Shown: one piece after another, positions 1 to 64,000 of the stretch
Layout of the letters: the number at the start of each line of letters is the position of its first letter
Numbering within the stretch: the stretch's first letter is position 1
Source: a virus
Direction: 5' to 3' (one strand)
DNA: 64,000 bases
Virus record (IMG/VR): IMGVR_UViG_3300036818_000107
Span: 1 to 64,000 of that record
Notes under the pieces: generated by a model
The model's database searches: none
What the model was told of the DNA's origin: nothing
Seen by the model: the letters and a program-made list of their open reading frames with translations, nothing else
Program-made: the position numbers and the translations under genes

Positions 1-39
1 AACATGCAGATTGTGTATGATTGCGAGAGGAAGGATTGA
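1..39 (+). CDS. partial small protein, C-terminal end
   Basis: The reading frame is open from base 1 and stops with TGA at 37-39. The last 12 codons are identical to the end of the 42-aa GTG-started gene at 62773-62901, so this is the 3' end of its duplicate. No function is recognised. Its end holds the ribosome site of the next gene. Confidence 0.5.
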   Translation, partial: NMQIVYDCERKD

Positions 40-42
40 GCC

Positions 43-294
43 ATGAACGAGAACATTCTTAGTGCTGCTATAGCTCTGTCTGCTGGCAACAAAGCCAAGG
101 CGACGAACTCAAGAGGTGAGACGATCGTGGTCCAGGAGCTGTTTCCTGAGCGTCACGATTGGAATTTGCACGTCTGGGTTATTGCGCCAGACAGAGGCCG
201 TGTCTACGAGACGGATTTCCAATTTAGACAAGGCTATAAGCTCAAAGAGATCTACGAGGTTGACCCAGGTGAGAAAATTTGGGCTGCAGTGTAG
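43..294 (+). CDS. conserved 83-aa protein (left paralogue)
   Basis: An unrecognised small, probably cytoplasmic protein preceded by an AGGAAGG ribosome site. The near-identical copy at 62905-63156 keeps length and frame despite about ten amino-acid changes, which indicates selection on the protein. The C-terminal half (YKLKEIYEVDPGEKIWAAV) is invariant and changes cluster in the middle. It starts three bases after the stop of the preceding small gene, so the two are likely co-transcribed. Confidence 0.7.
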   Translation: MNENILSAAIALSAGNKAKATNSRGETIVVQELFPERHDWNLHVWVIAPDRGRVYETDFQFRQGYKLKEIYEVDPGEKIWAAV

Positions 295-321
295 TGGGCT
301 TGAGCAGAGCTGGCAAACAAA

Positions 322-355
322 ATAGCCCTCAAGGCAGCTACTCCTCTTGGGCTAT
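322..355 (+). ncRNA. covarying hairpin, left copy
   Basis: The 7-bp stem ATAGCCC (322-328) pairs with GGGCTAT (349-355) around a 20-base loop. In the right copy the stem is AACCGCC/GGCGGTT at 63184-63217, again with a 20-base loop sharing AGCTACTCC. Four base pairs differ by compensatory double changes while the flanks are almost identical. It lies just after the 83-aa gene. It may be a terminator or attenuator, although the left copy lacks a clean T-tract. Confidence 0.6.
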
Positions 356-490
356 CTCGCTCCGTAGTCCTATCGCGCTAGGCCACCTGTCACGTTCACA
401 GATGTTCTCTACAGCATTCTCAATTTTGGTGATGGAGCACATTGTACCAACAATCCGCAATCCTGACAAGCCCCGTATCTCATCTTGTGT

Positions 491-532
491 AGCAACCGAC
501 CTGTGTTACCTTTCTGCTTCCACTCGTTCTAC
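491..532. repeat. 42-bp direct repeat, left copy
   Basis: Exact repeat of 63923-63964, running from AGCAACCGACC to CTCGTTCTAC. Here it lies only about 20 bases after the end of the 470-bp duplicated segment. On the right, about 590 bases with two genes lie in between. It marks the outer edge of a cassette insertion or deletion. Confidence 0.85.
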
Positions 533-562
533 TATGGATGCACAATATTTGCATCTAACTAT

Positions 563-576
563 CTAATGCGCATTAG
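563..576. promoter_or_regulatory. palindrome upstream of DUF4352 gene
   Basis: CTAATGCGCATTAG is a perfect 14-bp palindrome 21 bases before the start codon at 597. Just upstream, GATGCA and TGCATC form a second inverted pair (537-555). Position and symmetry suggest a regulator-binding site. No clear -35/-10 pair was assigned. Confidence 0.35.
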
Positions 577-596
577 AAAGGTATTTACACAAGACT

Positions 597-1373
597 ATGA
601 GTCAATATCCTAACGATCCCACTACCGGGGGCTATCCACCGCCTCCGCAGTATGGACAGTATCCACCGCAGCAGCCTAGTTACCCACCACAAGGTTACGG
701 CCCACCATCACAGCCTGGATTCTCTCAACAGCCTATGCCACCGGGATACCCACAAATGCCACCACAGCCTATGCAGCCCGTCAAGAAGAAGGGCAAAGGA
801 TTGTGGATTGCACTCGGCGTTATCGTCGGTGCTGTGGTGCTCTGTGCCGCGATTGCAAGCACATCCAAGAGTGGCAACACTGGCACAAAAGCTGACACAG
901 CGGCTAATAACACCGGCTCGTCAACGACGAATAGTACTAGCGATAGCTCTACACCGTCTCAGCCGCCTCCTCAGCCCTCTAACCAGCATTTCAAGCCCGG
1001 CGATACGGTGGCTGTGGGCGATACTTGGAGTGTCACACTCAGCAATGTCCGCTCCGTTCCCGCTGGCCAGTATGACAGTCTCAAGTCGGGAGACATGTAT
1101 ATTGGCGTTGATGTGAACTTCAAGAATGTCTCGCCTGCTGAAGCCAGTCTTTTCGGCAATGCTGACTGGACACTGAAAGACACACAGGGACAGAAGTACG
1201 ACAATGCCTATGTCTCTGACTTTCCGAATCCGCCCGACGGTAAAGTTGAAGCTGGTAGCCCTGCAAAAGGCTCGCTCATTTTTGAAGTACCAGCGTCTAC
1301 CCATAACTTCCAGCTCGCTTACGAACAGAACATGTTTTCTAGTGGTCAAACCATCTGGGATATCTCAGTCTAG
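597..1373 (+). CDS. DUF4352 membrane-anchored extracellular protein
   Basis: This 258-aa protein has four parts. Residues 1-60 are rich in Pro, Tyr and Gln (PPPPQYGQYPPQQ type). One transmembrane helix spans about 67-88 (GLWIALGVIVGAVVLCAAIA). A Ser/Thr/Pro linker runs to about 130, and a beta-rich C-terminal domain begins FKPGDTVAVGDTWSVTL. The last domain fits DUF4352, an immunoglobulin-like extracellular fold common in Firmicutes, Actinobacteria and Chloroflexota. Its molecular role is unknown. In a prophage it would be a cargo gene altering the host surface, though it may instead be host DNA just inside the end repeat. The ribosome site is weak. Confidence 0.8.
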   Translation: MSQYPNDPTTGGYPPPPQYGQYPPQQPSYPPQGYGPPSQPGFSQQPMPPGYPQMPPQPMQPVKKKGKGLWIALGVIVGAVVLCAAIASTSKSGNTGTKADTAANNTGSSTTNSTSDSSTPSQPPPQPSNQHFKPGDTVAVGDTWSVTLSNVRSVPAGQYDSLKSGDMYIGVDVNFKNVSPAEASLFGNADWTLKDTQGQKYDNAYVSDFPNPPDGKVEAGSPAKGSLIFEVPASTHNFQLAYEQNMFSSGQTIWDISV

Positions 1374-1388
1374 ACACCATGTCCATAC

Positions 1389-1421
1389 GGGAAAGGTGTG
1401 TTTTGAAAACGTGCCTTTCCC
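1389..1421. terminator. hairpin between convergent genes
   Basis: GGGAAAGG (1389-1396) pairs with CCTTTCCC (1414-1421), with further pairing of TTTT and AAAA inside. It lies between a plus-strand gene ending at 1373 and a minus-strand gene ending at 1431, the expected place for a two-way terminator. No strong T-tract follows. Confidence 0.5.
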
Positions 1422-1430
1422 AAATTCTCC

Positions 1431-2594
1431 CTACCAGTACAAATCTTGCCGTAGCTGCTCAAAAAAGTCTTCAATTCCACATCTACTAGACGGTGCCCTC
1501 CTACAAGCATTTGCCATCTTATCGGACATCTTATAGTTGCTCAATTCTGCTTCTCTCCTCATGGCTTTCACGCGCTCTAGACATTCTTCAAAGTGCTCTT
1601 CATCCTGATATGCTTGAACAAACTTCCATACATCGTCTTCTAGTTCCTCATCAGTGACCACCGGATCACTAGGTAGCTCAGGCAAGGGCTCAGTTACCGG
1701 AGGCTTTGCTTGCAACCAACCATCTAGCCATCGTACCAAGTTACCGGGATGGATCTTGGATGTGTTGAGTACTGGCTGTTCTTGTCTACAATAGGCCACA
1801 AGGCTCTTGATATCCTCTACCGTCTTGATACTGCTGCTTAGCTTGGTAAAGTGCTCTATGCCCTTTGTGGTGAGATTTGGATGGCAATTAGGATACAGTT
1901 CTTGGCAGATAAGATCATACGTCCGTCTTACTTCTGGTAAAAGATCAAGAGAAGAAGACTGGGTGGATGAATGAGAGAAAGAATCGTCCTGAGTCGAGAC
2001 GGTAGAGTTTTGCTCAGTTGCGTCATTCTTTCGTTCGGTTATCTGTGTTTCTGTAATCTCTGTAGTAATCTCTGTTATTGCTCCCACGGATTCGTGATTT
2101 GCAAAACCTGAATTCCAGAAATGTTTATGCTTAGAGCAAATCACGGATTCATGATTTGCATTTCTGGGATTACAGATTTGCTTGACGGTTTTAATGAGAT
2201 GCACTATGTCCTTATCCATGCCAAGACAAGCTAAGCAGATCTCATGTCCCTGGCATAGCTCAAAGAGCTTCTCACACTGCTCTTTTCCAAAGTAAAAGTG
2301 TTTGGTCCGGTCTGCTCCCCACTCTGGATTCTTCCCTCTGCCAATGAGACCCATATCAACAAGCTTATTTACTTCTAGCCTGACTTTCTCACTTCCCCAT
2401 GCATTAGCCATTTTCTTGGTAAGCACCTCTGTTGTATCGTAGTAGGTAATCTCCCCGGCCTGTATCTTATCTTGAGGCTGGTCCTTTGACTTCTTAGCAA
2501 TCCAGTAGAGTATGTGGTTGAATAATGCGGCTCGACAGCCATCTTGACAGAACTTCATAAAACTTGGACGAATAATAACAACTATCTCACTCAT
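1431..2594 (-). CDS. replication-initiator-like HTH protein
   Basis: 387 aa. Residues 1-110 are helical and resemble winged-helix replication initiators or DnaD-like proteins (ALFNHILYWIAKKSKDQ...). The middle is low-complexity Thr/Ser/Glu with two short repeats around NHESV. The C-terminal 80 residues (LTTKGIEHFTKL...IHPGNLVRWLDGW) match the end of the protein at 45534-46748 (LTNKGHWATL...VKPGNLANADNLNGW), so the window holds two paralogues sharing a C-terminal domain. The start at 2594 is preferred because GGAAG lies six bases upstream; an ATG at 2606 is also in frame. It likely acts in replication initiation or helicase loading, by inference. Confidence 0.55.
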   Translation of the reverse strand: MSEIVVIIRPSFMKFCQDGCRAALFNHILYWIAKKSKDQPQDKIQAGEITYYDTTEVLTKKMANAWGSEKVRLEVNKLVDMGLIGRGKNPEWGADRTKHFYFGKEQCEKLFELCQGHEICLACLGMDKDIVHLIKTVKQICNPRNANHESVICSKHKHFWNSGFANHESVGAITEITTEITETQITERKNDATEQNSTVSTQDDSFSHSSTQSSSLDLLPEVRRTYDLICQELYPNCHPNLTTKGIEHFTKLSSSIKTVEDIKSLVAYCRQEQPVLNTSKIHPGNLVRWLDGWLQAKPPVTEPLPELPSDPVVTDEELEDDVWKFVQAYQDEEHFEECLERVKAMRREAELSNYKMSDKMANACRRAPSSRCGIEDFFEQLRQDLYW

Positions 2595-2666
2595 AACGGC
2601 TTCCATTCCACAATATAAAATAGGAGAAATAAAAGAGGGCTAGAGCCAAAACCCTAGCCCTAGAAA

Positions 2667-3212
2667 CTAGAATACTTGTTGAGAGCCTGACTGCTGAGCC
2701 TCTAGCTGTAACGCCTTAACCTCTTTCCAGTAGCCATCTAGAAATGCCCTATCTCGCTCTTTGCCCTTGCGAACGATCTCTAGCCAGTACTCCCTCGTTC
2801 TTGGAGTAGACTCGACCTGCTCAGCTACTACTTCAATTTCGACTGGCTGTAGGGGCTCAGGCTTTGCTGCTACCTGTGTCGTTTGGTGCTCTCTCAACGT
2901 GCCCTGGTGTTCACAGTTGTCATGCTTGCAAGAACAGCCCATGCCTTGTGGTGTTGCCATCATGATGTAGTACCATCCGATCATTTCACGGCTAGCAACG
3001 AGGTAGAGGGTTGTTCCAGGCTTGAAATTGAACTTTCGCTCTTGCAGCTCAACCTTGTTAAGTACGTCGATCTCAGTAGCAAAGAATTCGAAGTTTGGAA
3101 CATCGATCCTCAAAATCTCAACACGGTTTGGGCTATCCAGACGGGTCATGAAATGCTTGTGCTCAGAGCAGGTCCCGATACAGTAGCCGCGATTTGGTGT
3201 TTTAGTTGCCAT
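2667..3212 (-). CDS. SWIM-type zinc-finger protein A
   Basis: 181 aa. The segment GCSCKHDNCEH carries the SWIM signature CxC-(n)-CxH near residue 95, after a strand-rich region ending YLVAS...GWYYIMM. The C-terminal half is Pro/Glu-rich then helical. SWIM domains bind zinc and are found in DNA-binding or protein-binding partners. A second SWIM protein lies at 60248-60736 in the same arrangement: each is divergent from an HTH gene and each promoter has an operator in its spacer. The ATG at 3212 follows AAGGAG by 12 bases. Role unknown; a regulator or partner of the divergent HTH protein is an inference. Confidence 0.6.
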   Translation of the reverse strand: MATKTPNRGYCIGTCSEHKHFMTRLDSPNRVEILRIDVPNFEFFATEIDVLNKVELQERKFNFKPGTTLYLVASREMIGWYYIMMATPQGMGCSCKHDNCEHQGTLREHQTTQVAAKPEPLQPVEIEVVAEQVESTPRTREYWLEIVRKGKERDRAFLDGYWKEVKALQLEAQQSGSQQVF

Positions 3213-3243
3213 GTGTGTTAATATCTCCTTGATGTAAAGACGA

Positions 3244-3300
3244 GGAACCCGGAGGTTCCGACTAGCCCGAGTGAAGTAGAGAGCCACTCGGGCTTTTTTT
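3244..3300 (-). promoter_or_regulatory. two-hairpin 5' leader of SWIM gene A
   Basis: The predicted leader (about 3314 to 3213) can fold into AGCCCGAGTG/CACTCGGGCT (3264-3273 with 3285-3294) and GGAACC/GGTTCC (3244-3259). Read on the plus strand the larger hairpin is followed by seven T and would be a good terminator, yet no plus-strand gene ends here. It may stop antisense transcription or shape the leader. Confidence 0.5.
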
Positions 3301-3320
3301 GTGCTTTTCAAGACACTCTT

Positions 3321-3349
3321 ATTATGAAGCATATGCTTCAATTTGTCAA
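3321..3349 (-). promoter_or_regulatory. SWIM gene A promoter with operator
   Basis: On the minus strand, TTGACA (3349-3344), a 17-base spacer and CATAAT (3326-3321) form a near-consensus promoter. The spacer is nearly filled by the 16-bp perfect palindrome TGAAGCATATGCTTCA (3325-3340). The same word occurs in the opposing promoter at 3419-3447, and AATTGAAGCATATA recurs at 3365-3378, so one regulator probably controls both directions. Confidence 0.8.
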
Positions 3350-3400
3350 TGGTTTTTGCTATGAAATTGAAGCATATAATGGAAATTTGGGGAAATTGAA

Positions 3401-3447
3401 AATTGGTCTCTAAACCCCTTGACAAATTGAAGCATATGCGGTATATT
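3401..3447 (+). promoter_or_regulatory. HTH gene promoter with operator
   Basis: TTGACA (3419-3424), a 17-base spacer and TATATT (3442-3447). The spacer carries AATTGAAGCATATGC, the same element as in the opposing promoter. Upstream, AATTGGTCTCT (3401-3411) followed by AAACCCC is shared at 21 of 24 positions with the promoter at 10733-10756, suggesting a common promoter module within the element. Confidence 0.8.
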
Positions 3448-3493
3448 ATGAATGTGCAACGGCACACGAAACGTTTGACTAAGGAGTATGGCT

Positions 3494-3766
3494 ATGCCAA
3501 GTGAGGAGCAACAGCCAAATAGTGAGGGAGATGACAAGCTGAAAGAGTGGTATACCGCTGGGCAAGCTGCAAAAAAGCTAAGCGAAAACAGCGGGAAGCC
3601 AATCGATCCCGATTACGTTTTCAAGCTTGCTTATCTGGGGAAAATAAGCACTATGAAGCTGGGTATACGGGTAACTCTCTACAGCAAAAAGGATGTGGAT
3701 AGTTACAAAGTCGGAGGTAGAGGTAGAAGACCTGCCAAGGACAGCAAGCAAGCAGACGCGGCATAG
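3494..3766 (+). CDS. Xis/MerR-like HTH DNA-binding protein
   Basis: 90 aa. The core EWYTAGQAAKKLS...DYVFKLAYLGKI...LYSKKDVDSY has the layout of small excisionase/MerR-type winged helices, followed by a basic tail (GGRGRRPAKDSK). It aligns well with the protein at 40866-41090. The start at 3494 is chosen because AAGGAG (3481-3486) is seven bases upstream; the ATG at 3488 is too close. It is divergent from SWIM gene A and both promoters share an operator, so it is the natural candidate for the regulator binding there. That link is inferred. Confidence 0.65.
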   Translation: MPSEEQQPNSEGDDKLKEWYTAGQAAKKLSENSGKPIDPDYVFKLAYLGKISTMKLGIRVTLYSKKDVDSYKVGGRGRRPAKDSKQADAA

Positions 3767-3904
3767 CCTGGGCACGTGGCCTATCAACTGATGAGGCAGA
3801 CAGAGCCACGAGCCAGTAACTATTGATGTAAGTATAGTGAAGATTGCACCATTTGTGCAAGGTGCAAATGTTCTACTCCCGTTTGGGAGGAAAGGAGTGA
3901 TTGA
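3767..3904 (+). promoter_or_regulatory. intergenic region with inverted repeats
   Basis: TTGCACC and GGTGCAA form an inverted repeat (about 3844-3868), and CTCCC/GGGAG flank the ribosome site of the next gene. They could serve as terminator or leader structure. No gene was found here. Confidence 0.3.
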
Positions 3905-4075
3905 ATGGCACAGCAGAACGGCTTTACCGACATTGCACTGAGAGAAGTGCATACAGGTGAGAAGACGATTGAGGATCTCGAGCGCAAAGTCAAGTTTCTC
4001 AGCAAGAGATCGGATGAGACATCTCATAAGATGCTTGAAGGCATCCAAGCAGCTCTCGACATTCTGAAGAAGTAG
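3905..4075 (+). CDS. small helical protein
   Basis: 56 aa, starting MAQQNGFTDIALREVHTGEK. Most of the rest is a charged helix with heptad-like spacing (TIEDLERKVKFLSKRSDE), so it may form a coiled coil. AAAGGAG lies eight bases before the ATG. Unrecognised; first gene of a short run with 4132-4694. Confidence 0.55.
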   Translation: MAQQNGFTDIALREVHTGEKTIEDLERKVKFLSKRSDETSHKMLEGIQAALDILKK

Positions 4076-4131
4076 CGCGTCGATAGTCGGTCTGGGTGCC
4101 GTAAAGCCCGTAGTGCAAGAGAGGAGTTGAA

Positions 4132-4272
4132 TTGAAGCTAATCCGATATCTAGTCGGTGCTTGGGTAGCTGCTGAGATGATCGCAAGCTTCTTGGAGAGG
4201 ACTGAGCATCGCGGTTTTTGTAGAGGGTATGAGGAAGGGATGGAAGATTTCTATCCAGAGGAGGAAGCATGA
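4132..4272 (+). CDS. small protein with TTG start
   Basis: 46 aa from TTG, preceded by GAGGAG five bases upstream. It begins MKLIRYLVGAWVAAEMIASF, a short hydrophobic helix that may contact the membrane, and ends in an acidic tail. Its TGA overlaps the next ATG (ATGA), which strongly supports both genes and translational coupling. Function unknown. Confidence 0.55.
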   Translation: MKLIRYLVGAWVAAEMIASFLERTEHRGFCRGYEEGMEDFYPEEEA

Positions 4273-4694
4273 ATCAACCCACTGAAGACCGCTTGAAGCA
4301 TCTCGAAGCTGAGCAGAAGCAGCTCAAAGAGCAAGTGCAGCGTATTGAGCAAGCCACGGAGCCTATCAATGTCAGGATCGAGCGTGGGTTGCCAGTCCCA
4401 GAGGCACAACTGCTGCAAACGCTTGTCACCATGGCAGGGACCAATGCCACGGAAATGGCACTGCTCAAAGGCGAGATGCTAGAGGTGAGAGCTGATATCA
4501 CAGCGATTAGAGAGAGTCAGGCCGACTTTCGAGACACGCTCGAAGAAGTCAGGTCAACTCTAGCAACAACAGTGGCGAGCAAAGGCAATATCGATGCCGT
4601 TGACACGCGAGTCCATGTCGTTGAGCAGATTCAGCAAGAGCATGGCGGGATGCTGAGAGAGATCTTGGCACGACTGCCAGAGAAAGATAAGTAG
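4269..4694 (+). CDS. coiled-coil protein
   Basis: 141 aa. Two long heptad-rich stretches (about 5-35 and 65-140) are separated by a short Pro-containing segment (RIERGLPVPEAQ). The helical, highly charged make-up predicts a dimeric or trimeric coiled coil, as in phage accessory and scaffold-like proteins. It shares the ATGA overlap with the preceding gene and is followed by a long hairpin. No family is recognised. Confidence 0.65.
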   Translation: MNQPTEDRLKHLEAEQKQLKEQVQRIEQATEPINVRIERGLPVPEAQLLQTLVTMAGTNATEMALLKGEMLEVRADITAIRESQADFRDTLEEVRSTLATTVASKGNIDAVDTRVHVVEQIQQEHGGMLREILARLPEKDK

Positions 4695-4702
4695 TGTGTA
4701 GC

Positions 4703-4744
4703 GATCTACTCTTGAGTAGCCGTAGGAAGCCTCAAGAGTAGATC
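4703..4744 (+). terminator. 14-bp hairpin without T-tract
   Basis: GATCTACTCTTGAG (4703-4716) pairs perfectly with CTCAAGAGTAGATC (4731-4744). It lies nine bases after the coiled-coil gene and has no T-run. Similar long hairpins without T-tracts occur at 61212-61253 and 62454-62488. It may be a terminator, an mRNA 3' stabiliser or a processing site. Confidence 0.5.
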
Positions 4745-4766
4745 TGACCCTAAAGCAAGAGTTAGC

Positions 4767-4822
4767 CTTGCCAGGACTGGTGTGAGTTTAAACCTCCTGG
4801 CTGGCAAGAGTCAAGGAGGTTT
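4767..4822 (+). promoter_or_regulatory. leader with ribosome-site-sequestering hairpin
   Basis: AAACCTCCT (4790-4798) can pair with AGGAGGTTT (4814-4822), which is the Shine-Dalgarno sequence of the gene at 4826 and is followed by a T-run. An alternative stem, CTTGCCAG (4767-4774) with CTGGCAAG (4801-4808), competes with or threads this hairpin. The layout resembles an attenuator or translational switch. No ligand or protein trigger can be named. Confidence 0.5.
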
Positions 4823-4825
4823 TTT

Positions 4826-5062
4826 ATGTCTACAGAGAAACAGGGACCATATCACATTGAAGAGCGTCCCAGCCCACATGGCAAGCTTGTGCGTGTCCAG
4901 GCGCATAAGACATTTACCCCAAGAATAAGCACATCGCTCCCGGTGAGTAGAAATGGCGCGATGTATGAGTTGCCTGCATTTAATTTAAGCAGTGGCGAAA
5001 AGCTTATATTGAGCATGGTAGAAGAGGACGATGTGGTGATTGACGGTGGAGGTGCAGCATAA
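4826..5062 (+). CDS. small protein, head of membrane/HerA module
   Basis: 78 aa, no recognised domain. It has a basic middle (KLVRVQAHKTFTPRIS) and an acidic end (VEEDDVVIDGGG). Its ribosome site can be hidden by the upstream hairpin. Its TAA overlaps the next ATG (TAATG), placing it at the head of the run that leads to the HerA-like ATPase. Function unknown. Confidence 0.6.
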   Translation: MSTEKQGPYHIEERPSPHGKLVRVQAHKTFTPRISTSLPVSRNGAMYELPAFNLSSGEKLILSMVEEDDVVIDGGGAA

Positions 5063-5244
5063 TGGAGAATCGAAAGAGAGTTATGAAACCAATAAATATT
5101 GCCAAGATAGCTCTTACAGCATTAATGCTGTTTATGGCGATCCTTATGCTAATAGAGCATAAGCCATATGGGTATGTTGTGCTCGTACTTGCGTTTATGT
5201 GCTTCATGTCGATTTTTAGCAAATACCCAAGCAGGAAGAGGTGA
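5062..5244 (+). CDS. small two-helix membrane protein
   Basis: 60 aa. A basic N-terminus (MENRKRVMKP) is followed by two hydrophobic helices at about 11-30 and 36-53, then a basic end (KYPSRKR). Both ends are predicted to be cytoplasmic. The start overlaps the preceding stop. It belongs to the membrane module with the next two genes. Confidence 0.65.
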   Translation: MENRKRVMKPINIAKIALTALMLFMAILMLIEHKPYGYVVLVLAFMCFMSIFSKYPSRKR

Positions 5245-5248
5245 TGGC

Positions 5249-5746
5249 ATGAAAGAGTCTCCACTTGTGCATTTTTGGCACACTCTGTGGTCTGGAATAT
5301 TCTTCCTGCTCATATCCACATACAGCATCGGTAGTACAGAGAGTTGGATAAATGGTGGGACTGCTCAGAATGTCCGTCCGTCTTTTAGTGTATTCTGGCA
5401 AATCTACGATGTCTGGAACGGGGTCTATGCGGGAAGAGCAGCAGTAGCTATCTTGATAGCCTTCTTTCTGTGGTTCCTCTGGACAGGCATCGCATTCTAC
5501 TTTGAAGCATATAAGATGCATCTAAATGCAATGCACAAAGGTGCTGGTGGAACGTTCATAACTGTCATATGGATTTTGACTGCTGTTGACTCCTATGCTA
5601 ACTGGATAAGTGTCTCCACATGGAATATCGACTGGTATTGGGAGGCGACTATCTCCATAGCCATTGGGGTGGCCCTCATGTACTTAGGGCATTTTGCCAT
5701 AACCCACTTTCTCAAAGGATTGCAAGGTATGAAAGGAGGTGCTTGA
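5249..5746 (+). CDS. polytopic membrane protein
   Basis: 165 aa with four likely transmembrane segments (about 12-30, 60-82, 98-116 and 130-155), many Trp/Tyr residues and short loops. The ATG at 5249 follows AGGAAGAGG. It lies directly upstream of the HerA-like ATPase, separated only by the latter's AAAGGAGGT site, which suggests a membrane complex. No family is recognised. Confidence 0.65.
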   Translation: MKESPLVHFWHTLWSGIFFLLISTYSIGSTESWINGGTAQNVRPSFSVFWQIYDVWNGVYAGRAAVAILIAFFLWFLWTGIAFYFEAYKMHLNAMHKGAGGTFITVIWILTAVDSYANWISVSTWNIDWYWEATISIAIGVALMYLGHFAITHFLKGLQGMKGGA

Positions 5747-5748
5747 TC

Positions 5749-7197
5749 ATGGAAGATGATGGAGAGAAGCTGAAACCCAAAGCTACATTGACACCTAATG
5801 CCACAGGGGCGCTCGCAGCAGGCGGGGGAATTGTCGCTCTAGATGTGCTGACTCATGCAGGGCCCGCAGGGCTACTTGTAGCTGGTATCGGAACTTGGAT
5901 CATGGCTCGCCACACGTCAGATTTCCTGTATATGAAGGATAAATTGGTAAATCATTTTGTGCATTCTCCTGATACATCGGAGCAAGGTCCCAGCTTTGTT
6001 GATCGGTTGCTAAGTCGTAGCGCGGCAGAAGAGTCCGCACCTGCAAGCTTGCCACAGGAGAGGAAAGCGTCTCTTCTCAAGAAGCTTGTAAGCACTCAGA
6101 ATCAGAACGTCGTTGACCTGGGGCCAAATCTCCAGCTAGACATCAACGATATAGCGGGAAAAGCCACATTCATTTGTGGCATCCGCAGATCAGGGAAGAC
6201 CACACTCGGTGTGAGGATGGCAGAAGAGATGGGTGGCAAGTTCAACATACCGATGCTTATCCCTGACCTCAAAGGGGACTGGCTGTCCTGTATCGACACA
6301 CTGCCAAATGCTGTCATCCTGCGCCAGGGGGAGGCAACAGAAAAGAATGCGGTCTCACATGGCTATGCGATCTGTGAAGAGGGGCTGCAGCTAATTCTTG
6401 ACGTGGCCTCCTTCGATGATATGAGCGAAGCTGCTCTTGTCATAGCGGGAATGATAGCGGGACTATTCCTCTGGGAGAAAAAGCATCCAGACGCCCGGCG
6501 CTTGTGTGCAGTCTTTCTTGACGAGGCACAATCCTACTTGCCTCAAGATGTGAAGGACAGCATCATAAGCGACCCGGTAGCTAGAGACGCGATGATGAAT
6601 GCCTACATGCAGGTGCTAGCCGTTGGTGGCTCTCTGGGCTTGTTCCCGGTCATTCTCACTCAGCGGATATCCCAAGTAGCTAAGAAAATTGTCGCTCAGT
6701 CAGAGCTGGCGTTCCTGCTGAAGCAGACAATGGACCTGGATATCAACAGGTACCAGAGCTTCACAACTGTGCAAAAAGAGAAGATCAGAGCACTGAAACA
6801 GGGACAAGGGATCTATGTGGATATCGAGGGTGCAAGCTCAGTCCACATGTTCCACAAGAGGACATCTTCGGACAGCATGTCACGGACTCCTAGCGTCAAT
6901 GTGCCTCAAAAAGCTCCTGCTCCTGTGAGCAAGCAGCCGATTGAGGACTACGAGGATCTGCCTGATCTTTGGGAAGATGAAGACGAGGATGATTCGTTGC
7001 CAGTTGTCCCTGCCAGGAGAGAGTATCAATCAGTGAAAAGCGCGTCTGCTACGCCAGAGAGATTTAAGGCAGCATTAGCCGCTTATCAGGCCGGGAATAC
7101 GTCCTCTCGCAAACTCGGGCAAGCTCTAGGGATCAATAAAGACAAAGCGGCTGGTCTGCTTCAGCAGATGAGAGCGGCACGGCTTATCGATGGATAG
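5749..7197 (+). CDS. membrane-anchored HerA/FtsK-type ATPase
   Basis: 482 aa. A hydrophobic hairpin at about 18-52 should anchor it in the membrane. The P-loop is GIRRSGKTT (144-152) and the Walker B segment LCAVFLDEA (252-260), followed by a long RecA-like core and a Gln-containing segment (VILTQR). An acidic linker (EDYEDLPDLWEDEDEDD) leads to a C-terminal winged-helix-like domain (ERFKAALAAYQAGNTSSRK) similar in role to FtsK gamma or relaxase-associated HTHs. HerA/FtsK/VirB4-class ATPases pump DNA. Here it may move, segregate or package element DNA at the membrane; it is not the terminase, which is at 36681-38111. Confidence 0.75.
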   Translation: MEDDGEKLKPKATLTPNATGALAAGGGIVALDVLTHAGPAGLLVAGIGTWIMARHTSDFLYMKDKLVNHFVHSPDTSEQGPSFVDRLLSRSAAEESAPASLPQERKASLLKKLVSTQNQNVVDLGPNLQLDINDIAGKATFICGIRRSGKTTLGVRMAEEMGGKFNIPMLIPDLKGDWLSCIDTLPNAVILRQGEATEKNAVSHGYAICEEGLQLILDVASFDDMSEAALVIAGMIAGLFLWEKKHPDARRLCAVFLDEAQSYLPQDVKDSIISDPVARDAMMNAYMQVLAVGGSLGLFPVILTQRISQVAKKIVAQSELAFLLKQTMDLDINRYQSFTTVQKEKIRALKQGQGIYVDIEGASSVHMFHKRTSSDSMSRTPSVNVPQKAPAPVSKQPIEDYEDLPDLWEDEDEDDSLPVVPARREYQSVKSASATPERFKAALAAYQAGNTSSRKLGQALGINKDKAAGLLQQMRAARLIDG

Positions 7198-7280
7198 ACA
7201 GTCTAGACAGACACGTCTGATAGACGAATTTAAGCTCAGAATCACCCTGTCAGACACTTTTGTCTAGACGATTTAGACAG
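7196..7280. promoter_or_regulatory. cluster of TAGAC/GTCTA repeats
   Basis: About 80 bases hold at least seven copies of YAGAC or its complement, including GTCTAGAC at 7201 and 7262 and GTCTGATAGAC. GTCTAGACGAT here is identical to the core of the operators at 41141-41191. It lies inside the operon between the ATPase and a membrane protein, both with C-terminal DNA-binding domains. An operator array or a centromere-like loading site are both possible. Confidence 0.5.
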
Positions 7281-7298
7281 AAAAAGGGACTTATAGCA

Positions 7299-8549
7299 AT
7301 GGACATATCCTATCTCTTCAATTCATACATCACATCGGCAGTCGCGGCCCTAGTCGGTAGTCTCGCTATCCTCTGGCTGGCCTGGTCGAGTCGATCAGCT
7401 CTAGCCAGTTGGGTGACGTGGCTCCAAAAGAAACTGTTCACTCGTTCTGGTTTCTTCTGGACTGTCAACATTATCTTCATGGCAGTCAGTGTCATCCATG
7501 CAGGTGTGTTTTTCGGCATCACTGGCAACGGTCATGATATCCCAGGAGTTGCACAGTATCTTGGTTTTGCAGTCTCGTTCTTTCTCGACTTGGTAACCAT
7601 CATTTTGATGCAAGCTTTACTCGAAGCAAAGTACCGATCTGATGAGTTGAGGGCACGGCAATTTTTGCTCTTTATCACCATCTGCTGTGCGACCAGCACC
7701 TTTGCAAATCTGGCAATATCATTGAACGATTTTGACGCTACAACCTTGCTTCCAAATGCGCCATTTTGGATCCAAATTGCGGCACCATATGTACTGGCAT
7801 CATTCCCGTTATTCGTGATCCTTATGAGTATCGCTGCAGAGATGATTGTGAACGTCAGACCACTGGATAGTTTGAACGAGGAAGAGTACGAAGCTGATGA
7901 GAAAAAGCGCGTCAAGTTGATGCAGATCCGCAACGACTATTTGCAACGTCAGGCGGATGAGGAATTGCGTGCTTTGCAGATCCGCAGCCAGATGCAAATG
8001 AACAAGCGGATGAGGGCTGGCAGACTGCCGAATTCGTTCCGTTGGTTCTGGGAAAAGCCGATCGATATTGACGCTGTTATAGCTGGTGTGAGTACGCAAT
8101 TGAAAGCCGCGTATGAGCCACAAATTGACGCACTAAAACAGCAGTTGGAGGAGGTCAAAAATCAGCAACCTATTATGCAATCTGAAGAGCAGATAGAGAC
8201 CTTCCTGGACGACAATTTAGAGTCTCCAATTGTGCAGACTGAAGACTCGCAGCCAGTGCAAAATAGTATTGCGCCGAGTGCAGATTCGAGCGTTCCTCCA
8301 GTGCAGAAAAAAGCACAACCTGCGGACGCAAAACAGCGTGTGCAAAAGCTCCTCAAAAAGGATCCAAAATTGACTGCAAAACAGATAGCCGATAGGGCAG
8401 AAATATCCGAGTCCTATGCGCAAAAATTGAAAGCTCTCATTGCAAAAGAGGCTGCTCCAAAACCTCGCAATACTGACGAATTGCCAGTACAAAACGGACA
8501 CCGAAAAGTGACCCAGCCTCTGGCGGATTATGTGCCATTGGAGGTCTAG
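7299..8549 (+). CDS. polytopic membrane protein with C-terminal HTH
   Basis: 416 aa. About five transmembrane helices lie within residues 5-190. A cytoplasmic coiled coil (about 190-285) with many Arg/Gln/Met residues follows, then an acidic Ser/Pro linker, then a helix-turn-helix (RVQKLLKKDPKLTAKQIADR...SYAQKLKALIAKE). Membrane-bound DNA-binding proteins of this layout are known in plasmid and phage maintenance modules, but I cannot name the family. It follows the HerA-like ATPase and ends at a strong terminator, closing the module. The ATG at 7299 follows AAAGGGA. Confidence 0.6.
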   Translation: MDISYLFNSYITSAVAALVGSLAILWLAWSSRSALASWVTWLQKKLFTRSGFFWTVNIIFMAVSVIHAGVFFGITGNGHDIPGVAQYLGFAVSFFLDLVTIILMQALLEAKYRSDELRARQFLLFITICCATSTFANLAISLNDFDATTLLPNAPFWIQIAAPYVLASFPLFVILMSIAAEMIVNVRPLDSLNEEEYEADEKKRVKLMQIRNDYLQRQADEELRALQIRSQMQMNKRMRAGRLPNSFRWFWEKPIDIDAVIAGVSTQLKAAYEPQIDALKQQLEEVKNQQPIMQSEEQIETFLDDNLESPIVQTEDSQPVQNSIAPSADSSVPPVQKKAQPADAKQRVQKLLKKDPKLTAKQIADRAEISESYAQKLKALIAKEAAPKPRNTDELPVQNGHRKVTQPLADYVPLEV

Positions 8550-8561
8550 GTGATCATCTGC

Positions 8562-8600
8562 AATAGCTCTGTGTTGGGATGTCAACACAGAGCTATTTTT
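8562..8600 (+). terminator. strong intrinsic terminator
   Basis: AATAGCTCTGTGTTG pairs with CAACACAGAGCTATT around six bases and is followed by TTT. This 15-bp perfect stem ends the membrane/HerA module. Confidence 0.9.
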
Positions 8601-8608
8601 ATGCTCTT

Positions 8609-8667
8609 TACCGGACATGACCGGGTGTGTGAGTAATGCTATAATTTTGTTACCGGGTATGTACGGA
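8609..8667 (+). promoter_or_regulatory. promoter with paired ACCGG operators
   Basis: TATAAT lies at 8640-8645, with the poor -35 match ATGACC at 8617-8622. Two similar boxes flank the -10: TACCGGACATGACCGG (8610-8625) and TACCGGGTATGTACGG (8651-8666), fitting TACCGGNNATGNNCGG. The spacing suggests cooperative binding of a repressor, possibly the product of the gene at 8681. Confidence 0.6.
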
Positions 8668-8680
8668 TGAGGGAGGAACG

Positions 8681-9331
8681 ATGAAGTATTTAACAGCCAT
8701 TGAAGCGTCAAAGCGCATAGGAGTAGCTGAGAAGACAATACGGCTATGGGTCAAACAGGGAAAGCTAGAGGCTCATCACCCAGCCAAGAACCGTCTAGCC
8801 ATTGCAGAGGCCGATGTAGAGCGGATGGCACAAGAACGTCAACTCTACTATGGCACTAGACCGGAAATGTCCTCATCTACCCACACGTTACCGGATGCTT
8901 CCGTACATGACGACATAGAGCAGAGGTTGGCATCCATGGCCCAGTCAATCGCCAACCTCAACGCCACTATAGATATCCAATCACGCAGGCTCAACGAGCT
9001 GACCAAACGTGTTGCAGAGCTAGAGGCTAGGAACGTCCCTACACAGCCCGTCCCACCGTCAACCACTGCTGATACCATCCCACAACCAAAGCCTCAGATT
9101 GCCACTACAGCCATAAATAGCCTACCTGACGGCTGCATATTGGCGCGTGATTTTGCACGGATGCATGGCGTGCCTGAGAGTAGCTTTCGTCGTCATATTG
9201 CTAGTGGTATTGGCGGTGACATGGTAGAAGCTGGGTCGTCTAAGCACGGGCGCTACCTGACTCCTGAGCAGCAGGAAGCAACTCTTGAGTTTTGGCAGAG
9301 GCACAATGTTAAATTTACACGGCTAGAATAA
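8681..9331 (+). CDS. two-headed HTH regulator (MerR-like plus second HTH)
   Basis: 216 aa. The N-terminal MerR/Xis-type HTH at about 3-50 (TAIEASKRIGVAEKTIRLWV...GKLEA) is followed by a coiled coil (about 85-120), a Pro/Thr linker and a second HTH-like domain (about 150-210: ARDFARMHGVPESSFRRHI). The coiled coil should make a dimer with two kinds of DNA-binding head. Such regulators can bridge sites, which fits the paired boxes just upstream. GGAGG lies before the ATG. Autoregulation is inferred. Confidence 0.65.
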   Translation: MKYLTAIEASKRIGVAEKTIRLWVKQGKLEAHHPAKNRLAIAEADVERMAQERQLYYGTRPEMSSSTHTLPDASVHDDIEQRLASMAQSIANLNATIDIQSRRLNELTKRVAELEARNVPTQPVPPSTTADTIPQPKPQIATTAINSLPDGCILARDFARMHGVPESSFRRHIASGIGGDMVEAGSSKHGRYLTPEQQEATLEFWQRHNVKFTRLE

Positions 9332-9411
9332 GAGTGGTATTGACACCAATTGATATGATAGAGGCATTGACTGTACACCAACCATAAAAAGTAAAGGAGA
9401 TTATACAAGAC

Positions 9412-9600
9412 ATGTCTGAATTGATGACAGTTTCAGAAGTTGCTGACGCTTTGCGTGTCGATGCGACAACTGTGCGCCGCTGGGTTAAAAACGGAGTGCT
9501 TGAGGCCGTCGTTTTACCCCACCAGAACAAGCGTCAAGCGTATCGTATCAAGCGATCGACACTGGAAACGCTGTTGAGCAACACGACTGCTGCAGCATAG
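9412..9600 (+). CDS. excisionase-like HTH protein
   Basis: 62 aa, almost entirely one HTH_17/excisionase-type domain: LMTVSEVADALRVDATTVRRW followed by the recognition-helix and wing segment VKNGVLEAV...AYRIKRSTLETLL. AAAGGAG is about 13 bases upstream, a long gap; MTVSEV four codons in is an alternative start. Such proteins act as recombination directionality factors or as transcription factors. Since no integrase is visible, a regulatory role is at least as likely. Confidence 0.7.
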   Translation: MSELMTVSEVADALRVDATTVRRWVKNGVLEAVVLPHQNKRQAYRIKRSTLETLLSNTTAAA

Positions 9601-9610
9601 CCAAGACGCA

Positions 9611-9647
9611 AAGGGAGCATTCTGAAAAATGAGTGCTCTTTCTTTTT
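9611..9647 (+). terminator. intrinsic terminator
   Basis: AAGGGAGCATTC pairs, with G-T wobbles, with GAGTGCTCTT and is followed by TTCTTTTT. It lies just after the Xis-like gene. Confidence 0.75.
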
Positions 9648-9657
9648 GCCTATCTCT

Positions 9658-9742
9658 AGATGCATGACGGGTTTTACGGGATGTCAAAAAGTGACTTGAA
9701 AAGGTATTGACAATCATCTTGAATATATGTTATCATTCAAGA
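9658..9742 (+). promoter_or_regulatory. operator-promoter of DUF3820-like gene
   Basis: AGATGCATGACGGG (9658-9671) is an upstream box repeated at 10692 and, slightly altered, at 13279. TTGACA (9707-9712), a 17-base spacer and TTATCA (9730-9735) follow. TCTTGAAT (9717-9724) and ATTCAAGA (9735-9742) form a perfect inverted repeat spanning spacer and -10. Confidence 0.7.
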
Positions 9743-9780
9743 GTACCAAGTGAGGTGCGAGAAAACGAAGGAGCAAGCAG

Positions 9781-10380
9781 ATGAGAACCATCGAAACAGG
9801 GAAATACAAAGGCAAAACCCTAGCAAATTGTCCAGTAGAGTATCTGAAATGGGCAAGCAAGCATGAGCACGTTTATGCAAAGGGGAATCGGTGGGTCTCA
9901 CAAGATGCGAAGTTCCTGCTCGAAAAGGAAGAGGTTGTTGTGATTGATCATGAAATTCCGTTCGGAAGATATCGCGGACAGAAGCTCAGTCAGCTTTCTC
10001 GTGATTATCTGGTCTGGATGCAAGATGCCGATTATAATCCCAAGCCAATTATCCGCAATGGAGTGGATTGGACAGAGTTGGCAATCCAAGAGCTGGGCCG
10101 TCGCCGTCAGGCAGTCAGGCAAGAGATCGAAGAGTCTCTCAAAGTATTCTCCTATCTGCCTGATGAGAAGGGCGATAGGCTTACTGAGATCTTGGCAGAT
10201 GAGTTGGTAAAATCAGGCGTTTCATTCAGCGGTTCCAACGATGTTGAGAATATGCTGTTGAAAGCTGGATACAGAGGCATGGGAATACGTGTCGATCCTC
10301 TACAGATCTTTGTTCGTGCGTCTCTTATCAAAAAGGGGCAATTGCCTCAGTACAACGAGAAAGGCGATAGGGTAAATTAA
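9781..10380 (+). CDS. double DUF3820-like protein
   Basis: 199 aa. Two related motifs, TGKYKGKTLANCPVEYLKWA (about 6-25) and FGRYRGQKLSQLSRDYLVWM (about 61-80), fit the DUF3820 pattern (fGkYkG..l...p..Yl.W) found in phage and bacterial nucleic-acid-related proteins. A helical C-terminal half follows. The biochemical role is unsettled. It has its own operator-promoter and overlaps the next start (TAATG). Confidence 0.65.
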   Translation: MRTIETGKYKGKTLANCPVEYLKWASKHEHVYAKGNRWVSQDAKFLLEKEEVVVIDHEIPFGRYRGQKLSQLSRDYLVWMQDADYNPKPIIRNGVDWTELAIQELGRRRQAVRQEIEESLKVFSYLPDEKGDRLTEILADELVKSGVSFSGSNDVENMLLKAGYRGMGIRVDPLQIFVRASLIKKGQLPQYNEKGDRVN

Positions 10381-10643
10381 TGGGCAAGAATTGGGGAGGC
10401 GCTCGTCCTGGTGCTGGGGCACCAAAGATGAAAGATCGCGTCAATCAAAAGCTGCATGAGAAGGGCTGGAATTGGATGTCCAGTGCGGAGAAGTACATTC
10501 GAGTTGGACATCAGTACCCACAAGAGCGCCGCTACTGGATCGCTCCGTACGTCTCTCCTGATGATAATGCCGTCAGGGAAAGGGACGCGCAAGGTTTCCG
10601 CTCTCTCAAAGAAATTGAGGAGTTTCTAGACGAGAGAATATAG
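10380..10643 (+). CDS. small basic protein with GGARPGAG motif
   Basis: 87 aa. It begins with GGARPGAGAPK, a Gly/Arg/Pro motif seen at the N-terminus of many phage DNA-binding and small terminase-like proteins. The rest is mixed and rich in Trp, Arg and Tyr. It overlaps the preceding stop. Probable nucleic-acid binding, role unknown. Confidence 0.55.
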   Translation: MGKNWGGARPGAGAPKMKDRVNQKLHEKGWNWMSSAEKYIRVGHQYPQERRYWIAPYVSPDDNAVRERDAQGFRSLKEIEEFLDERI

Positions 10644-10649
10644 TCCTAA

Positions 10650-10684
10650 GCTGCTAGACATCACGCTAGCAGCCCTCTTTTTTT
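10650..10684 (+). terminator. intrinsic terminator
   Basis: GCTGCTAG pairs with CTAGCAGC around eight bases and is followed by CCTCTTTTTTT, a classic form. Confidence 0.9.
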
Positions 10685-10691
10685 CACCACA

Positions 10692-10779
10692 AGATGCATG
10701 ACGGGCATGAACGACTTTCTAGCGAACTCTGGAATTGGTCTCTGAAAGCCTTGACAAGATATCTCAGATATCTTATACT
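10692..10779 (+). promoter_or_regulatory. operator-promoter with AGATATCT repeats
   Basis: The upstream box AGATGCATGACGGG (10692-10705) precedes AATTGGTCTCT (10733-10743), shared with 3401. TTGACA (10751-10756), the spacer AGATATCTCAGATATCT and TATACT (10774-10779) form a consensus promoter. The spacer is two AGATATCT palindromes joined by C; GAGTATCTGAGATAG follows downstream. Strong candidate for repressor control. Confidence 0.8.
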
Positions 10780-10829
10780 TAGGACATCAGATGAGTATCT
10801 GAGATAGTTAAACGAAAGAGGTAAACCAA

Positions 10830-11021
10830 GTGGAAAATATTACAACGATTAGCAATGACCAGCTTTTTGAACAGTACCCCGGACTTCATGAGCAGGCAAG
10901 CGAGACTTTGACCGATGAAGTCAACTACCCAGCCGTTGAGAGTTGGCAGGTAGAAACGGACAGTCAAGGGAACGTTCAGGGTGTCTACAGTCCCAATTTT
11001 GCATCTTGGTACAGAGGATAA
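10830..11021 (+). CDS. small acidic protein, GTG start
   Basis: 63 aa starting at GTG, with AAAGAGGT seven bases upstream. Acidic and probably soluble; no recognised domain. It is the first gene after a tightly operator-covered promoter and lies two bases upstream of a ribbon-helix-helix gene, so the pair could be an autoregulated operon, possibly toxin-antitoxin-like. This is an inference only. Confidence 0.55.
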   Translation: MENITTISNDQLFEQYPGLHEQASETLTDEVNYPAVESWQVETDSQGNVQGVYSPNFASWYRG

Positions 11022-11023
11022 TC

Positions 11024-11383
11024 ATGAAAGACATTCTTATTCGTGATGTTCCTGATGAGGTAGTTGCTGCTCTATCTGAAAAGGCTAGAGCAGCCGACAT
11101 GGATCGACAGGACTGGCTGCGGGAACATCTCAAAGAGCTAGCATCGCAGCCAGTCCTCAAAAAGCGCTATGTTCTCAAGGCATTTGGTCCTGAAGCGTCG
11201 TTTGCAACTATCCGCCGTCTTGAAGATAGCGCAGGTGGAGGCGCAAGCAACCTCGATCAAGAGCAAATGAGCGCTTACAATTTGGCTCAGGAGTTCGTCA
11301 AGCGCAATGCTCCCGGTGACAGGGAAGAAGCTATAGCTAAGCTCAAAGCTCATTTTGAGCAAGTTTTTGAAACAGTGATGTAA
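11024..11383 (+). CDS. ribbon-helix-helix (FitA-like) protein
   Basis: 119 aa. Residues 1-40 (DILIRDVPDEVVAALSEKA...MDRQDWLREHL) match the FitA/Arc-type ribbon-helix-helix antitoxin fold. The C-terminal half is helical and charged. Such domains bind palindromic operators as dimers, and the AGATATCT repeats upstream of the operon are a natural target. No PIN-domain toxin is adjacent, so it may be a plain regulator. Confidence 0.6.
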   Translation: MKDILIRDVPDEVVAALSEKARAADMDRQDWLREHLKELASQPVLKKRYVLKAFGPEASFATIRRLEDSAGGGASNLDQEQMSAYNLAQEFVKRNAPGDREEAIAKLKAHFEQVFETVM

Positions 11384-11417
11384 GGGCGAGAGCAATCGTC
11401 AGAAAGGAGCCAGTAAA

Positions 11418-11732
11418 ATGGCTTATCCGTTTCCAGACAATCTCCAGGAGGGCTACACGCCCTCTTTGTATGCTTCAGGCAAAGCATACAAAGATAATTG
11501 CCTCCATCGTTTCCCCACGGAGGGGAACAATGTGACAGTCCCTCGTAGAGAGTGGCCTCATTGGGCAGTTGAGGCAGAGTGGAAATCAGGCGAGCTGGAG
11601 CAAATTGGCCCGGAAGAATATAAAGTAATCTCAGAGAGATATTCTTATTGGGAGCGCACGTACGGATCCCCTTCCAGTGGGACCAACCACTTTAAAAAGG
11701 GAACCATCCTCAGAACGAAGAATTATAGGTAG
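11418..11732 (+). CDS. hypothetical protein, 104 aa
   Basis: AAAGGAG lies eight bases before the ATG. The sequence is rich in aromatic residues, Pro and Gly, with a Trp-rich centre (WPHWAVEAEW), and looks globular and soluble. Unrecognised. Confidence 0.55.
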   Translation: MAYPFPDNLQEGYTPSLYASGKAYKDNCLHRFPTEGNNVTVPRREWPHWAVEAEWKSGELEQIGPEEYKVISERYSYWERTYGSPSSGTNHFKKGTILRTKNYR

Positions 11733-11748
11733 TCCCACAAAATAGCAA

Positions 11749-11850
11749 GAGGACCTCGAGCCATACACGCCCGAGTCCTCAAGCTTCACGGCTCAATGTG
11801 TGGGCTGTGGAGAGTTGATATAGCACAAAATCGTGAGGGCCACGGTCCTC
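11749..11850 (+). promoter_or_regulatory. leader with two alternative pairings
   Basis: GAGGACC (11749-11755) can pair with the nearby GAGTCCTC (11773-11780) or with the distant GGTCCTC (11844-11850). This 140-base gap precedes the DHH-like gene. Mutually exclusive pairing suggests an attenuator-like leader; the near hairpin may also be a terminator for the preceding gene. Confidence 0.35.
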
Positions 11851-11872
11851 TAGTCGAGAAAGGTTTAAAAAG

Positions 11873-12667
11873 ATGTTATTTTTGTTGGGAGCAAATGATC
11901 CAGAAATGAGAAGGATTGAAGAAATCCTTCGTGAAAATGGACACGAAGTCCGATATGCAGAAAAGGATGGCAAGCGCTGTCATCCTGGAAATGCCTATCA
12001 GTGTGATCCTGTAGAAAGTGCAATCTTGGTAGAGTGCGCATCTGCGGGCGTAAAAAATGCGCAGATTGATCATCATCGTCCTGGTGATACCGGCTACGGG
12101 CTTCCTGCCAACGAATTCTGGGAAGCCTCAAGCCTGGGGCAGCTTTGGAGATTCCTCCAACTGGAGGGCATAGCAGTATCTCCATCTCAGGATGATCTCA
12201 TCCTTGCAGCTATGGATCATAGTCCAGCAGGTGCAATCAGAGGCGAGTGTCCTGGTGTGAGCGCTCAGGAGGTCCTAGAGCGCAAAATACAAGAGATTGC
12301 GCAAGGGACCAAATATGATGCGTGGGAAGTGCGCAATAAAGTCGGATATTATTTGGTCCGACTCATGGACGCACCTCCAATACAAATTGGGCAATCAGTA
12401 ATTTCTGATCTTCGTAGTGAGTATCTTGGAGAGGGATACTCAATCAATCTGCTGTCTGCGCAAGTAGCAGCTCTAGCAGATGGCTACACGGTCCTGCTCA
12501 GGCATAGAGATGCTGCTGGCAAGCCTGAGAAGTGGTCTATTTCAGGGCATGCCACCCCTGAGTTGATCGAGGCTTTCAAGAGTGAGTGGGCTCCTGCCCA
12601 AGGTCTTATAGGGATATATGGTGTCCCCAATCGTGGGTATGCAGGCGGGTACCTTCCAGAGGAGTAG
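11873..12667 (+). CDS. DHH-like phosphoesterase-family protein
   Basis: 264 aa. The segment QIDHHRPGDTGYG (about residue 64) followed by EASSLGQLWRFL resembles the DHH motif III and the following helix of RecJ/NrnA-type phosphoesterases, which cut nucleotides or single-stranded DNA using manganese. The first DHH motif (a Asp-rich loop near the N-terminus) is not obvious, so activity is doubtful. The C-terminus (GYGVP..GYAGGYLPEE-like, Gly-rich) could be a DHHA1-like domain. ATGTTA start with AGAAAGG nine bases upstream. Confidence 0.45.
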   Translation: MLFLLGANDPEMRRIEEILRENGHEVRYAEKDGKRCHPGNAYQCDPVESAILVECASAGVKNAQIDHHRPGDTGYGLPANEFWEASSLGQLWRFLQLEGIAVSPSQDDLILAAMDHSPAGAIRGECPGVSAQEVLERKIQEIAQGTKYDAWEVRNKVGYYLVRLMDAPPIQIGQSVISDLRSEYLGEGYSINLLSAQVAALADGYTVLLRHRDAAGKPEKWSISGHATPELIEAFKSEWAPAQGLIGIYGVPNRGYAGGYLPEE

Positions 12668-12669
12668 AA

Positions 12670-12864
12670 ATGTCAGATCTCATCTTGTCAGCTCGTAATA
12701 AGGGATTCTTGCGAGGAAAGAATGGCGAATCCCCTGATCTCATCGATTTGGATGAAGATGAGAGGTATCAAACTCTCCATCCTCAAGATCGAACACAATA
12801 TGAATACGGTATGAGAGATGGATATAATTCTCATCAATTGGAGCAAAAGCAGCAACAAAAGTAG
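12670..12864 (+). CDS. small acidic/Gln-rich protein
   Basis: 64 aa starting two bases after the preceding stop, with GGAG just upstream inside that gene. Acidic middle (LIDLDEDERYQ) and a Gln/Lys tail. Unrecognised; co-transcribed with the DHH-like gene and ended by a strong terminator. Confidence 0.5.
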   Translation: MSDLILSARNKGFLRGKNGESPDLIDLDEDERYQTLHPQDRTQYEYGMRDGYNSHQLEQKQQQK

Positions 12865-12882
12865 CCCACCACAACAACAATC

Positions 12883-12913
12883 AAGCCGCTTCCACAACGG
12901 ACAGCGGCTTTTT
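12883..12913 (+). terminator. intrinsic terminator
   Basis: AAGCCGCT pairs with AGCGGCTT around an 11-base loop and is followed by TTTC. Confidence 0.85.
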
Positions 12914-12953
12914 CATGTCCTCAACTAGCTCAACCTTTTTGTTGTTGCCGCTG

Positions 12954-12962
12954 TGCTATAAT
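12954..12962 (+). promoter_or_regulatory. extended -10 promoter
   Basis: TGCTATAAT is a perfect extended -10 about 45 bases before the gene at 13007. No good -35 is present at the usual distance, as expected for this promoter class. Confidence 0.5.
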
Positions 12963-13006
12963 GACATACATCGACACATTATGATGAGTAGTACAAAGGA
13001 GCATGT

Positions 13007-13216
13007 ATGCTGCGATCTTTCAACCGTTTCAACCAGCCAATGATTCCGCCAATGATGGAAGCCTACATCCACAACCGAGTTGGCAAGAGAGCTGCATTCC
13101 TGTCTGGGCAAATGTCCTTACAGCTCGAGATAGCCAAGAGTGAGCAACTCATTGGAATTGAGGAAAGGTACAGGAACGATCTGATAAAGAGGGCACAGAG
13201 GAAAAGACGCACATAG
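13007..13216 (+). CDS. small basic helical protein
   Basis: 69 aa, Met/Arg-rich with a basic C-terminus (IKRAQRKRRT). AAAGGAG is upstream of the ATG. The helical, cationic make-up suggests nucleic-acid binding. Single-gene unit with its own promoter and terminator. Confidence 0.5.
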   Translation: MLRSFNRFNQPMIPPMMEAYIHNRVGKRAAFLSGQMSLQLEIAKSEQLIGIEERYRNDLIKRAQRKRRT

Positions 13217-13237
13217 AGGCATGTAGAGGAATGAGTG

Positions 13238-13265
13238 AGGAGACCGCTGTTTGGTCTTCTTTTTT
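13238..13265 (+). terminator. intrinsic terminator
   Basis: GAGGAGACC pairs with GGTCTTCTT, with one or two wobbles, around seven bases, followed by TTTT. Confidence 0.8.
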
Positions 13266-13278
13266 ATGTCTGCTTGCA

Positions 13279-13357
13279 AGATGCATTATGGGCTTTAGAA
13301 GCTAACTTGAAATTGCCTCTTGAAATCGTTGACATCATACTACCAATATGCTATACT
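13279..13357 (+). promoter_or_regulatory. promoter module with upstream box
   Basis: The box variant AGATGCATTATGGG (13279-13292), 36 intervening bases, TTGACA (13329-13334), a 17-base spacer and TATACT (13352-13357). GCTATAC is directly repeated at 13350 and 13361. Third copy of the same promoter architecture. Confidence 0.7.
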
Positions 13358-13384
13358 TCTGCTATACAAATAAGGAGGTACGAA

Positions 13385-13792
13385 GTGAGCAGGCAGTTAA
13401 ATGTTCGTCTTCCAGATTGGACAGACGAACAAATGCAAAAGATCATTAAAAGTACCGGAATGACGCAAGTGCAATTTTTAATCGTTGCGATTGATCATTT
13501 CTCGCAAAGTTACCAGAAAGAGGAATTCACTATGAAAAGGACAACCAATCCACAGGAAGCAGCACAGGCAGCACAAGAGGACAAAATAGTTAAAATGCCA
13601 TTGACAGGTAGGAATTGGAGAGTCAACGGGCTTTCCGAAGGTGCTAATGGTTGGGTAGCGATGATCTCGCATCCTGACTATGTCGAGAGCAAGGTCGTTG
13701 ACGTGCTAGAAAATCAAGAGTTCGTCATCTACAGCCAAGCTGAGTATAGAAGGATGGTAGATGATTTGGCAGGAAGATTAGTACAGCAATAA
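13385..13792 (+). CDS. RHH-like N-domain plus unknown domain
   Basis: 135 aa from GTG, with GGAGGT five bases upstream. Residues 1-45 (RQLNVRLPDWTDEQMQKII) resemble a ribbon-helix-helix or short HTH DNA-binding unit. After an Ala/Gln linker comes a compact beta-rich domain (about 60-135). An internal ATG at codon 50 with GAGG upstream could give a second, shorter product lacking the first domain. Unknown role. Confidence 0.5.
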   Translation: MSRQLNVRLPDWTDEQMQKIIKSTGMTQVQFLIVAIDHFSQSYQKEEFTMKRTTNPQEAAQAAQEDKIVKMPLTGRNWRVNGLSEGANGWVAMISHPDYVESKVVDVLENQEFVIYSQAEYRRMVDDLAGRLVQQ

Positions 13793-13807
13793 AGCGAAAA
13801 AGCAAGC

Positions 13808-13843
13808 AATGCCCTGGGTGAAAGAAAGCTCAGGGCATTTTTA
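13808..13843. terminator. bidirectional terminator
   Basis: AATGCCCTG pairs with CAGGGCATT, with T-runs on the plus side and A-runs on the other. It separates the plus-strand region from the convergent minus-strand late region. Confidence 0.85.
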
Positions 13844-14167
13844 TTTGATCGTCACTGCCATCGAAAACTGAATGACCTTGGCTATGTAGATCGAGCCTAG
13901 GAAAAGCAGCGTGATGAAGCCTGCCACGATGAAAGTACGCCCAATCAGCTTCTCAATGTCGAGCCCCTTCCACCACGGTTGTCTGTCCCAGGACGGTGGA
14001 TAGTCAGATTTTGGGATCTGAGGGAGGGAATTCTGCCATCCGTACGTGCCGCTATAGCTACTCTGCTTTGGCATAGCAGGCAACTCGCGTATAGTATCCA
14101 GACTGTGAAACTCACTCTCATATTGAGGATCGAGACGAGGCTGTCTGAATTGCGTAGTGTGCTGCAT
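13841..14167 (-). CDS. membrane protein downstream of lysis genes
   Basis: 108 aa from ATG 14167; TTG 14200 is an alternative start. A Gln/Pro/Tyr-rich polar N-terminal two-thirds is followed by one transmembrane helix near the end (FIVAGFITLLFLGSIYIAKV). It may have its own promoter between two inverted repeats and lies beyond the holin, so it could be a lysogenic-conversion or superinfection-related gene. Unrecognised. Confidence 0.5.
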   Translation of the reverse strand: MQHTTQFRQPRLDPQYESEFHSLDTIRELPAMPKQSSYSGTYGWQNSLPQIPKSDYPPSWDRQPWWKGLDIEKLIGRTFIVAGFITLLFLGSIYIAKVIQFSMAVTIK

Positions 14168-14194
14168 GGTAGTGCTCACTTTATGAAGATGGAC

Positions 14195-14265
14195 TGCCAA
14201 TCCGCAATTAAATTATACGAGGCAATACGACCATGGTATCAGGACGGCCGTACAGCGGATTGGCA
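14195..14265 (-). promoter_or_regulatory. candidate promoter bracketed by inverted repeat
   Basis: TGCCAATCCGC (14195-14205) and GCGGATTGGCA (14255-14265) are perfect 11-bp inverted repeats. Between them, on the minus strand, lies TATAAT (14217-14212) without a good -35. This suggests an activator- or repressor-controlled promoter for the 13841 gene. Confidence 0.45.
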
Positions 14266-14304
14266 TATGCTCATTTTACAGGACAAAAGCAGGTATGGTC
14301 AAGC

Positions 14305-14649
14305 CTACTGCAAGCTTGCTCTCCTGATAGCAGGCTGTGTAGGTGGTGGTGTAGGTGGTAGAGCGTTGACAGCCGCTTCAATGAATGCTGAGAGCACATC
14401 ATCAGGCGGTACAGGCAGGTTGAACGCCTTGAAGAAACCGATGAGTTCACCCATAGCTATTTGTTTCTTTTCTTCGTTTGTCTTACCTGCGTACTGCTGC
14501 TCTACCATCGCGACTGCTATAGCTGCCCACTGCTCTACATACTTGCGCTTCTCAGCAGGTATGCGAGCTGAGACCTGATGATAAATGTACAGGATGAGTC
14601 CGCCCACCAAGGCGAAAATGGTTTGTGCGTTGTCGGTAAAGAACTTCAT
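14305..14649 (-). CDS. LLH-family phage holin
   Basis: 114 aa. The N-terminal helix (TIFALVGGLILYIYHQV) is followed by the motif IPAEKRKYVEQWAAIAVAMVEQ and a helical tail, the layout of the phage holin LLH family (Pfam Phage_holin_6/LLH). Holins oligomerise in the inner membrane and release or activate the endolysin. It overlaps the upstream gene by ATGA and follows AGGAGG. The amidase lies three genes upstream, completing the lysis cassette. Confidence 0.8.
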   Translation of the reverse strand: MKFFTDNAQTIFALVGGLILYIYHQVSARIPAEKRKYVEQWAAIAVAMVEQQYAGKTNEEKKQIAMGELIGFFKAFNLPVPPDDVLSAFIEAAVNALPPTPPPTQPAIRRASLQ

Positions 14650-14954
14650 GAATGCTCCTCCTCTTTCTTGTAAAAACCGACTCTCTCAAGCACAATCTTC
14701 CAATACATGCTTGATTGAGCAGTACTAAACACGACATGTGATATACCTATCAATGAGAACAGGCGTGAAAACATCATACTAAATGGCTGCTTGAAAGATG
14801 CCTGCATAATCCAAGCACCAATGAACGAGACGACAAACATACACAAAACAATCACGGCAGCCTTATACTTTGTGCTGTTGTATAGCTGTGGCACAAGTAT
14901 CCCTGCCAAGCAGAATATGAGCGGGATAATATCTACTACACTAAGCGTCAACAT
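14646..14954 (-). CDS. small membrane protein, possible second holin
   Basis: 102 aa with three likely transmembrane helices (about 6-22, 28-50 and 56-76), ending in a charged tail (GFYKKEEEHS). Charge and topology match class I holins or antiholins. GAGGAGGTGAC precedes the ATG; ATGA overlap with the LLH holin. Family not recognised. Confidence 0.6.
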   Translation of the reverse strand: MLTLSVVDIIPLIFCLAGILVPQLYNSTKYKAAVIVLCMFVVSFIGAWIMQASFKQPFSMMFSRLFSLIGISHVVFSTAQSSMYWKIVLERVGFYKKEEEHS

Positions 14955-14963
14955 GTCACCTCC

Positions 14964-15257
14964 TCACTTTGGTAGAAAATGCTGAGCAAAATTCAAAAGA
15001 AGAGTGGTACCAATAATACCTGCACCCCACTTGATCATGGTCATACTTTGCCCCATGGTTGCAAGCGTTTTTGTCAACTCAAGCTCCTTTGTGGCGTCAT
15101 CTTTACCTTTCTCCTTTAGTGCCTCTTCTTGGATGTCAGCACGCCTTATCTGCACTTTCAATATCTCTTCAATTCTAACTTGCTGCTCTACAAGCTTTTC
15201 AAGGATCTGCTCATGCTTGTCCACTCTTGGATCTCTTCCACTGTTGTGCGCATCCAT
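14964..15257 (-). CDS. XhlA-like coiled-coil/TM lysis accessory protein
   Basis: 97 aa: a charged coiled coil (about 10-65) followed by one C-terminal transmembrane helix (IKWGAGIIGTTLLLNFAQHF). This matches the layout of XhlA/haemolysin-type lysis accessory proteins, which cooperate with holins. It sits between the amidase and the holins. The ribosome site GGAGG is 12 bases away. Confidence 0.65.
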   Translation of the reverse strand: MDAHNSGRDPRVDKHEQILEKLVEQQVRIEEILKVQIRRADIQEEALKEKGKDDATKELELTKTLATMGQSMTMIKWGAGIIGTTLLLNFAQHFLPK

Positions 15258-15284
15258 ACATGTCTCAAGCCTCCTGCTATACGT

Positions 15285-16262
15285 TTACAATAAAACTTTG
15301 ACAGCCTGGGCGATTTGTGCTTTCAGAGCTGCATTCTCAGCCACAAGAGCGTCGGGTTGCAGTTCTGCCAACTTCTCTTGCAGATCGGCTACCTGAGCAA
15401 CTAAGAGATCGTACTGTTTTTGATACCAGTACAACTCTTGCCCTAGCCACGTCTTGTAAATGCCAAGCGATGCGCAGCCTGCTAGACGATCCCAGCGGAA
15501 CTCTTGTGCAGGGCCCGCTCCGAGCGATGGGTGCGATTGCTCGACAGGATCAGCATGATATTCAGCTCGCATTGGCCAATTGGCAGGGTCCCAATTCGAG
15601 TTGAGTACTTTGTCTCGAAATCCCAACACGACTGGGATCCCATTAGGTGCTTTGAGTGTATGTCCATCGTCAGACCAGCCCTGTGGTGTTGTGGGCATAG
15701 GTTTGTTTCCTCCATTTAGGTAGTTGTATAAACTAGTCCAATCGAAAGTACCCGGACAGCGAGCCCTGCTGATCGGGTCTATATCAGCATGCTTGATAAT
15801 TCCCCCATTAACATCACCGGCTCGTTTAGGGATGTTATAGGTGTTGCAAATGCATTCAATAACTTCACAGCCCTTTTGAAATTGAATGGCTGTAAGTGCA
15901 TCTGAATTATCAGTTGATGCTTTCACAAATTCAATGGAAGCTGTGTACCAATTGGGGTTAATGCTCGGATCAGGCAACCATGCAGCATGTCCATTGGTAA
16001 TTACTCCATTCCCAAAAGCCGCATCCTTCAAACTCACGCCCTGAACTACATCGCCTTGCTGATCAATGATGATGTGGCTGCTGACGGGATTAGAGCTGCC
16101 TATGGTGCCCTGAAAGAATTGACCGACGCCTTGAGCAGAAGTTCCCCCGGCGGTCCCGTGTAAACAGAGGTACTTGATGCCGTACCCTTGCCTAGACATA
16201 GAATTGGCAGAGTAGTCAACCTTTTGAGCTACGTCTAACCAGCCATTAGCGTCAAATTTCAT
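15285..16262 (-). CDS. N-acetylmuramoyl-L-alanine amidase endolysin
   Basis: 325 aa. An Amidase_2 (PGRP-like) domain covers about 25-185. Its zinc ligands are His35 (LHGTAGG), His158 (IIKHADID) and Cys169 (RARCPG), with the SSHIIID strand and SIEF between. It cuts the MurNAc-L-Ala bond of peptidoglycan. The C-terminal third is a linker plus a heptad-rich tail (QVADLQEKLAELQPDALVAE) and probably serves binding or oligomerisation. AGGAGGACTC precedes the ATG; no signal peptide, in keeping with holin-dependent release. Confidence 0.9.
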   Translation of the reverse strand: MKFDANGWLDVAQKVDYSANSMSRQGYGIKYLCLHGTAGGTSAQGVGQFFQGTIGSSNPVSSHIIIDQQGDVVQGVSLKDAAFGNGVITNGHAAWLPDPSINPNWYTASIEFVKASTDNSDALTAIQFQKGCEVIECICNTYNIPKRAGDVNGGIIKHADIDPISRARCPGTFDWTSLYNYLNGGNKPMPTTPQGWSDDGHTLKAPNGIPVVLGFRDKVLNSNWDPANWPMRAEYHADPVEQSHPSLGAGPAQEFRWDRLAGCASLGIYKTWLGQELYWYQKQYDLLVAQVADLQEKLAELQPDALVAENAALKAQIAQAVKVLL

Positions 16263-16310
16263 GAGTCCTCCTAGAACATTTGATATATTGCCTCAATTGT
16301 CGATGTTGCG

Positions 16311-17141
16311 CTACAAACCTAATACTGCATTGCGTGCAAGTCGGATGCCTCCATCTGTCTTGACAAGTGCATATGTATTTGGCTGTAGTCCATATCCGCC
16401 GTCACGATAACAGAAGAAGTATCCCGACGCAATACCTGTATTCTTCATATTCGAGATGCGAGCTACCACATCGTTGTACCAAAGAGTTTCGTCATTATAA
16501 TCGCTGTATCCATTGGTGATACTGCAAAATTCTGAGATGTAGCCTCTATTGCCAAATTCAGACACAATGGCGACATTGCGGTTATTGAAGTTAGAGAACA
16601 CATCGTAGGAATTAAACCCGATGAGATCTAAATCTCCTATGCCCTCGGTCGACCATGGCGTCCGGTATGTTCCAGGAGAGCCTGTTGAGTAGCTCAACTT
16701 GCCTGTGTAGCCATTAGCCTTGATGCTTGTTGCCAGTGCTCGTATGTCAGCTCGCATTGTAGTAGCCGTGATTGTTGTGCCATCCATCTGCATGTCGGAT
16801 TCGTTCCCAAGTAGCAACTCAGAGAGTCCTGCGGATTGCGCCCATGGAACGAGCGTACCCGTGATATAGGCCTTCCATGCGGCCCACCGACTCGCTGTGA
16901 TTGTCCCCGCTCCATATCCCGCGCCTACTCCCCACGTCGTGTAAAAGCCGTGTGCAAGAGCACGCTGTACCATATCATGACCATCAGTGAAAAAGTGCGA
17001 CTGCGCATCATAGGTAGGCATGGCGATACGAAGCCGCGTCACACCTTGCGATTTGAGATAGGTAAAATCATTTTCTACTTGTGGCACATCGTACACTTGT
17101 TGATGCCCATAATTTAATCCTATCCCGCTCCAAATTGCCAA
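16311..17141 (-). CDS. glycoside-hydrolase-like TIM-barrel protein
   Basis: 276 aa from TTG, with AAAGGA seven bases upstream. The alternating strands and helices of a clan GH-A barrel are visible, with the acid/base candidate Glu114 in LLLGNESD and the nucleophile candidate Glu195 in AIVSEFGNRG. It probably degrades a glycan, either at the cell surface during adsorption or in the wall during lysis. Its place between fibre-like proteins and the amidase allows both. The exact family and substrate cannot be assigned. Confidence 0.65.
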   Translation of the reverse strand: MAIWSGIGLNYGHQQVYDVPQVENDFTYLKSQGVTRLRIAMPTYDAQSHFFTDGHDMVQRALAHGFYTTWGVGAGYGAGTITASRWAAWKAYITGTLVPWAQSAGLSELLLGNESDMQMDGTTITATTMRADIRALATSIKANGYTGKLSYSTGSPGTYRTPWSTEGIGDLDLIGFNSYDVFSNFNNRNVAIVSEFGNRGYISEFCSITNGYSDYNDETLWYNDVVARISNMKNTGIASGYFFCYRDGGYGLQPNTYALVKTDGGIRLARNAVLGL

Positions 17142-17153
17142 ATTCTCGTCCTT

Positions 17154-17672
17154 TCATGACCAACTATTCTGCAATAACGCTATTATGTCGATAATAGGCG
17201 CACCATTTGCAACTGTTCCAATCGAGGCAGGAAGGACAGTAAGATTTGTTGCCGTTGTGCGAAGTGCAGGCGCTAAACCTGTTGTATATCCAGTACGGCT
17301 AAAAAGCGCATCGGCAACTGTATCAAGAAATGCTATCCAATAATTTCCGGGCGAAAGTAACAGGTTGGCTGTTAAATTTTTCGTGAACAAACCCGTTGCT
17401 GCGACATTCGCTCCTGTACTCCCAAGACGGTTATTTGGCAATCCATTTGACCCTGATGAGTCGTAAATTCCCATATCAACGTTTCCAGTCGGACTACCTG
17501 AAAAACTTGCTCGTATTTGGGTTACTGTCACGGGGGCAAAAACAGTAATAGGAGACAAATACGCAGCTCCTGCTACAACCGCACCAGTGCCATTAGCATT
17601 TGCTGAGACAATTCCATCAGTTGCAAGATATGGAGGAGTTGGTATGAACGGCGTTTGTGATATATTCCCCAT
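17154..17672 (-). CDS. virion/tail-fibre-like protein
   Basis: 172 aa, beta-rich, high in Ala/Gly/Thr/Asn and poor in charged residues (AANGTGAVV-like segments). It resembles carbohydrate-binding jelly-roll modules of tail appendages (VTQIRASF...GNVDMGIYD). AAGGAT is upstream. It lies in the appendage region between the baseplate-type protein and the lysis genes. Confidence 0.55.
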   Translation of the reverse strand: MGNISQTPFIPTPPYLATDGIVSANANGTGAVVAGAAYLSPITVFAPVTVTQIRASFSGSPTGNVDMGIYDSSGSNGLPNNRLGSTGANVAATGLFTKNLTANLLLSPGNYWIAFLDTVADALFSRTGYTTGLAPALRTTATNLTVLPASIGTVANGAPIIDIIALLQNSWS

Positions 17673-17673
17673 T

Positions 17674-18123
17674 TTATCCTTCCGTTACAAGCAGATTTGA
17701 ACTTGCGCCCGTTGCAATCGCCTTGACAATTCCGTTAGGAATATACCTATCGTAAAGAACAGATCCACCCATTGGACTCAAGTATGTGCCTTGCCCTACT
17801 ACCGCTGCTGCTCCTGAAAAGCTAAGATATATGCCATTGGGGCTAACATTCTGGAATTGACGCATCTTTGCATTAGCATTAGCAGCTAGGGCTGTACCAC
17901 TTGTGACACCTACACTGACTGTTACTTCGGTAGGAATACCTGAATTGATCGGAGAGGCACTAAAAGATGTATTGACATTCAGTACGCCATACCATTGTCC
18001 CGTTGTTGCATCTTGCTGAACGCTGACCGCCTCAAGTGGCACATACGCATGCTTGGTTGTGGCGTCGTAGCCGATACATGGCACTTCCTTACTGGGGCCT
18101 CTCTGGATAGATGGATCACTCAT
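17674..18123 (-). CDS. virion-associated beta-rich protein
   Basis: 149 aa, low in charge and rich in Ser/Ala/Gly/Val. It overlaps the preceding gene by 8 bases and is followed at once by the next fibre-like gene. Probably a structural appendage protein; no family recognised. Confidence 0.5.
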   Translation of the reverse strand: MSDPSIQRGPSKEVPCIGYDATTKHAYVPLEAVSVQQDATTGQWYGVLNVNTSFSASPINSGIPTEVTVSVGVTSGTALAANANAKMRQFQNVSPNGIYLSFSGAAAVVGQGTYLSPMGGSVLYDRYIPNGIVKAIATGASSNLLVTEG

Positions 18124-18685
18124 GAGTTACCTCGTTTTCTGCTAAAGCCTCTTCCTGTGGTGGATGCTTACCAATGGCTTTGAGTTGCTCTCCCAACGCC
18201 TGATGTCGAGCTACCATCGGATGTTGATGACTGCCAGTCACGCGATAGTTTTTCACCAGCATCACCTTTTGTGGCACATCAATTTTGAGCTGCTGCTTTA
18301 ACGATGTCCTTATCAGCTCAAAATCCCTATCTGCGACTTGATCTACATATTCCTCTACCTCATTTATCATGGCATCGGCCAATTCCTCCTCAGTGAAGAC
18401 AACTTTGACAAAGAGCTGACGTCGGCCAGGACAGTCACAAGGTGGAAGGGCCACCATCGTGCCGCAGTCGCTCCATTGAATGCCCTCATCCTCAATAGAG
18501 ATCGAGTGTGCCATGCCTGCAGGCCTATCCTCTTGAGGCAAATGATTATGATGCACACAATTTTGAAAGTCCTGATGCGAAGCCTCTTGATCAGAAATTG
18601 GATCAGCACAATTGTGATACTGACAATTAGGCGCATCGCAATGATAGGTAAAAGTCCCATCATCTCCTATTGATTTTAATCCCAT
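18116..18685 (-). CDS. Cys/His-rich hypothetical protein
   Basis: 189 aa. The N-terminal half holds pairs such as CDAPNCQYHNCAD, CVHHNH and LPPCDCPGRR, likely zinc-binding. The C-terminal half is helical and charged. Unusual in a tail-fibre neighbourhood. Start follows GAGGTATATC. Unknown role. Confidence 0.5.
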   Translation of the reverse strand: MGLKSIGDDGTFTYHCDAPNCQYHNCADPISDQEASHQDFQNCVHHNHLPQEDRPAGMAHSISIEDEGIQWSDCGTMVALPPCDCPGRRQLFVKVVFTEEELADAMINEVEEYVDQVADRDFELIRTSLKQQLKIDVPQKVMLVKNYRVTGSHQHPMVARHQALGEQLKAIGKHPPQEEALAENEVTHE

Positions 18686-18694
18686 GATATACCT

Positions 18695-19039
18695 CTAATA
18701 TGTAACCGTCCAGTTGCCAGCCGCTCTTGCCGTATTTGAGAGTGCTGATACCGTAAACGTGATTTGGAAGCCACTTGCCGTCAGAAATAGAGCTGATGGT
18801 GAATTGGCGCTAGCGGCTGGTGCCTGATCAGCCGTATCTATCGATACTGAAACAGGTGTAGAGCCACGTGAGAGCGTCGGCATGTACATCGATACAGCCC
18901 AGCCTGACTGATAGCCGCCGCCTTGCAGATAATATTTTCCCGTCTCTGTTTGCCCTGACGCTTTTTGCAGCACATCACAGAATTGGTTGATGTGGCTTGC
19001 TTGGATTGTGCCACCTATACTCACTCTCGTTAATGACAT
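18695..19039 (-). CDS. virion-associated protein, 114 aa
   Basis: Ser/Thr/Gly-rich, beta-type sequence preceded by AGGAG. The opening (MSLTRVSIGGTIQASHINQ) is typical of phage neck or tail appendage proteins that start with an address segment. No specific family recognised. Confidence 0.5.
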   Translation of the reverse strand: MSLTRVSIGGTIQASHINQFCDVLQKASGQTETGKYYLQGGGYQSGWAVSMYMPTLSRGSTPVSVSIDTADQAPAASANSPSALFLTASGFQITFTVSALSNTARAAGNWTVTY

Positions 19040-19051
19040 GTTGTGCTGCTC

Positions 19052-19666
19052 CTATTGAATGTTTAACAAATAATCGACCGTGTACGTCGGGCCGTTTGCT
19101 TTCACAAAGTTGGCTATAAGCGCATGTGTCATCATAGTACCGCTATTTGCTGTTCCTGTAGCATTTACACCAAATAGTCCAGCATTGGTAAGCGTGCCCA
19201 CTGCTTGAGCTGCACCAACCAAGACGGCAAGGTCAAGCTGAGTGCCTGTGATTGTCGCTGTACTTGGAGCAGCTCTGAATAGCTCGCCTTGCACTTGAGT
19301 GTCACCGGGCTCAACCTTGTTGATCGGAAAGTTACCCAGTCCGAACTCCTGAGCAAAGGCAGGCGTATTAGCCGCCGTACTCGCTAGATAGGTCAGGATT
19401 TCTTGTCTGCCTGATGTGGTGAGGATATTGTGGTATTCCTCAACCGTGTACCGATCCTTCTCCTTTGGCGTGATAATCGACTCTCGAATAATCTTTGTCC
19501 CGTCGCTATTCCACTCAGGCAACCATAAGCGTCTGTACTCAGCTTCAGACCAATCATCTGGTATCCGTCTGAAACGAATAATCCCCTGGACAGCGAGATA
19601 CTCAGGAGCAACACCCAAATGCTGTACAAGATGTCTCAATATTCTTTGTATGATGTTTTGCTGCAT
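19052..19666 (-). CDS. tail appendage/baseplate-type protein
   Basis: 204 aa from ATG 19666 (GAGGT upstream). An in-frame ATG at 19681 would overlap the previous gene. The N-terminal part is helical and aromatic (DDWSEAEYRRLWLPEW), and the second half is Ala/Gly/Thr-rich and beta-like. The position after the large minor tail protein suggests a structural role. Unrecognised. Confidence 0.5.
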   Translation of the reverse strand: MQQNIIQRILRHLVQHLGVAPEYLAVQGIIRFRRIPDDWSEAEYRRLWLPEWNSDGTKIIRESIITPKEKDRYTVEEYHNILTTSGRQEILTYLASTAANTPAFAQEFGLGNFPINKVEPGDTQVQGELFRAAPSTATITGTQLDLAVLVGAAQAVGTLTNAGLFGVNATGTANSGTMMTHALIANFVKANGPTYTVDYLLNIQ

Positions 19667-19673
19667 ATATACC

Positions 19674-21743
19674 TCACGCATACGTATTCGTTCCATAGAC
19701 GCCAGTACCATAAGTACTTGTATTTGGTGGTGTAGATGTAAAGGTTGGTACTGAGTCAGAAAACCTCCCTGTTTCCGCAAAGACGAGATCTGTTTGTTGT
19801 GGATTGCTAATATTAAGCGTAGTTTTACTTCTATTGACTGCTTTATGGTTATTGCGGATATGATCTATAAGTGTTGGGCGATATGCTCCAAGGGTATAGG
19901 AGTACTCTGCATTCCCATTGCCAAGATACACGAAGTCTACTTGCTGCACGACAAATGGTTGATTAATGATATTATCATCACTTGATGTGAAAAAGACAAT
20001 ATAGCCAGCAGGAATGTATTGTGGACATTTCAGCGTCTTGATGGTTAGAGGCTTGCTCGATTTTGTGATCTCTGCCAACCCACGCTGTATCGCCGCTGCA
20101 ATAGTCAGGATATTCGTGTCATTCACCTTTGCGCTATAAGTAGGCATGGTATAGTCGGGTGCGACTGGCATGTCTGACATGTCCTGATCCATGACACGGA
20201 CAGAAACCGGAGCTTCATAGGTATAGTTGCAGGTCACGTTATTTGTTCCTGCACTTGGATTAAAGTTAAAGTGGATCGTCTTATTGACTTTATCGATTTC
20301 ACAGGTATAACCACCTACTCCAAGCGTCGGGCCTGTCCCTTTGAAGAAGGCTTTTTGAGCATTCCCGTTAGATATAACACTTTTTACATCATAAGGCTGC
20401 TGAGTAAGATTAAACGTACTTGTCGATCCATTTGCGCTAAATGAATCAGTGATGGCAGGTGCTAGGAACTTGCCGCCTGTAACCTTAATGTCCCTCTTCC
20501 TCTGAGTGCCATCCTCTTCAGAGGCATATTCCTCATAATTGAACGTGGTAACACCATCAGCTACCCCATCAGTGAGGCTAAAAGGTGAGGCCGAATAAAA
20601 CGAGGGATTGTAGCGAAGCGTGTAGTACGGATCAACATATGGGATATATCCGCTCTCATCAGAAAGATGGTTCAATACCTCTCGAAAAGAGTTATCGCTG
20701 TAAGAAACAGAGTCAATAAGAGCACCACGGATAACAGGCAGAGCTGAGCTTGTATTAGGCGCTACCGAGGCATTTAATTGGCCTGGGAAGTAGTTGGTTA
20801 TGACGCTCGCAATGATCTGATCGTCGTATTGGCTCTGAAAGGTCGCATTGATATTCCCGTCTTCTAGGATTTGACCAGGACCAGCTACCTCTAACTCCCA
20901 TGTACGCCCCGGCCCGTCATAGCTCGGTATTTTGATGTCATCAATTGTCCCTGCAAACATGCGACATGCCCTAGAAGTCGTATTGTCAGGCATCACAGCA
21001 CAGGCTACCTGAGCGTTATTGCAGTCAGGAGTGGGATATGAGACGCCTTGAGTGGTCGCGAACCACATAGGCTCGAGCTGAGCGAAGCCATAGACCACAC
21101 TTCCACTATTGCTTCCTCCAACTGTTGTCTGACCGCCAATAAGGGCTTGGACAAACACGGTATCTGCAGGTGCTACAGCAGAGATTGAGACGCGCTGCTG
21201 AGCGTTACCTGTGGTGGATGTGAAGGTGAGGACATTGGTAGCGAGCGCGTTCCCAAAGGCGTCCAGGAATTGTAGCATGACCTGAGCCTGGGCGTTGACC
21301 AACGGGGTTGCTATCGTGGCATAGATCGAAAGCATGTACTTTTGCCCAACATGCACGTATCCCCTAGGGCATTCCTGGACGTACAGTCCTTGGCCAAGCG
21401 CAGAATTACTAAAGGCCATCGTGAGATTCAGCCCGCCGCCTGTCACACTGATAATTCCGGTGAGCGATCCTATGGCAACCCAGTTCGTGGGATAGAGGCC
21501 ATTCAGCAAGAAATTATGTGCTGGCACGGTAGGGATTGACACGCCACTGAGGGTATTAGTAGGTGCTGCATTCTCATCAAAGATGATCACCTCATCTCCA
21601 ATGGTAAAGTCGAGCGATGAGTCAGGATCAAGAAGCTCAAGAGTAGCCCTTGGCTGCTGATCTCCTATATGGCCCGAATGCGTCAATCCGCTTCCAGGTA
21701 TTTTGAGCGTGCGATCAAAGCCCCCGATCACAGTGTATGGCAT
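19674..21743 (-). CDS. large minor tail protein (distal tail/baseplate)
   Basis: 689 aa. The first 60 residues (DRTLKIPGSGLTHSGHI...ATLELLDPDSSLDFTIGDEV) look like the N-terminal domain of siphovirus tail proteins that follow the tape measure. A carbohydrate-binding-like insertion (about 100-230) and a long beta-rich C-terminal part follow. The start overlaps the tape-measure stop. It probably caps the tail tip and may carry receptor-binding parts. Confidence 0.65.
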   Translation of the reverse strand: MPYTVIGGFDRTLKIPGSGLTHSGHIGDQQPRATLELLDPDSSLDFTIGDEVIIFDENAAPTNTLSGVSIPTVPAHNFLLNGLYPTNWVAIGSLTGIISVTGGGLNLTMAFSNSALGQGLYVQECPRGYVHVGQKYMLSIYATIATPLVNAQAQVMLQFLDAFGNALATNVLTFTSTTGNAQQRVSISAVAPADTVFVQALIGGQTTVGGSNSGSVVYGFAQLEPMWFATTQGVSYPTPDCNNAQVACAVMPDNTTSRACRMFAGTIDDIKIPSYDGPGRTWELEVAGPGQILEDGNINATFQSQYDDQIIASVITNYFPGQLNASVAPNTSSALPVIRGALIDSVSYSDNSFREVLNHLSDESGYIPYVDPYYTLRYNPSFYSASPFSLTDGVADGVTTFNYEEYASEEDGTQRKRDIKVTGGKFLAPAITDSFSANGSTSTFNLTQQPYDVKSVISNGNAQKAFFKGTGPTLGVGGYTCEIDKVNKTIHFNFNPSAGTNNVTCNYTYEAPVSVRVMDQDMSDMPVAPDYTMPTYSAKVNDTNILTIAAAIQRGLAEITKSSKPLTIKTLKCPQYIPAGYIVFFTSSDDNIINQPFVVQQVDFVYLGNGNAEYSYTLGAYRPTLIDHIRNNHKAVNRSKTTLNISNPQQTDLVFAETGRFSDSVPTFTSTPPNTSTYGTGVYGTNTYA

Positions 21744-24700
21744 TATTGCGCACCTCCGCTTGTCTGAGTGGTTAGAATGCCTGATCCCCGTAGTTTCCTA
21801 CTAAGCTTGTCTTCTACCTGTTTTGTCAAGTCGTCAACCTGGGCACGGCTCCACCCACCTTGTGTGGTGACGTTGATGTTGAAGGTTTGATGGACAACTA
21901 CCGGGCCACCTGCGCTACCTCCTGATGAGGATGAGGATGAGGATGAGGACTTGCCCACAAAGCTATTCGAGACGCTGGTATTGCTACTTTTTAGTGCGCT
22001 AATGCCAATAGGAGTTGAGAGCTTATTCACAGCGCTTTGGATAAGAGGAAGGTTATCAGTAAGTCCTTTGGCGTACATCTTGACGAAATTTGGTGCCCAC
22101 TGATCAGCTTCTGAGCCAGGGCCTTCTTTTGTTGGGCTATGGAAGCCAAGGAAGCTCGCGATTTTCTTGGCTGTATCGGCTAAGGCGGTGCCCACTGCTG
22201 CTGCTTTCGCTATGATGCCATTAATAAAACTTTGAATGAGGTTCTTTCCCCAGTCGAGCGCTTTTGCTCCCCATCCGCCTACTGTGGTAGAAAGTTGGTT
22301 CCACAGATCGCTTATTGGCTTGGATACATAGTTGGTCCAAGCATTCCTAAAGAAGGTTGAGACATTCGTCCACAGAGCAGTTAGCGGGGCGACAATATAA
22401 TTAGCCCAAACACCACTAAAGAAGCTAGATACAGTTCCCCATAGCGCAACGAGCGGACCCGCGATATAGCTGTTCCAAGCATTGACAAAGAAGGATGAGA
22501 TGGCAGCCCACACGCCCGCTACGAAGCCAATAGCTGCGCTAAACCCAAACTGAATAGCTCCTGAGATTTGAGCCCATAGCGTCGTGGCAAACCCGACAAC
22601 GGCAGTCCAGGCCATAACCAGCCATGCAATGGTTGCCGTCCAAGCACCTTGCAGCCAAACAAAGCAGCCTATGAAGAACCTTACTATTGCATCTACTAAC
22701 GCTTTAAAGTAGTAGTTATGGTTGTACAGCCATATGAACAATGCCGCTATAGCCGTAATTGGGAAGAATATAACAGCTAAAGCCAGCATGGCCCCTATTT
22801 TTATAATATTAACGATAGTATTCCAATTATTCTTTATGCCCGTGATAATCCCATTCCACAAGCCAACAAAAAAGCCAACGATCTTATTCCATATCCCCAC
22901 GAAAAAGCCAGCTATGCCATTCCACACATTAGTGAAGAAACTCCCGGTGGCGCCCATAGCACTCATAAACCAAGCCGTGAAGCCAGCCCAGACACCTTGC
23001 AGGAACTTGGTGATATCTCCCCAATGCTGGACAGCAAGAATGATTCCGGCTACTACCAAGGCTATAGCAGCCCCTATCAGCAGAAGAGGCCATGTCGCAG
23101 CTATCACACCCGCTGCAGCACTCCAAGCGGCTATGCCCCAAGCAATAAAGCCCGCTATGAGAGCAGGTAAGGTTGCAAGGAACGCACCTATCTGGATGGC
23201 AGCAAAAGCTACGCCTATCCCTATGAGGAGGTCTTTGATTATTTGGGCTTGGACGCTATTTTCATTGAAGAATTCAAGCATTTGACCGAGATCAAACACA
23301 AATGTGTCAATAGCGGGAATAACCGTACTTGTCAGAATAGAACCAAGAGCACCAAGAACATCCTGAACGATCGGGCCTATACTCTGCAAAGTCGAGAGAT
23401 CCATCCTTTGGATTTGATTGCCTAGTGTCTCGAAATCTGCGAGCAGGTTGCTAAATTGGACTGATGAAAGCCAGTTGACAATGTTCCCAAAAACTTGCCC
23501 AACAATAGCCCCAAACTGCTGAATGATCGGCATGGTATTCTGAAAACTACGCATAAACCATTGACCGATATCTTGCACAATAGGCGCAAGTTTCACGAAT
23601 GCAGGTACGATGCTCGTGCTTACAAATTGCGCTACGACTTGCAGAGCCCCGCCGACCTTTTCACCCATGGTGATAGCGAACTGCTGAAAGGCAGGACCAG
23701 ACACGATTGTCCCTAGAGCTGCAATTCCACCCTTTACCCGATCAATAATCCCGCCCGTCTGTATCATCCCGTCTTTGAGCCCAAGGAAGCTATTGAGCCC
23801 CGTCTTGAGGTAGCCACTGAGGGTGGAGAGGATACCAGATAGTGAGGCCGACTGTTTCGCCATACCCCCTTTGTAGAGCGGGTTCATCTCTATGCCTTTG
23901 GTAAGGGCATCGATGGCTTCTTTTGCTGGTATGCCGCCATGGCCTGCTAGATCTCTTAACGCTTCTTTCGTCTTGCCAGTTGCTAGAGACATCGCACCTA
24001 GTGCGTCAATACCATGTGTCTGCAATTGACTGATATCGCCCCATGTCGCCACACCTGCTACCTGTATTTTGCCTATCTGATCGACAACAGAAGCCATCTC
24101 AGCTTCAGTGCCATGGCCTATGCCGAACAAAGCATCACCGAGCGATGTCATGATGGGTATGGTTTTTTTAGCATCAATGCCCATGCCGATCAACTGAGCT
24201 GCATATCCTTGGACAGGCCCCGGCTCAAATGGAGTAATGTCGGCAAAATGATTGAGCGTCTTAATCAGCTCAGAGGCAGCCTTTTGAGACCCACCTAGCA
24301 AGGTTGTGAAGCTTATTCCTAGTTGCTCGGCACTAGCAATAGGCTCGAGTAGCGCTTGGCCTGCACTTATCGCCCATCCAGCGATATTCTTGATACCCGT
24401 CGTGGCGTTACCAATCTTTGAGGCAAAGTTGAGAAAGCCGCCACTTGCACGTTGTATTGTTCCTTCGAGAGAGGCGAAATGCTGTCCGAGTCGCGAGACC
24501 TTGGTGCCACCATCTTGCATCTCAGCAGATGCCTTCTGGACAGCACTAGCCAGCCCATTCTCAGCTACCTTGACCTTCTCAGCAGCGAGAGCAGCCCGTG
24601 CCTGAGCCAGCGTGAGTTGCTCAGTAGAGGCTTTCCCCCCGGACGCTATATCATCAGCTTTTTTGAGAGCAACAGCCGCCGACGCCTGTGCAACTTCCAG

Positions 24701-24907
24701 CTTTTTACCAGCCACAGAGGCATCTAGTTGAACCTTGGAGAGCTTGGAGATGTCAGTACCAGCCACAGCCGCCGCTTTACTGACGTTACCTAGACCAGCT
24801 TTTGCAACAGTGCCAAGCGCTTCCATATTGCCACCAAGTGCTTTTACTGCCTGTGAAGCGGCATCCTGGACTTGCAGACGAATACGCAAAAAGAGATCAT
24901 CAGCCAC
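21743..24907 (-). CDS. tail tape measure protein
   Basis: 1054 aa, the longest gene, as usual for the protein that sets tail length. A helical N-terminus is followed by a tape-measure N-domain (about 180-340: GISFTTLLGGSQKAASELI), a central hydrophobic region (about 560-900) with many Trp-rich repeats such as WNGIAGFFVGIWNKIVGFF, and a Ser-rich linker coded by a GATGAG repeat. The start is GTG at 24907 with AAAGGAG seven bases before it, overlapping the end of the frameshifted chaperone product. Confidence 0.9.
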   Translation of the reverse strand: MADDLFLRIRLQVQDAASQAVKALGGNMEALGTVAKAGLGNVSKAAAVAGTDISKLSKVQLDASVAGKKLEVAQASAAVALKKADDIASGGKASTEQLTLAQARAALAAEKVKVAENGLASAVQKASAEMQDGGTKVSRLGQHFASLEGTIQRASGGFLNFASKIGNATTGIKNIAGWAISAGQALLEPIASAEQLGISFTTLLGGSQKAASELIKTLNHFADITPFEPGPVQGYAAQLIGMGIDAKKTIPIMTSLGDALFGIGHGTEAEMASVVDQIGKIQVAGVATWGDISQLQTHGIDALGAMSLATGKTKEALRDLAGHGGIPAKEAIDALTKGIEMNPLYKGGMAKQSASLSGILSTLSGYLKTGLNSFLGLKDGMIQTGGIIDRVKGGIAALGTIVSGPAFQQFAITMGEKVGGALQVVAQFVSTSIVPAFVKLAPIVQDIGQWFMRSFQNTMPIIQQFGAIVGQVFGNIVNWLSSVQFSNLLADFETLGNQIQRMDLSTLQSIGPIVQDVLGALGSILTSTVIPAIDTFVFDLGQMLEFFNENSVQAQIIKDLLIGIGVAFAAIQIGAFLATLPALIAGFIAWGIAAWSAAAGVIAATWPLLLIGAAIALVVAGIILAVQHWGDITKFLQGVWAGFTAWFMSAMGATGSFFTNVWNGIAGFFVGIWNKIVGFFVGLWNGIITGIKNNWNTIVNIIKIGAMLALAVIFFPITAIAALFIWLYNHNYYFKALVDAIVRFFIGCFVWLQGAWTATIAWLVMAWTAVVGFATTLWAQISGAIQFGFSAAIGFVAGVWAAISSFFVNAWNSYIAGPLVALWGTVSSFFSGVWANYIVAPLTALWTNVSTFFRNAWTNYVSKPISDLWNQLSTTVGGWGAKALDWGKNLIQSFINGIIAKAAAVGTALADTAKKIASFLGFHSPTKEGPGSEADQWAPNFVKMYAKGLTDNLPLIQSAVNKLSTPIGISALKSSNTSVSNSFVGKSSSSSSSSSGGSAGGPVVVHQTFNINVTTQGGWSRAQVDDLTKQVEDKLSRKLRGSGILTTQTSGGAQ

Positions 24908-25504
24908 GTTCGATCTCCTTTCTTTGCGTCTCTTCTTTTTCTTTGTCTACTTGCACTTCAGCTTGGGAACGTATCCACTGCTTTTGAGCTTCTAGCCGTG
25001 GCGCTTTGAGATAGTCGCTTTTGCAGCCATACACGCGCCACATGATCGCATCTTTTATTTCAGGGATTAGATCTGATTCGCCTCGATAACATTGGAGGCA
25101 GGTGGCAAAAAATCTTGTTCCTCCTGCTCGCTCATGTCAGGATTGCGGTTAGAGATTTCATTTGCAATAAAGTCGTAGTAGGGCTTGGGAAGCCTATCAA
25201 CGTTCTCAGGAGAGAAGATTAAAGGCACTTCAACCACAGATCCATCTTGCTGCTTGACAGTCCTCAAGATGTTCCAACCCTTGACCATGCGCTTCAGAGT
25301 GGCAAGCTTGACCGATCCCACCTGGATCTTGACATTCATGCCCTGCTTTTTGAGCTCTTTGCCGACCTCCGTGCGAACGAGCTGATCTTGTATCCATGCG
25401 TCATCACCGGCAGTCATTTCGCTCTGAATGATGACGTACTCCGATGGCTTAAACCATGGAGCCCGTATACTCTCTACTTCGCTCGCATTAAATCCGTTGT
25501 TCAT
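24900..25504 (-). CDS. tail assembly chaperone, -1 frameshift product
   Basis: At 25112-25106 the minus strand reads T TTT TTG in the right phase for -1 slippage (codons GAT TTT TTG). The -1 frame is then open for 68 codons to TGA at 24902-24900, ending eight bases inside the tape measure gene. The fusion would be about 201 aa, with a charged helical tail (QVDKEKEETQRKEIERG). Most siphoviruses make such a G/GT-type pair, needed in a fixed ratio to load the tape measure. The extension has no start of its own. Confidence 0.8.
25067..25504 (-). CDS. tail assembly chaperone, short form
   Basis: 145 aa from ATG 25504, chosen because AGAGGA is just upstream; an in-frame ATG at 25549 has no visible ribosome site. 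It contains a helical core (WFKPSEYVIIQSEMTAGDD...RMVKGWNILRTV) seen in tail assembly chaperones. It lies between the tail tube and the tape measure, the standard position. Terminates by TAA when no frameshift occurs. Confidence 0.75.
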   Translation of the reverse strand: MNNGFNASEVESIRAPWFKPSEYVIIQSEMTAGDDAWIQDQLVRTEVGKELKKQGMNVKIQVGSVKLATLKRMVKGWNILRTVKQQDGSVVEVPLIFSPENVDRLPKPYYDFIANEISNRNPDMSEQEEQDFLPPASNVIEANQI

Positions 25505-25550
25505 AGGTCCTCTTTTCAATTTCTTAAACAGTTTGCGCAGTTTCTTCATG

Positions 25551-27257
25551 TCAGGCCGAGTAATTAGGTGCGAGTTGGTTCTGGGTTACTAACTTGAATT
25601 CGTAGCCTAGAGTATCCGTGTACTCAGTACTAAACTTGATCTTTGCTTCTACTCTATCCATCTTCGTTGCATCTCGTTTTGCTTCTATGATCCTTGCAGC
25701 AAAGGTAAACGTCCAGTTCTTGAAGTAGATAATACTTGCTGTAGTACCCATATAGACGTTTGACAGGAATTGCACTTGAAGAAGCTGCTTGACGTTCTGT
25801 CTGTACTTTTCGTACTGGATAAGGTCAATGAAGTCGATGGTAAGCTCAATCTCGACTTCACGCTGTTTGCGATAGAGAGCCTGATAGCGTTGGGAATTGA
25901 CTGCTGGGTAGCTTCTAGTACGTGGATTTTTGAAGTTGATCTTCCAGTCCAGAACTTGGTTGTAGGCTGTGGTACCGGGTGTACCTGCCAACGCATCAAT
26001 GAACCATGCCGTTTGCCAGCCGCCGAGTCCTACATCTTGCGGTTGCCAGAGTGAAGAGAGAGCCCCGATAGAGCCAAATGGAACGTTACCCGTGCTGTTT
26101 TCAAGTGGGGTAACTGTTCTATCCCCTATCGCTAGCTGATCCTGAGCACCGCCCTTGCAAGAGACCTTGTTCTCTTTCTCAGTACTCCCCTCAATGCTCA
26201 CCTCTTCAAAGAATGCGAAGGGATGAACGAGAGCATCCACACCTGTGTACTGCTCGACCACAATTGGACGCAGCGTATCACCAGCTCCCTGGCCAGCCAA
26301 TCCGACTTGGTAGGTCTCTTGCAGCCCGATAAGGCCATTGAACGCAACAGAACCGCCTGTGAGGCCCGTAGCAGTGATAGAGCCAGTAGAAGCAAAGACC
26401 TGCTCAGTGTAGAATGACCCATTGCCATTAGCAGCAGCAGGCATACCGCATACCACGGTTTCAGTTATGGCCTGTCCAAGGGTGTTTGTACCCGGGACTG
26501 TTACTGTTCCAACCGCCGATGATCCGGTAACAACAAGCTCTAAGATGCTTCCAGGCCCTAAAGTGTTGGGTTGCGTAGTGAGAGTGACCGGAAAAGAAGC
26601 GATGGCCGTAGTAGTCTTGAGAGCTGTAGCAGCCGCTGGTATCGTGACCTGAGTTGGGCTATTGCCTACGACTGCTCGACCGAACCATTGTGCGCAGTTG
26701 TCGAGATAGAAATCTTGCTCAAATTTGCCGATGTCCACTACCTTGTTGAGGTTCTTAAAGTTGGTATTCCTGGAAAGCGTTCCCCTTTGTTCCTCTGGGC
26801 TATGCTTCTCTATTTTCTCTTCAGATTCGAGCATAGCAGGTACTAGCGTGCTAGCCGCTACAATACCCCAGATCCTCACGATACCGCCTGTAAGGCCTGT
26901 AACACTTACACCACTGGCATCAATGGTGTTGTATACCCCCGGTGTCACATATTCGTATGGCTGCGGATTAGACGCTGTGGATGCAACGGGTACAGTAGGT
27001 GTGGTATTCACTAATGCGCCCTGGGCCTGAGTGAAGTCCTTGCCAGTGATCGTGATCGTCCCGGTGGCAAGGTTGCCTCTCACATCAATCAGGAGACGCA
27101 TGCCACTAAAGACAGATCGGCCTGACACAGCGTTGGGCTGTAGGGTTAAACTTGCTGGAAGGCTCGACACGGCAGTCGGCCCCAACAAAGGTACCAGACC
27201 AGGATTGGCAACACTTTCCAAAGCTATTCCCACCCGGCCAAGGCTCGAGTTCCCCAT
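25551..27257 (-). CDS. major tail tube protein with repeated insert
   Basis: 568 aa, long for a tube protein. The last 200 residues (VLDWKINFKNPRTRS...VEIELTIDFIDLIQYEKYR) form the tube fold. The front has two related beta modules, each ending in a TGLTGG motif (TGLTGGIVRIWG and TGLTGGSVAFNG), probably surface-exposed. Placed between the tail terminator and the chaperone. Confidence 0.7.
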   Translation of the reverse strand: MGNSSLGRVGIALESVANPGLVPLLGPTAVSSLPASLTLQPNAVSGRSVFSGMRLLIDVRGNLATGTITITGKDFTQAQGALVNTTPTVPVASTASNPQPYEYVTPGVYNTIDASGVSVTGLTGGIVRIWGIVAASTLVPAMLESEEKIEKHSPEEQRGTLSRNTNFKNLNKVVDIGKFEQDFYLDNCAQWFGRAVVGNSPTQVTIPAAATALKTTTAIASFPVTLTTQPNTLGPGSILELVVTGSSAVGTVTVPGTNTLGQAITETVVCGMPAAANGNGSFYTEQVFASTGSITATGLTGGSVAFNGLIGLQETYQVGLAGQGAGDTLRPIVVEQYTGVDALVHPFAFFEEVSIEGSTEKENKVSCKGGAQDQLAIGDRTVTPLENSTGNVPFGSIGALSSLWQPQDVGLGGWQTAWFIDALAGTPGTTAYNQVLDWKINFKNPRTRSYPAVNSQRYQALYRKQREVEIELTIDFIDLIQYEKYRQNVKQLLQVQFLSNVYMGTTASIIYFKNWTFTFAARIIEAKRDATKMDRVEAKIKFSTEYTDTLGYEFKLVTQNQLAPNYSA

Positions 27258-27279
27258 GTCTCACCTTCTTTCTTTTAAA

Positions 27280-27468
27280 CTATTCTTTACTCTCTATTTG
27301 CTTCTTTTGCGCTTTGACTGCCTTTTCTTCTTCTTGAGGTTTCTCTTCTGGTGTCTCATGTCCCGCGTACGTCCCGTTCTGGAAGAAGACTTTTGTACCC
27401 GGTGGATACGTCGCCTCATGTCCCGGAACATCAACGCGCCCATTCTCATCTGCGATCTGTGTTTCCAT
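27280..27468 (-). CDS. small acidic/basic tail-region protein
   Basis: 62 aa preceded by AGGAGG. A short Gly/Pro-containing N-terminus, then a Glu/Lys-rich tail. Likely a minor virion or assembly protein; unrecognised. Confidence 0.5.
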   Translation of the reverse strand: METQIADENGRVDVPGHEATYPPGTKVFFQNGTYAGHETPEEKPQEEEKAVKAQKKQIESKE

Positions 27469-27477
27469 ACATTCCTC

Positions 27478-27975
27478 CTATGGTGTCATAACAACGCTAT
27501 ATTCATACGTGACATGCAAAACATTGCGATATACGCGGTATACCTCACTACCTCTCACTACATACAAATACTCACCATTGTCCCCTACAATCCTATTGCT
27601 CTGGACTTGACCAGGAAGCCCAAGGTTAGCCGATGCATGAAACATCTTTGTGAGAGCGTCCCTGATGCTTGGTAGAGTAATGCTCTCAACTTCTTCGCTG
27701 TCAGCATCGCTATAGGGAAGCGTGACCTCGAATGTGAAGTCCTGGACATCATCGATCCTTCCCCCGACAACAGGAGCGCCACCTGCAGTACGTCGCTTGG
27801 TCTCATCCTTTGGACCTAAGACAACCTCGAATGCTGGTAGGTTATCCCTGATGTCCTTGAACCTGCCGACCTTGACGTTGCCTGCTGCAAAGAAGTTAGA
27901 ACCCGATACCTGCACACCTTGTGCCATGGTCTTGATCCGGTCTAATACTGCAGGGGTATTAGGACTTGATGGCAC
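27478..27975 (-). CDS. tail terminator/completion-like protein
   Basis: 165 aa from GTG, with CAGGAGG upstream. Mixed alpha/beta with a middle strand-rich part (DFTFEVTLPYSDADSEEVESI). Its position directly before the tail tube gene and after the gp10-like protein fits the tail terminator. Assigned mainly from synteny. Confidence 0.55.
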   Translation of the reverse strand: MPSSPNTPAVLDRIKTMAQGVQVSGSNFFAAGNVKVGRFKDIRDNLPAFEVVLGPKDETKRRTAGGAPVVGGRIDDVQDFTFEVTLPYSDADSEEVESITLPSIRDALTKMFHASANLGLPGQVQSNRIVGDNGEYLYVVRGSEVYRVYRNVLHVTYEYSVVMTP

Positions 27976-27977
27976 GG

Positions 27978-28403
27978 CTAACCTCCTGACAATCTTGCAA
28001 GTGCAGCCTCTACAGCTTCAGTAAATATATCGTCAATATGCGATTTCTCTTGCTTTAGTGCTTTATCCATATAGAATGCTCCCGGATCATGTGCGTAGTA
28101 TCTGCCTAGACTATCTACCCTCCCCGAGAACCCGGCTTCCCTGCGCCATGCATAAGGCAGATCGGTACCCATCCAAGACGCATAAGGGTTTTCTACTTTT
28201 TTATCCAGACTCCCTTCCAACTTGCCTGATGGATTCTTCCAATGCATATTGGCCCGTGCAGCGTCTTGTAAGCCCTCATCACTCTTCTTGTGCGCTTTCA
28301 GCAACTCATCCTCAAGAACTGACTGCCATCCTGAGAACCGCTTTATCTTGGCAATAGCGCTAGGATCGATTGTGTAGGTAAATGAGAGCAGATCAGGCAT
28401 CAT
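27978..28403 (-). CDS. HK97 gp10-like head-tail protein
   Basis: 141 aa. The sequence YAWRREAGFSGRVDSLGRYY...PGAFYMDKALKQEKSHI follows the HK97 gp10 pattern (Tyr-Ala, glycine turn, proline, then a long final helix). These proteins sit in the neck or act in tail completion. ATGA-type overlap with the preceding gene. Confidence 0.7.
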   Translation of the reverse strand: MMPDLLSFTYTIDPSAIAKIKRFSGWQSVLEDELLKAHKKSDEGLQDAARANMHWKNPSGKLEGSLDKKVENPYASWMGTDLPYAWRREAGFSGRVDSLGRYYAHDPGAFYMDKALKQEKSHIDDIFTEAVEAALARLSGG

Positions 28404-28702
28404 GTACCCCCTGCTAGATTGGCGGGTATCTCTGAATGATCTTGATCAAAGTGCTCTGGTCTACCAGCCACTCTATAAGAATTGATTTGACCTGAGATGT
28501 CCGCACTCTGATCTACTAGAAGGTCTCCAATCCTTGCGTCTAGCACACCTCCAATGGTGTATATCCAGTGTGAGAATGACGGTTGAGCACCTCCTATCTC
28601 GCTCTTTATCCTCATATCCTCATTTGAATCAATTTGTACAGAGATATTCGTTTTGATAGTATTGTTAGCTCGTTTTTGAGTGACGTATCTTAGAGTGCTC
28701 AT
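28400..28702 (-). CDS. head closure/adaptor-like protein
   Basis: 100 aa, beta-rich, GAGG before the ATG. It lies between the connector and the gp10-like gene, the usual place of the head closure (stopper) protein. Assigned from synteny and size only. Confidence 0.5.
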   Translation of the reverse strand: MSTLRYVTQKRANNTIKTNISVQIDSNEDMRIKSEIGGAQPSFSHWIYTIGGVLDARIGDLLVDQSADISGQINSYRVAGRPEHFDQDHSEIPANLAGGT

Positions 28703-28710
28703 ACCGTCCT

Positions 28711-28893
28711 CTAATGCACTAGTTTTATAACAATGAAGACGATATCAGCTAACACAGCGATAACGGTAAGGACAAGAATGATGACCCCTAGAGCATTGCG
28801 GCGATCCCCCACATAGGGAGTACTCGCAGGCCAGAGGAGCAAAACAAACAAATTAAGAATAGTCAAGAAACTGAAATCTAGTAAAATGCTCAT
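28711..28893 (-). CDS. small two-helix membrane protein
   Basis: 60 aa from ATG 28893 (AGGAGG five bases upstream), with hydrophobic helices at about 5-22 and 35-57. A membrane protein inside a head-tail gene run is odd. It may be a moron or a superinfection-immunity factor. Unrecognised. Confidence 0.55.
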   Translation of the reverse strand: MSILLDFSFLTILNLFVLLLWPASTPYVGDRRNALGVIILVLTVIAVLADIVFIVIKLVH

Positions 28894-29813
28894 ACCGACC
28901 TCCTGTACTTCTTTAGCTTGCGACACGCTTCCTCTACCAATGGATCTTTGTCACCACCGCTTGCAGCCCACCTCGTTTTGCGCTTGCCCAAAAGTTGCTC
29001 GATCGCCCCGTAAGGATTAGCTAGTAGCCTCATCTGTACTGCAAAGAAGAGCGATGTTGCTTCTTTGATGTCATCAGGGATACTCTGATAGCCTCCTGTG
29101 TACGTTGTCCTCACTAGGCCCTCTCGCAGGATCATGGTCCCAGGGCTAAATCTGTACAATCCTTCGCTAGGGACTGGTATCTGTGCAGTTACATCAACTG
29201 CATTAAATTGTGTTGCAAACGAAAATGCATGTTCTATAGCTAATATATTTATGATTGGATATGCTTTCAAAAAAATGACGCGTGTGAGTCCACCTTGCGA
29301 CATAGATGGCATGTGAGCATAGGCTATCTCAGCTTCTTGTGTGAGCATGATCTGTGCATAGGGATCTGAGCTAGATGATCCCCCGGCTTCTGTTGTCTCT
29401 TTGTAGAGAAAGGTCACAGCATCACCTGAGTTGTGAGAGATCTGTGTAGCACTCGCGAGATTGATAGTGCCTGGGTAAGGGCTTGCCCAGCTGGTGACGG
29501 TGACGCCACCCGGTTTAATAAGAATGGTCTCCTGACTCGACCCGGTACCGATCTGTACCGCCTGTTCGTCGAGCTGATCTAAAGTAAGCGTGCTGGCTAC
29601 CGAGATCTGTGTAGCGCCTGGACTAGCGTTCTGGTTGAGAGTAGTGCTTCCAGGTGCTTGCAACCGTCTACGGCACTCAGAGTCACAACTCTGTGATGCT
29701 CTTGCCAAAAGCTTGTCAATGACGTTTGGAGCAAGAGCAGAGATAGAGGAAGACAAACCGATGCCTAGAGGAGTCTCACTGAGTTCCGTAGGAGTCAGAT
29801 AAAGTCTAGGCAT
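28890..29813 (-). CDS. head-tail connector (gp6-like) with beta insertion
   Basis: 307 aa from ATG 29813 (GAGGAA upstream). The C-terminal helices (SIPDDIKEATSLFFAVQMRL...KYRRSV) and the N-terminal helix are typical of gp6-like connectors. Between them is a beta-rich insertion (about 50-130: GATQISVASTLTLDQLD). It likely attaches under the portal. Confidence 0.65.
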   Translation of the reverse strand: MPRLYLTPTELSETPLGIGLSSSISALAPNVIDKLLARASQSCDSECRRRLQAPGSTTLNQNASPGATQISVASTLTLDQLDEQAVQIGTGSSQETILIKPGGVTVTSWASPYPGTINLASATQISHNSGDAVTFLYKETTEAGGSSSSDPYAQIMLTQEAEIAYAHMPSMSQGGLTRVIFLKAYPIINILAIEHAFSFATQFNAVDVTAQIPVPSEGLYRFSPGTMILREGLVRTTYTGGYQSIPDDIKEATSLFFAVQMRLLANPYGAIEQLLGKRKTRWAASGGDKDPLVEEACRKLKKYRRSV

Positions 29814-29832
29814 GTACTTCCTCTTATGCTCT

Positions 29833-30381
29833 TCATACGTCTTCGGTATATTCAACTGAGATATCGAATGCTCCACCGCCAACGGTTACCCCATTCAAGT
29901 TGACTGCAAGCGTTTCAGTACCTCGTAGTACCACAGCTTTTGCAGGTCGGTCACCAAAGCGATGATCTAAAATGCCTGTTTGTGCCGTTGCCAGGCCAAC
30001 GAATACGCTATCCACTGTCAAGGTACCGATAGCCGTACCAAGACCAGTAGGATTGACAGTATAAGCAGCGATGGCCGCTGTAGAGGCCGTGTCAGCACTG
30101 TCATATGCCACCTTGGTAGGTGCTGTTGATGTGCCGCCCGTATCGGCTGCTGATCGCTTGATCAATTGGATATCAACATCAGCACCAGCCGTGGTTTTTG
30201 TGCCAGAAATGCGCAAGCGTGTTATGCGTACAGGTGCGCTACCAGGGGTGACGGTGAATATATCCGTTGCAGAAGCAGCAACGACTAATCCAGTAATTGA
30301 CGCTATATATGTGGGCTTCTGTCCATCAGATGGACCAGCTATGGGCCGGTAATTGCTATCAAGCGGCTGTTGAAATGGCAT
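29833..30381 (-). CDS. probable head decoration/fibre protein
   Basis: 182 aa, Ala/Thr/Gly/Val-rich beta sequence (ITGLVVAASATDIFTVTPGS). Such proteins decorate capsids or form head fibres. It lies after the capsid gene. AGGAATAAATG start. No family recognised. Confidence 0.5.
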   Translation of the reverse strand: MPFQQPLDSNYRPIAGPSDGQKPTYIASITGLVVAASATDIFTVTPGSAPVRITRLRISGTKTTAGADVDIQLIKRSAADTGGTSTAPTKVAYDSADTASTAAIAAYTVNPTGLGTAIGTLTVDSVFVGLATAQTGILDHRFGDRPAKAVVLRGTETLAVNLNGVTVGGGAFDISVEYTEDV

Positions 30382-30402
30382 TTATTCCTCCAATGACCCG
30401 GC

Positions 30403-30732
30403 TCATTTCTTTTTCGTATGATCCGATGTGTGATCCGGTGGCCTTGCCTGCTCATCCTGCTTAGCGATGGCAGGCAGGCTAACTTCCGTTATGCTTCCTG
30501 CTCGCTTCTGCTGTTTCGCATAGGCGTTCTGCTCTTCAAATGTCGCCTGACGCCAGCCAAGCTTCCCAAGCTCTCCAACATCATGCTCGCGAGCATTAGC
30601 AGGTGGGTCAATCTCTAGGAAGTGGCCTTTCCCCTGATAGTGCCTCTCTGGTGTGCGCTGTCCTCCAATGATGCCCTCAGATAGAGCAACACGAGCATCT
30701 TCATCTATTTCGTGGTATAGAAGTATTGACAT
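30403..30732 (-). CDS. hypothetical head-region protein
   Basis: 109 aa, charged and His-rich towards the end (PPDHTSDHTKKK). GAGGTCATTTA precedes the ATG, and TAATG-type contact with the upstream gene suggests coupling. Role unknown. Confidence 0.5.
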   Translation of the reverse strand: MSILLYHEIDEDARVALSEGIIGGQRTPERHYQGKGHFLEIDPPANAREHDVGELGKLGWRQATFEEQNAYAKQQKRAGSITEVSLPAIAKQDEQARPPDHTSDHTKKK

Positions 30733-30989
30733 TAAATGACCTCCACAGGTACGTATACAGCCTCAAACACATCAGGCTTGCAGATAGACTTTCTCCCCTT
30801 TTCTGTGACAATCCAATCACCCGCTACAACTGATGTTCTGCCTTCAGACGTGTCTATGTACCCAAAGCTCATATCCCTTGGACGAGGTTGATTATCCCTC
30901 CAAGGTTTGACCCCGTCAGGCCATGGCTTTTGAGCAGGATCGAATTGCACAGCGTCTACAATGACTGGCTTTGCCTGATACTTTGCCAT
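30732..30989 (-). CDS. small conserved phage protein (GDWIV type)
   Basis: 85 aa. The pattern KPVIVDAVQFD...VVAGDWIVTEKGRKSICKPDVFEAVYVPVE is that of a widespread small phage protein of unknown function whose family ends in CKPDIFEATY. Overlaps the capsid stop. Confidence 0.65.
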   Translation of the reverse strand: MAKYQAKPVIVDAVQFDPAQKPWPDGVKPWRDNQPRPRDMSFGYIDTSEGRTSVVAGDWIVTEKGRKSICKPDVFEAVYVPVEVI

Positions 30990-32434
30990 CAGGCAGACCT
31001 CACTCGACCGATTTTGGCAGCATAGGCAGGTGCTCTCAGAGCTAGCGTCTTATCAGAAGTAAGCGCAAACTGGCGAGTCCTGGCGTTCACTACAGCTAGA
31101 AGTGTCGTTTTGATCGGGTTGACCTCTGGACAGAGCAGAATGTCAGGATCGCGCGGGATAAGGTAGATGTCCTCAGTATTCTGAGTGCCAGTCTGGACTC
31201 GGGGGAAAGTGACACCATCACTTATAGCGTTGGTGCTGCTACTAGCAACAGTAGCCCAGTACAGGGTATTGGTGGTCGCTGGATTCTGAATGAGCCCGGT
31301 ATCCGTGAAGGAAACTACAGCCGCGTCTGATGTGATGTCATAAGCTGCGCACACGGCATATAAGCTTGCAGTACCGCTAGAGGTACCACGGAATATCCTA
31401 TATCCGATGATATCGATCACATTGCCGTCTGCATCGGTAGGAGCTGGGGTTGTCCAGGTGAGGACAACGTTCTTGGCATCGGCTGAAGGTGTCTGTGAAG
31501 CCTCTGCACTAGCAGCAGTGAGACCATAGCGGGTTACTGCTTCCATGCGGTAGTAGTAGGTAGTAGCAGCTAAGAGACTAGAGCCAGAGCCAGTATTGCC
31601 AGTTGTGCTAACGGTTCCCATGGTACCCTGGTTGGTCATGAAGCTAGAAATGACGATAGGGATGTTGCGATACGACTCAACTTCAACACCACCATCGATA
31701 GCATTGTCGCCTACAGGGGCGCTCGGGTCCCCGTAGTCGTCTCGCAAGAACATGCGTTTCATCTGCTGAACGTATCGAGCATTCTGGACATGCAACCCAT
31801 TGGCATATGACTGCATTTTAGGACTCATCATCCAAAAGTAGTCCATGCCAAGCTCTTGAGCATAGCGACCTCGCACTGCATCAATGGCATTGTCCATCAT
31901 CTGGAATGCAAGCAGCTGACTGCCCGCATCAATCTTGTTGGCATTGGCTACCATGAGGTCTATACCATCCCATTGCGGCCTCTTGGTATTGAGGGTAGCA
32001 GATGCAGAACCGTAGATGTGAGTCGTCTCCTCGAGCCACTCCATAGCCTTCGCATGAGCTCCAAGCTCCAAGTCGAACAGGTTGCCATTGGCGCGTGCGA
32101 CCTGGACCATAAAGTTACCCAGGTCCCCTACGGACTCTGTGTGTTTGATCGGGAATTGACCTTGTGTGTAGGTAGAGTTAGAAGCTGCTACTGATCCCGT
32201 GCCACTTGTGGGAGGTGCCTCTGTTGTGTGCTGTGGCTGTGGGAGTGCTGTCCGCTTATTGAAGAAGAAAGTATCCGTCTCCCATGTCTGATGTGGAATG
32301 GCTCTTCCTAATGGCCCCCACTTCCGCTGCAGCTCAGTAAGCACGGTATCGATCCTTTTGAGGATAAGATTGAGAGAGCCTCCCGTTGAGCTTAACGAAA
32401 ATGTCTCCCGAATCTCTCTAAGACTAGCTGGCAT
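30989..32434 (-). CDS. major capsid protein with Fn3-like insertion
   Basis: 481 aa. The HK97-type fold is suggested by the N-terminal arm, a long helix with HAKAMEWLEETTHIYGSA, and YFWMMSPKMQSYANGL. Between about 275 and 400 lies a fibronectin-III-like insert (YYYRMEAVTRYGLTAAS...GYRIFRGTSSG), probably displayed on the capsid. It follows the protease/scaffold gene. AGGAG precedes the ATG. Confidence 0.75.
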   Translation of the reverse strand: MPASLREIRETFSLSSTGGSLNLILKRIDTVLTELQRKWGPLGRAIPHQTWETDTFFFNKRTALPQPQHTTEAPPTSGTGSVAASNSTYTQGQFPIKHTESVGDLGNFMVQVARANGNLFDLELGAHAKAMEWLEETTHIYGSASATLNTKRPQWDGIDLMVANANKIDAGSQLLAFQMMDNAIDAVRGRYAQELGMDYFWMMSPKMQSYANGLHVQNARYVQQMKRMFLRDDYGDPSAPVGDNAIDGGVEVESYRNIPIVISSFMTNQGTMGTVSTTGNTGSGSSLLAATTYYYRMEAVTRYGLTAASAEASQTPSADAKNVVLTWTTPAPTDADGNVIDIIGYRIFRGTSSGTASLYAVCAAYDITSDAAVVSFTDTGLIQNPATTNTLYWATVASSSTNAISDGVTFPRVQTGTQNTEDIYLIPRDPDILLCPEVNPIKTTLLAVVNARTRQFALTSDKTLALRAPAYAAKIGRVRSA

Positions 32435-33801
32435 TAAAGTTCTCCTATCTGTACGTTGCCATCGAAGCTATGCTGAGCATCCATCCATCCCATCAACTGG
32501 ACTTCAAGCTCTTTGAGATCTCGCTCAGCGTTGTACCATTCTGGCTTCGGTCTTGACCGATCAAGCAACTGAAGATGAGTATTGTAGTCTCGTAGCTGCT
32601 CTTTCATGTAGTCCCCATTCCTGTAATAAGGCTTCTTAACGGGCTTGTCTTCAGCATTCGAGCCTTCCACCATACTCTTCCTCTGTGGGGCATAGCGCGG
32701 GTTTAGCTTTTGCTGCATTTCAGTGAGCTTCGTCTCAAAGGAGGTTTGCATCTCAGTGAATTTTGCATCAAGCGTTTCTTGCATGAGTTGCTCTTGCGTC
32801 TTAGGGGCTGCGACGGTATAGCCAGCCTCTTGCAAAAGCTTCAATGCATCCTCTGCAGTCGGCTTGGCCTGAACAGGAATAGTGGCATCGCCTCCCTGTG
32901 GTGGATGCTTCTCAGCTTCCTTCTGCTGATTGAGGGCCTGTTGTTGGGTGAAAGCCTCTTGCAACTCCTTTAGGAGCTGGGCTCTTTCCTCTGGTGTCAT
33001 AGGTTGCTCCGTTTCTGGAGGTGCAGACTTATCGCCCGTACTCTCCTTGCATTCTTTTCCGAGATAAGCGGCTAATCCGCTATGCGCGTTTGCTAGGTAT
33101 TCTAAGGTCTTAGCTGAAAACTTGGCTCCAACCTCAGTAATACCTAAGAACTTTAGTGCATCTGCACGTTCCATTTTGTCAGGTGCGCATTCTAACCCTA
33201 TTGCGCATGCGAGATAGTCATGAGTAGTATTGAGTGATTGTGGGTAGAGAGCTTCATTAGAGCCTTTTATTTCTTCTATGAGTGCAGTATCTTTAAATGC
33301 GAATACTTCACGAACATCTTGTGGTTCCTTGGACTCTGAGACATATTCAACGCGCGCATTAGGAATACCAGGGGATGAGGTAAAGTCGATGCCAGTCAAG
33401 CGTATGTTCTCACCACCAACCATGGGATAGGGCTCGTTGTTGTCTATGTACATCTCAGCATTGATAGCCCGTAGAGATTGAGACTTGATGTAGCCACCTT
33501 TGACCAGATTGACAACCTCTCGGCCTGCTTGTGTGTCCGGTACATCTATGAGAGCAAAGGCTTGTGTACCTTCCTTGCCTATGGCTGCAATCTTGCCGAC
33601 AATCTCATTAGTAGCATCCATGTATGCAGAGTCATGTGAGAGGTAGACAGTGAGAGGAAGCGCATTAGGATCTGCTAGTTGTTCAGAGGCAGCTTGCACA
33701 AGACGGTTCACAGTCTTAGCAGGGTATTGCCTGCCATTAAGGGACGTGGCGTCATCTTCTAGGAAGATCGATTTGATACGAGCTATGCGGTTTTCAGTCA
33801 T
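32434..33801 (-). CDS. prohead protease fused to scaffold
   Basis: 455 aa. Residues 1-170 fit a caudovirus prohead protease: NGRQYPAKTVN at the start, the His candidate in VYLSHDSAYM and the Ser candidate in YIKSQSLRAI. The rest is a Glu/Gln-rich coiled coil (LLKELQEAFTQQQALNQQ, then KFTEMQTSFETKLTEM) suited to scaffolding. Such fusions process themselves and the scaffold during capsid maturation. Confidence 0.75.
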   Translation of the reverse strand: MTENRIARIKSIFLEDDATSLNGRQYPAKTVNRLVQAASEQLADPNALPLTVYLSHDSAYMDATNEIVGKIAAIGKEGTQAFALIDVPDTQAGREVVNLVKGGYIKSQSLRAINAEMYIDNNEPYPMVGGENIRLTGIDFTSSPGIPNARVEYVSESKEPQDVREVFAFKDTALIEEIKGSNEALYPQSLNTTHDYLACAIGLECAPDKMERADALKFLGITEVGAKFSAKTLEYLANAHSGLAAYLGKECKESTGDKSAPPETEQPMTPEERAQLLKELQEAFTQQQALNQQKEAEKHPPQGGDATIPVQAKPTAEDALKLLQEAGYTVAAPKTQEQLMQETLDAKFTEMQTSFETKLTEMQQKLNPRYAPQRKSMVEGSNAEDKPVKKPYYRNGDYMKEQLRDYNTHLQLLDRSRPKPEWYNAERDLKELEVQLMGWMDAQHSFDGNVQIGEL

Positions 33802-33877
33802 AAAAATAGGCCCCTACCTTATCGGTATGGCCTACGTCTCTGTGGACTAAAGCTCTTGTGGATGTTCTGTTGTCTAC

Positions 33878-33906
33878 AGTATAGCGACTTTCGATTAGGA
33901 ATGCAA
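33878..33906 (-). promoter_or_regulatory. promoter for protease-capsid genes
   Basis: On the minus strand TTGCAT (33906-33901), 17 bases, TATACT (33883-33878). It lies at the end of the preceding small gene and about 80 bases before the protease gene, so head proteins may have an extra internal promoter for high output. Confidence 0.6.
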
Positions 33907-34092
33907 GGCGCGGGTGCTACTTGCTAGTGTCACTTGGCAGAAGTCGTGATACATCTGCAAAACCTCTGGCCATGTTTTTGTCTCAACTGTCTTGCAATGC
34001 CTACACCGTAAGTGTATCCCTTGTGCATCATAATGCAGAATAGTGTGATTATTTCTGCAACGTACTTTACGATGCTCATCGGGGTTGTTCAT
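33895..34092 (-). CDS. small zinc-ribbon protein
   Basis: 65 aa. RCRNNHTILHY...HLRCRHCKTVETKTW contains a CxxC plus further Cys/His, resembling a zinc ribbon. GGAG seven bases before the ATG; overlaps the upstream gene by 17 bases. Unknown target. Confidence 0.5.
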   Translation of the reverse strand: MNNPDEHRKVRCRNNHTILHYDAQGIHLRCRHCKTVETKTWPEVLQMYHDFCQVTLASSTRALHS

Positions 34093-34291
34093 TCGTTTGC
34101 TCCATTCTTGCTATCTTCTCTCTTGCTTCTAGAAGCTCATTGATCACATCACCTAGCACCATATCAGCATCTTCTTCGTAGGGAGGGATGCGCAACTCAT
34201 GCTTTCCATCTATAAATTGCTGCAAGGCCGTATGCATCTCTTCTTCAGTTCGATATCTATATATCTTCTTTAGCTCGGTTATTCTTGCCAT
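34076..34291 (-). CDS. small helical protein, 71 aa
   Basis: Charged, mostly helical sequence (RTEEEMHTALQQFIDGKHE; LLEAREKIARMEQTNEQ). Overlaps both neighbours by about 15 bases. AGGGAATCGAC precedes the ATG. Unrecognised. Confidence 0.5.
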   Translation of the reverse strand: MARITELKKIYRYRTEEEMHTALQQFIDGKHELRIPPYEEDADMVLGDVINELLEAREKIARMEQTNEQPR

Positions 34292-34896
34292 TGTCGATTC
34301 CCTTTCGCAACCATCAGAAAGTCATAGACGCTTTTGTTCCATCTCGCATCTGCAAGCGCGTTATGCTCAGTTCCCTCTTGCTTAGGTAGCTCAGGATTAC
34401 CTAGGTCATCGCACCATTGTTTCAGATCGCGAGTGTACATGGGGTAGCCCTTGGGCAGGTCTGCCATCGTTCCAAAGAGCTGACAAAATGCTACGTGGTC
34501 ATAAGCACTGTAATATCCATATAGCTCTATCCCGTCGTTTGGATTTGTGGACATATGGGCAAAAAAGAAGAGCTTGATCTCATCTCGTATCTGGGCACGT
34601 GTACGCCATGGACACAGGCTCAAATTAGGACGGTATCCAGGTATTGAGACACACTGTCCAGTATCAGCATGAATACTCAAGTCATACTCCAAAGTCCGCC
34701 TCTCATGCCCAAAACCGTTCTGACAAGTGGCTAGATGTGGTAAGACATTCTCTTTCACCCATTCATTCGCTTCTCTTGCATTGAAATCACAATGCTGCAA
34801 ATACAACTCCCTTCCATCCTCACACGCAATTCCTATGCTGATTAAATCTATAGTCTTTCCATCCTCTATAAACTCTGTATCAAGAAAATACTTCAT
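34279..34896 (-). CDS. DEDDh 3'-5' exoribonuclease-like protein
   Basis: 205 aa. Exonuclease motifs are LDTEFIEDG (Exo I, near residue 5), ELYGYYSAYDH (Exo II region) and EHNALADARW (Exo III with His and Asp). The order and spacing match the Rv2179c-like 3'-5' exoribonuclease family. It may trim RNA or 3' ends. GAAAGGATAGAGC start. A nuclease inserted between portal and protease genes is unusual. Confidence 0.75.
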   Translation of the reverse strand: MKYFLDTEFIEDGKTIDLISIGIACEDGRELYLQHCDFNAREANEWVKENVLPHLATCQNGFGHERRTLEYDLSIHADTGQCVSIPGYRPNLSLCPWRTRAQIRDEIKLFFFAHMSTNPNDGIELYGYYSAYDHVAFCQLFGTMADLPKGYPMYTRDLKQWCDDLGNPELPKQEGTEHNALADARWNKSVYDFLMVAKGNRQWQE

Positions 34897-34899
34897 GCT

Positions 34900-36450
34900 C
34901 TATCCTTTCGGCTTCTCATCCTTCTGCTCAGGAGGCTGCTTATCCTGTGGTGGTTGCTTCCCATCTTGGTTATCGTCTGGATTCTGATTATCCCCTTGCT
35001 GCATACGTTGCATGGCTTGCTGAGCGCCTTGCAGTGAGAGCTGAGCTTGTTGTGTCTGCTCTTCTTCCATAGTCTCTAGTCGAGCTACAGGCGTGATGAT
35101 ATTGCCTGTGATGATAGCGTTCGTATCGCCACCTTTCACAGCTAAGCGACCTCTACCCTCACGTGCCTCATTGATCGTGAGAGAGCCATTGCGGATGCCC
35201 TTGTCCTCAACATCTGCTATCTCATTATCGTCTCGATAGTCTGCTGTATGTACGTCTACTGCCCAATCCTCAATACCCTTCCCTACTTTTATAGCTCTAT
35301 AATTGAATTTCTCGAGTATTGTCCTCTTATGCGGCGCTACTGTGTTATAATCGAAAGACTTCTCTTGACTGTCACCTGTACCACCTCCCAAATTGCCTGA
35401 CTCTATGATGTTGAGCTGAGCAGGTGGCACGCCATACACGACTAGGACTCTATCGCGCTGCTTATTCTGGCTTTTGTCAAAGTCAAGCTCTATAGAGCCT
35501 TTACCGTACTCATTGATCTTGCTTCCCCCGTACATGACAGGTGGCCTGTGCGCATTCTCTATGCCTGTGTAGTTTTCCTCATACCACTTGAGGTAGCGGC
35601 TCCCATCGCTCTCATCAGAGTCAGGCCCCATCTCAACCCAGTAAGATGGCTTGCCACCTTGGCGAAAGAACTTCTCTCCCCACGTGACCATGCTCCGATC
35701 CAAGAATACCGGGTCCTTTAGCCTCTCAATTGGTGAGAGTGCTTTCTTCTTTGCTTTCGGGTCAGGCAACCACCATCTGACAATCTCATGCGGCTCAAAT
35801 CGTACTATGTCCGTACTCTTCTCTAGCATCTGAGTATATCCTGTGATAGTCCCGTGCTTATCGAAATAGGGCGTCATGGTGAGGCTGTCAATCGGATACA
35901 GTGCTGCCACTTCATCCCCTAAATACCCTAATTCACAAAAGGCTTCTCCAAATATGAGCTCATCTGTTACTATTGAGCGTAAGAATTGCAAGAAATCCTC
36001 TTCCAGACTTTCAAATGACAGCAGATCTTTTATTCTTCCTGCATTCTTTTCGCTCCCCTTGCCCTTCTCAACTTCAACACTTTCCCATCCACCTGATGTC
36101 ATACGAGAGGCTATCCTATCCACACAGCCTGATACCCACTGATCACCAAGATAGACCTGGTAATAAATGTCTTTCTTTTGCCTGTCATCTAGCAGCCCGT
36201 CGCGTGTCACGACACTGCCTAGACCGAGTGAGGTGTCATCCCATGCCATGCTGAGATTTTTAGGCCCTCTCGACTGTGGAGCCTTCGCACTCCGCTTCGA
36301 TGCTGCTTCTAGGTTGATGATACCCACATTGCGCTCGTACATTTCTGAGGTGTGAGAATTGGAAGGGTACTTAGGAACATCATACGGGCGTTCTATCACA
36401 CGTGAGCGCCGTTTTCGTGTGCGTAGCCAGTTAGGGAAGCTTATCGCCAT
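34900..36450 (-). CDS. portal protein
   Basis: 516 aa. The HK97-type portal pattern is seen: KDIYYQVYLGDQWVSGCVDR in the N-terminal wing, VRWWLPDPKAKKKALSPIERL in the clip/stem region, and a Gln/Pro/Asp-rich tail from about 470. It follows the large terminase in the usual order. GGAGG precedes the ATG. Confidence 0.85.
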   Translation of the reverse strand: MAISFPNWLRTRKRRSRVIERPYDVPKYPSNSHTSEMYERNVGIINLEAASKRSAKAPQSRGPKNLSMAWDDTSLGLGSVVTRDGLLDDRQKKDIYYQVYLGDQWVSGCVDRIASRMTSGGWESVEVEKGKGSEKNAGRIKDLLSFESLEEDFLQFLRSIVTDELIFGEAFCELGYLGDEVAALYPIDSLTMTPYFDKHGTITGYTQMLEKSTDIVRFEPHEIVRWWLPDPKAKKKALSPIERLKDPVFLDRSMVTWGEKFFRQGGKPSYWVEMGPDSDESDGSRYLKWYEENYTGIENAHRPPVMYGGSKINEYGKGSIELDFDKSQNKQRDRVLVVYGVPPAQLNIIESGNLGGGTGDSQEKSFDYNTVAPHKRTILEKFNYRAIKVGKGIEDWAVDVHTADYRDDNEIADVEDKGIRNGSLTINEAREGRGRLAVKGGDTNAIITGNIITPVARLETMEEEQTQQAQLSLQGAQQAMQRMQQGDNQNPDDNQDGKQPPQDKQPPEQKDEKPKG

Positions 36451-36462
36451 GGCCTAGTCCTC

Positions 36463-36690
36463 CTAATGGACAACAAGAATTATCTGACCATCCAAGAAAC
36501 AAGGAGTGAACCCGAGCGCAAAAAGATCTTGCTCAATTCTATTCCTCTCATGAAAGGCTTTCTTTCTCTCATCTTTATTTATCTGCTTTAGTTGTGCGTT
36601 GTGTAGTCTTTCCCACTCATTGACTTTTGAACGCAGTTGATCAACATTGATAGATTGTTCTACTGTTACCGGCTCTTCATTTATCGCCAT
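36463..36690 (-). CDS. small helical protein between terminase and portal
   Basis: 75 aa, charged helices (LRSKVNEWERLHNAQLKQI), then a hydrophobic end. GAGGAGG precedes the ATG; overlaps terminase by 10 bases. Unrecognised. Confidence 0.5.
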   Translation of the reverse strand: MAINEEPVTVEQSINVDQLRSKVNEWERLHNAQLKQINKDERKKAFHERNRIEQDLFALGFTPCFLDGQIILVVH

Positions 36691-38111
36691 GCTAATTCGT
36701 CCTCCTCTTCATACAGTTCTCTCTCTTTCTCTTCTTCAGTTGGCTTGTGTACGACCATACCGCCTACTGCATTCTTGCCACCCATTAGTTCGGTAAACGC
36801 CCATACATGCCCATCCAGACGGTCTGGAGATCGCTCGCCGGGAACCCAGTTACACATCTGATCTTCGGTATCTGAGAATACCCCCACGTGGTGGATAAGA
36901 GCACGCTGGTAAAGATCAGAGATAGGTTCAGCTCGTAGTTGCTTCCCACGTGAGGCTCTTACTGCCTTGAACTTGATACTCCCCATATTCCTCTCTTTTG
37001 CAATATTGCGGATAATTGTACCAACCATCTCACCTCCAAAGTTGATCTCACCAACAATACAATCAGCTTGAAATATGTCATAGGCCTTAACCGCTGCTGT
37101 AGCCCACTCATTTGGCGTCCCTACCATACTGTAATCTGCCAACATGTAGCCGTGATTATCGACTCCCAGACCTGCTACAATGATGCCAGCTTCAGCAGGG
37201 TCCTCACTTGTCTCTAAGCTCGTAGCAGGTGGGTCTACTGCGACCACAATGCGCTTTAGCTCAGGACATTCCCGTACACGGTTATCATCAATCCATTTCC
37301 TCTTCCACAGCGCCCCGTCAATATCATCTACTACATCCCCATCTATTTCTTGCTTGCCAAGTCTAGTCCCTTTATATTTACGGTCTATTTCATGTATAAA
37401 TCGTTTTGATAGGTTTTCTCTATTATCATAAGTTGAGCCATTGGTAACAACAGTGCTGGGATCAGCAAGTAAAGCCTTTATTTCTTTGGTATTGCGCGGA
37501 GTTGTAGTAAAAATAGCTTGTGGCTCAACACCAGGCGCAGGGTAAATACGCAAGCCGAATGAAAGTTGGTCAAATGCGTCCCAATACTGCCATGACGCTA
37601 ATTCATCTCCCCAAGCAAATGAGTGCTGCGGGCCTCGCATCTGGTCGGGCTCTTCGGCGCTGTAAGTTGTGGCATACGAGCCATTAGGCCATATCAAGAG
37701 CCGCTTCGATGGGTAGTATGTGGGCGTAAACCAAGGTGGCGATATCGGAATGATACCGGATCGGCCCTTGATCATCACATCCCTGACATCGGCTACTGTT
37801 CTACCGACTAAGGCTATGTGACACCCGGGGTATTCCTGAGCTTTTTCTATGATCCACTCAGCACCGGATCTGGTCTTGCCAAAGCCTCTACCAGCCTTGA
37901 TAACCCAGGTAGACCAGTTACCCTCGGGTGCTATCTGCTTGTCACGCGCCCACGCTCGCCATGTATATTTAAGCCTTAATGCTTGTTCCTTTGGAACCTT
38001 TTTAATGTACTCATACTTTCGTTTTTTGCTCCATGAAGCAAATTCACGAAAGAGCCTGATCTCTTGATCAAGCGTGATGTTACCTTTTGTTAGCCTAGTC
38101 TTTATCTTCAT
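36681..38111 (-). CDS. terL: terminase large subunit
   Basis: 476 aa. Walker A GRGFGKT (about 74-80), Walker B with the catalytic acid in FAWGDELASW (about 166-174) and a C-terminal RNase H-like nuclease beginning IVVAVDPPATS with GYMLADYS downstream. This motor pumps DNA into the prohead and cuts concatemers. It overlaps the small subunit gene by 17 bases. Confidence 0.95.
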   Translation of the reverse strand: MKIKTRLTKGNITLDQEIRLFREFASWSKKRKYEYIKKVPKEQALRLKYTWRAWARDKQIAPEGNWSTWVIKAGRGFGKTRSGAEWIIEKAQEYPGCHIALVGRTVADVRDVMIKGRSGIIPISPPWFTPTYYPSKRLLIWPNGSYATTYSAEEPDQMRGPQHSFAWGDELASWQYWDAFDQLSFGLRIYPAPGVEPQAIFTTTPRNTKEIKALLADPSTVVTNGSTYDNRENLSKRFIHEIDRKYKGTRLGKQEIDGDVVDDIDGALWKRKWIDDNRVRECPELKRIVVAVDPPATSLETSEDPAEAGIIVAGLGVDNHGYMLADYSMVGTPNEWATAAVKAYDIFQADCIVGEINFGGEMVGTIIRNIAKERNMGSIKFKAVRASRGKQLRAEPISDLYQRALIHHVGVFSDTEDQMCNWVPGERSPDRLDGHVWAFTELMGGKNAVGGMVVHKPTEEEKERELYEEEDELAWR

Positions 38112-38586
38112 TGTCTATAGCCGCTGAGAGCCCCATGAGCAGTTCATTCTTGGCCTGCTCTGCCATCGTATTGATTTCTGTATGAATGTTAACCTCTGGC
38201 TGCTTATCCCTATACTCTGGCATGCGTGCCTTAGCCATGAACTCAAGAAGCCGGTCACTGGGCTCAATCACCAGAGGTAACCTGCCCTCTACATCAATAG
38301 TCTTCCCTTTCATGGCACGTGTCCATATCTCAGCACGGATCATATCGTTGGCATCTTCTTTCGCCTCGTTGTATCGAAATGAGAAGGTCTCATCATGCTC
38401 TTCCCACTGCCTGATTGTCGATCTGTCTATATTCGCCGTCATACATGCCGCTCTTACATTAGCTGTCATTGAAAAAGCTTTAAGAAACTTCTCTTGCGTT
38501 TCTAGCCTCTGTTGTTTTGTTAGCCTGTTTCCTGGGCTTCTTGCACTCGTTCGTACGTGATGTGATGGTTTGCGGGTATCAGGCAT
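38095..38586 (-). CDS. terS: terminase small subunit
   Basis: 163 aa. The N-terminal HTH (ETQEKFLKAFSMTANVRAACMTANIDRSTIRQWEE region, about 28-62) recognises DNA. An oligomerisation helix and acidic C-terminus follow. Its position directly upstream of terL supports the call. GGAGG six bases before the ATG. Confidence 0.85.
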   Translation of the reverse strand: MPDTRKPSHHVRTSARSPGNRLTKQQRLETQEKFLKAFSMTANVRAACMTANIDRSTIRQWEEHDETFSFRYNEAKEDANDMIRAEIWTRAMKGKTIDVEGRLPLVIEPSDRLLEFMAKARMPEYRDKQPEVNIHTEINTMAEQAKNELLMGLSAAIDNEDKD

Positions 38587-39958
38587 GGGTAGCCTCCTCT
38601 ACACGGTCTAGGAGTGTGGCTTGTTGGTTGGTGAGTTGTTCCCACCTCGTGATACATACGTCAATGTAGGCAGGCGATAGCTCGCAACCGATGACTTTGC
38701 GCTCCCCTGATAGGTTCTCAGCAGCTATCACAGAGATACCGGAGCCCAGGAAAGGATCAAAGATGATATCTTGCTCGGAGCCATATTTCTCAAATGCCCA
38801 CTCTGCTAGCTTTATGGGCTTCTGCGATGGATGTACGCGTCTTTGCCCTTGTTCGCTTTCCTTCATTAAACCATTCCACATGTGTTTGAAGATGCGCACC
38901 GCGCTATCATCACTACACCACGCTAGCTCAGCATCGGCAAAGTTCCCTGTGTTCTCTTTATCCCATACAATCCAACAAGAGGAGTGAGGAAGAGCCTGCG
39001 CATAGTAGTTAGCGCCCCACCATATTTGTACAGCCTTTGGGAAAGACTCGAGGCATAGAGCAGAGGAAGCTATAGCCGTGTCTATGCTATCATCACCAAC
39101 TATGGGAGCATACTTGCCAGCTTTTATCTTAGGAGCGATCCTAAGATTATTTTTACTTCCTGGTGGATTTGCGCCTCCGATACTGCCTCTATCTGATTTG
39201 CTCCCAAAGGGCTTGGAACCACCGACGGTTCCAAGCCCTTTTCTATTCTTCACACCGCCAAAGGGGATATCATATGCCTCACCTCCACCAACGTATCCGT
39301 TGGTGGCAACGATATCAATGCCATATGGTGGATCACTCCAGACAAAATTTACATCAACATTCTTCAGAAGCTTTTCATACGTCTCTTTGTCAGTAGCATT
39401 CATACAAGCTATAGTGTGACGTCCCAGCTGCCATACATCCCCCAGCTTTACCCGCGTCTGCTCTTCATCTGGCTCAGCTTCAAAATCGTCCTCTTCATCC
39501 TCACCTTCATTCCCGAGATACTCATCTCCCAAGCCCTCTAGCAGTTGCCTCAAATACTCATCATCCGTTCCAAGGCTTGCTAGATCAAACCCCGCGTCTT
39601 GTTGTTCTTGTAACAGCTCGGCCAGTGCCCTATCATCATCTTGTGCTTCTTGACTATGCATGTTGTCTGCAATTAAGTAGCCAGAAATTTGCTCCTCAGT
39701 CCAATCAGCAGGGAGAATATCGGCTCTCAGCTCTGTGTAGCCTAGCTTTGTAGCGGCTTGCACAATCCCATGCCCTGCTACAATCAAATAGCCCTGTGGC
39801 CCATCCTGTACAACAATAGAGCGACCCTGGCCGAACCTCACAAGGCTGCTCACCAGCTTGGATACTTGCGCCTCTGGATGCTGACGGTAGTTTCTCGGGT
39901 GAGCATTCAGTTTATCCAATGGCACTATTCGATTTTGCTTCAGAGGGCTCTCACTCAT
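38579..39958 (-). CDS. ParB-domain DNA methyltransferase 1
   Basis: 459 aa. A ParB-like nuclease-type domain (about 10-100: LNAHPRNYR...GYLIVAGHGIVQAATKLGY) is followed by an acidic linker. An N6/N4 methyltransferase domain then carries DPPYGIDI (209 on) and the SAM-binding FDPFLGSG (about 408). Such fusions are common in phages and protect DNA from host restriction. It lies just upstream of the terminases and could mark packaging-competent DNA. A second, distantly related fusion is at 48465-49781. Confidence 0.85.
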   Translation of the reverse strand: MSESPLKQNRIVPLDKLNAHPRNYRQHPEAQVSKLVSSLVRFGQGRSIVVQDGPQGYLIVAGHGIVQAATKLGYTELRADILPADWTEEQISGYLIADNMHSQEAQDDDRALAELLQEQQDAGFDLASLGTDDEYLRQLLEGLGDEYLGNEGEDEEDDFEAEPDEEQTRVKLGDVWQLGRHTIACMNATDKETYEKLLKNVDVNFVWSDPPYGIDIVATNGYVGGGEAYDIPFGGVKNRKGLGTVGGSKPFGSKSDRGSIGGANPPGSKNNLRIAPKIKAGKYAPIVGDDSIDTAIASSALCLESFPKAVQIWWGANYYAQALPHSSCWIVWDKENTGNFADAELAWCSDDSAVRIFKHMWNGLMKESEQGQRRVHPSQKPIKLAEWAFEKYGSEQDIIFDPFLGSGISVIAAENLSGERKVIGCELSPAYIDVCITRWEQLTNQQATLLDRVEEATHA

Positions 39959-39961
39959 ATC

Positions 39962-40060
39962 TCACCGTGGCATTCTTCTCGACTCAGCATACAGCGCCAA
40001 CCCATAGCCCACTATCACACCAGCTATCACACCTACGAGACATACTATCAGTTCATTCAT
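39962..40060 (-). CDS. mini membrane protein, 32 aa
   Basis: MNELIVCLVGVIAGVIVGYG followed by a charged tail: one transmembrane helix. It lies immediately upstream of the methyltransferase gene, whose GGTGAG site follows the stop. Own ribosome site is weak, so confidence is low. Confidence 0.4.
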   Translation of the reverse strand: MNELIVCLVGVIAGVIVGYGLALYAESRRMPR

Positions 40061-40096
40061 GCATTCACACGTATTCCCTGGTTGGAGTGGATAGAC

Positions 40097-40195
40097 ATGA
40101 AAACGTTTTCCCTGAATGCCATGCCTATCCTGAAAGATCATGTACGATGGGCCAGCTATGACTCTGAAACAAACAAAAAGTTGAAATGGGGCTGA
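40097..40195 (+). CDS. possible 32-aa plus-strand peptide
   Basis: An ATG at 40097 has GGAG about 11 bases upstream and opens a frame coding a basic peptide (MKTFSLNAMPILKDHVRWA...) that ends at 40195. It opposes the leader of the late operon. Could be chance. Confidence 0.2.
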   Translation: MKTFSLNAMPILKDHVRWASYDSETNKKLKWG

Positions 40196-40226
40196 CCGAT
40201 GTGAGCAGCCATTGCTACTCATCCAC

Positions 40227-40282
40227 ATTGTAACATGTGCACAAGTGAAGTCAAGATGTTTAGTGCAACATGCACTAAACAT
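40227..40282 (-). promoter_or_regulatory. late-operon promoter with upstream palindrome
   Basis: On the minus strand TTGACT (40254-40249), 16 bases, TACAAT (40232-40227). Directly upstream of the -35, ATGTTTAGTGCA and TGCACTAAACAT form a 27-bp palindrome around ACA (40256-40282), centred about 49 bases before the start of transcription. That position is typical of an activator site. All head, tail and lysis genes lie downstream in the same direction. Confidence 0.75.
40256..40282. repeat. 27-bp palindrome at late promoter
   Basis: ATGTTTAGTGCA, three bases and TGCACTAAACAT: a perfect 12-bp inverted repeat touching the late promoter's -35. Probable activator or repressor site. Confidence 0.75.
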
Positions 40283-40310
40283 GGATATTTGTTCTACATG
40301 AAAGGCACAT

Positions 40311-40343
40311 AAAAAAGCTCTCTTCAGTTTCCCAAAGAGAGGC
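40311..40343 (-). terminator. intrinsic terminator of early minus operon
   Basis: On the minus strand GCCTCTCTT pairs with AAGAGAGC and is followed by six T. It separates the 40517-41090 genes from the late promoter. Confidence 0.85.
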
Positions 40344-40516
40344 TAGTTGGCTGGTTTGAGGCCCTAGCATACCTATACGTCTTTTAACGAAATGACATAT
40401 TTTCGGGCTGATTTTCAGGTGGCAACCACACCCACAAAAGCGTGCGATTCACACCACACGGCACTCTGTTGAAAGAATAGCATCCTCAGTGTAGCAGGTG
40501 CGTCAATCTTTGCGAT
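40344..40516. other. gene-free stretch
   Basis: About 170 bases between the 63-aa gene and its terminator with no supported gene and no clear regulatory motif. Confidence 0.4.
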
Positions 40517-40708
40517 CTACCCATATTTATCTGTCAGTTTACCTGTGAGATGATGGTATTTCCATATAGTACGCTCTATCTCTTTGATCTTGGTTTGCTG
40601 CTCATTGTAGAAGGGAAGGCATGTTTCGCAGATACTCAGCTCCATTTTCTGATGAGGGACCTGTATATCATGCGCTAGGGCTCCACAGATAGTACAGAAA
40701 AGTTTCAA
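40517..40708 (-). CDS. small zinc-finger-like protein
   Basis: 63 aa from TTG. FCTICGALAH and ICETCLPFY give two CxxC pairs, a likely zinc ribbon; the rest is helical and charged. The start overlaps the preceding stop (TTGA). Confidence 0.6.
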   Translation of the reverse strand: MKLFCTICGALAHDIQVPHQKMELSICETCLPFYNEQQTKIKEIERTIWKYHHLTGKLTDKYG

Positions 40709-40866
40709 CTTATTCCCCCTTTCTTTCGCTCATTCTCTAAATCCACAAACATCCCCTTAATCTCTTTCATCCTCTGCTTGTGCTCTAGGTGTCTTGTCAC
40801 CATCCTGTATGTGAACAGGATAGCTGTGAGGGCTCCAAGCAACCAGAGGACTCCATTAGGCCACAT
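40705..40866 (-). CDS. small membrane protein, 53 aa
   Basis: One transmembrane helix (NGVLWLLGALTAILFTY) then a charged helical tail. GGAGG lies eight bases before the ATG, and TGATG overlap with the HTH gene and TTGA overlap with the next gene support it. Function unknown. Confidence 0.6.
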   Translation of the reverse strand: MWPNGVLWLLGALTAILFTYRMVTRHLEHKQRMKEIKGMFVDLENERKKGGIS

Positions 40867-41090
40867 CAGCTATTCCTCCTTCCTTTCTGTCTTATCACAC
40901 ACGCCTCTATATCCTCACGATTATACATAAGACGATTATTTAGCCATTCTGTCCGTATTGGCTGTTTTTTGCTTTTTGACAAGAGTCGAACGTAATCCAC
41001 AGATATCGGGCGACCCATTTTCTGACTAAGCATTTGAGATGCATCCCGTGCAGATATATAGTCTGCAAGAGGAACTATTTTTTTAGGCAT
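40866..41090 (-). CDS. Xis/MerR-like HTH regulator
   Basis: 74 aa. YISARDASQMLSQKMGRPIS then DYVRLLSKSKKQPI and LMYNREDIEACVI match the protein at 3494-3766 in length and motif order. GGAGG seven bases before the ATG. The promoter region carries two GTCTAGAC-centred palindromes, so autoregulation is likely. It could also activate the late promoter 600 bases downstream, which lies past a terminator. That is an inference. Confidence 0.7.
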   Translation of the reverse strand: MPKKIVPLADYISARDASQMLSQKMGRPISVDYVRLLSKSKKQPIRTEWLNNRLMYNREDIEACVIRQKGRRNS

Positions 41091-41124
41091 ACACAGGCCT
41101 CCAGAGCTATAGTTGTGCGTATCT

Positions 41125-41191
41125 AGTATATCACAACGGAGTTATCGTCTAGACGATAACAAGGGCCTGATGATATATCGTCTAGACGATA
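41125..41191 (-). promoter_or_regulatory. promoter with two GTCTAGAC palindromes
   Basis: GTTATCGTCTAGACGATAAC (41141-41160) is a perfect 20-bp palindrome. TATCGTCTAGACGATA (41176-41191) is a perfect 16-bp copy 35 bases away. TATACT on the minus strand (41130-41125) lies downstream, with the first palindrome over the -35. Repressor or activator control of the HTH operon. Confidence 0.75.
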
Positions 41192-41243
41192 AAAATAGGG
41201 AAATAGCTACCGATACTTAAAACATGTCAGTATTTATCTATAG

Positions 41244-41277
41244 TGTAGTGATTTGTACTAATACTATAATCACTACA
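41244..41277. terminator. 10-bp inverted repeat
   Basis: TGTAGTGATT pairs with AATCACTACA around 14 bases, in the gap between the 48-aa gene and the HTH operon. It could terminate the upstream transcript or bind a regulator. No T-run. Confidence 0.35.
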
Positions 41278-41332
41278 CAGTTGACTAATCCATTAATCGA
41301 AGCATTCAAGTCGATGCATCTCTTGCATCCCT

Positions 41333-41479
41333 TCACTCATTCTTGTCCCATTCCCTTAGTAGCATTTCCCGCAACCGATGCGTCCAATACGCAAAGTAGA
41401 TAGTGCTACCCATGAACAGAAGAATAAGCAGAGATGATCCAATAGCTAAAACTACAAAGTCATGTTCACAATCACTCAT
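41333..41479 (-). CDS. small membrane protein, 48 aa
   Basis: A transmembrane helix (VVLAIGSSLLILLFMGSTIYF) is followed by a charged end (HRLREMLLREWDKNE). The ATG overlaps the upstream stop by eight bases and GAGGGAATG supplies a ribosome site. Unrecognised. Confidence 0.5.
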   Translation of the reverse strand: MSDCEHDFVVLAIGSSLLILLFMGSTIYFAYWTHRLREMLLREWDKNE

Positions 41480-41690
41480 TCATTCCCTCTTCATCACATA
41501 AAATCACGCATTCAATATAGTAGAAGATCTCATCAGCATATTGAGGGAAACGACATATCCATCTCACAATCGTGTCATACACCGGATTGTCCTCAAAGTC
41601 TGCCATGCTCTCGTTGAGCACGTCTTCTAGATCTTCGTTAAGCCTGAAGCGTTCTACACGTCTTTGAGCTTGGATTAAGCTATCATTCAT
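41472..41690 (-). CDS. small acidic protein, 72 aa
   Basis: Acidic, helical (RLNEDLEDVLNESMADFEDN) with a Cys/Tyr-rich end. Overlaps both neighbours by eight bases, a sign of coupled translation. Unknown. Confidence 0.5.
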   Translation of the reverse strand: MNDSLIQAQRRVERFRLNEDLEDVLNESMADFEDNPVYDTIVRWICRFPQYADEIFYYIECVILCDEEGMNE

Positions 41691-41859
41691 TCTTTCCTTC
41701 TTCCTCTTTCATGCGTTTTAGCCACTTATCATAACACGTTTTGTGCCTGTTCTTCTTATTAAAGGCATCACGCATGATGTACGTATTAGCAGGGAACCAC
41801 TGTTTGCAATCAGTACACCAGCCTGGATAGGCACTTACTATCAGCATTTCATACGCCAT
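41683..41859 (-). CDS. small Cys-containing protein, 58 aa
   Basis: GWCTDCKQWFPANTY and a later TCYDKW give three Cys in a zinc-finger-like order, then a basic helix. AAGGGG lies upstream of the ATG. Unknown. Confidence 0.5.
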   Translation of the reverse strand: MAYEMLIVSAYPGWCTDCKQWFPANTYIMRDAFNKKNRHKTCYDKWLKRMKEEEGKNE

Positions 41860-41933
41860 TATATCTAACCCCTTCTATTTGCGTTGAGAGCCAGATTTGA
41901 GCCCTCAATAGTTGAGTAAGTAGTTTATCTGTT

Positions 41934-41974
41934 TGAGCCGCTGCAAGTCGTCTCTTGCGTTCTACAGCGGCTCA
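41934..41974 (-). terminator. hairpin over a stop codon
   Basis: TGAGCCGCTG pairs with CAGCGGCTCA. On the minus strand the first arm includes the last codons and touches the stop of the 66-aa gene. No T-run; may stabilise the 3' end. Confidence 0.4.
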
Positions 41975-42162
41975 GGATAGTCTTTCTTGGATGCATCGAT
42001 AATCTCATCCTCACCTTCCTCTTTGACCGTTGCGAGATACTCGAGGTATTCAGGCGACTCGAAGCTATGGCAGACGGTATAGCTCTCGATAGGCCCAAAC
42101 TTTGCTTGAATAGCTTCCATCAGTTGCTTGAAAGCCTCGCTCTGGTAGAAATCTTTGCTCAT
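41962..42162 (-). CDS. small acidic protein, 66 aa
   Basis: Helical and acidic (TVKEEGEDEIIDASKKDY). Starts nine bases after the preceding stop, with GGAGATGAG before the ATG. Unrecognised. Confidence 0.5.
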   Translation of the reverse strand: MSKDFYQSEAFKQLMEAIQAKFGPIESYTVCHSFESPEYLEYLATVKEEGEDEIIDASKKDYPEPL

Positions 42163-42170
42163 CTCATCTC

Positions 42171-42500
42171 CTAATGCGCCGGATAGTTGATACCCACCAC
42201 GTCGGCAACTTCCTGCTCTACTCTCACTCTCACCTCACCTTTATCCTTGTGTGCTATATCCCCCTGTTGCGTCTGGGAAGCCTTGAATAGACGCGTCTTG
42301 GCATCCTTAATAGCCGCTTGTACCTCTTCAGTCGTAGCGGCTTCTAGTGCCTCCTGAGTGACAAAGGTGATGACTGCCGTCTGCCTCCTCATCCCGTACC
42401 GAGTCGGAACATGTAGCGAGACGATAAAGCGCGGTGCCCAGCGGCTGAGCAGATTGAGCCCAGCCGACTGGACGAGATCTTCGAACTCTTGCTTCTTCAA
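42171..42500 (-). CDS. hypothetical protein, 109 aa
   Basis: N-terminal alpha/beta part (RFIVSLHVPTRYGMRRQTAVI) then a charged helical tail. Overlaps the next gene by ATGA. Role unknown. Confidence 0.5.
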   Translation of the reverse strand: MKKQEFEDLVQSAGLNLLSRWAPRFIVSLHVPTRYGMRRQTAVITFVTQEALEAATTEEVQAAIKDAKTRLFKASQTQQGDIAHKDKGEVRVRVEQEVADVVGINYPAH

Positions 42501-42832
42501 AATTCGTCCTCATCATCCTCATAGCTACTCTGCGTCTCAGAAGAGCCCCCATAGAACTCCCTGGAATTACAGATGTGCTCATACGCGGCGACCACCTGCC
42601 CATCAACGATACCCGTGCACACAATCTGGTACACCTCTTTCACCTTGCTGTCTGACCTGTCAAACATCGAGATGTCCCCTAGAATGACATGCGAGAGTCT
42701 CACCAGCTGGTCAGGGTCTTCATCGCCGTCCGCCCAATGGTGAGGCAAGTAGACCACCTCCGGTATCCCCTGTACCTGCACGTCTTCTGTAGGTGCCTCA
42801 TCCCATAATGAGAGTTGTATCATCCTGCTCAT
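42497..42832 (-). CDS. hypothetical protein, 111 aa
   Basis: Starts MSRMIQLSLWDE and ends with an acidic tail (SSYEDDEDEF). Middle part strand-rich. In a tightly overlapping run of early genes. Unrecognised. Confidence 0.5.
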   Translation of the reverse strand: MSRMIQLSLWDEAPTEDVQVQGIPEVVYLPHHWADGDEDPDQLVRLSHVILGDISMFDRSDSKVKEVYQIVCTGIVDGQVVAAYEHICNSREFYGGSSETQSSYEDDEDEF

Positions 42833-43053
42833 TCTTCTATCCCTTTAAACAGCATCTCTGCACACGGTAGCGTCTCTTGCTCTATCGTTACAAGAGCGCC
42901 TAGTATCTCAGCGTACTCTTCATCGCACCTATCCCCATACACACCTTCAAACAGCTCTTTCAGCTTCTCAGCAAGTGGGCCATTGAGGATTGCCACTATC
43001 TCTTTCGTGAGTTGCCTGATGCGCGGCTCTTCTTCCCAGGTCAGGTCATTCAT
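42829..43053 (-). CDS. small acidic protein, 74 aa
   Basis: Helical acidic sequence (LAEKLKELFEGVYGDRCDEE). ATGA overlaps on both sides. Unknown. Confidence 0.5.
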   Translation of the reverse strand: MNDLTWEEEPRIRQLTKEIVAILNGPLAEKLKELFEGVYGDRCDEEYAEILGALVTIEQETLPCAEMLFKGIEE

Positions 43054-43262
43054 CCTACTTTGTCTCCTCTCTTCATCGCCCGTTCAATCTCCCCTATCCT
43101 TCCTTCTGTTGCCAGCACCGCGTATGCATGCCACCCTTCCGGGCCACTTCCTATCATCAACGCGCCGTTTACCTGCAATGGCCGATAGTGGTGCTGGTTG
43201 CCAAGCTGCATCACTTCTTCAGCATGCACGCTTACCTGCTCTTGGAGTGCTTTCTTTTTCAT
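43050..43262 (-). CDS. small protein, 70 aa
   Basis: A basic start (MKKKALQEQ), a Gly/His-rich middle and a helical end. ATGA overlaps. Unknown. Confidence 0.5.
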   Translation of the reverse strand: MKKKALQEQVSVHAEEVMQLGNQHHYRPLQVNGALMIGSGPEGWHAYAVLATEGRIGEIERAMKRGDKVG

Positions 43263-43525
43263 GATGCCTCTCCTTTCGCCCAGCTATCCCTGGCTTGAGA
43301 CTTTGGTTCTATGAAACTCCATATGCACTTGCATCCTATCGCCTTTCGTTTGCCGCAAGCAGGACACGCCTCTAGTCCACACCCTTTTCCGTGCAGCCGA
43401 AACTCTTCTTGTGCACATGCAGAGCATCTTCCTCTTTTGAGAATATCGTACGTCTCTTTTCCGACCATAATACGTGCATTTGGGATATTATTGATCCAAA
43501 CATCCCAATCTGTAAAACTGCTCAT
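43259..43525 (-). CDS. double zinc-ribbon protein
   Basis: 88 aa with RCSACAQEEFRLHGKGCGLEAC and ACGKRKAIGCKC: eight or more Cys in CxxC pairs, pointing to two zinc sites. Likely DNA, RNA or protein binding. ATGA overlaps with neighbours. Confidence 0.6.
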   Translation of the reverse strand: MSSFTDWDVWINNIPNARIMVGKETYDILKRGRCSACAQEEFRLHGKGCGLEACPACGKRKAIGCKCIWSFIEPKSQARDSWAKGEAS

Positions 43526-43722
43526 CCCACCACCTGCTCTCTTTCCACCAGCCTCTGCCAGTGCTCTATCCTACTCACCAACTTCTCACGTTGTCCCTCA
43601 CTCAGCTCTAGCAGGCCTCGTTCCCACCTCACACGGCCATAGCGCATATGACACGATGAATCAACAACGAGATGGGCATAGTTCATACTCTGGGCAAACT
43701 CAAGGATCTGTTCGTTGGTCAT
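43522..43722 (-). CDS. small helical protein, 66 aa
   Basis: Start 43722 is preferred because AAGGTGG is upstream; codons further upstream also start with ATG. Helical and charged (EGQREKLVSRIEHWQRLVE). Unknown. Confidence 0.5.
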   Translation of the reverse strand: MTNEQILEFAQSMNYAHLVVDSSCHMRYGRVRWERGLLELSEGQREKLVSRIEHWQRLVEREQVVG

Positions 43723-43735
43723 GATGCCACCTTCT

Positions 43736-44197
43736 TTAATATGCATATGCATCTTCATCTGTATGCCCTAGGACAAAGAACGTTATTGTCTCTTTATATC
43801 CATCCGTCGCTGTATATTGCTCCATCGCTATTATACGCCATCCATAACTAAGCAATTGATTTACTCTATAAACTTCACTCTCCTTTGTTACCTTTCTAAC
43901 GCGTTCTATGAATTCTCTTCTTTGATACCTTTGTTCTATTCTAGGCTCTGCTTGATTTGTTTTACAGTGAAAGCGCCCATGGCACTCCTCGCAAAGCGTC
44001 GTCAAATCGTTGAGATCTTCATTCCCGCGTCTCTCATAGGTCCGGTGGTGAACATGCAATTTCCCATCACTGTTACAAGCCCTGCAGTGATAATCATCAC
44101 GCTCTAGGGCTTGATCTCGCTTTGCTCTCCACTCTGGCGTCTGTAAGTACTGCTCATATGGCATGGTCCTTAATGCTTGAACACGTTCCTCGTTCAT
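43736..44197 (-). CDS. HNH endonuclease
   Basis: 153 aa from ATG 44197 (GGGAG upstream). The HNH core runs DDYHCRACNSDGKLHVHH, then DLNDLTTLCEECHGRFH: two CxxC pairs and the His-His and Asn/His residues. It cuts DNA with a metal ion. It lies right after dnaB; HNH genes near replication or terminase genes are common and may be homing or recombination nucleases. C-terminal unknown domain. Confidence 0.85.
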   Translation of the reverse strand: MNEERVQALRTMPYEQYLQTPEWRAKRDQALERDDYHCRACNSDGKLHVHHRTYERRGNEDLNDLTTLCEECHGRFHCKTNQAEPRIEQRYQRREFIERVRKVTKESEVYRVNQLLSYGWRIIAMEQYTATDGYKETITFFVLGHTDEDAYAY

Positions 44198-44211
44198 CGT
44201 AAAATCTCCCT

Positions 44212-45537
44212 TCATTCATTTACTATTTCAAGATTGCCAAACTTTGTCTGCTCAGCAAACCATTTGAGTGTTACTTCTCCTAAAGGTCCGTTACGGTGCT
44301 TGGCTATAATCAGATCTGCTAGTCCTTTGCGCTCGGTCTCAGGATTGTAAGCATCATCTCGGTAGATAAACATCACACAGTCCGCATCATTCTCTATCGA
44401 GCCGCTCTCTCTCAAATCTGACAATTGCGGTATCTTGATCTGACGGTTCTCTACCTGACGGGATAATTGCGCTCCGGCTAGGACTGGGACATCTAGCTCT
44501 TTCGCTAGGTTCTTGAGATCGCGACTAATCTCTCCCAGCTCTAGCACACGGTTCTCTATCCGCTTGCCCTGCTTGTTGGCAGTGAGCAGTTGCAGGTAGT
44601 CGACTACGATGAAGTCAAGACCTTCCTTGGCTTTCATCTGGCGTGCTCGACTGCGGATCTGAGCTATTGAGAGACCCCCGGTATCATCAATGATGAGTCC
44701 ACTTTGAGAGATGTCCTCCATAACCTGCATCACTTTCTCCCAGTCATCCTTCTCAATCCATCCGGTCTGAAGCGCCGTATTGTTCACACCAGACTCACTG
44801 GAAATGAGCCTGTACCCCAACTCCTCTTCACTCATCTCAAGGCTAAAGAAACCGACCTTCTTATCCTGTTTCGCGGCATAATAGGCCATATTGAGCATGG
44901 CAGATGTCTTACCCATTCCAGGTCTGCCAGCGATAATGTAGAGCGCACCCCGACGAAAACCCTTGGTGAGTTTGTCGAGATCGTGAAAGCCACTGGGTAC
45001 ACCCACGATTGACGTTTTGTTCTGGGATACCTCATCGAGCCGGGTCATACACTTGGACATCACATCAGAGATCAGGCTGTAACTCGAGCGGTTGCGCTTC
45101 TGACTGATAGCAAAGACCAGTTCTTCAGCAGTCGCTAGCGCGTCGTCTGCCGGGTCATTTTGAGCAGAGGCGGCCATGTTACCAGCTGCTAGGATAATGC
45201 GCCGTCTGACCGAGGTATCTTCAATGATTTGAGCATAGCTCTCAGCATTGTTAGTGGTCGGCACCTCGTTGATGAGGGAGGTGAGATAGCTAGCACCGCC
45301 TACCTCGTCTAGCTTGTTCTTGCGCTCTAACTCATCACAGATGGTGAGATAGTCAGCAGACTCACCGCGACTAACGAGATACTCTATCGCCTCATAGATC
45401 GTTCTGTGTGCATCACGGTAAAAGTCACCTGAGTGAAGGATATCCCCCACTTGGGTATAGACACTGGCGTCAATCACAATACTCCCAAGCAAGGCTTTTT
45501 CAGCATCAATATTGTTTGGTATCATGGCGCTTTTCAT
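44212..45537 (-). CDS. dnaB: replicative DNA helicase DnaB
   Basis: 441 aa. An N-terminal helicase-primase interaction domain (about 1-110, starting MIPNNIDAEKALLGSIV), a linker, and a RecA-type core with Walker A GRPGMGKTS (204-212), FFSLEMS, and VDYLQLL as Walker B. It unwinds DNA ahead of the fork as a hexamer. ATG at 45537 overlaps the preceding stop; ATG 45525 is an alternative. The initiator-like protein encoded just upstream may load it. Confidence 0.95.
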   Translation of the reverse strand: MKSAMIPNNIDAEKALLGSIVIDASVYTQVGDILHSGDFYRDAHRTIYEAIEYLVSRGESADYLTICDELERKNKLDEVGGASYLTSLINEVPTTNNAESYAQIIEDTSVRRRIILAAGNMAASAQNDPADDALATAEELVFAISQKRNRSSYSLISDVMSKCMTRLDEVSQNKTSIVGVPSGFHDLDKLTKGFRRGALYIIAGRPGMGKTSAMLNMAYYAAKQDKKVGFFSLEMSEEELGYRLISSESGVNNTALQTGWIEKDDWEKVMQVMEDISQSGLIIDDTGGLSIAQIRSRARQMKAKEGLDFIVVDYLQLLTANKQGKRIENRVLELGEISRDLKNLAKELDVPVLAGAQLSRQVENRQIKIPQLSDLRESGSIENDADCVMFIYRDDAYNPETERKGLADLIIAKHRNGPLGEVTLKWFAEQTKFGNLEIVNE

Positions 45538-46748
45538 ACATTCGCTCTCTCTTTCCTCAATTTTTCACGCATTGCTTTCAGGCTAAATCCAGGGACGGCT
45601 ACCAATTCGCCCGACGGCGGTTCTTGAGTGGTCGGTTGTGGCTCCGGGTCAAAGGTATAGTTGCGCATGCCACTGCCTGAAGATGACTTGGAAGAGTCTT
45701 TGGGTTGCTCAGCTTTGCGCTTCTTCTTCTTCCACCCATTCAGGTTGTCTGCATTAGCAAGGTTCCCGGGTTTGACCGTTTTGTCATCGAGTCCGGGGTC
45801 TTTATCGATCTGCTGCTCTGTGAAGTCGTACAGGCTCTTCATGTCCTCAAAGCTCTGCACGTGCTCAGAGAGTGTGGCCCAGTGCCCTTTGTTGGTGAGG
45901 TTGACCTTGACTGCCATGCCAAGCTGACACCACCATTGATGTTGCTGCTTCTCTTGCTCGTCATAGATACCCAAAGGGGCAAGCTTCTCTGTATGACGTT
46001 CAATTGATGCGTTTCCTGTAGTCACTGTGGCTATAGGCAATTGGGTCTCAGGTGGGTTATCCACATCAGAGACGGGTTTATCCACAATAGGTGTGGATAA
46101 GTATTTCTCCTGAGCAAAAGAGGATTGAAGGGATGAATGCGTGAGGGAATCCGGTTCGATTTTTGTAGAGTCGTTGGCATTCGTACTCTCTTTCGATTCT
46201 ATGTTAGGTTTCTTAGTAGATTCTATGTTGTGTCTACTTTTAGACGGGTCCTCGTCTACTTTTAGACGGGTATCGCGTTTACTTTTAGACGGGTCCTCTG
46301 AATTATCCCGTCTATTAATAGACGCGTCTACTTTTGGACGCGTATGTTTAGGGTCTCTTTCAGGCAGAAGTTTTACTCTACGGTTAAGTTCTTGGCAGTT
46401 GAGTCGATACTTATAAGTATCTTTGCCGTACATGCGGTGCTTTTCGCGGGATAGAAGACTTTCACCTATCAGTTCTTCTAGGCTGTCAATAATGACACAT
46501 CTGCCAAACATGCCATACATAGCCTCTATCCACTGAGGATAGGTCATGTAGATAGCCAGGTCCTCACCTTTGCCGCGTTTGTCATTCGTCCAGCTTTCCA
46601 TGATGGCTAAGATGAAAGCTTTGCAGTGAGAGGAAGCCTTGCTCTTATTCTTCTTGTATGAGCAGTTCTGGCAGATATGCAGATACTCTTCTCGAAGCTC
46701 GATAAAGTAATAGTTTGCCCTGTGCTCAATGATGCTATTGTTGCTCAT
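45534..46748 (-). CDS. initiator/helicase-loader-like HTH protein
   Basis: 404 aa. Residues 1-130 look like a winged-helix replication domain. A low-complexity part follows, with repeated KVDEDPSKSKRD-like words (about 150-200), then a C-terminal domain shared with the protein at 1431-2594 (LTNKGHWATL...VKPGNLANADNLNGW) and a basic end. Directly upstream of dnaB and overlapping it, so a helicase loader or origin binder is likely. Family not firmly assigned. Confidence 0.65.
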   Translation of the reverse strand: MSNNSIIEHRANYYFIELREEYLHICQNCSYKKNKSKASSHCKAFILAIMESWTNDKRGKGEDLAIYMTYPQWIEAMYGMFGRCVIIDSLEELIGESLLSREKHRMYGKDTYKYRLNCQELNRRVKLLPERDPKHTRPKVDASINRRDNSEDPSKSKRDTRLKVDEDPSKSRHNIESTKKPNIESKESTNANDSTKIEPDSLTHSSLQSSFAQEKYLSTPIVDKPVSDVDNPPETQLPIATVTTGNASIERHTEKLAPLGIYDEQEKQQHQWWCQLGMAVKVNLTNKGHWATLSEHVQSFEDMKSLYDFTEQQIDKDPGLDDKTVKPGNLANADNLNGWKKKKRKAEQPKDSSKSSSGSGMRNYTFDPEPQPTTQEPPSGELVAVPGFSLKAMREKLRKERANV

Positions 46749-46937
46749 AGACGCGCTCCATTTCTACTTATCGCTATCCAGCACGTCTATGTACTGCCTT
46801 GACCTTTTTGGGAGACAAGGCTATACTAAAAAAGGATAGCGAGTTCCTAGGGTTGTCCCTCGCGTTCGCCAAAACTCTTAGGGGCAACCTGAATGTCATT
46901 AAATCTTTAATTGTCCACTGCCACCCAACGGTGGCTT
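46749..46937 (-). other. non-coding gap with plus-strand terminator
   Basis: About 190 bases between the initiator-like gene and a small gene. It may hold the initiator gene promoter or the replication origin, given its A+T-rich patches. At its right edge GCCACC-CAAC-GGTGGC (46920-46935), followed by TTTTATTTT, is a plus-strand terminator with no plus-strand gene before it. Confidence 0.4.
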
Positions 46938-46944
46938 TTATTTT
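46920..46944 (+). terminator. orphan plus-strand terminator
   Basis: A compact 6-bp GC stem with a 4-base loop and a T-rich tail on the plus strand, at the stop of a minus-strand gene. It may limit antisense transcription into the early operon. Confidence 0.6.
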
Positions 46945-47141
46945 GCCAGTATCGCCAGTATCCTGTCTTCTGTTAGACTTTCCACCTTCGACACAGGCGC
47001 GATATAGCGCCACTCTATCCGGTTGCTCTCTTCTGCTTTGCGCCGAGCTGCATAGAGATAGAGCTTGCCTTTCCTTCTGGGTTTCTCCTGGGGCGTCCAC
47101 CCCTGGTCTAGAATGAACTGTTTGACTTGATCCATTGTCAT
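46938..47141 (-). CDS. small basic protein, 67 aa
   Basis: Basic middle (QEKPRRKGKLYLYAARRKAE), likely an alpha/beta nucleic-acid-binding domain. Start 47141 or 47135: GGAG is 4 or 10 bases upstream, so both are possible. Driven by the promoter at 47162-47190. Confidence 0.6.
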   Translation of the reverse strand: MTMDQVKQFILDQGWTPQEKPRRKGKLYLYAARRKAEESNRIEWRYIAPVSKVESLTEDRILAILAK

Positions 47142-47151
47142 ACGTCTCCTT

Positions 47152-47190
47152 GTTAGACAACATTTTACCATGTTGCCTAACAGGTGTCAA
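47152..47190 (-). promoter_or_regulatory. promoter with spacer operator
   Basis: On the minus strand TTGACA (47190-47185), a 17-base spacer and TAAAAT (47167-47162). GTTAGACAACAT and ATGTTGCCTAAC form a 12-bp inverted repeat with one mismatch over 47152-47181, covering spacer and -10. Same plan as the plus-strand promoters. Confidence 0.75.
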
Positions 47191-47226
47191 GCGATTTTGT
47201 TGAGTGCTCGTAAATCCGTTCATGCT

Positions 47227-47394
47227 CTATCTCCTGTATGCTTCAAAGTAATTGCGTGCTGCAGAACTGATAAACGCTAGGATGTACACCATCTCGATAT
47301 GTGGATATTCTTCAAGAATGTCGTCAATGGTTTTATTCATGCATGCTATGCCAATCATAAGCTGAAGTGTCATTCGGCTGTATTTTCTCTTCAT
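47227..47394 (-). CDS. DUF433-like small protein
   Basis: 55 aa. LMIGIACMNKTIDDILEEYP followed by HIEMVYILAFIS resembles the DUF433 HTH-like fold (DILE.YP.l....i..al.ya) often found as an antitoxin. GGAAGAG before the ATG. No partner toxin next to it. Could be a DNA-binding regulator. Confidence 0.55.
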   Translation of the reverse strand: MKRKYSRMTLQLMIGIACMNKTIDDILEEYPHIEMVYILAFISSAARNYFEAYRR

Positions 47395-47618
47395 GCCATC
47401 TCTTCCTTTTGCGCCTTGTACTCAAGATAGAGTTGCTTTACCTCTGTATACACCTTGCGCTTCTCTTCTTCATCTGTGATATTGTTGTCTTGTATGCGCG
47501 TGTGTGCTTCATACCACACTTTGGCACGGTCAACGCCTTGCAAGTCGTCTATACCGTAACGCTTGTCGCGTTCGGTTATCTCACGGTCTCGTTTGGCGAA
47601 GGGGTTTTCTTCTGTCAT
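47391..47618 (-). CDS. small charged helical protein, 75 aa
   Basis: Highly charged helices (KRDREITERDKRYGIDD; VYTEVKQLYLEYKAQKEEM). ATGA overlap with both neighbours. Unknown. Confidence 0.5.
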   Translation of the reverse strand: MTEENPFAKRDREITERDKRYGIDDLQGVDRAKVWYEAHTRIQDNNITDEEEKRKVYTEVKQLYLEYKAQKEEMA

Positions 47619-48028
47619 GCTGGTTCCTCCTCACGTTGTGGGATAAAGTGCTGTACCCTCTCAGCACTCAGGTAGATACGTACACGGTCTTCAGCCTCTT
47701 CATAGCCGTCAGAGCGTCGTCTGTGGCACGCACGGCAACAAGGCACCACGTTGTCATAGGTAAGGCCACCACCGGGACGCACCATCTCTATCACAGAGCA
47801 CTGATACTCTCTGCAGAAGGCGCATAGCCCTGCATGGTCGGACAATGTGGACAACCAATGGACAAGAGTGAGTGTGATGGGTACAATGCCTTGACGATGT
47901 GCTTGACGGCATGCGCTTTCTACCCTATCGTGCTCTCTAAGCCTGTCTTTCGAGTAACATTTCTCGCATATCCCGTAGGAGTGTCTAGCTGAGAAGGTGA
48001 GGCCACATATGGTACAGGTGGAAGTCAT
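47615..48028 (-). CDS. HNH-type zinc protein, possibly inactive
   Basis: 137 aa. An N-terminal zinc finger (CTICGLTFSA...CEKC) precedes an HNH-like domain LCAFCREYQCSVIEMVRPGG then NVVPCCRACHRRR. In active enzymes the second Cys pair is followed by a strand ending in Asp-His; here that place reads IEMV, so the catalytic His appears lost. The zinc-binding scaffold is intact. May be a DNA-binding derivative. ATGA overlap with the nuclease gene. Confidence 0.7.
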   Translation of the reverse strand: MTSTCTICGLTFSARHSYGICEKCYSKDRLREHDRVESACRQAHRQGIVPITLTLVHWLSTLSDHAGLCAFCREYQCSVIEMVRPGGGLTYDNVVPCCRACHRRRSDGYEEAEDRVRIYLSAERVQHFIPQREEEPA

Positions 48029-48468
48029 GCTCCAAGCTCCTCTATGGGCAAGGTGTCGTTTAACACAGGTAGAAGGCTTTTTGTAAGCGTTAAGCTTCTT
48101 ATACGATAAAGCCGTGATACATATTCTTTCTCTGTAAGCTCTTCATTTTCGTAAAAATGTTTATGGGCCTCTTCATTAACGGGAATAACGCGAAAAGCCC
48201 AAATATTAGGCCAGTAGATGGGGATGATGAATGGGAGCGGCCCCTCACTATATCCGTCTGCTAGTAAGGTTATGGCCTTGTATGATGGGTGTCTTAGATC
48301 AGGTTTTTGAGCCGTAAACCGTTTGTAGTCTGCAAGCAGCACGGGTTTCCCTGTGTTGTACTCAACGGCCAGAAAATCAAGATCTACCATTGGGCAATTA
48401 AATCCCCAGAGCCTATGACGTTCACTCAGCTCTTTGTCTCTCCATCCGGTTCGTTCGTTTGCGCTCAT
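48025..48468 (-). CDS. PD-(D/E)XK-like nuclease-family protein
   Basis: 147 aa from ATG 48468, which overlaps the methyltransferase stop. WGFNCPMVDLDFLAVEY...PVLLADYKRF matches the D-x(n)-(D/E)xK pattern of a phage nuclease family in which CPxVDIDFLxVEY is followed by ALIEYK. It would cut DNA or RNA with a metal ion. Direct coupling to a DNA methyltransferase raises the possibility of a modification-linked nuclease. In this copy the K is preceded by ADY, not EY, so activity needs caution. Confidence 0.6.
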   Translation of the reverse strand: MSANERTGWRDKELSERHRLWGFNCPMVDLDFLAVEYNTGKPVLLADYKRFTAQKPDLRHPSYKAITLLADGYSEGPLPFIIPIYWPNIWAFRVIPVNEEAHKHFYENEELTEKEYVSRLYRIRSLTLTKSLLPVLNDTLPIEELGA

Positions 48469-49781
48469 GCTGTCACCCCACTCACCAAAGAGGCTTTTAT
48501 TTCTTCTATAGTCACAATGCAGGTTTTGTCGATATCGCATCCAACAAACTGGCGTTCCATCTCCATAGCAACAATTGCCGTTGTCCCACCACCAACGAAT
48601 GGGTCACAGATGAGTTGACCAGTCTCGGTAAAGCGTTCAATGATATCTGCCATTCCGCTTTCAGACTGACCCCACTTGTGAAAGCGTTTATCATTTTGAT
48701 TGACATCGCTCTTGCAGACATCACCAATCCACTGGCCTGTATATTCGCCCTTCACATACCACAAAAGTGGTTTCCAGAATGTATTGACATTTCTTTGCCA
48801 GAGCTGAGGGGATTGACCTCCTGGTGTGAGATAGCTCAGCATCCATTGGTAGCTCATCCGTTTACCTAGTTTCTCCATGATTTCAGGTAAGTAGGATTGC
48901 CCAACCATCGCAATAAGAGATCCGCCGGGCTTCAATGCGTAGGCAGCAAACGCGGCTAGATCGTCATAGACAGATAAAAATTCTCGAGGGTATGGTGGAT
49001 CGGTGATAATATAATCAATGCTCTCTGGCTGTACATACTGTGAAAGTTCGGAAACGCTACAATGATAGAGTTGACAGTGCTCTGCTCTGCTCACTGCTTC
49101 AAGGTAACGCTGGTGTCTCAATTCCTGCTGTCTTACTGCTTCCTCTTCTTCTTCCTTTTGCTTACGACGTGCATCTTTATCTTTTTGTTCGTATTTCTTC
49201 AGTAGTTTATGTGCTGCGTTAATGCTCTCATCATTCAGTGTCATTTTTAGGATGTCGCTACGTTCACTAAGTGCCTCATCCATGTACTGGACAATTTCTT
49301 TGCCCTTTTCGTAAGTCTTGCCGGAACCTAAACCGACACGACGGGCTATAACGTCGCGAACGTCACTATCTGCAACTTCCCGGAAAATTTTCCGGGAAGT
49401 TGCATCTTTTTGCTTCCCCTGTCTCTTTTTTGCCTTTTCCTCTTCTATCGGTTCCCACGTCATTCCCTCTCTAATCTGCTGTTCTGGAGTTTTGCCCCTA
49501 TTCTCGTTTTCCCGTAAAAGGCGTTCCATCTCAGCTTCTTCAGAGGCAAACTTCTCTATCACAACGGGAAGCTCTGTATAGCCTAGCCTCTTAGCTGCTT
49601 GATAGCGTCTATGACCACTAATAACCATGTACTCAGGATTGACGGTAAGCGGCTTAATCCATCCAGACTCTTGAATGCTTTGCTGTAGAGCCGTGATATC
49701 CTCATCACCGTAGATCTCGACATTGCGAGGGTGTGGCTGTAAGAGTGAGATATCAATTTCTTGTGCTAATTCGACTGCCAT
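48465..49781 (-). CDS. ParB-domain DNA methyltransferase 2
   Basis: 438 aa from ATG 49781 (AAGGAAA upstream). The ParB-like domain (ISLLQPHPRNVEIYGDE...YMVISGHRRYQAAKRLGY) and HTH are followed by a Lys/Glu-rich linker. A methyltransferase domain then carries ITDPPYPREF and CDPFVGGGTT. It lies upstream of a PD-(D/E)XK-like gene. A 34-bp perfect palindrome lies in the coding sequence at 49371-49404 (SRKIFREV region), between the ParB and HTH parts. Confidence 0.85.
   Translation of the reverse strand: MAVELAQEIDISLLQPHPRNVEIYGDEDITALQQSIQESGWIKPLTVNPEYMVISGHRRYQAAKRLGYTELPVVIEKFASEEAEMERLLRENENRGKTPEQQIREGMTWEPIEEEKAKKRQGKQKDATSRKIFREVADSDVRDVIARRVGLGSGKTYEKGKEIVQYMDEALSERSDILKMTLNDESINAAHKLLKKYEQKDKDARRKQKEEEEEAVRQQELRHQRYLEAVSRAEHCQLYHCSVSELSQYVQPESIDYIITDPPYPREFLSVYDDLAAFAAYALKPGGSLIAMVGQSYLPEIMEKLGKRMSYQWMLSYLTPGGQSPQLWQRNVNTFWKPLLWYVKGEYTGQWIGDVCKSDVNQNDKRFHKWGQSESGMADIIERFTETGQLICDPFVGGGTTAIVAMEMERQFVGCDIDKTCIVTIEEIKASLVSGVTA
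49371..49404. promoter_or_regulatory. 34-bp perfect palindrome inside ParB-MTase gene
   Basis: TGCAACTTCCCGGAAAA is followed directly by its exact reverse complement, so the palindrome has no spacer. A chance palindrome of this length is extremely unlikely. It could be a protein-binding site (parS-like, or for the ParB-like domain coded here), a methylation-related site, or a small inserted hairpin kept in frame. Confidence 0.7.
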
Positions 49782-49782
49782 G

Positions 49783-50013
49783 CTAATTTCCTTCTTTCGT
49801 GTCTTCTGTTTTACTGCTGTCAATAACCTGTTTTATCTTGTCCGCTTCCACCACCTTGGGTACACCCAGACTCTTTCTCAGCTCTTGCAAGCTCAGCTCG
49901 AAGAGTTGGTCGAGCGTCAAGTGTTGTACCTCTTTTGCTTCTAATGGTTCATGGATAGTAGCATGTGCCCTCTTCTGTGCATCTTGCTCCTGTATGTTCG
50001 ATTGGTCGGTCAT
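49783..50013 (-). CDS. small acidic helical protein, 76 aa
   Basis: Acidic, Gln/Glu/Lys-rich, helical (LTLDQLFELSLQELRKSL). AAGGAGATGG precedes the ATG. Overlaps the 43-aa gene by 65 bases in another frame. Unknown. Confidence 0.5.
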   Translation of the reverse strand: MTDQSNIQEQDAQKRAHATIHEPLEAKEVQHLTLDQLFELSLQELRKSLGVPKVVEADKIKQVIDSSKTEDTKEGN

Positions 50014-50080
50014 TTGTCTTCCATCTCCTTTTCAGCTCTAGATAGGCGAGAAACGCTCTAGCTTCTTGTGTGTAGTTCAT
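49949..50080 (-). CDS. small protein, 43 aa
   Basis: MNYTQEARAFLAYLELKRRW then a Cys-containing end (GARCTEEGTCYYP). The ATG overlaps the preceding stop by ATGA. Its 3' part is overprinted by the 76-aa gene (65 bases), an unusually long overlap. Unknown. Confidence 0.4.
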   Translation of the reverse strand: MNYTQEARAFLAYLELKRRWKTNDRPIEHTGARCTEEGTCYYP

Positions 50081-50202
50081 GCTTGTCTTACCCATTCGAT
50101 AAGGTATGCTGCATACAGCGGGTGATATATGCAAAGATGCCTAAACCATACTTTATCTGAAACATATACTATTGTTAGGTCTGTGCCTGTTGTGTAGTTC
50201 AT
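50077..50202 (-). CDS. small protein, 41 aa
   Basis: MNYTTGTDLTIVYVSDKVWF then aromatic and hydrophobic residues. GAGGAG eight bases upstream. It shares the MNYT start with the next gene. Unknown. Confidence 0.45.
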   Translation of the reverse strand: MNYTTGTDLTIVYVSDKVWFRHLCIYHPLYAAYLIEWVRQA

Positions 50203-50214
50203 ACTGTTATCTCC

Positions 50215-50316
50215 TCATCCAAACGGGACAAATGACAGTGCGTAGCTAAATGCTATAATTGACACAACAAATACGATGATGTGTGCTAGTGCATATATGT
50301 CGTGTTTAGTTCTCAT
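50215..50316 (-). CDS. mini membrane protein, 33 aa
   Basis: One transmembrane helix (YALAHIIVFVVSIIAFSYAL) flanked by short tails. Its ATG overlaps the upstream stop (ATGA). Unknown. Confidence 0.45.
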   Translation of the reverse strand: MRTKHDIYALAHIIVFVVSIIAFSYALSFVPFG

Positions 50317-50633
50317 GATGTTGCCTCCTGTATTGTTTGTGGTATCTCAAAATGCAGGTTCATGAAAGTTACTCCGCCTGGCAGGAAGGCCATGATTGCA
50401 AGCACACGTGTAAGCCGATTGATCATCTCTTTTGAGTTGCCTCTGTCCTTCTTCCGATCTGGCGCGTACATCAGGTCCTCACATGGTGGGCCTGCGAGCA
50501 TATCTCCGTACTGCTTTGCGTAGTCGAGATGTTCCTGGCTGATGCCACCAATTTTCTTGATGTCATGGATGCGCAGTGGGACGAGTGTCTCGACAAAAAG
50601 AGGCATCATCATAAATGCGGTCTCTTCACTCAT
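50313..50633 (-). CDS. hypothetical protein, 106 aa
   Basis: Start 50633 chosen because GGAG is six bases upstream. Mixed alpha/beta (LVPLRIHDIKKIGGISQEHL; MAFLPGGVTFMNLHFEIP). In a run with ATGA overlaps. Unrecognised. Confidence 0.5.
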   Translation of the reverse strand: MSEETAFMMMPLFVETLVPLRIHDIKKIGGISQEHLDYAKQYGDMLAGPPCEDLMYAPDRKKDRGNSKEMINRLTRVLAIMAFLPGGVTFMNLHFEIPQTIQEATS

Positions 50634-50802
50634 TTGCATCTCCTGGCATCAAATCTTGCATACACAGCTCTCGCTGGTTGCCTATCCTTATCGTGAAAAG
50701 AGCCCAGAGTGCCATAGTGCATATCACGCATATAGGCCAGTATGTGAGCATTGCGCTCACAATGTCGAGTAACCATGCTACTACAACATAATCCGGTATC
50801 AT
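50626..50802 (-). CDS. small membrane protein, 58 aa
   Basis: Two hydrophobic helices (about 4-20 and 24-42) and a polar acidic end. Start 50802 overlaps the upstream stop; GGTGG is the ribosome site. Unknown. Confidence 0.55.
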   Translation of the reverse strand: MIPDYVVVAWLLDIVSAMLTYWPICVICTMALWALFTIRIGNQRELCMQDLMPGDANE

Positions 50803-51032
50803 AGCATCCACCTGTTCTCATCCTTGTCACGCAGCTCTCGTTCCTGCTCGACTTGTAGGATGTATGGGAGTAGAGGGATTGCTAGCTTCTGCAATACCAA
50901 GAACTCTATGTCTGCTGCTGTTGTGTGGATTGAGGCAAGCTGTACCATGCGTGCATCTATGGCACGGGCTAGAGCTAGGGACGCTTCTGGACTACAGCAC
51001 TCTAGTGTAGTGGTGATGTCTGTGGTGTTCAT
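50799..51032 (-). CDS. small protein, 77 aa
   Basis: Helical (EASLALARAIDARMVQLASI) then a charged end. Start 51032 overlaps the upstream stop. Unknown. Confidence 0.5.
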   Translation of the reverse strand: MNTTDITTTLECCSPEASLALARAIDARMVQLASIHTTAADIEFLVLQKLAIPLLPYILQVEQERELRDKDENRWML

Positions 51033-51583
51033 GGCCGCCAACCCTTCATAGTCTCGCTAGCGCGTCTGTCGTACTGGATGCCGATGTCTGTAGCCTTCAT
51101 GCCGGGGAACTTGCCCTCGTAGTCCTTAGAGAGTTGCTCAGCCTCATCAATTAATGCCTGCTGAAACTCTTCCAGTGTGAATACGCCTCTCTCTATGAGC
51201 AATCTTGTGAGGACAGAGGAGCCAGCTCGCAAGAGGACAGTCGTCGCCCGATGGTCGCATATAGCCTGATAGGTGGGATCATCAGGGGAGAGCACAGAAA
51301 CGTCATTCATTGGCAATGAAGGGACTTCTTTTTGCTCTGCTTGGACTCTTTGTTCGAACTCTTCTAGGGTAAAGACGTGCTTATTGAGCAGCAATTGTAT
51401 GAATGCAGAGTTCTCTGCTGTAAGGAGAATGGTAACCTCTCTGTGGTCTCGTATGGCATCCCCCTCAGGATTGCCTTTTACACGTGTGCCTAGCTGCCAA
51501 GAAGCAAATACACTTCTCCATTTAGTAAGCTTGTTGAGTGCGTTATAGCATCGCTGTGCTAAGTCGTTTGTGTTATTTTGCAT
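51029..51583 (-). CDS. internally duplicated helical protein
   Basis: 184 aa. Residues about 38-88 (GDAIRDHREVTILLTAENSA...LEEFEQR) and about 106-156 (YQAICDHRATTVLLRAGSSV...LEEFQQA) are a tandem repeat of one ~50-residue unit with DHR, LL and FTLEEF in common. Hence a two-domain protein of unknown role, probably scaffold or partner. GGTGG before ATG. Confidence 0.6.
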   Translation of the reverse strand: MQNNTNDLAQRCYNALNKLTKWRSVFASWQLGTRVKGNPEGDAIRDHREVTILLTAENSAFIQLLLNKHVFTLEEFEQRVQAEQKEVPSLPMNDVSVLSPDDPTYQAICDHRATTVLLRAGSSVLTRLLIERGVFTLEEFQQALIDEAEQLSKDYEGKFPGMKATDIGIQYDRRASETMKGWRP

Positions 51584-51923
51584 GTCTATCCACCTCTATC
51601 AATGTATACTGTTCCCACTTCTCTAGTGTGTCTCGCATGAGAAGGCCGTCAACACACATCAAATCTTGCTCTTTCAGCATTTGGCACCACTTGCACGATG
51701 CGAAGTGCTTGCTGATCTCGATCTTGATGAGGCTGCAGAGTCGGGTAGCCTCACCGGGCGTGATACGGTCGTGCTCTGCTGTGGGCTCTGTAGCCTTTGG
51801 AGCAGGCAGAGCAGTCGCTTGGAAGGTGACCGTGTAGGGGGTTGGCTTGCAGTCGTGATAAGAGTCGAGTCGTGATCCGTACACGGGACGGCCACAGTGA
51901 CGACAATCATGCAGATATTTCAT
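51573..51923 (-). CDS. zinc-ribbon protein, 116 aa
   Basis: CRHCGRPVYGSRLDSYHDC at the N-terminus and CKWCQML near the end are likely zinc ligands. The middle is Thr/Ala/Pro-rich and helical. ATG 51923 overlaps the preceding stop. Unknown. Confidence 0.5.
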   Translation of the reverse strand: MKYLHDCRHCGRPVYGSRLDSYHDCKPTPYTVTFQATALPAPKATEPTAEHDRITPGEATRLCSLIKIEISKHFASCKWCQMLKEQDLMCVDGLLMRDTLEKWEQYTLIEVDRHAK

Positions 51924-52234
51924 ACGGCTACCTCCCGTGGCGCTAGCTCTACAAAGACAATCCTGTGTCGATTGTGTGTGACCTGCTCGAGTTTGATCAG
52001 CTTTGCCTCTTGCAGCTTGGTGAGGTCGGACATCGCGACGGGAAAGGCCACCACATCGGCTACGTGCTGCAAGAGGTCGCCTGTGACGATAGAGCAACCG
52101 TATCGGATGTATGAGTCACACCATAGGCACTCAGAGGCTTTGTGGTGCGATTTCAAAGCGTAGTAGAGCTTGCGAGGCTTGAGATTGCTTGGCCCTGGCA
52201 GGTGATTGTGCGCAAATCTGGACGATTCACTCAT
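51920..52234 (-). CDS. hypothetical protein, 104 aa
   Basis: His/Cys-containing N-terminal half (HHKASECLWCDSYI) and an HTH-like helical middle (VAMSDLTKLQEAKLIKLEQV) suggesting a winged-helix DNA binder. ATGA overlaps. Unrecognised. Confidence 0.5.
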   Translation of the reverse strand: MSESSRFAHNHLPGPSNLKPRKLYYALKSHHKASECLWCDSYIRYGCSIVTGDLLQHVADVVAFPVAMSDLTKLQEAKLIKLEQVTHNRHRIVFVELAPREVAV

Positions 52235-52440
52235 GAGGCAACCTTCCTTCTATCTTGTGCATACTTTATCAGCAGTTCCTTCTTGTGGATGTCAGTTTTG
52301 ATCATGAGGCTCTGAATGTGCCAGTACAGTGTGTGTATGCTAATATGCAGTGTCGTGCTTATGTCGTCATATGTGCAGCATTCTGCTAACAGACTGAGGA
52401 CTTGCTCTTCTTTCGGTGTTATCGGGCCTACGCCTTTCAT
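52231..52440 (-). CDS. LuxR/GerE-type HTH regulator
   Basis: 69 aa, almost only a LuxR-type HTH: TPKEEQVLSLLAECCTYDDI then STTLHISIHTLYWHIQSLM. No receiver or sensor domain, so it resembles GerE. GGGAG six bases before the ATG. Likely drives the early minus operon; its own promoter has an AAAATTAGG inverted repeat. Confidence 0.75.
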   Translation of the reverse strand: MKGVGPITPKEEQVLSLLAECCTYDDISTTLHISIHTLYWHIQSLMIKTDIHKKELLIKYAQDRRKVAS

Positions 52441-52465
52441 GATGGACTCCCTTCTATCATTGGAC

Positions 52466-52492
52466 AAAATTAGGGATTGTACACCTAATTTT
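52466..52492 (-). promoter_or_regulatory. promoter/operator of LuxR-type gene
   Basis: AAAATTAGG (52466-52474) and CCTAATTTT (52484-52492) are perfect arms around GATTGTACA. On the minus strand TACAAT inside the spacer can serve as the -10. Operator over the promoter suggests autoregulation or control by another protein. Confidence 0.5.
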
Positions 52493-52927
52493 AATTGGTA
52501 AATCTGATTCTGTCTTTCCTTAAAATTAAGTGTTTTGTAGCTATCAAAATGGCTAGATCGGCTTGAGAGGCGGATTTCTACTATATATGCGATACATGAT
52601 AACCGTACATCCACAAAACCCGTCAGTGCGATAGATACATGTATGCTCGTTTTAATTCAGAGTAGAGAAAGAGGCTGTGCTCAAAAGTCCTAGTGATGAG
52701 TCTTTGTTCCGGCTTTTGCGATGAAAGTGGTATATCATGCAGGTACCACTTCCGTGGCATGACAGCGTATGGACAAATGGTGTACAATAGATAACAGGTT
52801 AACAAATGTTTTGATAATAACAATTGCTTTACATTTGGTATAGAAATGGCAAGTGTAAAGATGAAACAGGCAATAAGGTCCTGGTCCCGTATCCTGTGGG
52901 GCATTAGAAGCATCTATGTATGTGAAG
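52493..52927. other. stretch without a supported gene
   Basis: About 430 bases between the LuxR-type gene and the 147-aa gene. A 96-codon minus-strand frame here lacks a ribosome site and has poor protein character. I see no clear regulatory structure beyond the operator at 52466-52492. Confidence 0.4.
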
Positions 52928-53371
52928 CTACTTGTAGACGCAGACCACCGTATTTACATCTAGGCGCTCATCGATCATATGATCGAGCCCTAGGACCATC
53001 TCATGAATGCCACCATTCCAGTCAGGAAAGGGGTATTTGCCCGTGAAGCCGTCTACTGAGAGGGAACAAATATCCGCTACGAGCAAGCGAGCAAGCTCCA
53101 AGCAAACAAATATCTTGGTGGGGAGCGCTTTGTCGGGTCGTTGGCGGATATGGCTGCAGATAGCAGCATTCACACGCTCTATGGGTGTCCTGTCTTTCCT
53201 GTCAATGAACTTGGTGCGCAAAGGGCCGTCGCCTATGTCTTGGTAGTCGTCCCGTTTTTCCATGGTGGCGATAAGGTTTTGCAGGTACGCCTCTCTCTCA
53301 AGTCGGTCAGTATGGCGCTCGATACCCGGTAGTGGTGTGACTGGACTCTTTTTGTTTCTGAATTGACTCAT
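52928..53371 (-). CDS. hypothetical protein, 147 aa
   Basis: Basic N-terminus (MSQFRNKKSPVTPLPGIERH) then helical and charged, with a hydrophobic middle (FVCLELARLLVADICSL). First gene left of the plus-strand HTH island and divergent from it. Unrecognised. Confidence 0.5.
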   Translation of the reverse strand: MSQFRNKKSPVTPLPGIERHTDRLEREAYLQNLIATMEKRDDYQDIGDGPLRTKFIDRKDRTPIERVNAAICSHIRQRPDKALPTKIFVCLELARLLVADICSLSVDGFTGKYPFPDWNGGIHEMVLGLDHMIDERLDVNTVVCVYK

Positions 53372-53572
53372 TTCGATAATCCCTTGCTACATAGACGCAA
53401 TAAGAGAAACAACAGCGAAAATATGCACCGTTAGGGAGATTGTGTTATATAATGGATACCGAATGCAAGTTTTACAAGGCTGGCATGTACTAAGACTTGC
53501 ACTATATCCCGAAAGCAAACCGCCTGTCAAGAGTTTTCAAGCCAATTTCCAGAACTGGGAAGGAACATGTAA
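53372..53572. promoter_or_regulatory. divergent control region
   Basis: TGCAAGT (53464-53470) and ACTTGCA (about 53493-53500) form an inverted repeat between the divergent genes at 53371 and 53573. TATAAT occurs at about 53450. No full -35/-10 pair could be fixed for either gene. Confidence 0.35.
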
Positions 53573-54148
53573 ATGATACCTGAAGACGATATAGACCTGA
53601 TGCATGATGCGTTACAGCTCTTTGGACAATTGTTCAAGGACCTATTGCTTGCCTCTCTCCTTTCTCAGAAAAAATTATCTGAAGAGGCAACGTCGCGACG
53701 TGATGCCCTCGTAGCAAAACGCAAGATCGTAGCAGGCGATCCGCTCGTTGGTTCAATGGCCCAGCAGACAATTAGTAAAGTAATCTCTGGCCAACGACCG
53801 ACCCCCGGCCAGCTTCGCATCTGGCTTGATTTCGTCAAAGAGTGGTTACAGAATCCCGAGATACAGGCCGAGCTGAGAAAAAATAATCTGCCTATCCCAG
53901 ACCTGAACGAAGATTTTAGAAAAGCGCTCTATCGCCTTGCGCTCTACGGCACACCTGACGAGATTGAAAAAGCATATAAAGATTGGAAAGACGTTGATCT
54001 GCTAGAAGGCCATCAGCCCCTACAACACCACAGCACCTACAATCTACCACTTATGAAGCAAAGAATGGAACAAGAGACGGATACCAATTTACGCCGCATC
54101 ACTGAAGGCCATATCCGTCAGGTGCGCAAAGCTGAACTGCAGCACTGA
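53573..54148 (+). CDS. HTH regulator of control island
   Basis: 191 aa. A helix-rich region (about 15-85) ends GSMAQQTISKVISGQRPTPG, an XRE-like HTH where the second helix begins SKVISG. The C-terminal half is charged and helical. AAGGAAC upstream of the ATG. Next to two XRE proteins, it may help set lysogeny, by inference. Confidence 0.55.
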   Translation: MIPEDDIDLMHDALQLFGQLFKDLLLASLLSQKKLSEEATSRRDALVAKRKIVAGDPLVGSMAQQTISKVISGQRPTPGQLRIWLDFVKEWLQNPEIQAELRKNNLPIPDLNEDFRKALYRLALYGTPDEIEKAYKDWKDVDLLEGHQPLQHHSTYNLPLMKQRMEQETDTNLRRITEGHIRQVRKAELQH

Positions 54149-54204
54149 GTTATGGCCTTCTCCTCTCTGAGAACTAAGTATACCTGAGAATTCGACTTTG
54201 GGTC

Positions 54205-54225
54205 GGTACCCCTTTGGGTATTTTT
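54205..54225 (+). terminator. intrinsic terminator
   Basis: TACCC pairs with GGGTA around CTTT and is followed by TTTTT. It lies after the 191-aa regulator. Confidence 0.6.
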
Positions 54226-54262
54226 GCACTATGCTGTCACGAAAAAGTGAAAGCCTTGTGCT

Positions 54263-54505
54263 ATGTCGCTCAAAGGTCCGTTCGGTGCTCATCTCAGAGA
54301 TTTACGCAAGGGTGCCGAACTCACCCAGGCCCAACTAGCCGAGCTGACAGGCTACTCACACGATCAGATCTCGATGATAGAGCTAGGCAATCGCGCCCCA
54401 TCATTCGAGCTGCTAGAAGCTCTTGCGGTAGCTCTTCACTGTCATCCGCAAGAGCTGTTCAATTTCCCTTGGCCAGAGAGCACTAGCGATGTAGCAGACC
54501 TCTAG
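54263..54505 (+). CDS. XRE-family repressor 1
   Basis: 80 aa. HLRDLRKGAELTQAQLAELT then SHDQISMIELGNRAPSFELL is a canonical Cro/CI-type HTH. No cleavage domain, so not a RecA-sensitive repressor. It ends three bases before the convergent gene at 54509. Similar to the protein at 55078-55299. Confidence 0.85.
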   Translation: MSLKGPFGAHLRDLRKGAELTQAQLAELTGYSHDQISMIELGNRAPSFELLEALAVALHCHPQELFNFPWPESTSDVADL

Positions 54506-54508
54506 TGC

Positions 54509-54760
54509 TCACAGCCTCTTCAAAAACGCTTTGCATGCCTCCTTCCCTGCTATCCTCTCTAGCTTTTCCACATCATCCCACATGCGCTCCATGCTCGCAG
54601 TAGCAGCAGCATGGCTAGCGACTGGTGTAAAACCGTGCAGTGCTCTCTTGCCTGACTCACACTCAAGCTCAATTTGCTGCTTTAAACGCGCTACTTCGCT
54701 TACATGTTGATTTTGCATCCTATGCCCTTTCAAATAACCCGCCTCTGAGCAGGTAATCAT
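54509..54760 (-). CDS. helical protein between XRE genes
   Basis: 83 aa, charged and helical (EVARLKQQIELECESGKRAL; MWDDVEKLERIAGKEACKAF). ATG 54760 has AAAGGAGA 12 bases upstream; ATG 54718 has AAAGGG closer and is an alternative. Convergent with the first XRE gene. Confidence 0.5.
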   Translation of the reverse strand: MITCSEAGYLKGHRMQNQHVSEVARLKQQIELECESGKRALHGFTPVASHAAATASMERMWDDVEKLERIAGKEACKAFLKRL

Positions 54761-55077
54761 ATTCGTGAAAATCTCCTTTCTTGTGTAATCTTCTTCGCGT
54801 TGTGCTCAAAACGCACTTTCTGAGCATACATCACAATGTTACAACAATGCCTGCCAACTTAGTGGCGTTTTGGTGTGAATTTGTTAACACATGGGACTAA
54901 TGTCTTAACAAAATCTTAACCTTGGTTTAACCTCATCTGTACGATATTGTGATATTCGTGCCTAGTAGAATTCGGCAGAGAAATGAGTGGATTTCGCTAG
55001 CAAGAATATCGAAAATGCTGTATGATACATGCGTGTAGAAAGTTCATAAAAATTCATGAAATGTAAAAAGAGATGTA
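54761..55077. promoter_or_regulatory. control region between XRE genes
   Basis: About 315 bases without a gene. It holds the divergent promoters of the 83-aa gene and the second XRE gene, with repeated TTAAC words (about 54895-54930). TATGAT (about 55020) may be the -10 for the plus-strand gene. Confidence 0.4.
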
Positions 55078-55299
55078 ATGTCATCATTACGATTGCAATT
55101 TGGGCGACGCCTCGCACTTCTCCGCAGGCAGAGCGGCTTCTCTCAAACCGAGTTGGCATTTGAGACGGGACTATCTAGAGATCAGATAAGCCTGATGGAG
55201 ACGGGCAAATCTGGTGCGAGCTTCGATTCCATGGAAGCACTAGCTGAAGCGCTGAGTGTGGAAGTCTGGGAGTTGTTGTACTTCAGAGATCTGGCATAG
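55078..55299 (+). CDS. XRE-family repressor 2
   Basis: 73 aa. RLALLRRQSGFSQTELAFET then SRDQISLMETGKSGASFDSM, a Cro/CI-type HTH closely resembling the protein at 54263-54505. Tandem repressor pairs often form a lysogeny switch, but the gene between is on the other strand. Convergent with the papain-like gene. Confidence 0.85.
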   Translation: MSSLRLQFGRRLALLRRQSGFSQTELAFETGLSRDQISLMETGKSGASFDSMEALAEALSVEVWELLYFRDLA

Positions 55300-55307
55300 A
55301 GCACAAA

Positions 55308-55334
55308 AAAGACGGCACCCCGAAAGATGCCGTA
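55308..55334 (-). terminator. intrinsic terminator of papain-like gene
   Basis: On the minus strand ACGGCATC pairs with GGTGCCGT and is followed by CTTTTTT. It ends the 55353-56090 unit and separates it from the XRE gene. Confidence 0.75.
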
Positions 55335-55352
55335 TAGTGTGAGGTCTGCCTG

Positions 55353-56090
55353 CTAGATCTTGTTCAGATCTGCCTGTAACGATGCCCAATCTATCGCATT
55401 AGGTGCTTTACCACCATTGATGAAATCTTGCGAGAGGATAGCATAACTCTCATCTGTGTAGCGGTCAAAGAATCCCCAGGTCATCTTTTTTAGTTCACCC
55501 CAGGTCACGACCGTGAGATCATGCGCAGAAAAAGATATTACGGGTACGGCGTGTCCGCCCCAACTTCCTGGCTGCGCATCCGGTCCGCGTGTCACTGACC
55601 AAATGCCCTGATTTTGCGCTGAGAGAGGCAAGGCAAGGCCGATATAGCATCCACCGAATAAGTAGACGCTCGCTTTGATATGGCTGTGATTTCGTGGCTC
55701 ACACGCAGCATAGGCCCAAATCTTGCGTTGAGCGATGCCAGTCTTCCTCCAATAATTCAACACGTCTAGTTCGACTGCTCCATCATCGTTTGCGCCTGTA
55801 GCAGGATCGTAGCCGCTCACAGCAGCGTAGGCACTGATGATATCGCTATCAGCAGGCACAATCTCAGTGCTAGCATTAGCTGACCATTCTTCAATCAAGT
55901 GCCCTGCTCCCGAAATTGTGCAACAGCCCAAATTATCGTTACACATCATGCCCCATTCTCGTACCTTGCCACTCCAGTCTTTTTGTGCTGGGATAGGTGG
56001 CAATTTGCCTGTGTTGAGGTAGTTTGCCAAGTGTAGCGTCCTTGGGTCGTGTCGAGGTGCTAATTTACCAAGTTTCAAAGTATCCTCCAT
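55353..56090 (-). CDS. papain-like cysteine peptidase-family protein
   Basis: 245 aa. MMCNDNLGCCTISGAGHLIE carries a possible nucleophile Cys in a papain-type helix, and WGGHAVPVISF supplies the His. The opening KLAPRHDPRTLHLANYL and VLNYWRKTGI are hallmarks of a widely distributed bacterial and phage protein family of unknown substrate. No signal peptide. It has its own terminator and sits as an isolated unit, like a moron. Confidence 0.65.
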   Translation of the reverse strand: MEDTLKLGKLAPRHDPRTLHLANYLNTGKLPPIPAQKDWSGKVREWGMMCNDNLGCCTISGAGHLIEEWSANASTEIVPADSDIISAYAAVSGYDPATGANDDGAVELDVLNYWRKTGIAQRKIWAYAACEPRNHSHIKASVYLFGGCYIGLALPLSAQNQGIWSVTRGPDAQPGSWGGHAVPVISFSAHDLTVVTWGELKKMTWGFFDRYTDESYAILSQDFINGGKAPNAIDWASLQADLNKI

Positions 56091-56147
56091 GAATTTATGT
56101 TCATTCTACCACACTTGAGTATGACAGCTTGTTCATGGAAGCGGACA

Positions 56148-56179
56148 AAAAGAAGAGCCAGACTGTGTAATCTGGCTCG
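56148..56179 (-). terminator. intrinsic terminator
   Basis: On the minus strand GAGCCAGA pairs with TCTGGCTC around eight bases and is followed by TTCTTTTT. It ends the 56372-60736 gene run. Confidence 0.85.
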
Positions 56180-56257
56180 TGTGCCCTTCTTAGGGGCCTC
56201 GCATATCGTCCTCGCTTTCCCTTTGTACGATGGATATGGGGACATTTTACCATGTGC

Positions 56258-56350
56258 TCATCCTATTTCACGATAGGCATTCTCCACACCTTTACACGCC
56301 ACTTCAGCTCTTGCCACATACGCCTTACAGACCTGACGGGATGTTGCCAT
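56258..56350 (-). CDS. possible 30-aa peptide
   Basis: Short helical sequence (ATSRQVCKAYVARAEVACKG) following GGTGGGA. Last open frame before the terminator. Low confidence. Confidence 0.25.
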   Translation of the reverse strand: MATSRQVCKAYVARAEVACKGVENAYREIG

Positions 56351-56371
56351 TCCCACCAGAACGTGTATAGC

Positions 56372-56536
56372 CTAATTACCCGTGATATCTTCACTCTTGC
56401 CCTCTTCTTTCTTCTTGAGCAGTTCTTTGCGCCTCTCAACGATATCCTCCTGAGAGCGAAATTTGAACTGCTTATCACTGCTGTAGTTGGCTCCTTTTCG
56501 TCCTGGAGCCACTTTCGATGTCTTGAACTTTCCCAT
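56372..56536 (-). CDS. small basic protein, 54 aa
   Basis: Basic and Lys-rich (KTSKVAPGRKGANYSSDKQF; RRKELLKKKEEGKSED). AAAGGA is six bases before the ATG. Likely nucleic-acid-binding; unrecognised. A frame in another register over the same bases is not believed. Confidence 0.6.
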   Translation of the reverse strand: MGKFKTSKVAPGRKGANYSSDKQFKFRSQEDIVERRKELLKKKEEGKSEDITGN

Positions 56537-56564
56537 GATAAATCCTTTCTATGCTGTTTCGCGG

Positions 56565-57317
56565 CTATGTCCAGCAATAGCCGCTATCACATGCTTCTAG
56601 CAAATCACCTTCTGAGTTCTTGCCCTTGGGGGCAAATTGTACTTCTTCTAGAGGCAATCCGCTTTTGTGCAACCGGACCTGATGAGAAGCGAATATCTGC
56701 TTATCAATCCGCACAGCCTCGTTCCATTCCTCTGGCTCTTGCTTGACTTCTATCCATTCGTCGTCTGGCTGGTGTGGGCACATCTTGCAGCGAGACTTGA
56801 TAGGTTCAGGTAGCCCGTAGCTGGTGATGAGGTCCCTGCATTCTCCTCTGGTCATCTTCACATCAAAGCAAAGAGGCCAATGGTTCTCTACCCAGTCGAC
56901 TGTTGAATGCTTCAGGCGGTGGATCTCGTCTAGGGACATGCCTAGCCACATCGTTACCCCGTCTGGATTAGCTTTAAATCCACCGATGTACCGGCGCACC
57001 ACTAGCGTTTTCCACTCCGAAGAACAAAACGTTGGAAGCTTTGCATTTTGCGTAAAAGCAGGAATAAGCACCTCTCCCTTATGAGAATACAAATCTACCT
57101 TTGCAAGAGAATGAGGCGCTATCTCAATCTCCAGTCCCACTTCCGCTAGCATAGGCTTGACATACTGCTCTGTGTACTCCCAAGTCTTTTTGAATTCGAA
57201 CCCGGTGTCTGCCATGACAACTCTATCTGGCTTTGGCAGACGACCTTGATGGATGAGGACAGCAATCGCAATCGACTGCGTGCCCCCACCATTGCTCCAT
57301 ATAATTGGCTTACTCAT
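56565..57317 (-). CDS. PP-loop PAPS-reductase-family protein
   Basis: 250 aa. The PP-loop SNGGGTQSIA lies near residue 8, and RCKMCPHQPDDEW with a Cys pair follows at about 175. The PAPS reductase/DndC-like fold uses an adenylated sulfur donor or activates substrates for sulfuration. In phages such proteins are common and may serve DNA or tRNA sulfur modification or anti-restriction. Substrate unknown. ATG overlaps the upstream gene region. Confidence 0.75.
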   Translation of the reverse strand: MSKPIIWSNGGGTQSIAIAVLIHQGRLPKPDRVVMADTGFEFKKTWEYTEQYVKPMLAEVGLEIEIAPHSLAKVDLYSHKGEVLIPAFTQNAKLPTFCSSEWKTLVVRRYIGGFKANPDGVTMWLGMSLDEIHRLKHSTVDWVENHWPLCFDVKMTRGECRDLITSYGLPEPIKSRCKMCPHQPDDEWIEVKQEPEEWNEAVRIDKQIFASHQVRLHKSGLPLEEVQFAPKGKNSEGDLLEACDSGYCWT

Positions 57318-57488
57318 TTATGCTGTCTTTTCCTCTAGTGCTACTATCTGATCGAGCAGCACTAAAATCTCATCCGTCTCCCTAGTCCTCTTGATCTTCC
57401 CCTTGGCTATCGCCTCTCGAATAGCCCTTGCTCGCTTCTCAGGATTTAGAGGCGGCAATTTGGGGAATAGTGGTTTGTCTAGTTGCAT
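57318..57488 (-). CDS. small basic protein, 56 aa
   Basis: Starts MQLDKPLFPKLPPLNPEKRA with AAGGTACC upstream, then basic and helical. Overlaps the upstream zinc-finger gene by 10 bases. Unknown. Confidence 0.5.
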   Translation of the reverse strand: MQLDKPLFPKLPPLNPEKRARAIREAIAKGKIKRTRETDEILVLLDQIVALEEKTA

Positions 57489-57682
57489 GGTACCTTCCCG
57501 GCTAGTCCTGCTAGCAGCCTCTTCGTTTCGCACGTTGGGCAATAAATCTCTTCTCCCTCTCCTGATGAGCAATCCTCACATACATATTTATTGCATCTCT
57601 CACACACATATAGCTCATCTACTGGAAAGAACTCTTGACACGTCTCGCATGGCTCCATATCGAACTCACTTTCTTGGGCCAT
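57479..57682 (-). CDS. zinc-finger protein (B-box-like)
   Basis: 67 aa. CETCQEFFPVDELYVCERCN then CEDCSS and CPTCE give eight Cys in CxxC pairs, a binuclear zinc pattern. ATG 57682 or TTG 57715 (adjacent to the upstream stop). Likely protein or RNA contact. Confidence 0.55.
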   Translation of the reverse strand: MAQESEFDMEPCETCQEFFPVDELYVCERCNKYVCEDCSSGEGEEIYCPTCETKRLLAGLAGKVPCN

Positions 57683-57715
57683 CTCACTTGAGACGACCCA
57701 TTGCTTGCTAGGCAA

Positions 57716-58081
57716 CTAAGCATGTACCCACCCGCGCGATGTTTCCTTTTGCCATTGCCCATTCTTCCACCTGATCGGAAACTTTTTTCCACGCTGCTTA
57801 GGCTCAGGTATAGGTGCTGTTTCTGTATGGTCAGGTTTAGTCTCACCTCCATTAGGCATCCTGTATGTCCATCCTCGCTCGTCTTGGTAGCTGGTATTGC
57901 TTATGGGCGTTACCGGCTTCCCTAGTGCTTCACGGGCCTTCTCTGGACTTGCAAACCAAGAATCAAAGGTGGCATAGCGCATTCCAGTCGGCCAATAATG
58001 GATAATTTCGATCGGCTCACAAAAGGATATGCTTGTCCCTTTTATGCATATCCACCCGTTTCTTTCTACTAATGTATCCAC
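57716..58081 (-). CDS. hypothetical protein, 121 aa
   Basis: GTG start at 58081 with GTGAG five bases upstream. Mixed alpha/beta, Trp-rich end (FPIRWKNGQWQKETSRGWVH). Unknown; downstream of the Rad52-like gene and its hairpin. Confidence 0.55.
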   Translation of the reverse strand: MDTLVERNGWICIKGTSISFCEPIEIIHYWPTGMRYATFDSWFASPEKAREALGKPVTPISNTSYQDERGWTYRMPNGGETKPDHTETAPIPEPKQRGKKFPIRWKNGQWQKETSRGWVHA

Positions 58082-58098
58082 AAAATCTCACTTTCTGA

Positions 58099-58123
58099 GG
58101 GCCACCCTCACCGAAGATGGCCC
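58099..58123 (-). terminator. 6-bp hairpin after Rad52-like gene
   Basis: GGGCCA pairs with TGGCCC around 13 bases just after the Rad52-like stop. No T-run, so it may attenuate or stabilise rather than terminate. Confidence 0.3.
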
Positions 58124-58130
58124 GTGCTTG

Positions 58131-58871
58131 CTATGCGCTTTTTTGCTTCTGTGCCTCAATTTTCGAGAATAGCTCTACTTTGTGCTCTGCTGTGAGATTT
58201 GAGACTTGCGCCTGTAAAGCATAAATCTTGAACTTGCTCCACCGTGTCTCTATCTCGTTGTCAGGTATTCGGTAGACTTTCGCCCAGTCGGTCTTCAGCC
58301 CCTCTTCAGTAAGAGTGTCACCGTCTATCATGGCTATGCGCCCGTTGCCATACAGACCGTTACCAAACTGCTCTCCAAACGTTCTGAGGGCTCGCTTGAC
58401 CGCATCAGTGACAGCGCCTTTCTCAGCTTGCTCATGGGACTCCATAATTATGGTCCTGGCCAGGGATACCTCGAAAGGATTGAAGGGCGAGTCATCAATC
58501 TCTGTATTTTTCTCACTTGCCTCTTTCCTCCGCTTACCCATGACATGATCTTCAATGCTAGCTGTGGCGACGGGTTGACTGCCAACTTCAAACACTGGAA
58601 TACAGCCCCGGACGTCGAGTCTCACCTTGGCTTTGTAGCAAGCGCCCACAGCCTCGCCGGTTAATATGTCCCTGATGATCGTCTGCTCGCAAGAGAGGGT
58701 CTCATATCCCCAACAACCGTATCCAAACAACCTGTCTGCTTGGTCTATCGCATCGTGACCCTCTAGGTAGCGAAGCTTGCGACCGCTTGCTCCTTTGCGG
58801 TCACTGATAAATCGTTTGTCGAGAGCCTTGTCTAGCTCTTTGAGCTGCTTCTCACTGAATGGACTTTCCAT
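58131..58871 (-). CDS. Rad52/22-family single-strand annealing protein
   Basis: 246 aa. Residues 30-60 read LRYLEGHDAIDQADRLFGYG then CWGYE, the signature of the phage Rad52/22 family, followed by a C-terminal helical domain. These proteins anneal complementary single strands in phage recombination. The start follows GGAG nine bases away, inside a duplicated leader whose other copy lies upstream at 59490-59653. Confidence 0.85.
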   Translation of the reverse strand: MESPFSEKQLKELDKALDKRFISDRKGASGRKLRYLEGHDAIDQADRLFGYGCWGYETLSCEQTIIRDILTGEAVGACYKAKVRLDVRGCIPVFEVGSQPVATASIEDHVMGKRRKEASEKNTEIDDSPFNPFEVSLARTIIMESHEQAEKGAVTDAVKRALRTFGEQFGNGLYGNGRIAMIDGDTLTEEGLKTDWAKVYRIPDNEIETRWSKFKIYALQAQVSNLTAEHKVELFSKIEAQKQKSA

Positions 58872-58996
58872 GATGATAATCTCCAATTCTTGCAATACTA
58901 TGTTACTATTCTCTGGGACTGACCTCTTAACACCAGTCCCAACTATCTCAACAGGGAAGGCTTCTCACCATGCTGCCTTCCCATCCACATCTAGAA
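58832..58996. repeat. 165-bp direct repeat, downstream copy
   Basis: Covers the first 13 codons of the Rad52-like gene, its leader and the last codons of the 115-aa gene. It matches 59490-59653 at well over 95% identity with a few one-base indels. The leader folds into GGGAAGGC/GCCTTCCC and GGGACTG/CAGTCCC. Confidence 0.9.
58872..58990 (-). promoter_or_regulatory. two-hairpin leader of Rad52-like gene
   Basis: On the minus strand GGGAAGGC...GCCTTCCC (8 bp) and GGGACTG...CAGTCCC (7 bp) precede the ribosome site. Both stems are conserved in the second copy, at 59530-59650. It could be an attenuator or a protein-binding RNA for control of recombination genes. Confidence 0.5.
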
Positions 58997-59338
58997 TTCC
59001 TCCCATCCACAGTACGCCAACCTCACTTGATCGTTGAGCCTTTCGCGTTCTTCCCAAGTCGGCTCAAATGCCTGCTCTCGCTGAAATGCGTTCCAAGCCT
59101 GCTGACCTTGTGCATCCAGGCCGTCTGGATCGACATCCTCTATCGGGAATTGCTGTGTCTGATGCTCGATAACGACTAATTTTCTTAACCTGTTGTATGG
59201 CAATGTGTGCCAATCGGCTAACTCACTGTTACCTGATTTAAAGGTAACAGTTCTTTCGAGGTGATTTACTGCCATCACCTCTCCACCATATGCGGCACCG
59301 TTTGGGATTGCAACATCCCCTACTTTCACATTTAACAT
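58991..59338 (-). CDS. hypothetical protein, cassette version 1
   Basis: 115 aa, MLNVKVGDVAIPNGAAYGGE then beta-rich and an acidic helical C-terminus (PTWEERERLNDQVRLAYC). It lies between the leader and a truncated copy of the 67-aa gene. The other cassette position (59655-59993) carries an unrelated protein that also starts MLN. Confidence 0.6.
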   Translation of the reverse strand: MLNVKVGDVAIPNGAAYGGEVMAVNHLERTVTFKSGNSELADWHTLPYNRLRKLVVIEHQTQQFPIEDVDPDGLDAQGQQAWNAFQREQAFEPTWEERERLNDQVRLAYCGWEEF

Positions 59339-59366
59339 TTGATAATGCTCCTTCCCTTTCGGGCTG

Positions 59367-59477
59367 CTAAAATTCTACTAAAAACTCTTCACTGTCACCA
59401 TCTACAGGAATAATGTCCTTATCAGCATAGGTATAGCTATCTCGACGCATCTTGTCTAATTTGCGCATCAGCTCCAT
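59367..59477 (-). pseudogene. truncated copy of 67-aa gene
   Basis: A 36-codon frame (MELMRKLDKMRRDSYTYADK...) aligns with the C-terminal half of the gene at 60019-60222 (MGLLHKLNKMRQNSYTYADK). The N-terminal half is missing. It keeps an AAAGG site and could still be translated. Marks the joint of the tandem duplication. Confidence 0.75.
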
Positions 59478-59478
59478 T

Positions 59479-59529
59479 TTAACCTTTGCCTAGCTCTTTG
59501 AGCTGCTTCTCACTGAATGGACTTTCCAT
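59479..59529 (-). pseudogene. Rad52-like gene fragment, first 13 codons
   Basis: MESPFSEKQLKEL matches the Rad52-like start exactly, then diverges to GKG and a stop. It is the 5' end of a second gene copy cut by the duplication joint. Confidence 0.8.
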
Positions 59530-59653
59530 GATGATAATCTCCAATTCTTGCAATACTATGTTACTATTCTCTGGGACTGACCTCTTACACCAGTCCCATA
59601 CATCTCAACAGGGAAGGCTTCTCACCATGCTGCCTTCCCATCCACATCTAGAA
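59490..59653. repeat. 164-bp direct repeat, upstream copy
   Basis: Second copy of the leader and 5' end of the Rad52-like gene (see 58832-58996), 658 bases upstream in transcription. Near-identical, so the duplication is recent or kept uniform by gene conversion. Confidence 0.9.
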
Positions 59654-59654
59654 C

Positions 59655-59993
59655 TCATCCAAGACACAACGGACAAACACAATTGCAAGTGTGGTCGCAA
59701 TCATCCTCGTCCTCTGAGACACACCTATGAGCATGCAGCATCCCAGCCGCTACGAACTCACCACACTTGCATACACCCGCATCATACGGAGTGGGCTCTA
59801 GCAGGCTCAATCTTTCAGCTTCAGAGGGCACTAGGGCCGTGTCGAGCTGCTGCATTCCTTGCTCGCTCGACCAGGGCAGAGATATACGACCTGCTACATC
59901 CCGCTCAGCATGGAACTCTGCATTTGTTGGACAACCATGACACCATGGATCACGGCATTGTGGGCAAAGATCTGAATGATAGCTATTTAACAT
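59655..59993 (-). CDS. Cys-rich protein, cassette version 2
   Basis: 112 aa from ATG 59993 (AAGGAG nine bases upstream). CPQCRDPWCHGC near the start and CKCGEFV, CNCVCPLC at the end give ten or more Cys, probably zinc-bound. It occupies the same flanks as the 115-aa gene but is unrelated, so it is an alternative cargo. Confidence 0.6.
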   Translation of the reverse strand: MLNSYHSDLCPQCRDPWCHGCPTNAEFHAERDVAGRISLPWSSEQGMQQLDTALVPSEAERLSLLEPTPYDAGVCKCGEFVAAGMLHAHRCVSEDEDDCDHTCNCVCPLCLG

Positions 59994-60018
59994 TTGATAA
60001 TGCTCCTTCCCTTTCGGG

Positions 60019-60222
60019 CTAAAATTCCTTGCTGAACTCTTCACTGTCCCCGCTCAGAGGAATAATATCTTTGTCAGCATAGGTGTAACTGTTTTGACGC
60101 ATCTTGTTCAGTTTGTGTAGCAGCCCCATTTTTGCTTTTGCTGCTCTCGGATTGCTATCATGTGCATCTATCTCGACAATAGACTGCAGATAGAGCAAAT
60201 CGTCAACGGTAAGTGTGTTCAT
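60019..60222 (-). CDS. small helical protein, 67 aa
   Basis: Helical N-terminus (TVDDLLYLQSIVEIDAHD), basic middle and acidic end (GDSEEFSKEF). A truncated copy lies at 59367-59477. Next to the SWIM gene B. Unknown. Confidence 0.6.
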   Translation of the reverse strand: MNTLTVDDLLYLQSIVEIDAHDSNPRAAKAKMGLLHKLNKMRQNSYTYADKDIIPLSGDSEEFSKEF

Positions 60223-60247
60223 TGAATTGTCCCCTTTCCCTTTCGGG

Positions 60248-60736
60248 CTATCCGACTTTTAATAAATTGAAAGGCTTACTTCCGAAGTTGCCTTTATTCG
60301 TGAGGTCCGTTGAGACTGCCGTCTTCCGGTACCCGCGTAACTCAACGGATAGATCCATTGCAATCGGTGGCACAATCTCCTGTGCAGGCATCTCAACAAG
60401 AGACTCTGCAACCTGCTCTACAATCTCAACGGTCATGTACTGCTGAGCAAGCTTCTTTGCGAGCTCTGCGCGATACTCAGACCACTCACGGGCTTCCTTT
60501 TGCTCAGGAGTCTCTGCTCTCGCAACTTCTAGTGCTTGGAGCTGATGTTTGTGGTAGCAGCCCTTCTTAGAGCGACTAGGACAACTGCACCCGGAAGCCT
60601 CACCATTGACGATTGTGGTGCAATAAGTGCTCTTGCCGTCAGAGCTTTTCACCAGATAGGTTACCGTGCCATTCAACTTACCGTTGGTTTTGTGTGCGTA
60701 CCGTGCGATGATGGTTACTTGCTTCGTGGTTTTCAT
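60248..60736 (-). CDS. SWIM-type zinc-finger protein B
   Basis: 162 aa. TYLVKSSDGKSTYCTT leads to GCSCPSRSKKGCYHKH, a SWIM pattern CxC-x7-CxH, then a helical Glu/Ala-rich middle. Same layout as the protein at 2667-3212 (strand-rich front with YLV-S, then GCSC, then CxH). Divergent from the HTH gene at 60907, with an operator in each promoter. AAGGAG eight bases before the ATG. Confidence 0.65.
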   Translation of the reverse strand: MKTTKQVTIIARYAHKTNGKLNGTVTYLVKSSDGKSTYCTTIVNGEASGCSCPSRSKKGCYHKHQLQALEVARAETPEQKEAREWSEYRAELAKKLAQQYMTVEIVEQVAESLVEMPAQEIVPPIAMDLSVELRGYRKTAVSTDLTNKGNFGSKPFNLLKVG

Positions 60737-60779
60737 TGTCCTTACTCCTTAGTGTTTTCGTTTCGCTTGGTATGTACAG

Positions 60780-60808
60780 ATTATGCCATAACATCGTGGC
60801 ATTGTCAA
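60780..60808 (-). promoter_or_regulatory. SWIM gene B promoter with operator
   Basis: On the minus strand TTGACA (60808-60803), 17 bases, CATAAT (60785-60780). The spacer holds CCATAACATCGTGG (60786-60799, read on the plus strand), a near-palindrome also found in the facing promoter. Confidence 0.8.
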
Positions 60809-60846
60809 GCACTTTTTAGTCAATTTTAGACCAATTTTTTAGATCC

Positions 60847-60875
60847 TTGATATTTCCATGATTTCGTGGTATCCT
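60847..60875 (+). promoter_or_regulatory. HTH gene promoter with operator
   Basis: TTGATA (60847-60852), 17 bases, TATCCT (60870-60875). The spacer holds CCATGATTTCGTGG (60856-60869), matching the operator in the facing promoter at 11 of 14 positions. The arrangement is as in 3321-3447. Confidence 0.75.
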
Positions 60876-60906
60876 ACTCATATCGAAAGAAAGAAAGGAG
60901 GGAAGG

Positions 60907-61209
60907 ATGGAGGAAAAAGACAGGACTGTACAAAAGGCCGTCAAGCTTCTAAGAAAGCATGAAAAACCGCTTATAAGGGAGCTGGGAGCATCGGCTTTTG
61001 ATCTACTCACTCCTACACAAGCAGCAAATGAGCTGAGTGTAGGAGTACCACGTCTAGGAGATCTTGTCAGGCAATGCTGGTTAGCAGCTGCTCCTGATAA
61101 AGACGTTGGGCATGCTCATCAGTACTACCGATGGAGGGTAGAGTTTGTGAAGCGGTATCGGACAACTTATAAGAAAGCAGCACAATCTGAAGAGACGAAT
61201 GCTGCATAG
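60907..61209 (+). CDS. HTH protein divergent from SWIM gene B
   Basis: 100 aa. Basic helical N-terminus, then LLTPTQAANELSVGVPRLGD as an Xis/MerR-like HTH and a basic helical tail. AAAGGAGGG precedes the ATG. The presumed regulator of the shared operators; counterpart of the protein at 3494-3766, although the sequences are only distantly alike. Confidence 0.6.
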   Translation: MEEKDRTVQKAVKLLRKHEKPLIRELGASAFDLLTPTQAANELSVGVPRLGDLVRQCWLAAAPDKDVGHAHQYYRWRVEFVKRYRTTYKKAAQSEETNAA

Positions 61210-61211
61210 AC

Positions 61212-61253
61212 CAGACATAGAGGCGCTCCGACCAAGAATAACCTCTATGTCTG
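61212..61253 (+). terminator. 12-bp hairpin without T-tract
   Basis: CAGACATAGAGG pairs perfectly with CCTCTATGTCTG around 18 bases, just after the HTH gene. No T-run follows. Confidence 0.5.
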
Positions 61254-61318
61254 ACTATTAGTGAGTGTTCCCAGAGCAGTCAACTCATAGGAGCACTCGA
61301 GAATAAGGATATCATACG

Positions 61319-62338
61319 ATGAAAGACAATTTATCACAGCCAGAATTGGTGATTTTTACTCTTGGTGCATCTCCCGCCGCATTATTAGGATTAGGATATA
61401 CAGGGAGTCATGAATTGCCAAATGATAAAGAGAAAAGACTTGAGTTAGAATTTGGCAAGTCTCTCTCTGGTCAAGGAATTCCTGTTCAACATCAAGTTCG
61501 ATGTGAGCATGGTATTGCAGATATTGTAACACCAGATGCCATCTATGAGGTAAAAGCATCACTCTCTAGAGGTAATATCTATAGAGCAGCATCCCAAGTG
61601 CTACTTTACCGGAATTGCATCAACCCATCCGCCAAAGCTGTCATAGTTGGATATCCAGACAGTAAAGAACCTGTAAATGCAGGGATAGCCAACGCTTTAG
61701 GGATTGAGATGATTGTCTGCAAGGATGCAGTTGCAGTAAAAGAGCAAAAGGTAAAAAGGGAAAACGAACAAAAAATCAGACACATTGACCTTGATTATGC
61801 AACATCACATCTAATATGTATTCACACCGCAAAGTTTAGCGGAGTAGATACATTCATTCAAGGTTATATTGAGGGATATGCTCAACCTGTCACTATCATT
61901 CGTAGAGATGACAAACAAAGCACCCAGGAACTTATGGATCAAATTAAGGATCAGCCTTGGTGCAATGTAAATCTCTTACGAGACGGAAGGTTTTACGAAA
62001 GTCTTAATGTTACAGACACGTGCCCTTGTTCAACTGCTTTAGGAAAAGGATGTTCTTGCCCTAGACATAAGCCCAATATAGACTTTCCCGATTTCCCACA
62101 AATGCCCTTGCATCAAGAAATGATTGAGTTCTTTAAAAATTCTCAGGCTAGGGCAAACGAGGAAACAAAGGAACTCATAAAGCCGTTTTCTGTAGAAAAT
62201 TTAAGAAGCTACAGAGAGAGCAAGCTTCAAGATATTAGATGGGCTAAAGAAGAGGATGATGCATTAGCGCTATTCGGATTCACAGAAGATTTAAAGATAT
62301 GTGAAGATGAATTGCGAAGAAAACTGAACTTGCAATAG
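61319..62338 (+). CDS. PD-(D/E)XK-like nuclease-family protein
   Basis: 339 aa. LELEFGKSLSGQGIPVQHQV then GIADIVTPDAIYEVKASLSR shows Glu, Asp and ExK in the order of PD-(D/E)XK nucleases (about 40-90), followed by a Rossmann-like part. A Cys cluster (CPCSTALGKGCSCPRHKP, about 236-253) may bind zinc, and the end is helical. The gene is visibly A+T-richer than its neighbours, suggesting separate acquisition. A defence or anti-phage nuclease is possible; nothing directly shows this. Confidence 0.6.
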   Translation: MKDNLSQPELVIFTLGASPAALLGLGYTGSHELPNDKEKRLELEFGKSLSGQGIPVQHQVRCEHGIADIVTPDAIYEVKASLSRGNIYRAASQVLLYRNCINPSAKAVIVGYPDSKEPVNAGIANALGIEMIVCKDAVAVKEQKVKRENEQKIRHIDLDYATSHLICIHTAKFSGVDTFIQGYIEGYAQPVTIIRRDDKQSTQELMDQIKDQPWCNVNLLRDGRFYESLNVTDTCPCSTALGKGCSCPRHKPNIDFPDFPQMPLHQEMIEFFKNSQARANEETKELIKPFSVENLRSYRESKLQDIRWAKEEDDALALFGFTEDLKICEDELRRKLNLQ

Positions 62339-62453
62339 CTCATACGATAAGCACATAGGTGGTGATGTTGCGCAATTTCAAATTATCGTACACAATGGGG
62401 AGCTTGTCGCACAATTGCAATTCCCACTTGTAGAAGAGGCGAAGTAGTATAGT
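62339..62453. other. gap with possible gene remnant
   Basis: One plus-strand frame codes GDVAQFQIIVHNGELVAQLQ and then stops, but has no usable start. It could be a decayed gene end. Confidence 0.25.
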
Positions 62454-62488
62454 GCTGGTGTGAAGGGACCCACTTCCTTCGCACCAGC
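62454..62488 (+). terminator. 13-bp hairpin without T-tract
   Basis: GCTGGTGTGAAGG pairs with CCTTCGCACCAGC (one wobble) around nine bases, ending 17 bases before the next ATG. Third member of the class of long hairpins lacking T-runs. Confidence 0.5.
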
Positions 62489-62505
62489 TAAGAAAGGATA
62501 CATAC

Positions 62506-62769
62506 ATGAAAGAGAACATCAACGATATCGTCAATCATGTTGCGCAAGAGCTAGAGAAGGACAGAAGGCGCGTGATGATTGAGAATTATATCAATAGGGC
62601 TGTGTCAAGAATACAGCTCAGTGCTACTGTAGATATGGCTATGTTTGAACCTGATGCTCAAGTTGCAGGTGAAATAAAAGCATGGAGAGAAGCTAATGGA
62701 ATGATTGCTGCCTACAAAGTGTCTGAAGCAGCTCGCATTATCTTGAGACAAGAGCTGTTAGGAGAGTAG
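62506..62769 (+). CDS. helical protein, 87 aa
   Basis: Charged, helical (INDIVNHVAQELEKDRRRVM; GEIKAWREANGMIAAYKVSE). AGAAAGGATAC precedes the ATG. First of three co-transcribed small genes at the right end. Unrecognised. Confidence 0.6.
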   Translation: MKENINDIVNHVAQELEKDRRRVMIENYINRAVSRIQLSATVDMAMFEPDAQVAGEIKAWREANGMIAAYKVSEAARIILRQELLGE

Positions 62770-62772
62770 CAC

Positions 62773-62901
62773 GTGGCTAGAGCAGAGCTGAGATGTCCAG
62801 GTCAAGAACAAACGATAAAAGATCGTCATGATGTAGATTTGCCTCTAGAGCAGGTAGCAGGCAACATGCAGATTGTGTATGATTGCGAGAGGAAGGATTG
62901 A
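62773..62901 (+). CDS. small protein, 42 aa, GTG start
   Basis: Begins VARAELRCPGQEQTIKDRHD and ends with a Cys/Asp/Lys-containing tail. GGAG lies in the preceding stop region. Its last codons are identical in the left copy (1-39). Unknown. Confidence 0.55.
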   Translation: MARAELRCPGQEQTIKDRHDVDLPLEQVAGNMQIVYDCERKD

Positions 62902-62904
62902 GCC

Positions 62905-63156
62905 ATGAACGAGAACATTCTTAGTGCTGCTATAGCTCTGTCTGCTGGCAACAAAGCCAAGACGACAAACGTAAGAGGTGAGACAATCGTGGTACAGCAA
63001 CAATTTCCTGAGGGCCACGATTGGAATTTGCACGTCTGGGTTATTGCGCCAGACAGAGGCCATGTACGAGAGTCGGATTTCCAATTCAGGCAAGGGTATA
63101 AGCTCAAAGAGATCTACGAGGTTGACCCAGGTGAGAAGATTTGGGCTGCAGTGTAG
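62905..63156 (+). CDS. conserved 83-aa protein (right paralogue)
   Basis: Copy of the gene at 43-294, with a Thr/Val/Gln change near residue 20-34 and an RES/YET difference near residue 56; the C-terminal third is identical. Kept open in both copies. Start follows AGGAAGG. Function unknown. Confidence 0.7.
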   Translation: MNENILSAAIALSAGNKAKTTNVRGETIVVQQQFPEGHDWNLHVWVIAPDRGHVRESDFQFRQGYKLKEIYEVDPGEKIWAAV

Positions 63157-63183
63157 TGGGCTTGAGCAGAGCTGGCAAACAAA

Positions 63184-63217
63184 AACCGCCTCTGGGTAGC
63201 TACTCCCTTTGGCGGTT
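63184..63217 (+). ncRNA. covarying hairpin, right copy
   Basis: AACCGCC (63184-63190) pairs with GGCGGTT (63211-63217) around a 20-base loop containing TAGCTACTCC. Followed by TTCTTG, so this copy looks like a terminator. Stem changed by four compensatory pairs against the left copy at 322-355. Confidence 0.6.
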
Positions 63218-63336
63218 TCTTGCTCCGTAGTCCTATCGCGCTAGGCCACCTGTCACGTTCACAGATGTTCTCTACAGCATTCTCAATTTTGGTGATGGCT
63301 TGCATTGTACCAACAATCCGCACTCCTGACAAGGGG

Positions 63337-63564
63337 CTATACCGTCACCTCATACGAATTGCACATATCAAATCCCTCTCTACACACATCACACCTGTCA
63401 TCCTCTGATACCTCGCCTTGCGACACACGTACCACTAATCGCCCGTTCTTGCCATGGTAACTGAAGCCCTTCAGCACGTCGTCTACAAATTCGGCTCCGT
63501 ACGCTCTCTTAGCGCACCGGATGCCAAGTAACTGACTGTCCGTCCAGAGTGCTATCGTGATCAT
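63337..63564 (-). CDS. small zinc-site protein of right-end cassette
   Basis: 75 aa. Middle part alpha/beta (GFSYHGKNGRLVVRVSQGEV), then DDRCDVCREGFDMC with a CxxC and a further Cys. ATGA overlap with the next gene. Present only in the right end copy. Confidence 0.55.
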   Translation of the reverse strand: MITIALWTDSQLLGIRCAKRAYGAEFVDDVLKGFSYHGKNGRLVVRVSQGEVSEDDRCDVCREGFDMCNSYEVTV

Positions 63565-63839
63565 GTGCCCTCCTCTTGCTCAAACTTGCTACACGCCTCA
63601 AAGCTTACTTTGTGATCTGTAGCCCTACCGTGTGTAATGCCTCGTTTATCACATTTGATATACGTCTTATTATGGTAATATAGCCTAACGAGATACTTAC
63701 AATCCTTGCACATCTTGCCCTCAGTCTTGCCAAATCGCCTCACCATGGGATTGTCAGACACAGGCAGCTCGTTGCCTTGCCAGTCGGTAGGTGGCTTCTG
63801 CTCTTGTGGCTGCTCTTCAAAGTCAAATAGGGTATCCAT
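63561..63839 (-). CDS. zinc-ribbon-like protein of right-end cassette
   Basis: 92 aa from ATG 63839, with AAGGAGA upstream. Begins MDTLFDFEEQPQEQKPPTDW, then MCKDCKYLVRLYYHN and KCDKRGITHG with a final Cys: a four-Cys zinc ribbon of the type seen in phage DNA-related proteins. Pairs with the 75-aa gene; both are missing from the left copy. Confidence 0.6.
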   Translation of the reverse strand: MDTLFDFEEQPQEQKPPTDWQGNELPVSDNPMVRRFGKTEGKMCKDCKYLVRLYYHNKTYIKCDKRGITHGRATDHKVSFEACSKFEQEEGT

Positions 63840-63922
63840 CAATCTCTCCTTTTGTCAATCTGTCATACTCTTCTCATTAACGCGCTACACAGACAGTGGA
63901 AATTGTGTTCTACATCACATCA

Positions 63923-63964
63923 AGCAACCGACCTGTGTTACCTTTCTGCTTCCACTCGTTCTAC
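63923..63964. repeat. 42-bp direct repeat, right copy
   Basis: Exact copy of 491-532. Lies about 590 bases from the end of the 471-bp repeat because the two-gene cassette sits between them. Confidence 0.85.
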
Positions 63965-64000
63965 CTGATTATGACAAACTCTCGTATCTGCAAGAACTGC

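Follow-up and report, generated by a model that had tools for sequence, protein, structure and literature searches.

In the immunity regions of lambdoid phages and of TP901-1 (cI/cro, CI/MOR), the gene for a small HTH repressor and the leading gene of the early operon diverge, operators lie within the spacers of the promoters, and repressor and operator undergo heteroimmune exchange. P2 Cox, 186 Apl and AlpA are short single-domain HTH_17 proteins found at divergent or opposed phage promoters. The SWIM zinc finger (PF04434), which includes Shu2/SWS1 of the Shu complex, consists of a beta-hairpin, the signature CxC-xn-CxH and a helix, and DNA or protein binding is predicted for SWIM domains. 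The eukaryotic SWIM-domain proteins SWS1/Shu2 are described in two papers as working with Rad51 paralogues (PMC6180034, PMC6821187), which gives a lead for the role of a phage SWIM protein; PMC5512222 mentions SWIM only in SWI2/SNF2 ATPases. In the literature searched, SWIM genes in phage control regions and phages of Ktedonobacteria are not described, and little or nothing has been published on gene control in Ktedonobacteria phages.

We analyzed the first 64,000 nucleotides of a 67,138-base IMG/VR virus record (G000); in this window, two small SWIM genes are each divergently transcribed from a short HTH gene. From comparative sequence analysis, we suggest that each SWIM/HTH pair is probably an early-control cassette of a Ktedonobacteria phage, resembling an immunity region.

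Results

The two divergent gene pairs

A sequence-only reading had proposed two divergent SWIM/HTH pairs in the window, and both were confirmed, all four genes being open frames with good ribosome-binding sites. The first locus (W1) contains SWIM-1, a small SWIM-type zinc-finger protein of 181 aa with CxC-x5-CxH (2667-3212, minus strand), and HTH-1, a predicted DNA-binding protein of HTH_17/MerR-like type (92 aa) and the proposed repressor (3488-3766, plus strand). SWIM-1 is the first gene of a leftward unit running into the gene for a DnaD-like helicase loader/replication protein (1431-2606, minus strand; phrog_6493, E=2e-6). The second locus (W2) contains SWIM-2, the 162-aa founder of the small-SWIM family (60248-60736, minus strand), and HTH-2, a probable HTH DNA-binding protein of 100 aa with the pattern LTPTQAANELSVGVPRLGDLVRQ, also a proposed repressor (60907-61209, plus strand). 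SWIM-2 heads a long leftward unit that continues, all on one strand, with genes for Rad52, DnaB, terminase, portal and capsid; the Rad52/22 single-strand annealing protein is encoded at 58131-58871 (minus strand; PF04098, E=7e-25). A direct duplication with a period of ~0.65 kb lies just downstream of SWIM-2 (58828-59011/59486-59668 and 59330-59489/59985-60141, 94.6% and 79.6% identical).

None of the four proteins reaches a Pfam, PHROG or NCBIfam cut-off, and weak matches in these collections (DUF637, Rz-like spanin, tdh, kdpC) were dismissed as chance. SWIM-1 matches the SWIM-2 family profile (E=0.0015), the two proteins having diverged to 22% identity. Both have the front end noticed earlier, YLV-S followed by GCSC...CxH (YLVAS...GCSC-x5-CEH in SWIM-1, YLVKSS...GCSC-x8-CYH in SWIM-2). 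HTH-1, which has no Pfam match, aligns with the HTH_17 profile of partner proteins by hhalign (E=0.0038). For HTH-2 the comparison with the HTH_17 partners gave only E=0.11, in the expected register; its AF2 model is helical with low confidence, and Foldseek returned no informative match. Annotated phages and plasmids gave nothing convincing for SWIM-2 or for the distant family members, and single-sequence queries of viral contigs with SWIM-1, HTH-1 and HTH-2 found no useful relatives except a remnant of the HTH-1 end described below. Another small HTH gene in the window (40866-41090) is 34% identical to HTH-1 and has a 43% identical relative in an element of Dictyobacter kobayashii.

Promoters and spacer words

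All four genes have predicted promoters with 17-bp spacers, and the putative operators noted inside the spacers correspond to a word common to both spacers of each locus. The SWIM-1 promoter (TTGACA-17-CATAAT, 3321-3349, minus strand) contains the perfect 16-bp palindrome TGAAGCATATGCTTCA, designated O1 (3325-3340), and the HTH-1 promoter (TTGACA-17-TATATT, 3419-3447, plus strand) contains the copy TTGAAGCATATGC at 3427-3439. Both W1 spacers contain the word AATTGAAGCATATGC without a mismatch and at equal offsets (shuffle p=0.0005); a third, partial copy, TTGAAGCATATAA, lies between the two promoters (3367-3379, plus strand). The copy in the HTH-1 promoter is only half-symmetric, while that in the SWIM-1 promoter is a perfect palindrome, so a dimeric repressor should hold the SWIM-1 promoter more tightly than its own. 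At W2, the SWIM-2 promoter (TTGACA-17-CATAAT, 60780-60808, minus strand) contains CCATAACATCGTGG at 60786-60799, and the HTH-2 promoter (TTGATA-17-TATCCT, 60847-60875, plus strand) contains CCATGATTTCGTGG at 60856-60869; the two share a 14-bp imperfect palindrome, CCAyrAnnTyrTGG, with 10 or 11 of 14 positions matching depending on orientation (shuffle p=0.001). A scan of the window found exact matches to the W1 or W2 word exclusively within the two intergenic regions.

Among the related loci introduced below, the spacer words differ in every case, and the mean spacer-pair match is 6.9 within a locus vs 4.3 across loci. Taken singly, the shared spacer word is significant in W1, W2 and L006 only, and it is not significant in L003, L005, L010, L015, L017 and L019. 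A repeat test over the whole intergenic region was significant for W1, L020 and L021 only, W2 not being significant. Shared operator words are thus demonstrated at the sequence level in W1 and W2, and they are likely in L006, L020 and L021. The divergent HTH and SWIM genes of L020, located in a Ktedonobacteria genome, are separated by a near-perfect 94-nt palindrome (1983-2076), and that genome carries the SWIM/HTH module twice (L030).

A strict scan of ~387 kb detected few divergent promoter pairs with 17-bp spacers, and 7 of the 8 SWIM modules contained in the scanned DNA are among them. Other such pairs occur in the related phages G052 (L046-L048; 45876 and 52339), G001 (42156) and G051 (35760). 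Three of these adjoin an HTH gene that faces a gene other than SWIM, so the divergent HTH arrangement is not confined to SWIM loci.

Source genome and probable alleles of the W1 locus

With genes for homologues of terminase, portal protein, capsid protein, DnaB helicase and Rad52, the record represents a tailed phage. Among cellular sequences, Dictyobacter kobayashii has the nearest relative of SWIM-2, and more relatives are present in other genomes of its class; judging from these relatives, a host from the Ktedonobacteria is very likely. A perfect 34-bp palindrome is present at 49371-49404.

The two ends of the record are homologous. Its base 1 aligns to position 62863 and its last base to position 4064, and three flank pairs are conserved: 1-470/62863-63333 (91.8% identity), 2057-2639/64983-65577 (76%) and 3867-4064/66946-67138 (94%). 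Between the homologous flanks (1-4064 vs 62863-67138 of G000; L036) the operator and the HTH gene are unrelated. Most simply, the genome probably maps as a circle of ~62.9 kb and the record combines two variants occurring together, and the two ends appear to be alleles of one locus with a cassette exchanged between the homologous flanks. We prefer alleles to a true terminal duplication of the contig, because the end matches, which are not identical, begin at precisely base 1 and stop at precisely base 67138. The module had been described as present twice, and two copies indeed exist; on a circular genome, W1 and W2 would be ~4.3 kb apart in the phage, not 57 kb apart at opposite ends.

Three alleles were seen at the W1 locus, each with a different HTH gene. 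Allele A is SWIM-1/HTH-1. Allele B has a gene for an 82-aa Cys-rich protein at 65610-65858, a further HTH gene at 66068-66286 and an HNH gene. In the relative G002 (L004, 4114-5100), an XRE gene followed by a GIY-YIG endonuclease gene takes the place of HTH-1, and after the latter gene a 32-codon remnant is 88% identical to the end of HTH-1. These alleles are the most direct evidence, at the level of sequence comparison, that HTH gene and operator are exchanged together. The leader of the first gene has two hairpins (3232-3302; L036 5876-5946; also L004 3930-3980), whose sequence differs between alleles with the pairing kept; on the plus strand, a T run comes after the larger hairpin, which thus has the form of an intrinsic terminator facing the HTH gene.

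No tyrosine or serine integrase was detected in G000, which weakens the case for lysogeny of this phage. A tyrosine integrase was found in 4 of the 5 relatives tested (G001, G002, G004 and G052) and none in G051. A plasmid-partition reading was rejected, no AAA_31-type ParA being found in any of the six records. The tyrosine integrases of the relatives would fit another explanation, in which the HTH_17 proteins serve as excisionases or other recombination directionality factors (Xis/Cox/AlpA-like) and regulate in addition, with the cassette belonging to an integration module. HTH_17 is the usual excisionase fold, and AlpA is a weak match for the L019 partner. However, in relatives for which the integrase and the SWIM module can both be placed, they are ~5 kb or more apart, the record carrying W1 and W2 has no detected integrase, and the XRE-type partners of L003 and L015 are not excisionases; we regard this explanation as very unlikely.

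The small-SWIM family and its divergent partners

A search starting from SWIM-2 in phage records and Ktedonobacteria genomes gave, with duplicates collapsed, 12 distinct small-SWIM loci: W2 and 11 others (W1, L003, L005, L006, L010/L016, L015, L017, L019, L020, L021 and L022). SWIM identity is 35-54% among the closer members and falls to 22-30% among the distant ones. In all 12 loci, the gene next to SWIM on its upstream side is divergent and encodes a short HTH protein, so that a repressor-like gene faces the gene heading the early/lytic unit, as in a cI/cro-type immunity region. Homologues usually found alone would have refuted the module proposed in the sequence-only reading, and this is not the case. 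As a control we used ~22 distinct SWIM genes of the same phylum outside the family, mostly for host proteins of ~450 aa; a divergent HTH-like gene was present at one, a SWIM-bearing transposase-like locus (Fisher p=2.4e-8, a value that is indicative only, because the small-SWIM loci are related).

The partners belong to different HTH classes. PF12728 (HTH_17) is above cut-off in the partners of L005, L006, L019, L021 and L022 and weak in those of L010 and L017; it does not match HTH-1, HTH-2 or the L020 partner, which has no Pfam match and shows an HTH-1-like pattern by eye. The L003 partner is a Cro/CI-type HTH_26/HTH_3 protein (E=9e-10, above cut-off), and the L015 partner is a different HTH_26 protein just below cut-off. 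With partner fold and spacer word varying by locus and three alleles at W1, the proposed modular, swappable character of the unit holds up.

Ordinary co-inheritance from one phage lineage could make SWIM and HTH genes neighbors by descent, without a functional link, and all loci do come from Ktedonobacteria phages and genomes. This seems hardly probable at all, given that SWIM identity drops to the lowest range above, the flanking genes differ (Rad52, Bet, Sak4-like, DnaD-like), and the HTH classes of the L003 and L015 partners are non-homologous to the rest, so that the HTH position is refilled.

The sequence-only reading had also called the locus a switch. In a true two-way switch, a Cro- or antirepressor-like SWIM protein would act back on the HTH protein or on shared operators, producing bistable lysis/lysogeny. 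The SWIM gene has the position of cro, the layout is divergent and presumably autoregulated, and a domain predicted to contact DNA or proteins would suit such a role. Against this, SWIM-2 and the SWIM proteins of L003 and L015 are ~51-54% identical, yet their partners (HTH-2 vs two HTH_26-type proteins) and operators differ, and a specific SWIM-repressor or SWIM-operator contact would need to be rebuilt each time. A conserved SWIM protein with exchanged repressors argues against SWIM as counter-repressor, Cro or dedicated antirepressor, and the conserved SWIM tail described below points to a constant partner; a two-way switch is, in our estimate, rather unlikely.

The SWIM protein and its neighborhood

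The signature CxC-xn-CxH follows beta strands in the family, with Cys and His conserved in our alignments (A5, A8) and an insertion between the first two Cys in the L006 protein. PF04434 does not match SWIM-1 or SWIM-2, and the L020 protein scores 14.2 bits vs the cut-off of 19.6. The AF2 model of SWIM-2 has strands (8-50) and a helix (61-74), with pLDDT >90 over the SWIM part and low confidence in linker and tail. The top viral Foldseek match in BFVD is the SWIM-type protein of Bacillus phage SP-15 (A0A127AWG3; prob 0.99, E=0.04), and in the PDB structure search ZSWIM8 appears only at rank 10 (E=1.5).

After a disordered linker, the family has the tail consensus LNGsrgFSlLR (SWIM-2, 60248-60280; L005, L006, L016, L017, L020, L021 and L022), which is missing in SWIM-1. 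The terminus F[SN]x[LMF][RK] occurs in 9 of the 4204 ORFs of all fetched DNA, and 8 of the 9 are small-SWIM proteins. That the tail is conserved although an unstructured linker precedes it points to a binding partner which stays constant.

Downstream of SWIM, W2 has Rad52, L003 and L016 have a RecA-like AAA_24 (Sak4-like) gene, and L015 has lambda Bet; L006 and L019 have a common uncharacterized protein in the position of the annealing gene (in L019 by eye), and W1 has the DnaD-like replication gene there. SWIM as a dedicated partner of the Sak4-type RecA paralogue was considered for L003 and L016 and is weakened by Rad52 or Bet in that place elsewhere. If the immunity-like cassette reading is right, the neighborhood favors a SWIM role in early recombination/replication over a role as transcription factor or in host takeover, with somewhat less than an even chance.

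Discussion

The immunity-like layout is suggested because the pairs stand at the head of the phage early/lytic operon and most of the relatives tested carry integrases. The small HTH protein would bind operators in the spacers that separate -35 from -10 in the two divergent promoters and block RNA polymerase at its own promoter and at that of the SWIM-headed unit. When the repressor is absent (infection) or removed (induction), the leftward unit would be transcribed with SWIM first, followed by single-strand annealing and lytic genes in W2 and the DnaD-like replication gene in W1. Operator and repressor would change together between phages, like immunity specificities, with SWIM as the constant first gene. 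The lack of a family match for HTH-2, of the tail in SWIM-1 and of a detected integrase in G000 counts against this reading, as do the non-significant spacer words of the loci listed above. The true master repressor could also be encoded elsewhere, by the XRE gene of Cro/CI type at 55078-55299.

Because SWIM is retained across loci whose exchanged repressors differ in fold, an action of SWIM on the repressor or operators is unlikely. It would most likely be an early replication/recombination effector, not an opposing repressor, with a zinc-bound SWIM domain that a flexible linker joins, in most members, to a conserved C-terminal docking tail. More tentatively, the SWIM-tail protein might be a new constant early effector (a mediator of recombination/replication, or a tail-dependent transcription factor) amid exchangeable plug-in immunity units, so that one phage could carry two cassettes without cross-talk; we consider this possible and somewhat doubtful.

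The small-SWIM gene is a recognizable marker for the early-control region of Ktedonobacteria phages. The loci offer a naturally occurring series of one early gene combined with repressors that differ in fold, making modular immunity exchange directly testable. If SWIM works with single-strand annealing proteins, this would parallel the eukaryotic partnership of SWIM proteins and Rad51 paralogues (Shu).

The proposal of an undescribed system stands for the SWIM gene, which is unreported in the literature searched, and not for the layout, which is of a known kind, the immunity region. The cassettes share with the lambdoid and TP901-1 regions the divergent gene of a small HTH protein, here a proposed repressor, the putative operators inside promoter spacers (overlapping both promoters in W1 and W2, and not demonstrable in most other loci) and the exchange of repressor with operator. 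Unlike in those regions, the opposing gene encodes a SWIM zinc-finger protein without an HTH, and the repressors are mostly HTH_17/MerR-like. P2 Cox, 186 Apl and AlpA are similar in protein type and promoter setting, whereas HTH_17 here is in the place of the repressor, away from the integrase. The SWIM proteins agree with PF04434 and Shu2/SWS1 in the succession of hairpin, CxC-xn-CxH and helix and, in several loci, in proximity to RecA/Rad52-class recombination genes; they differ in scoring below the Pfam cut-off, in being early genes and in their distinct C-terminal tail, and the SP-15 protein aligns with SWIM-2 in the SWIM part only. Relative to the known immunity layout, the novelty lies in a SWIM gene occupying the cro/N position, in repressors of HTH_17 type and in the presence of two cassettes within one phage.
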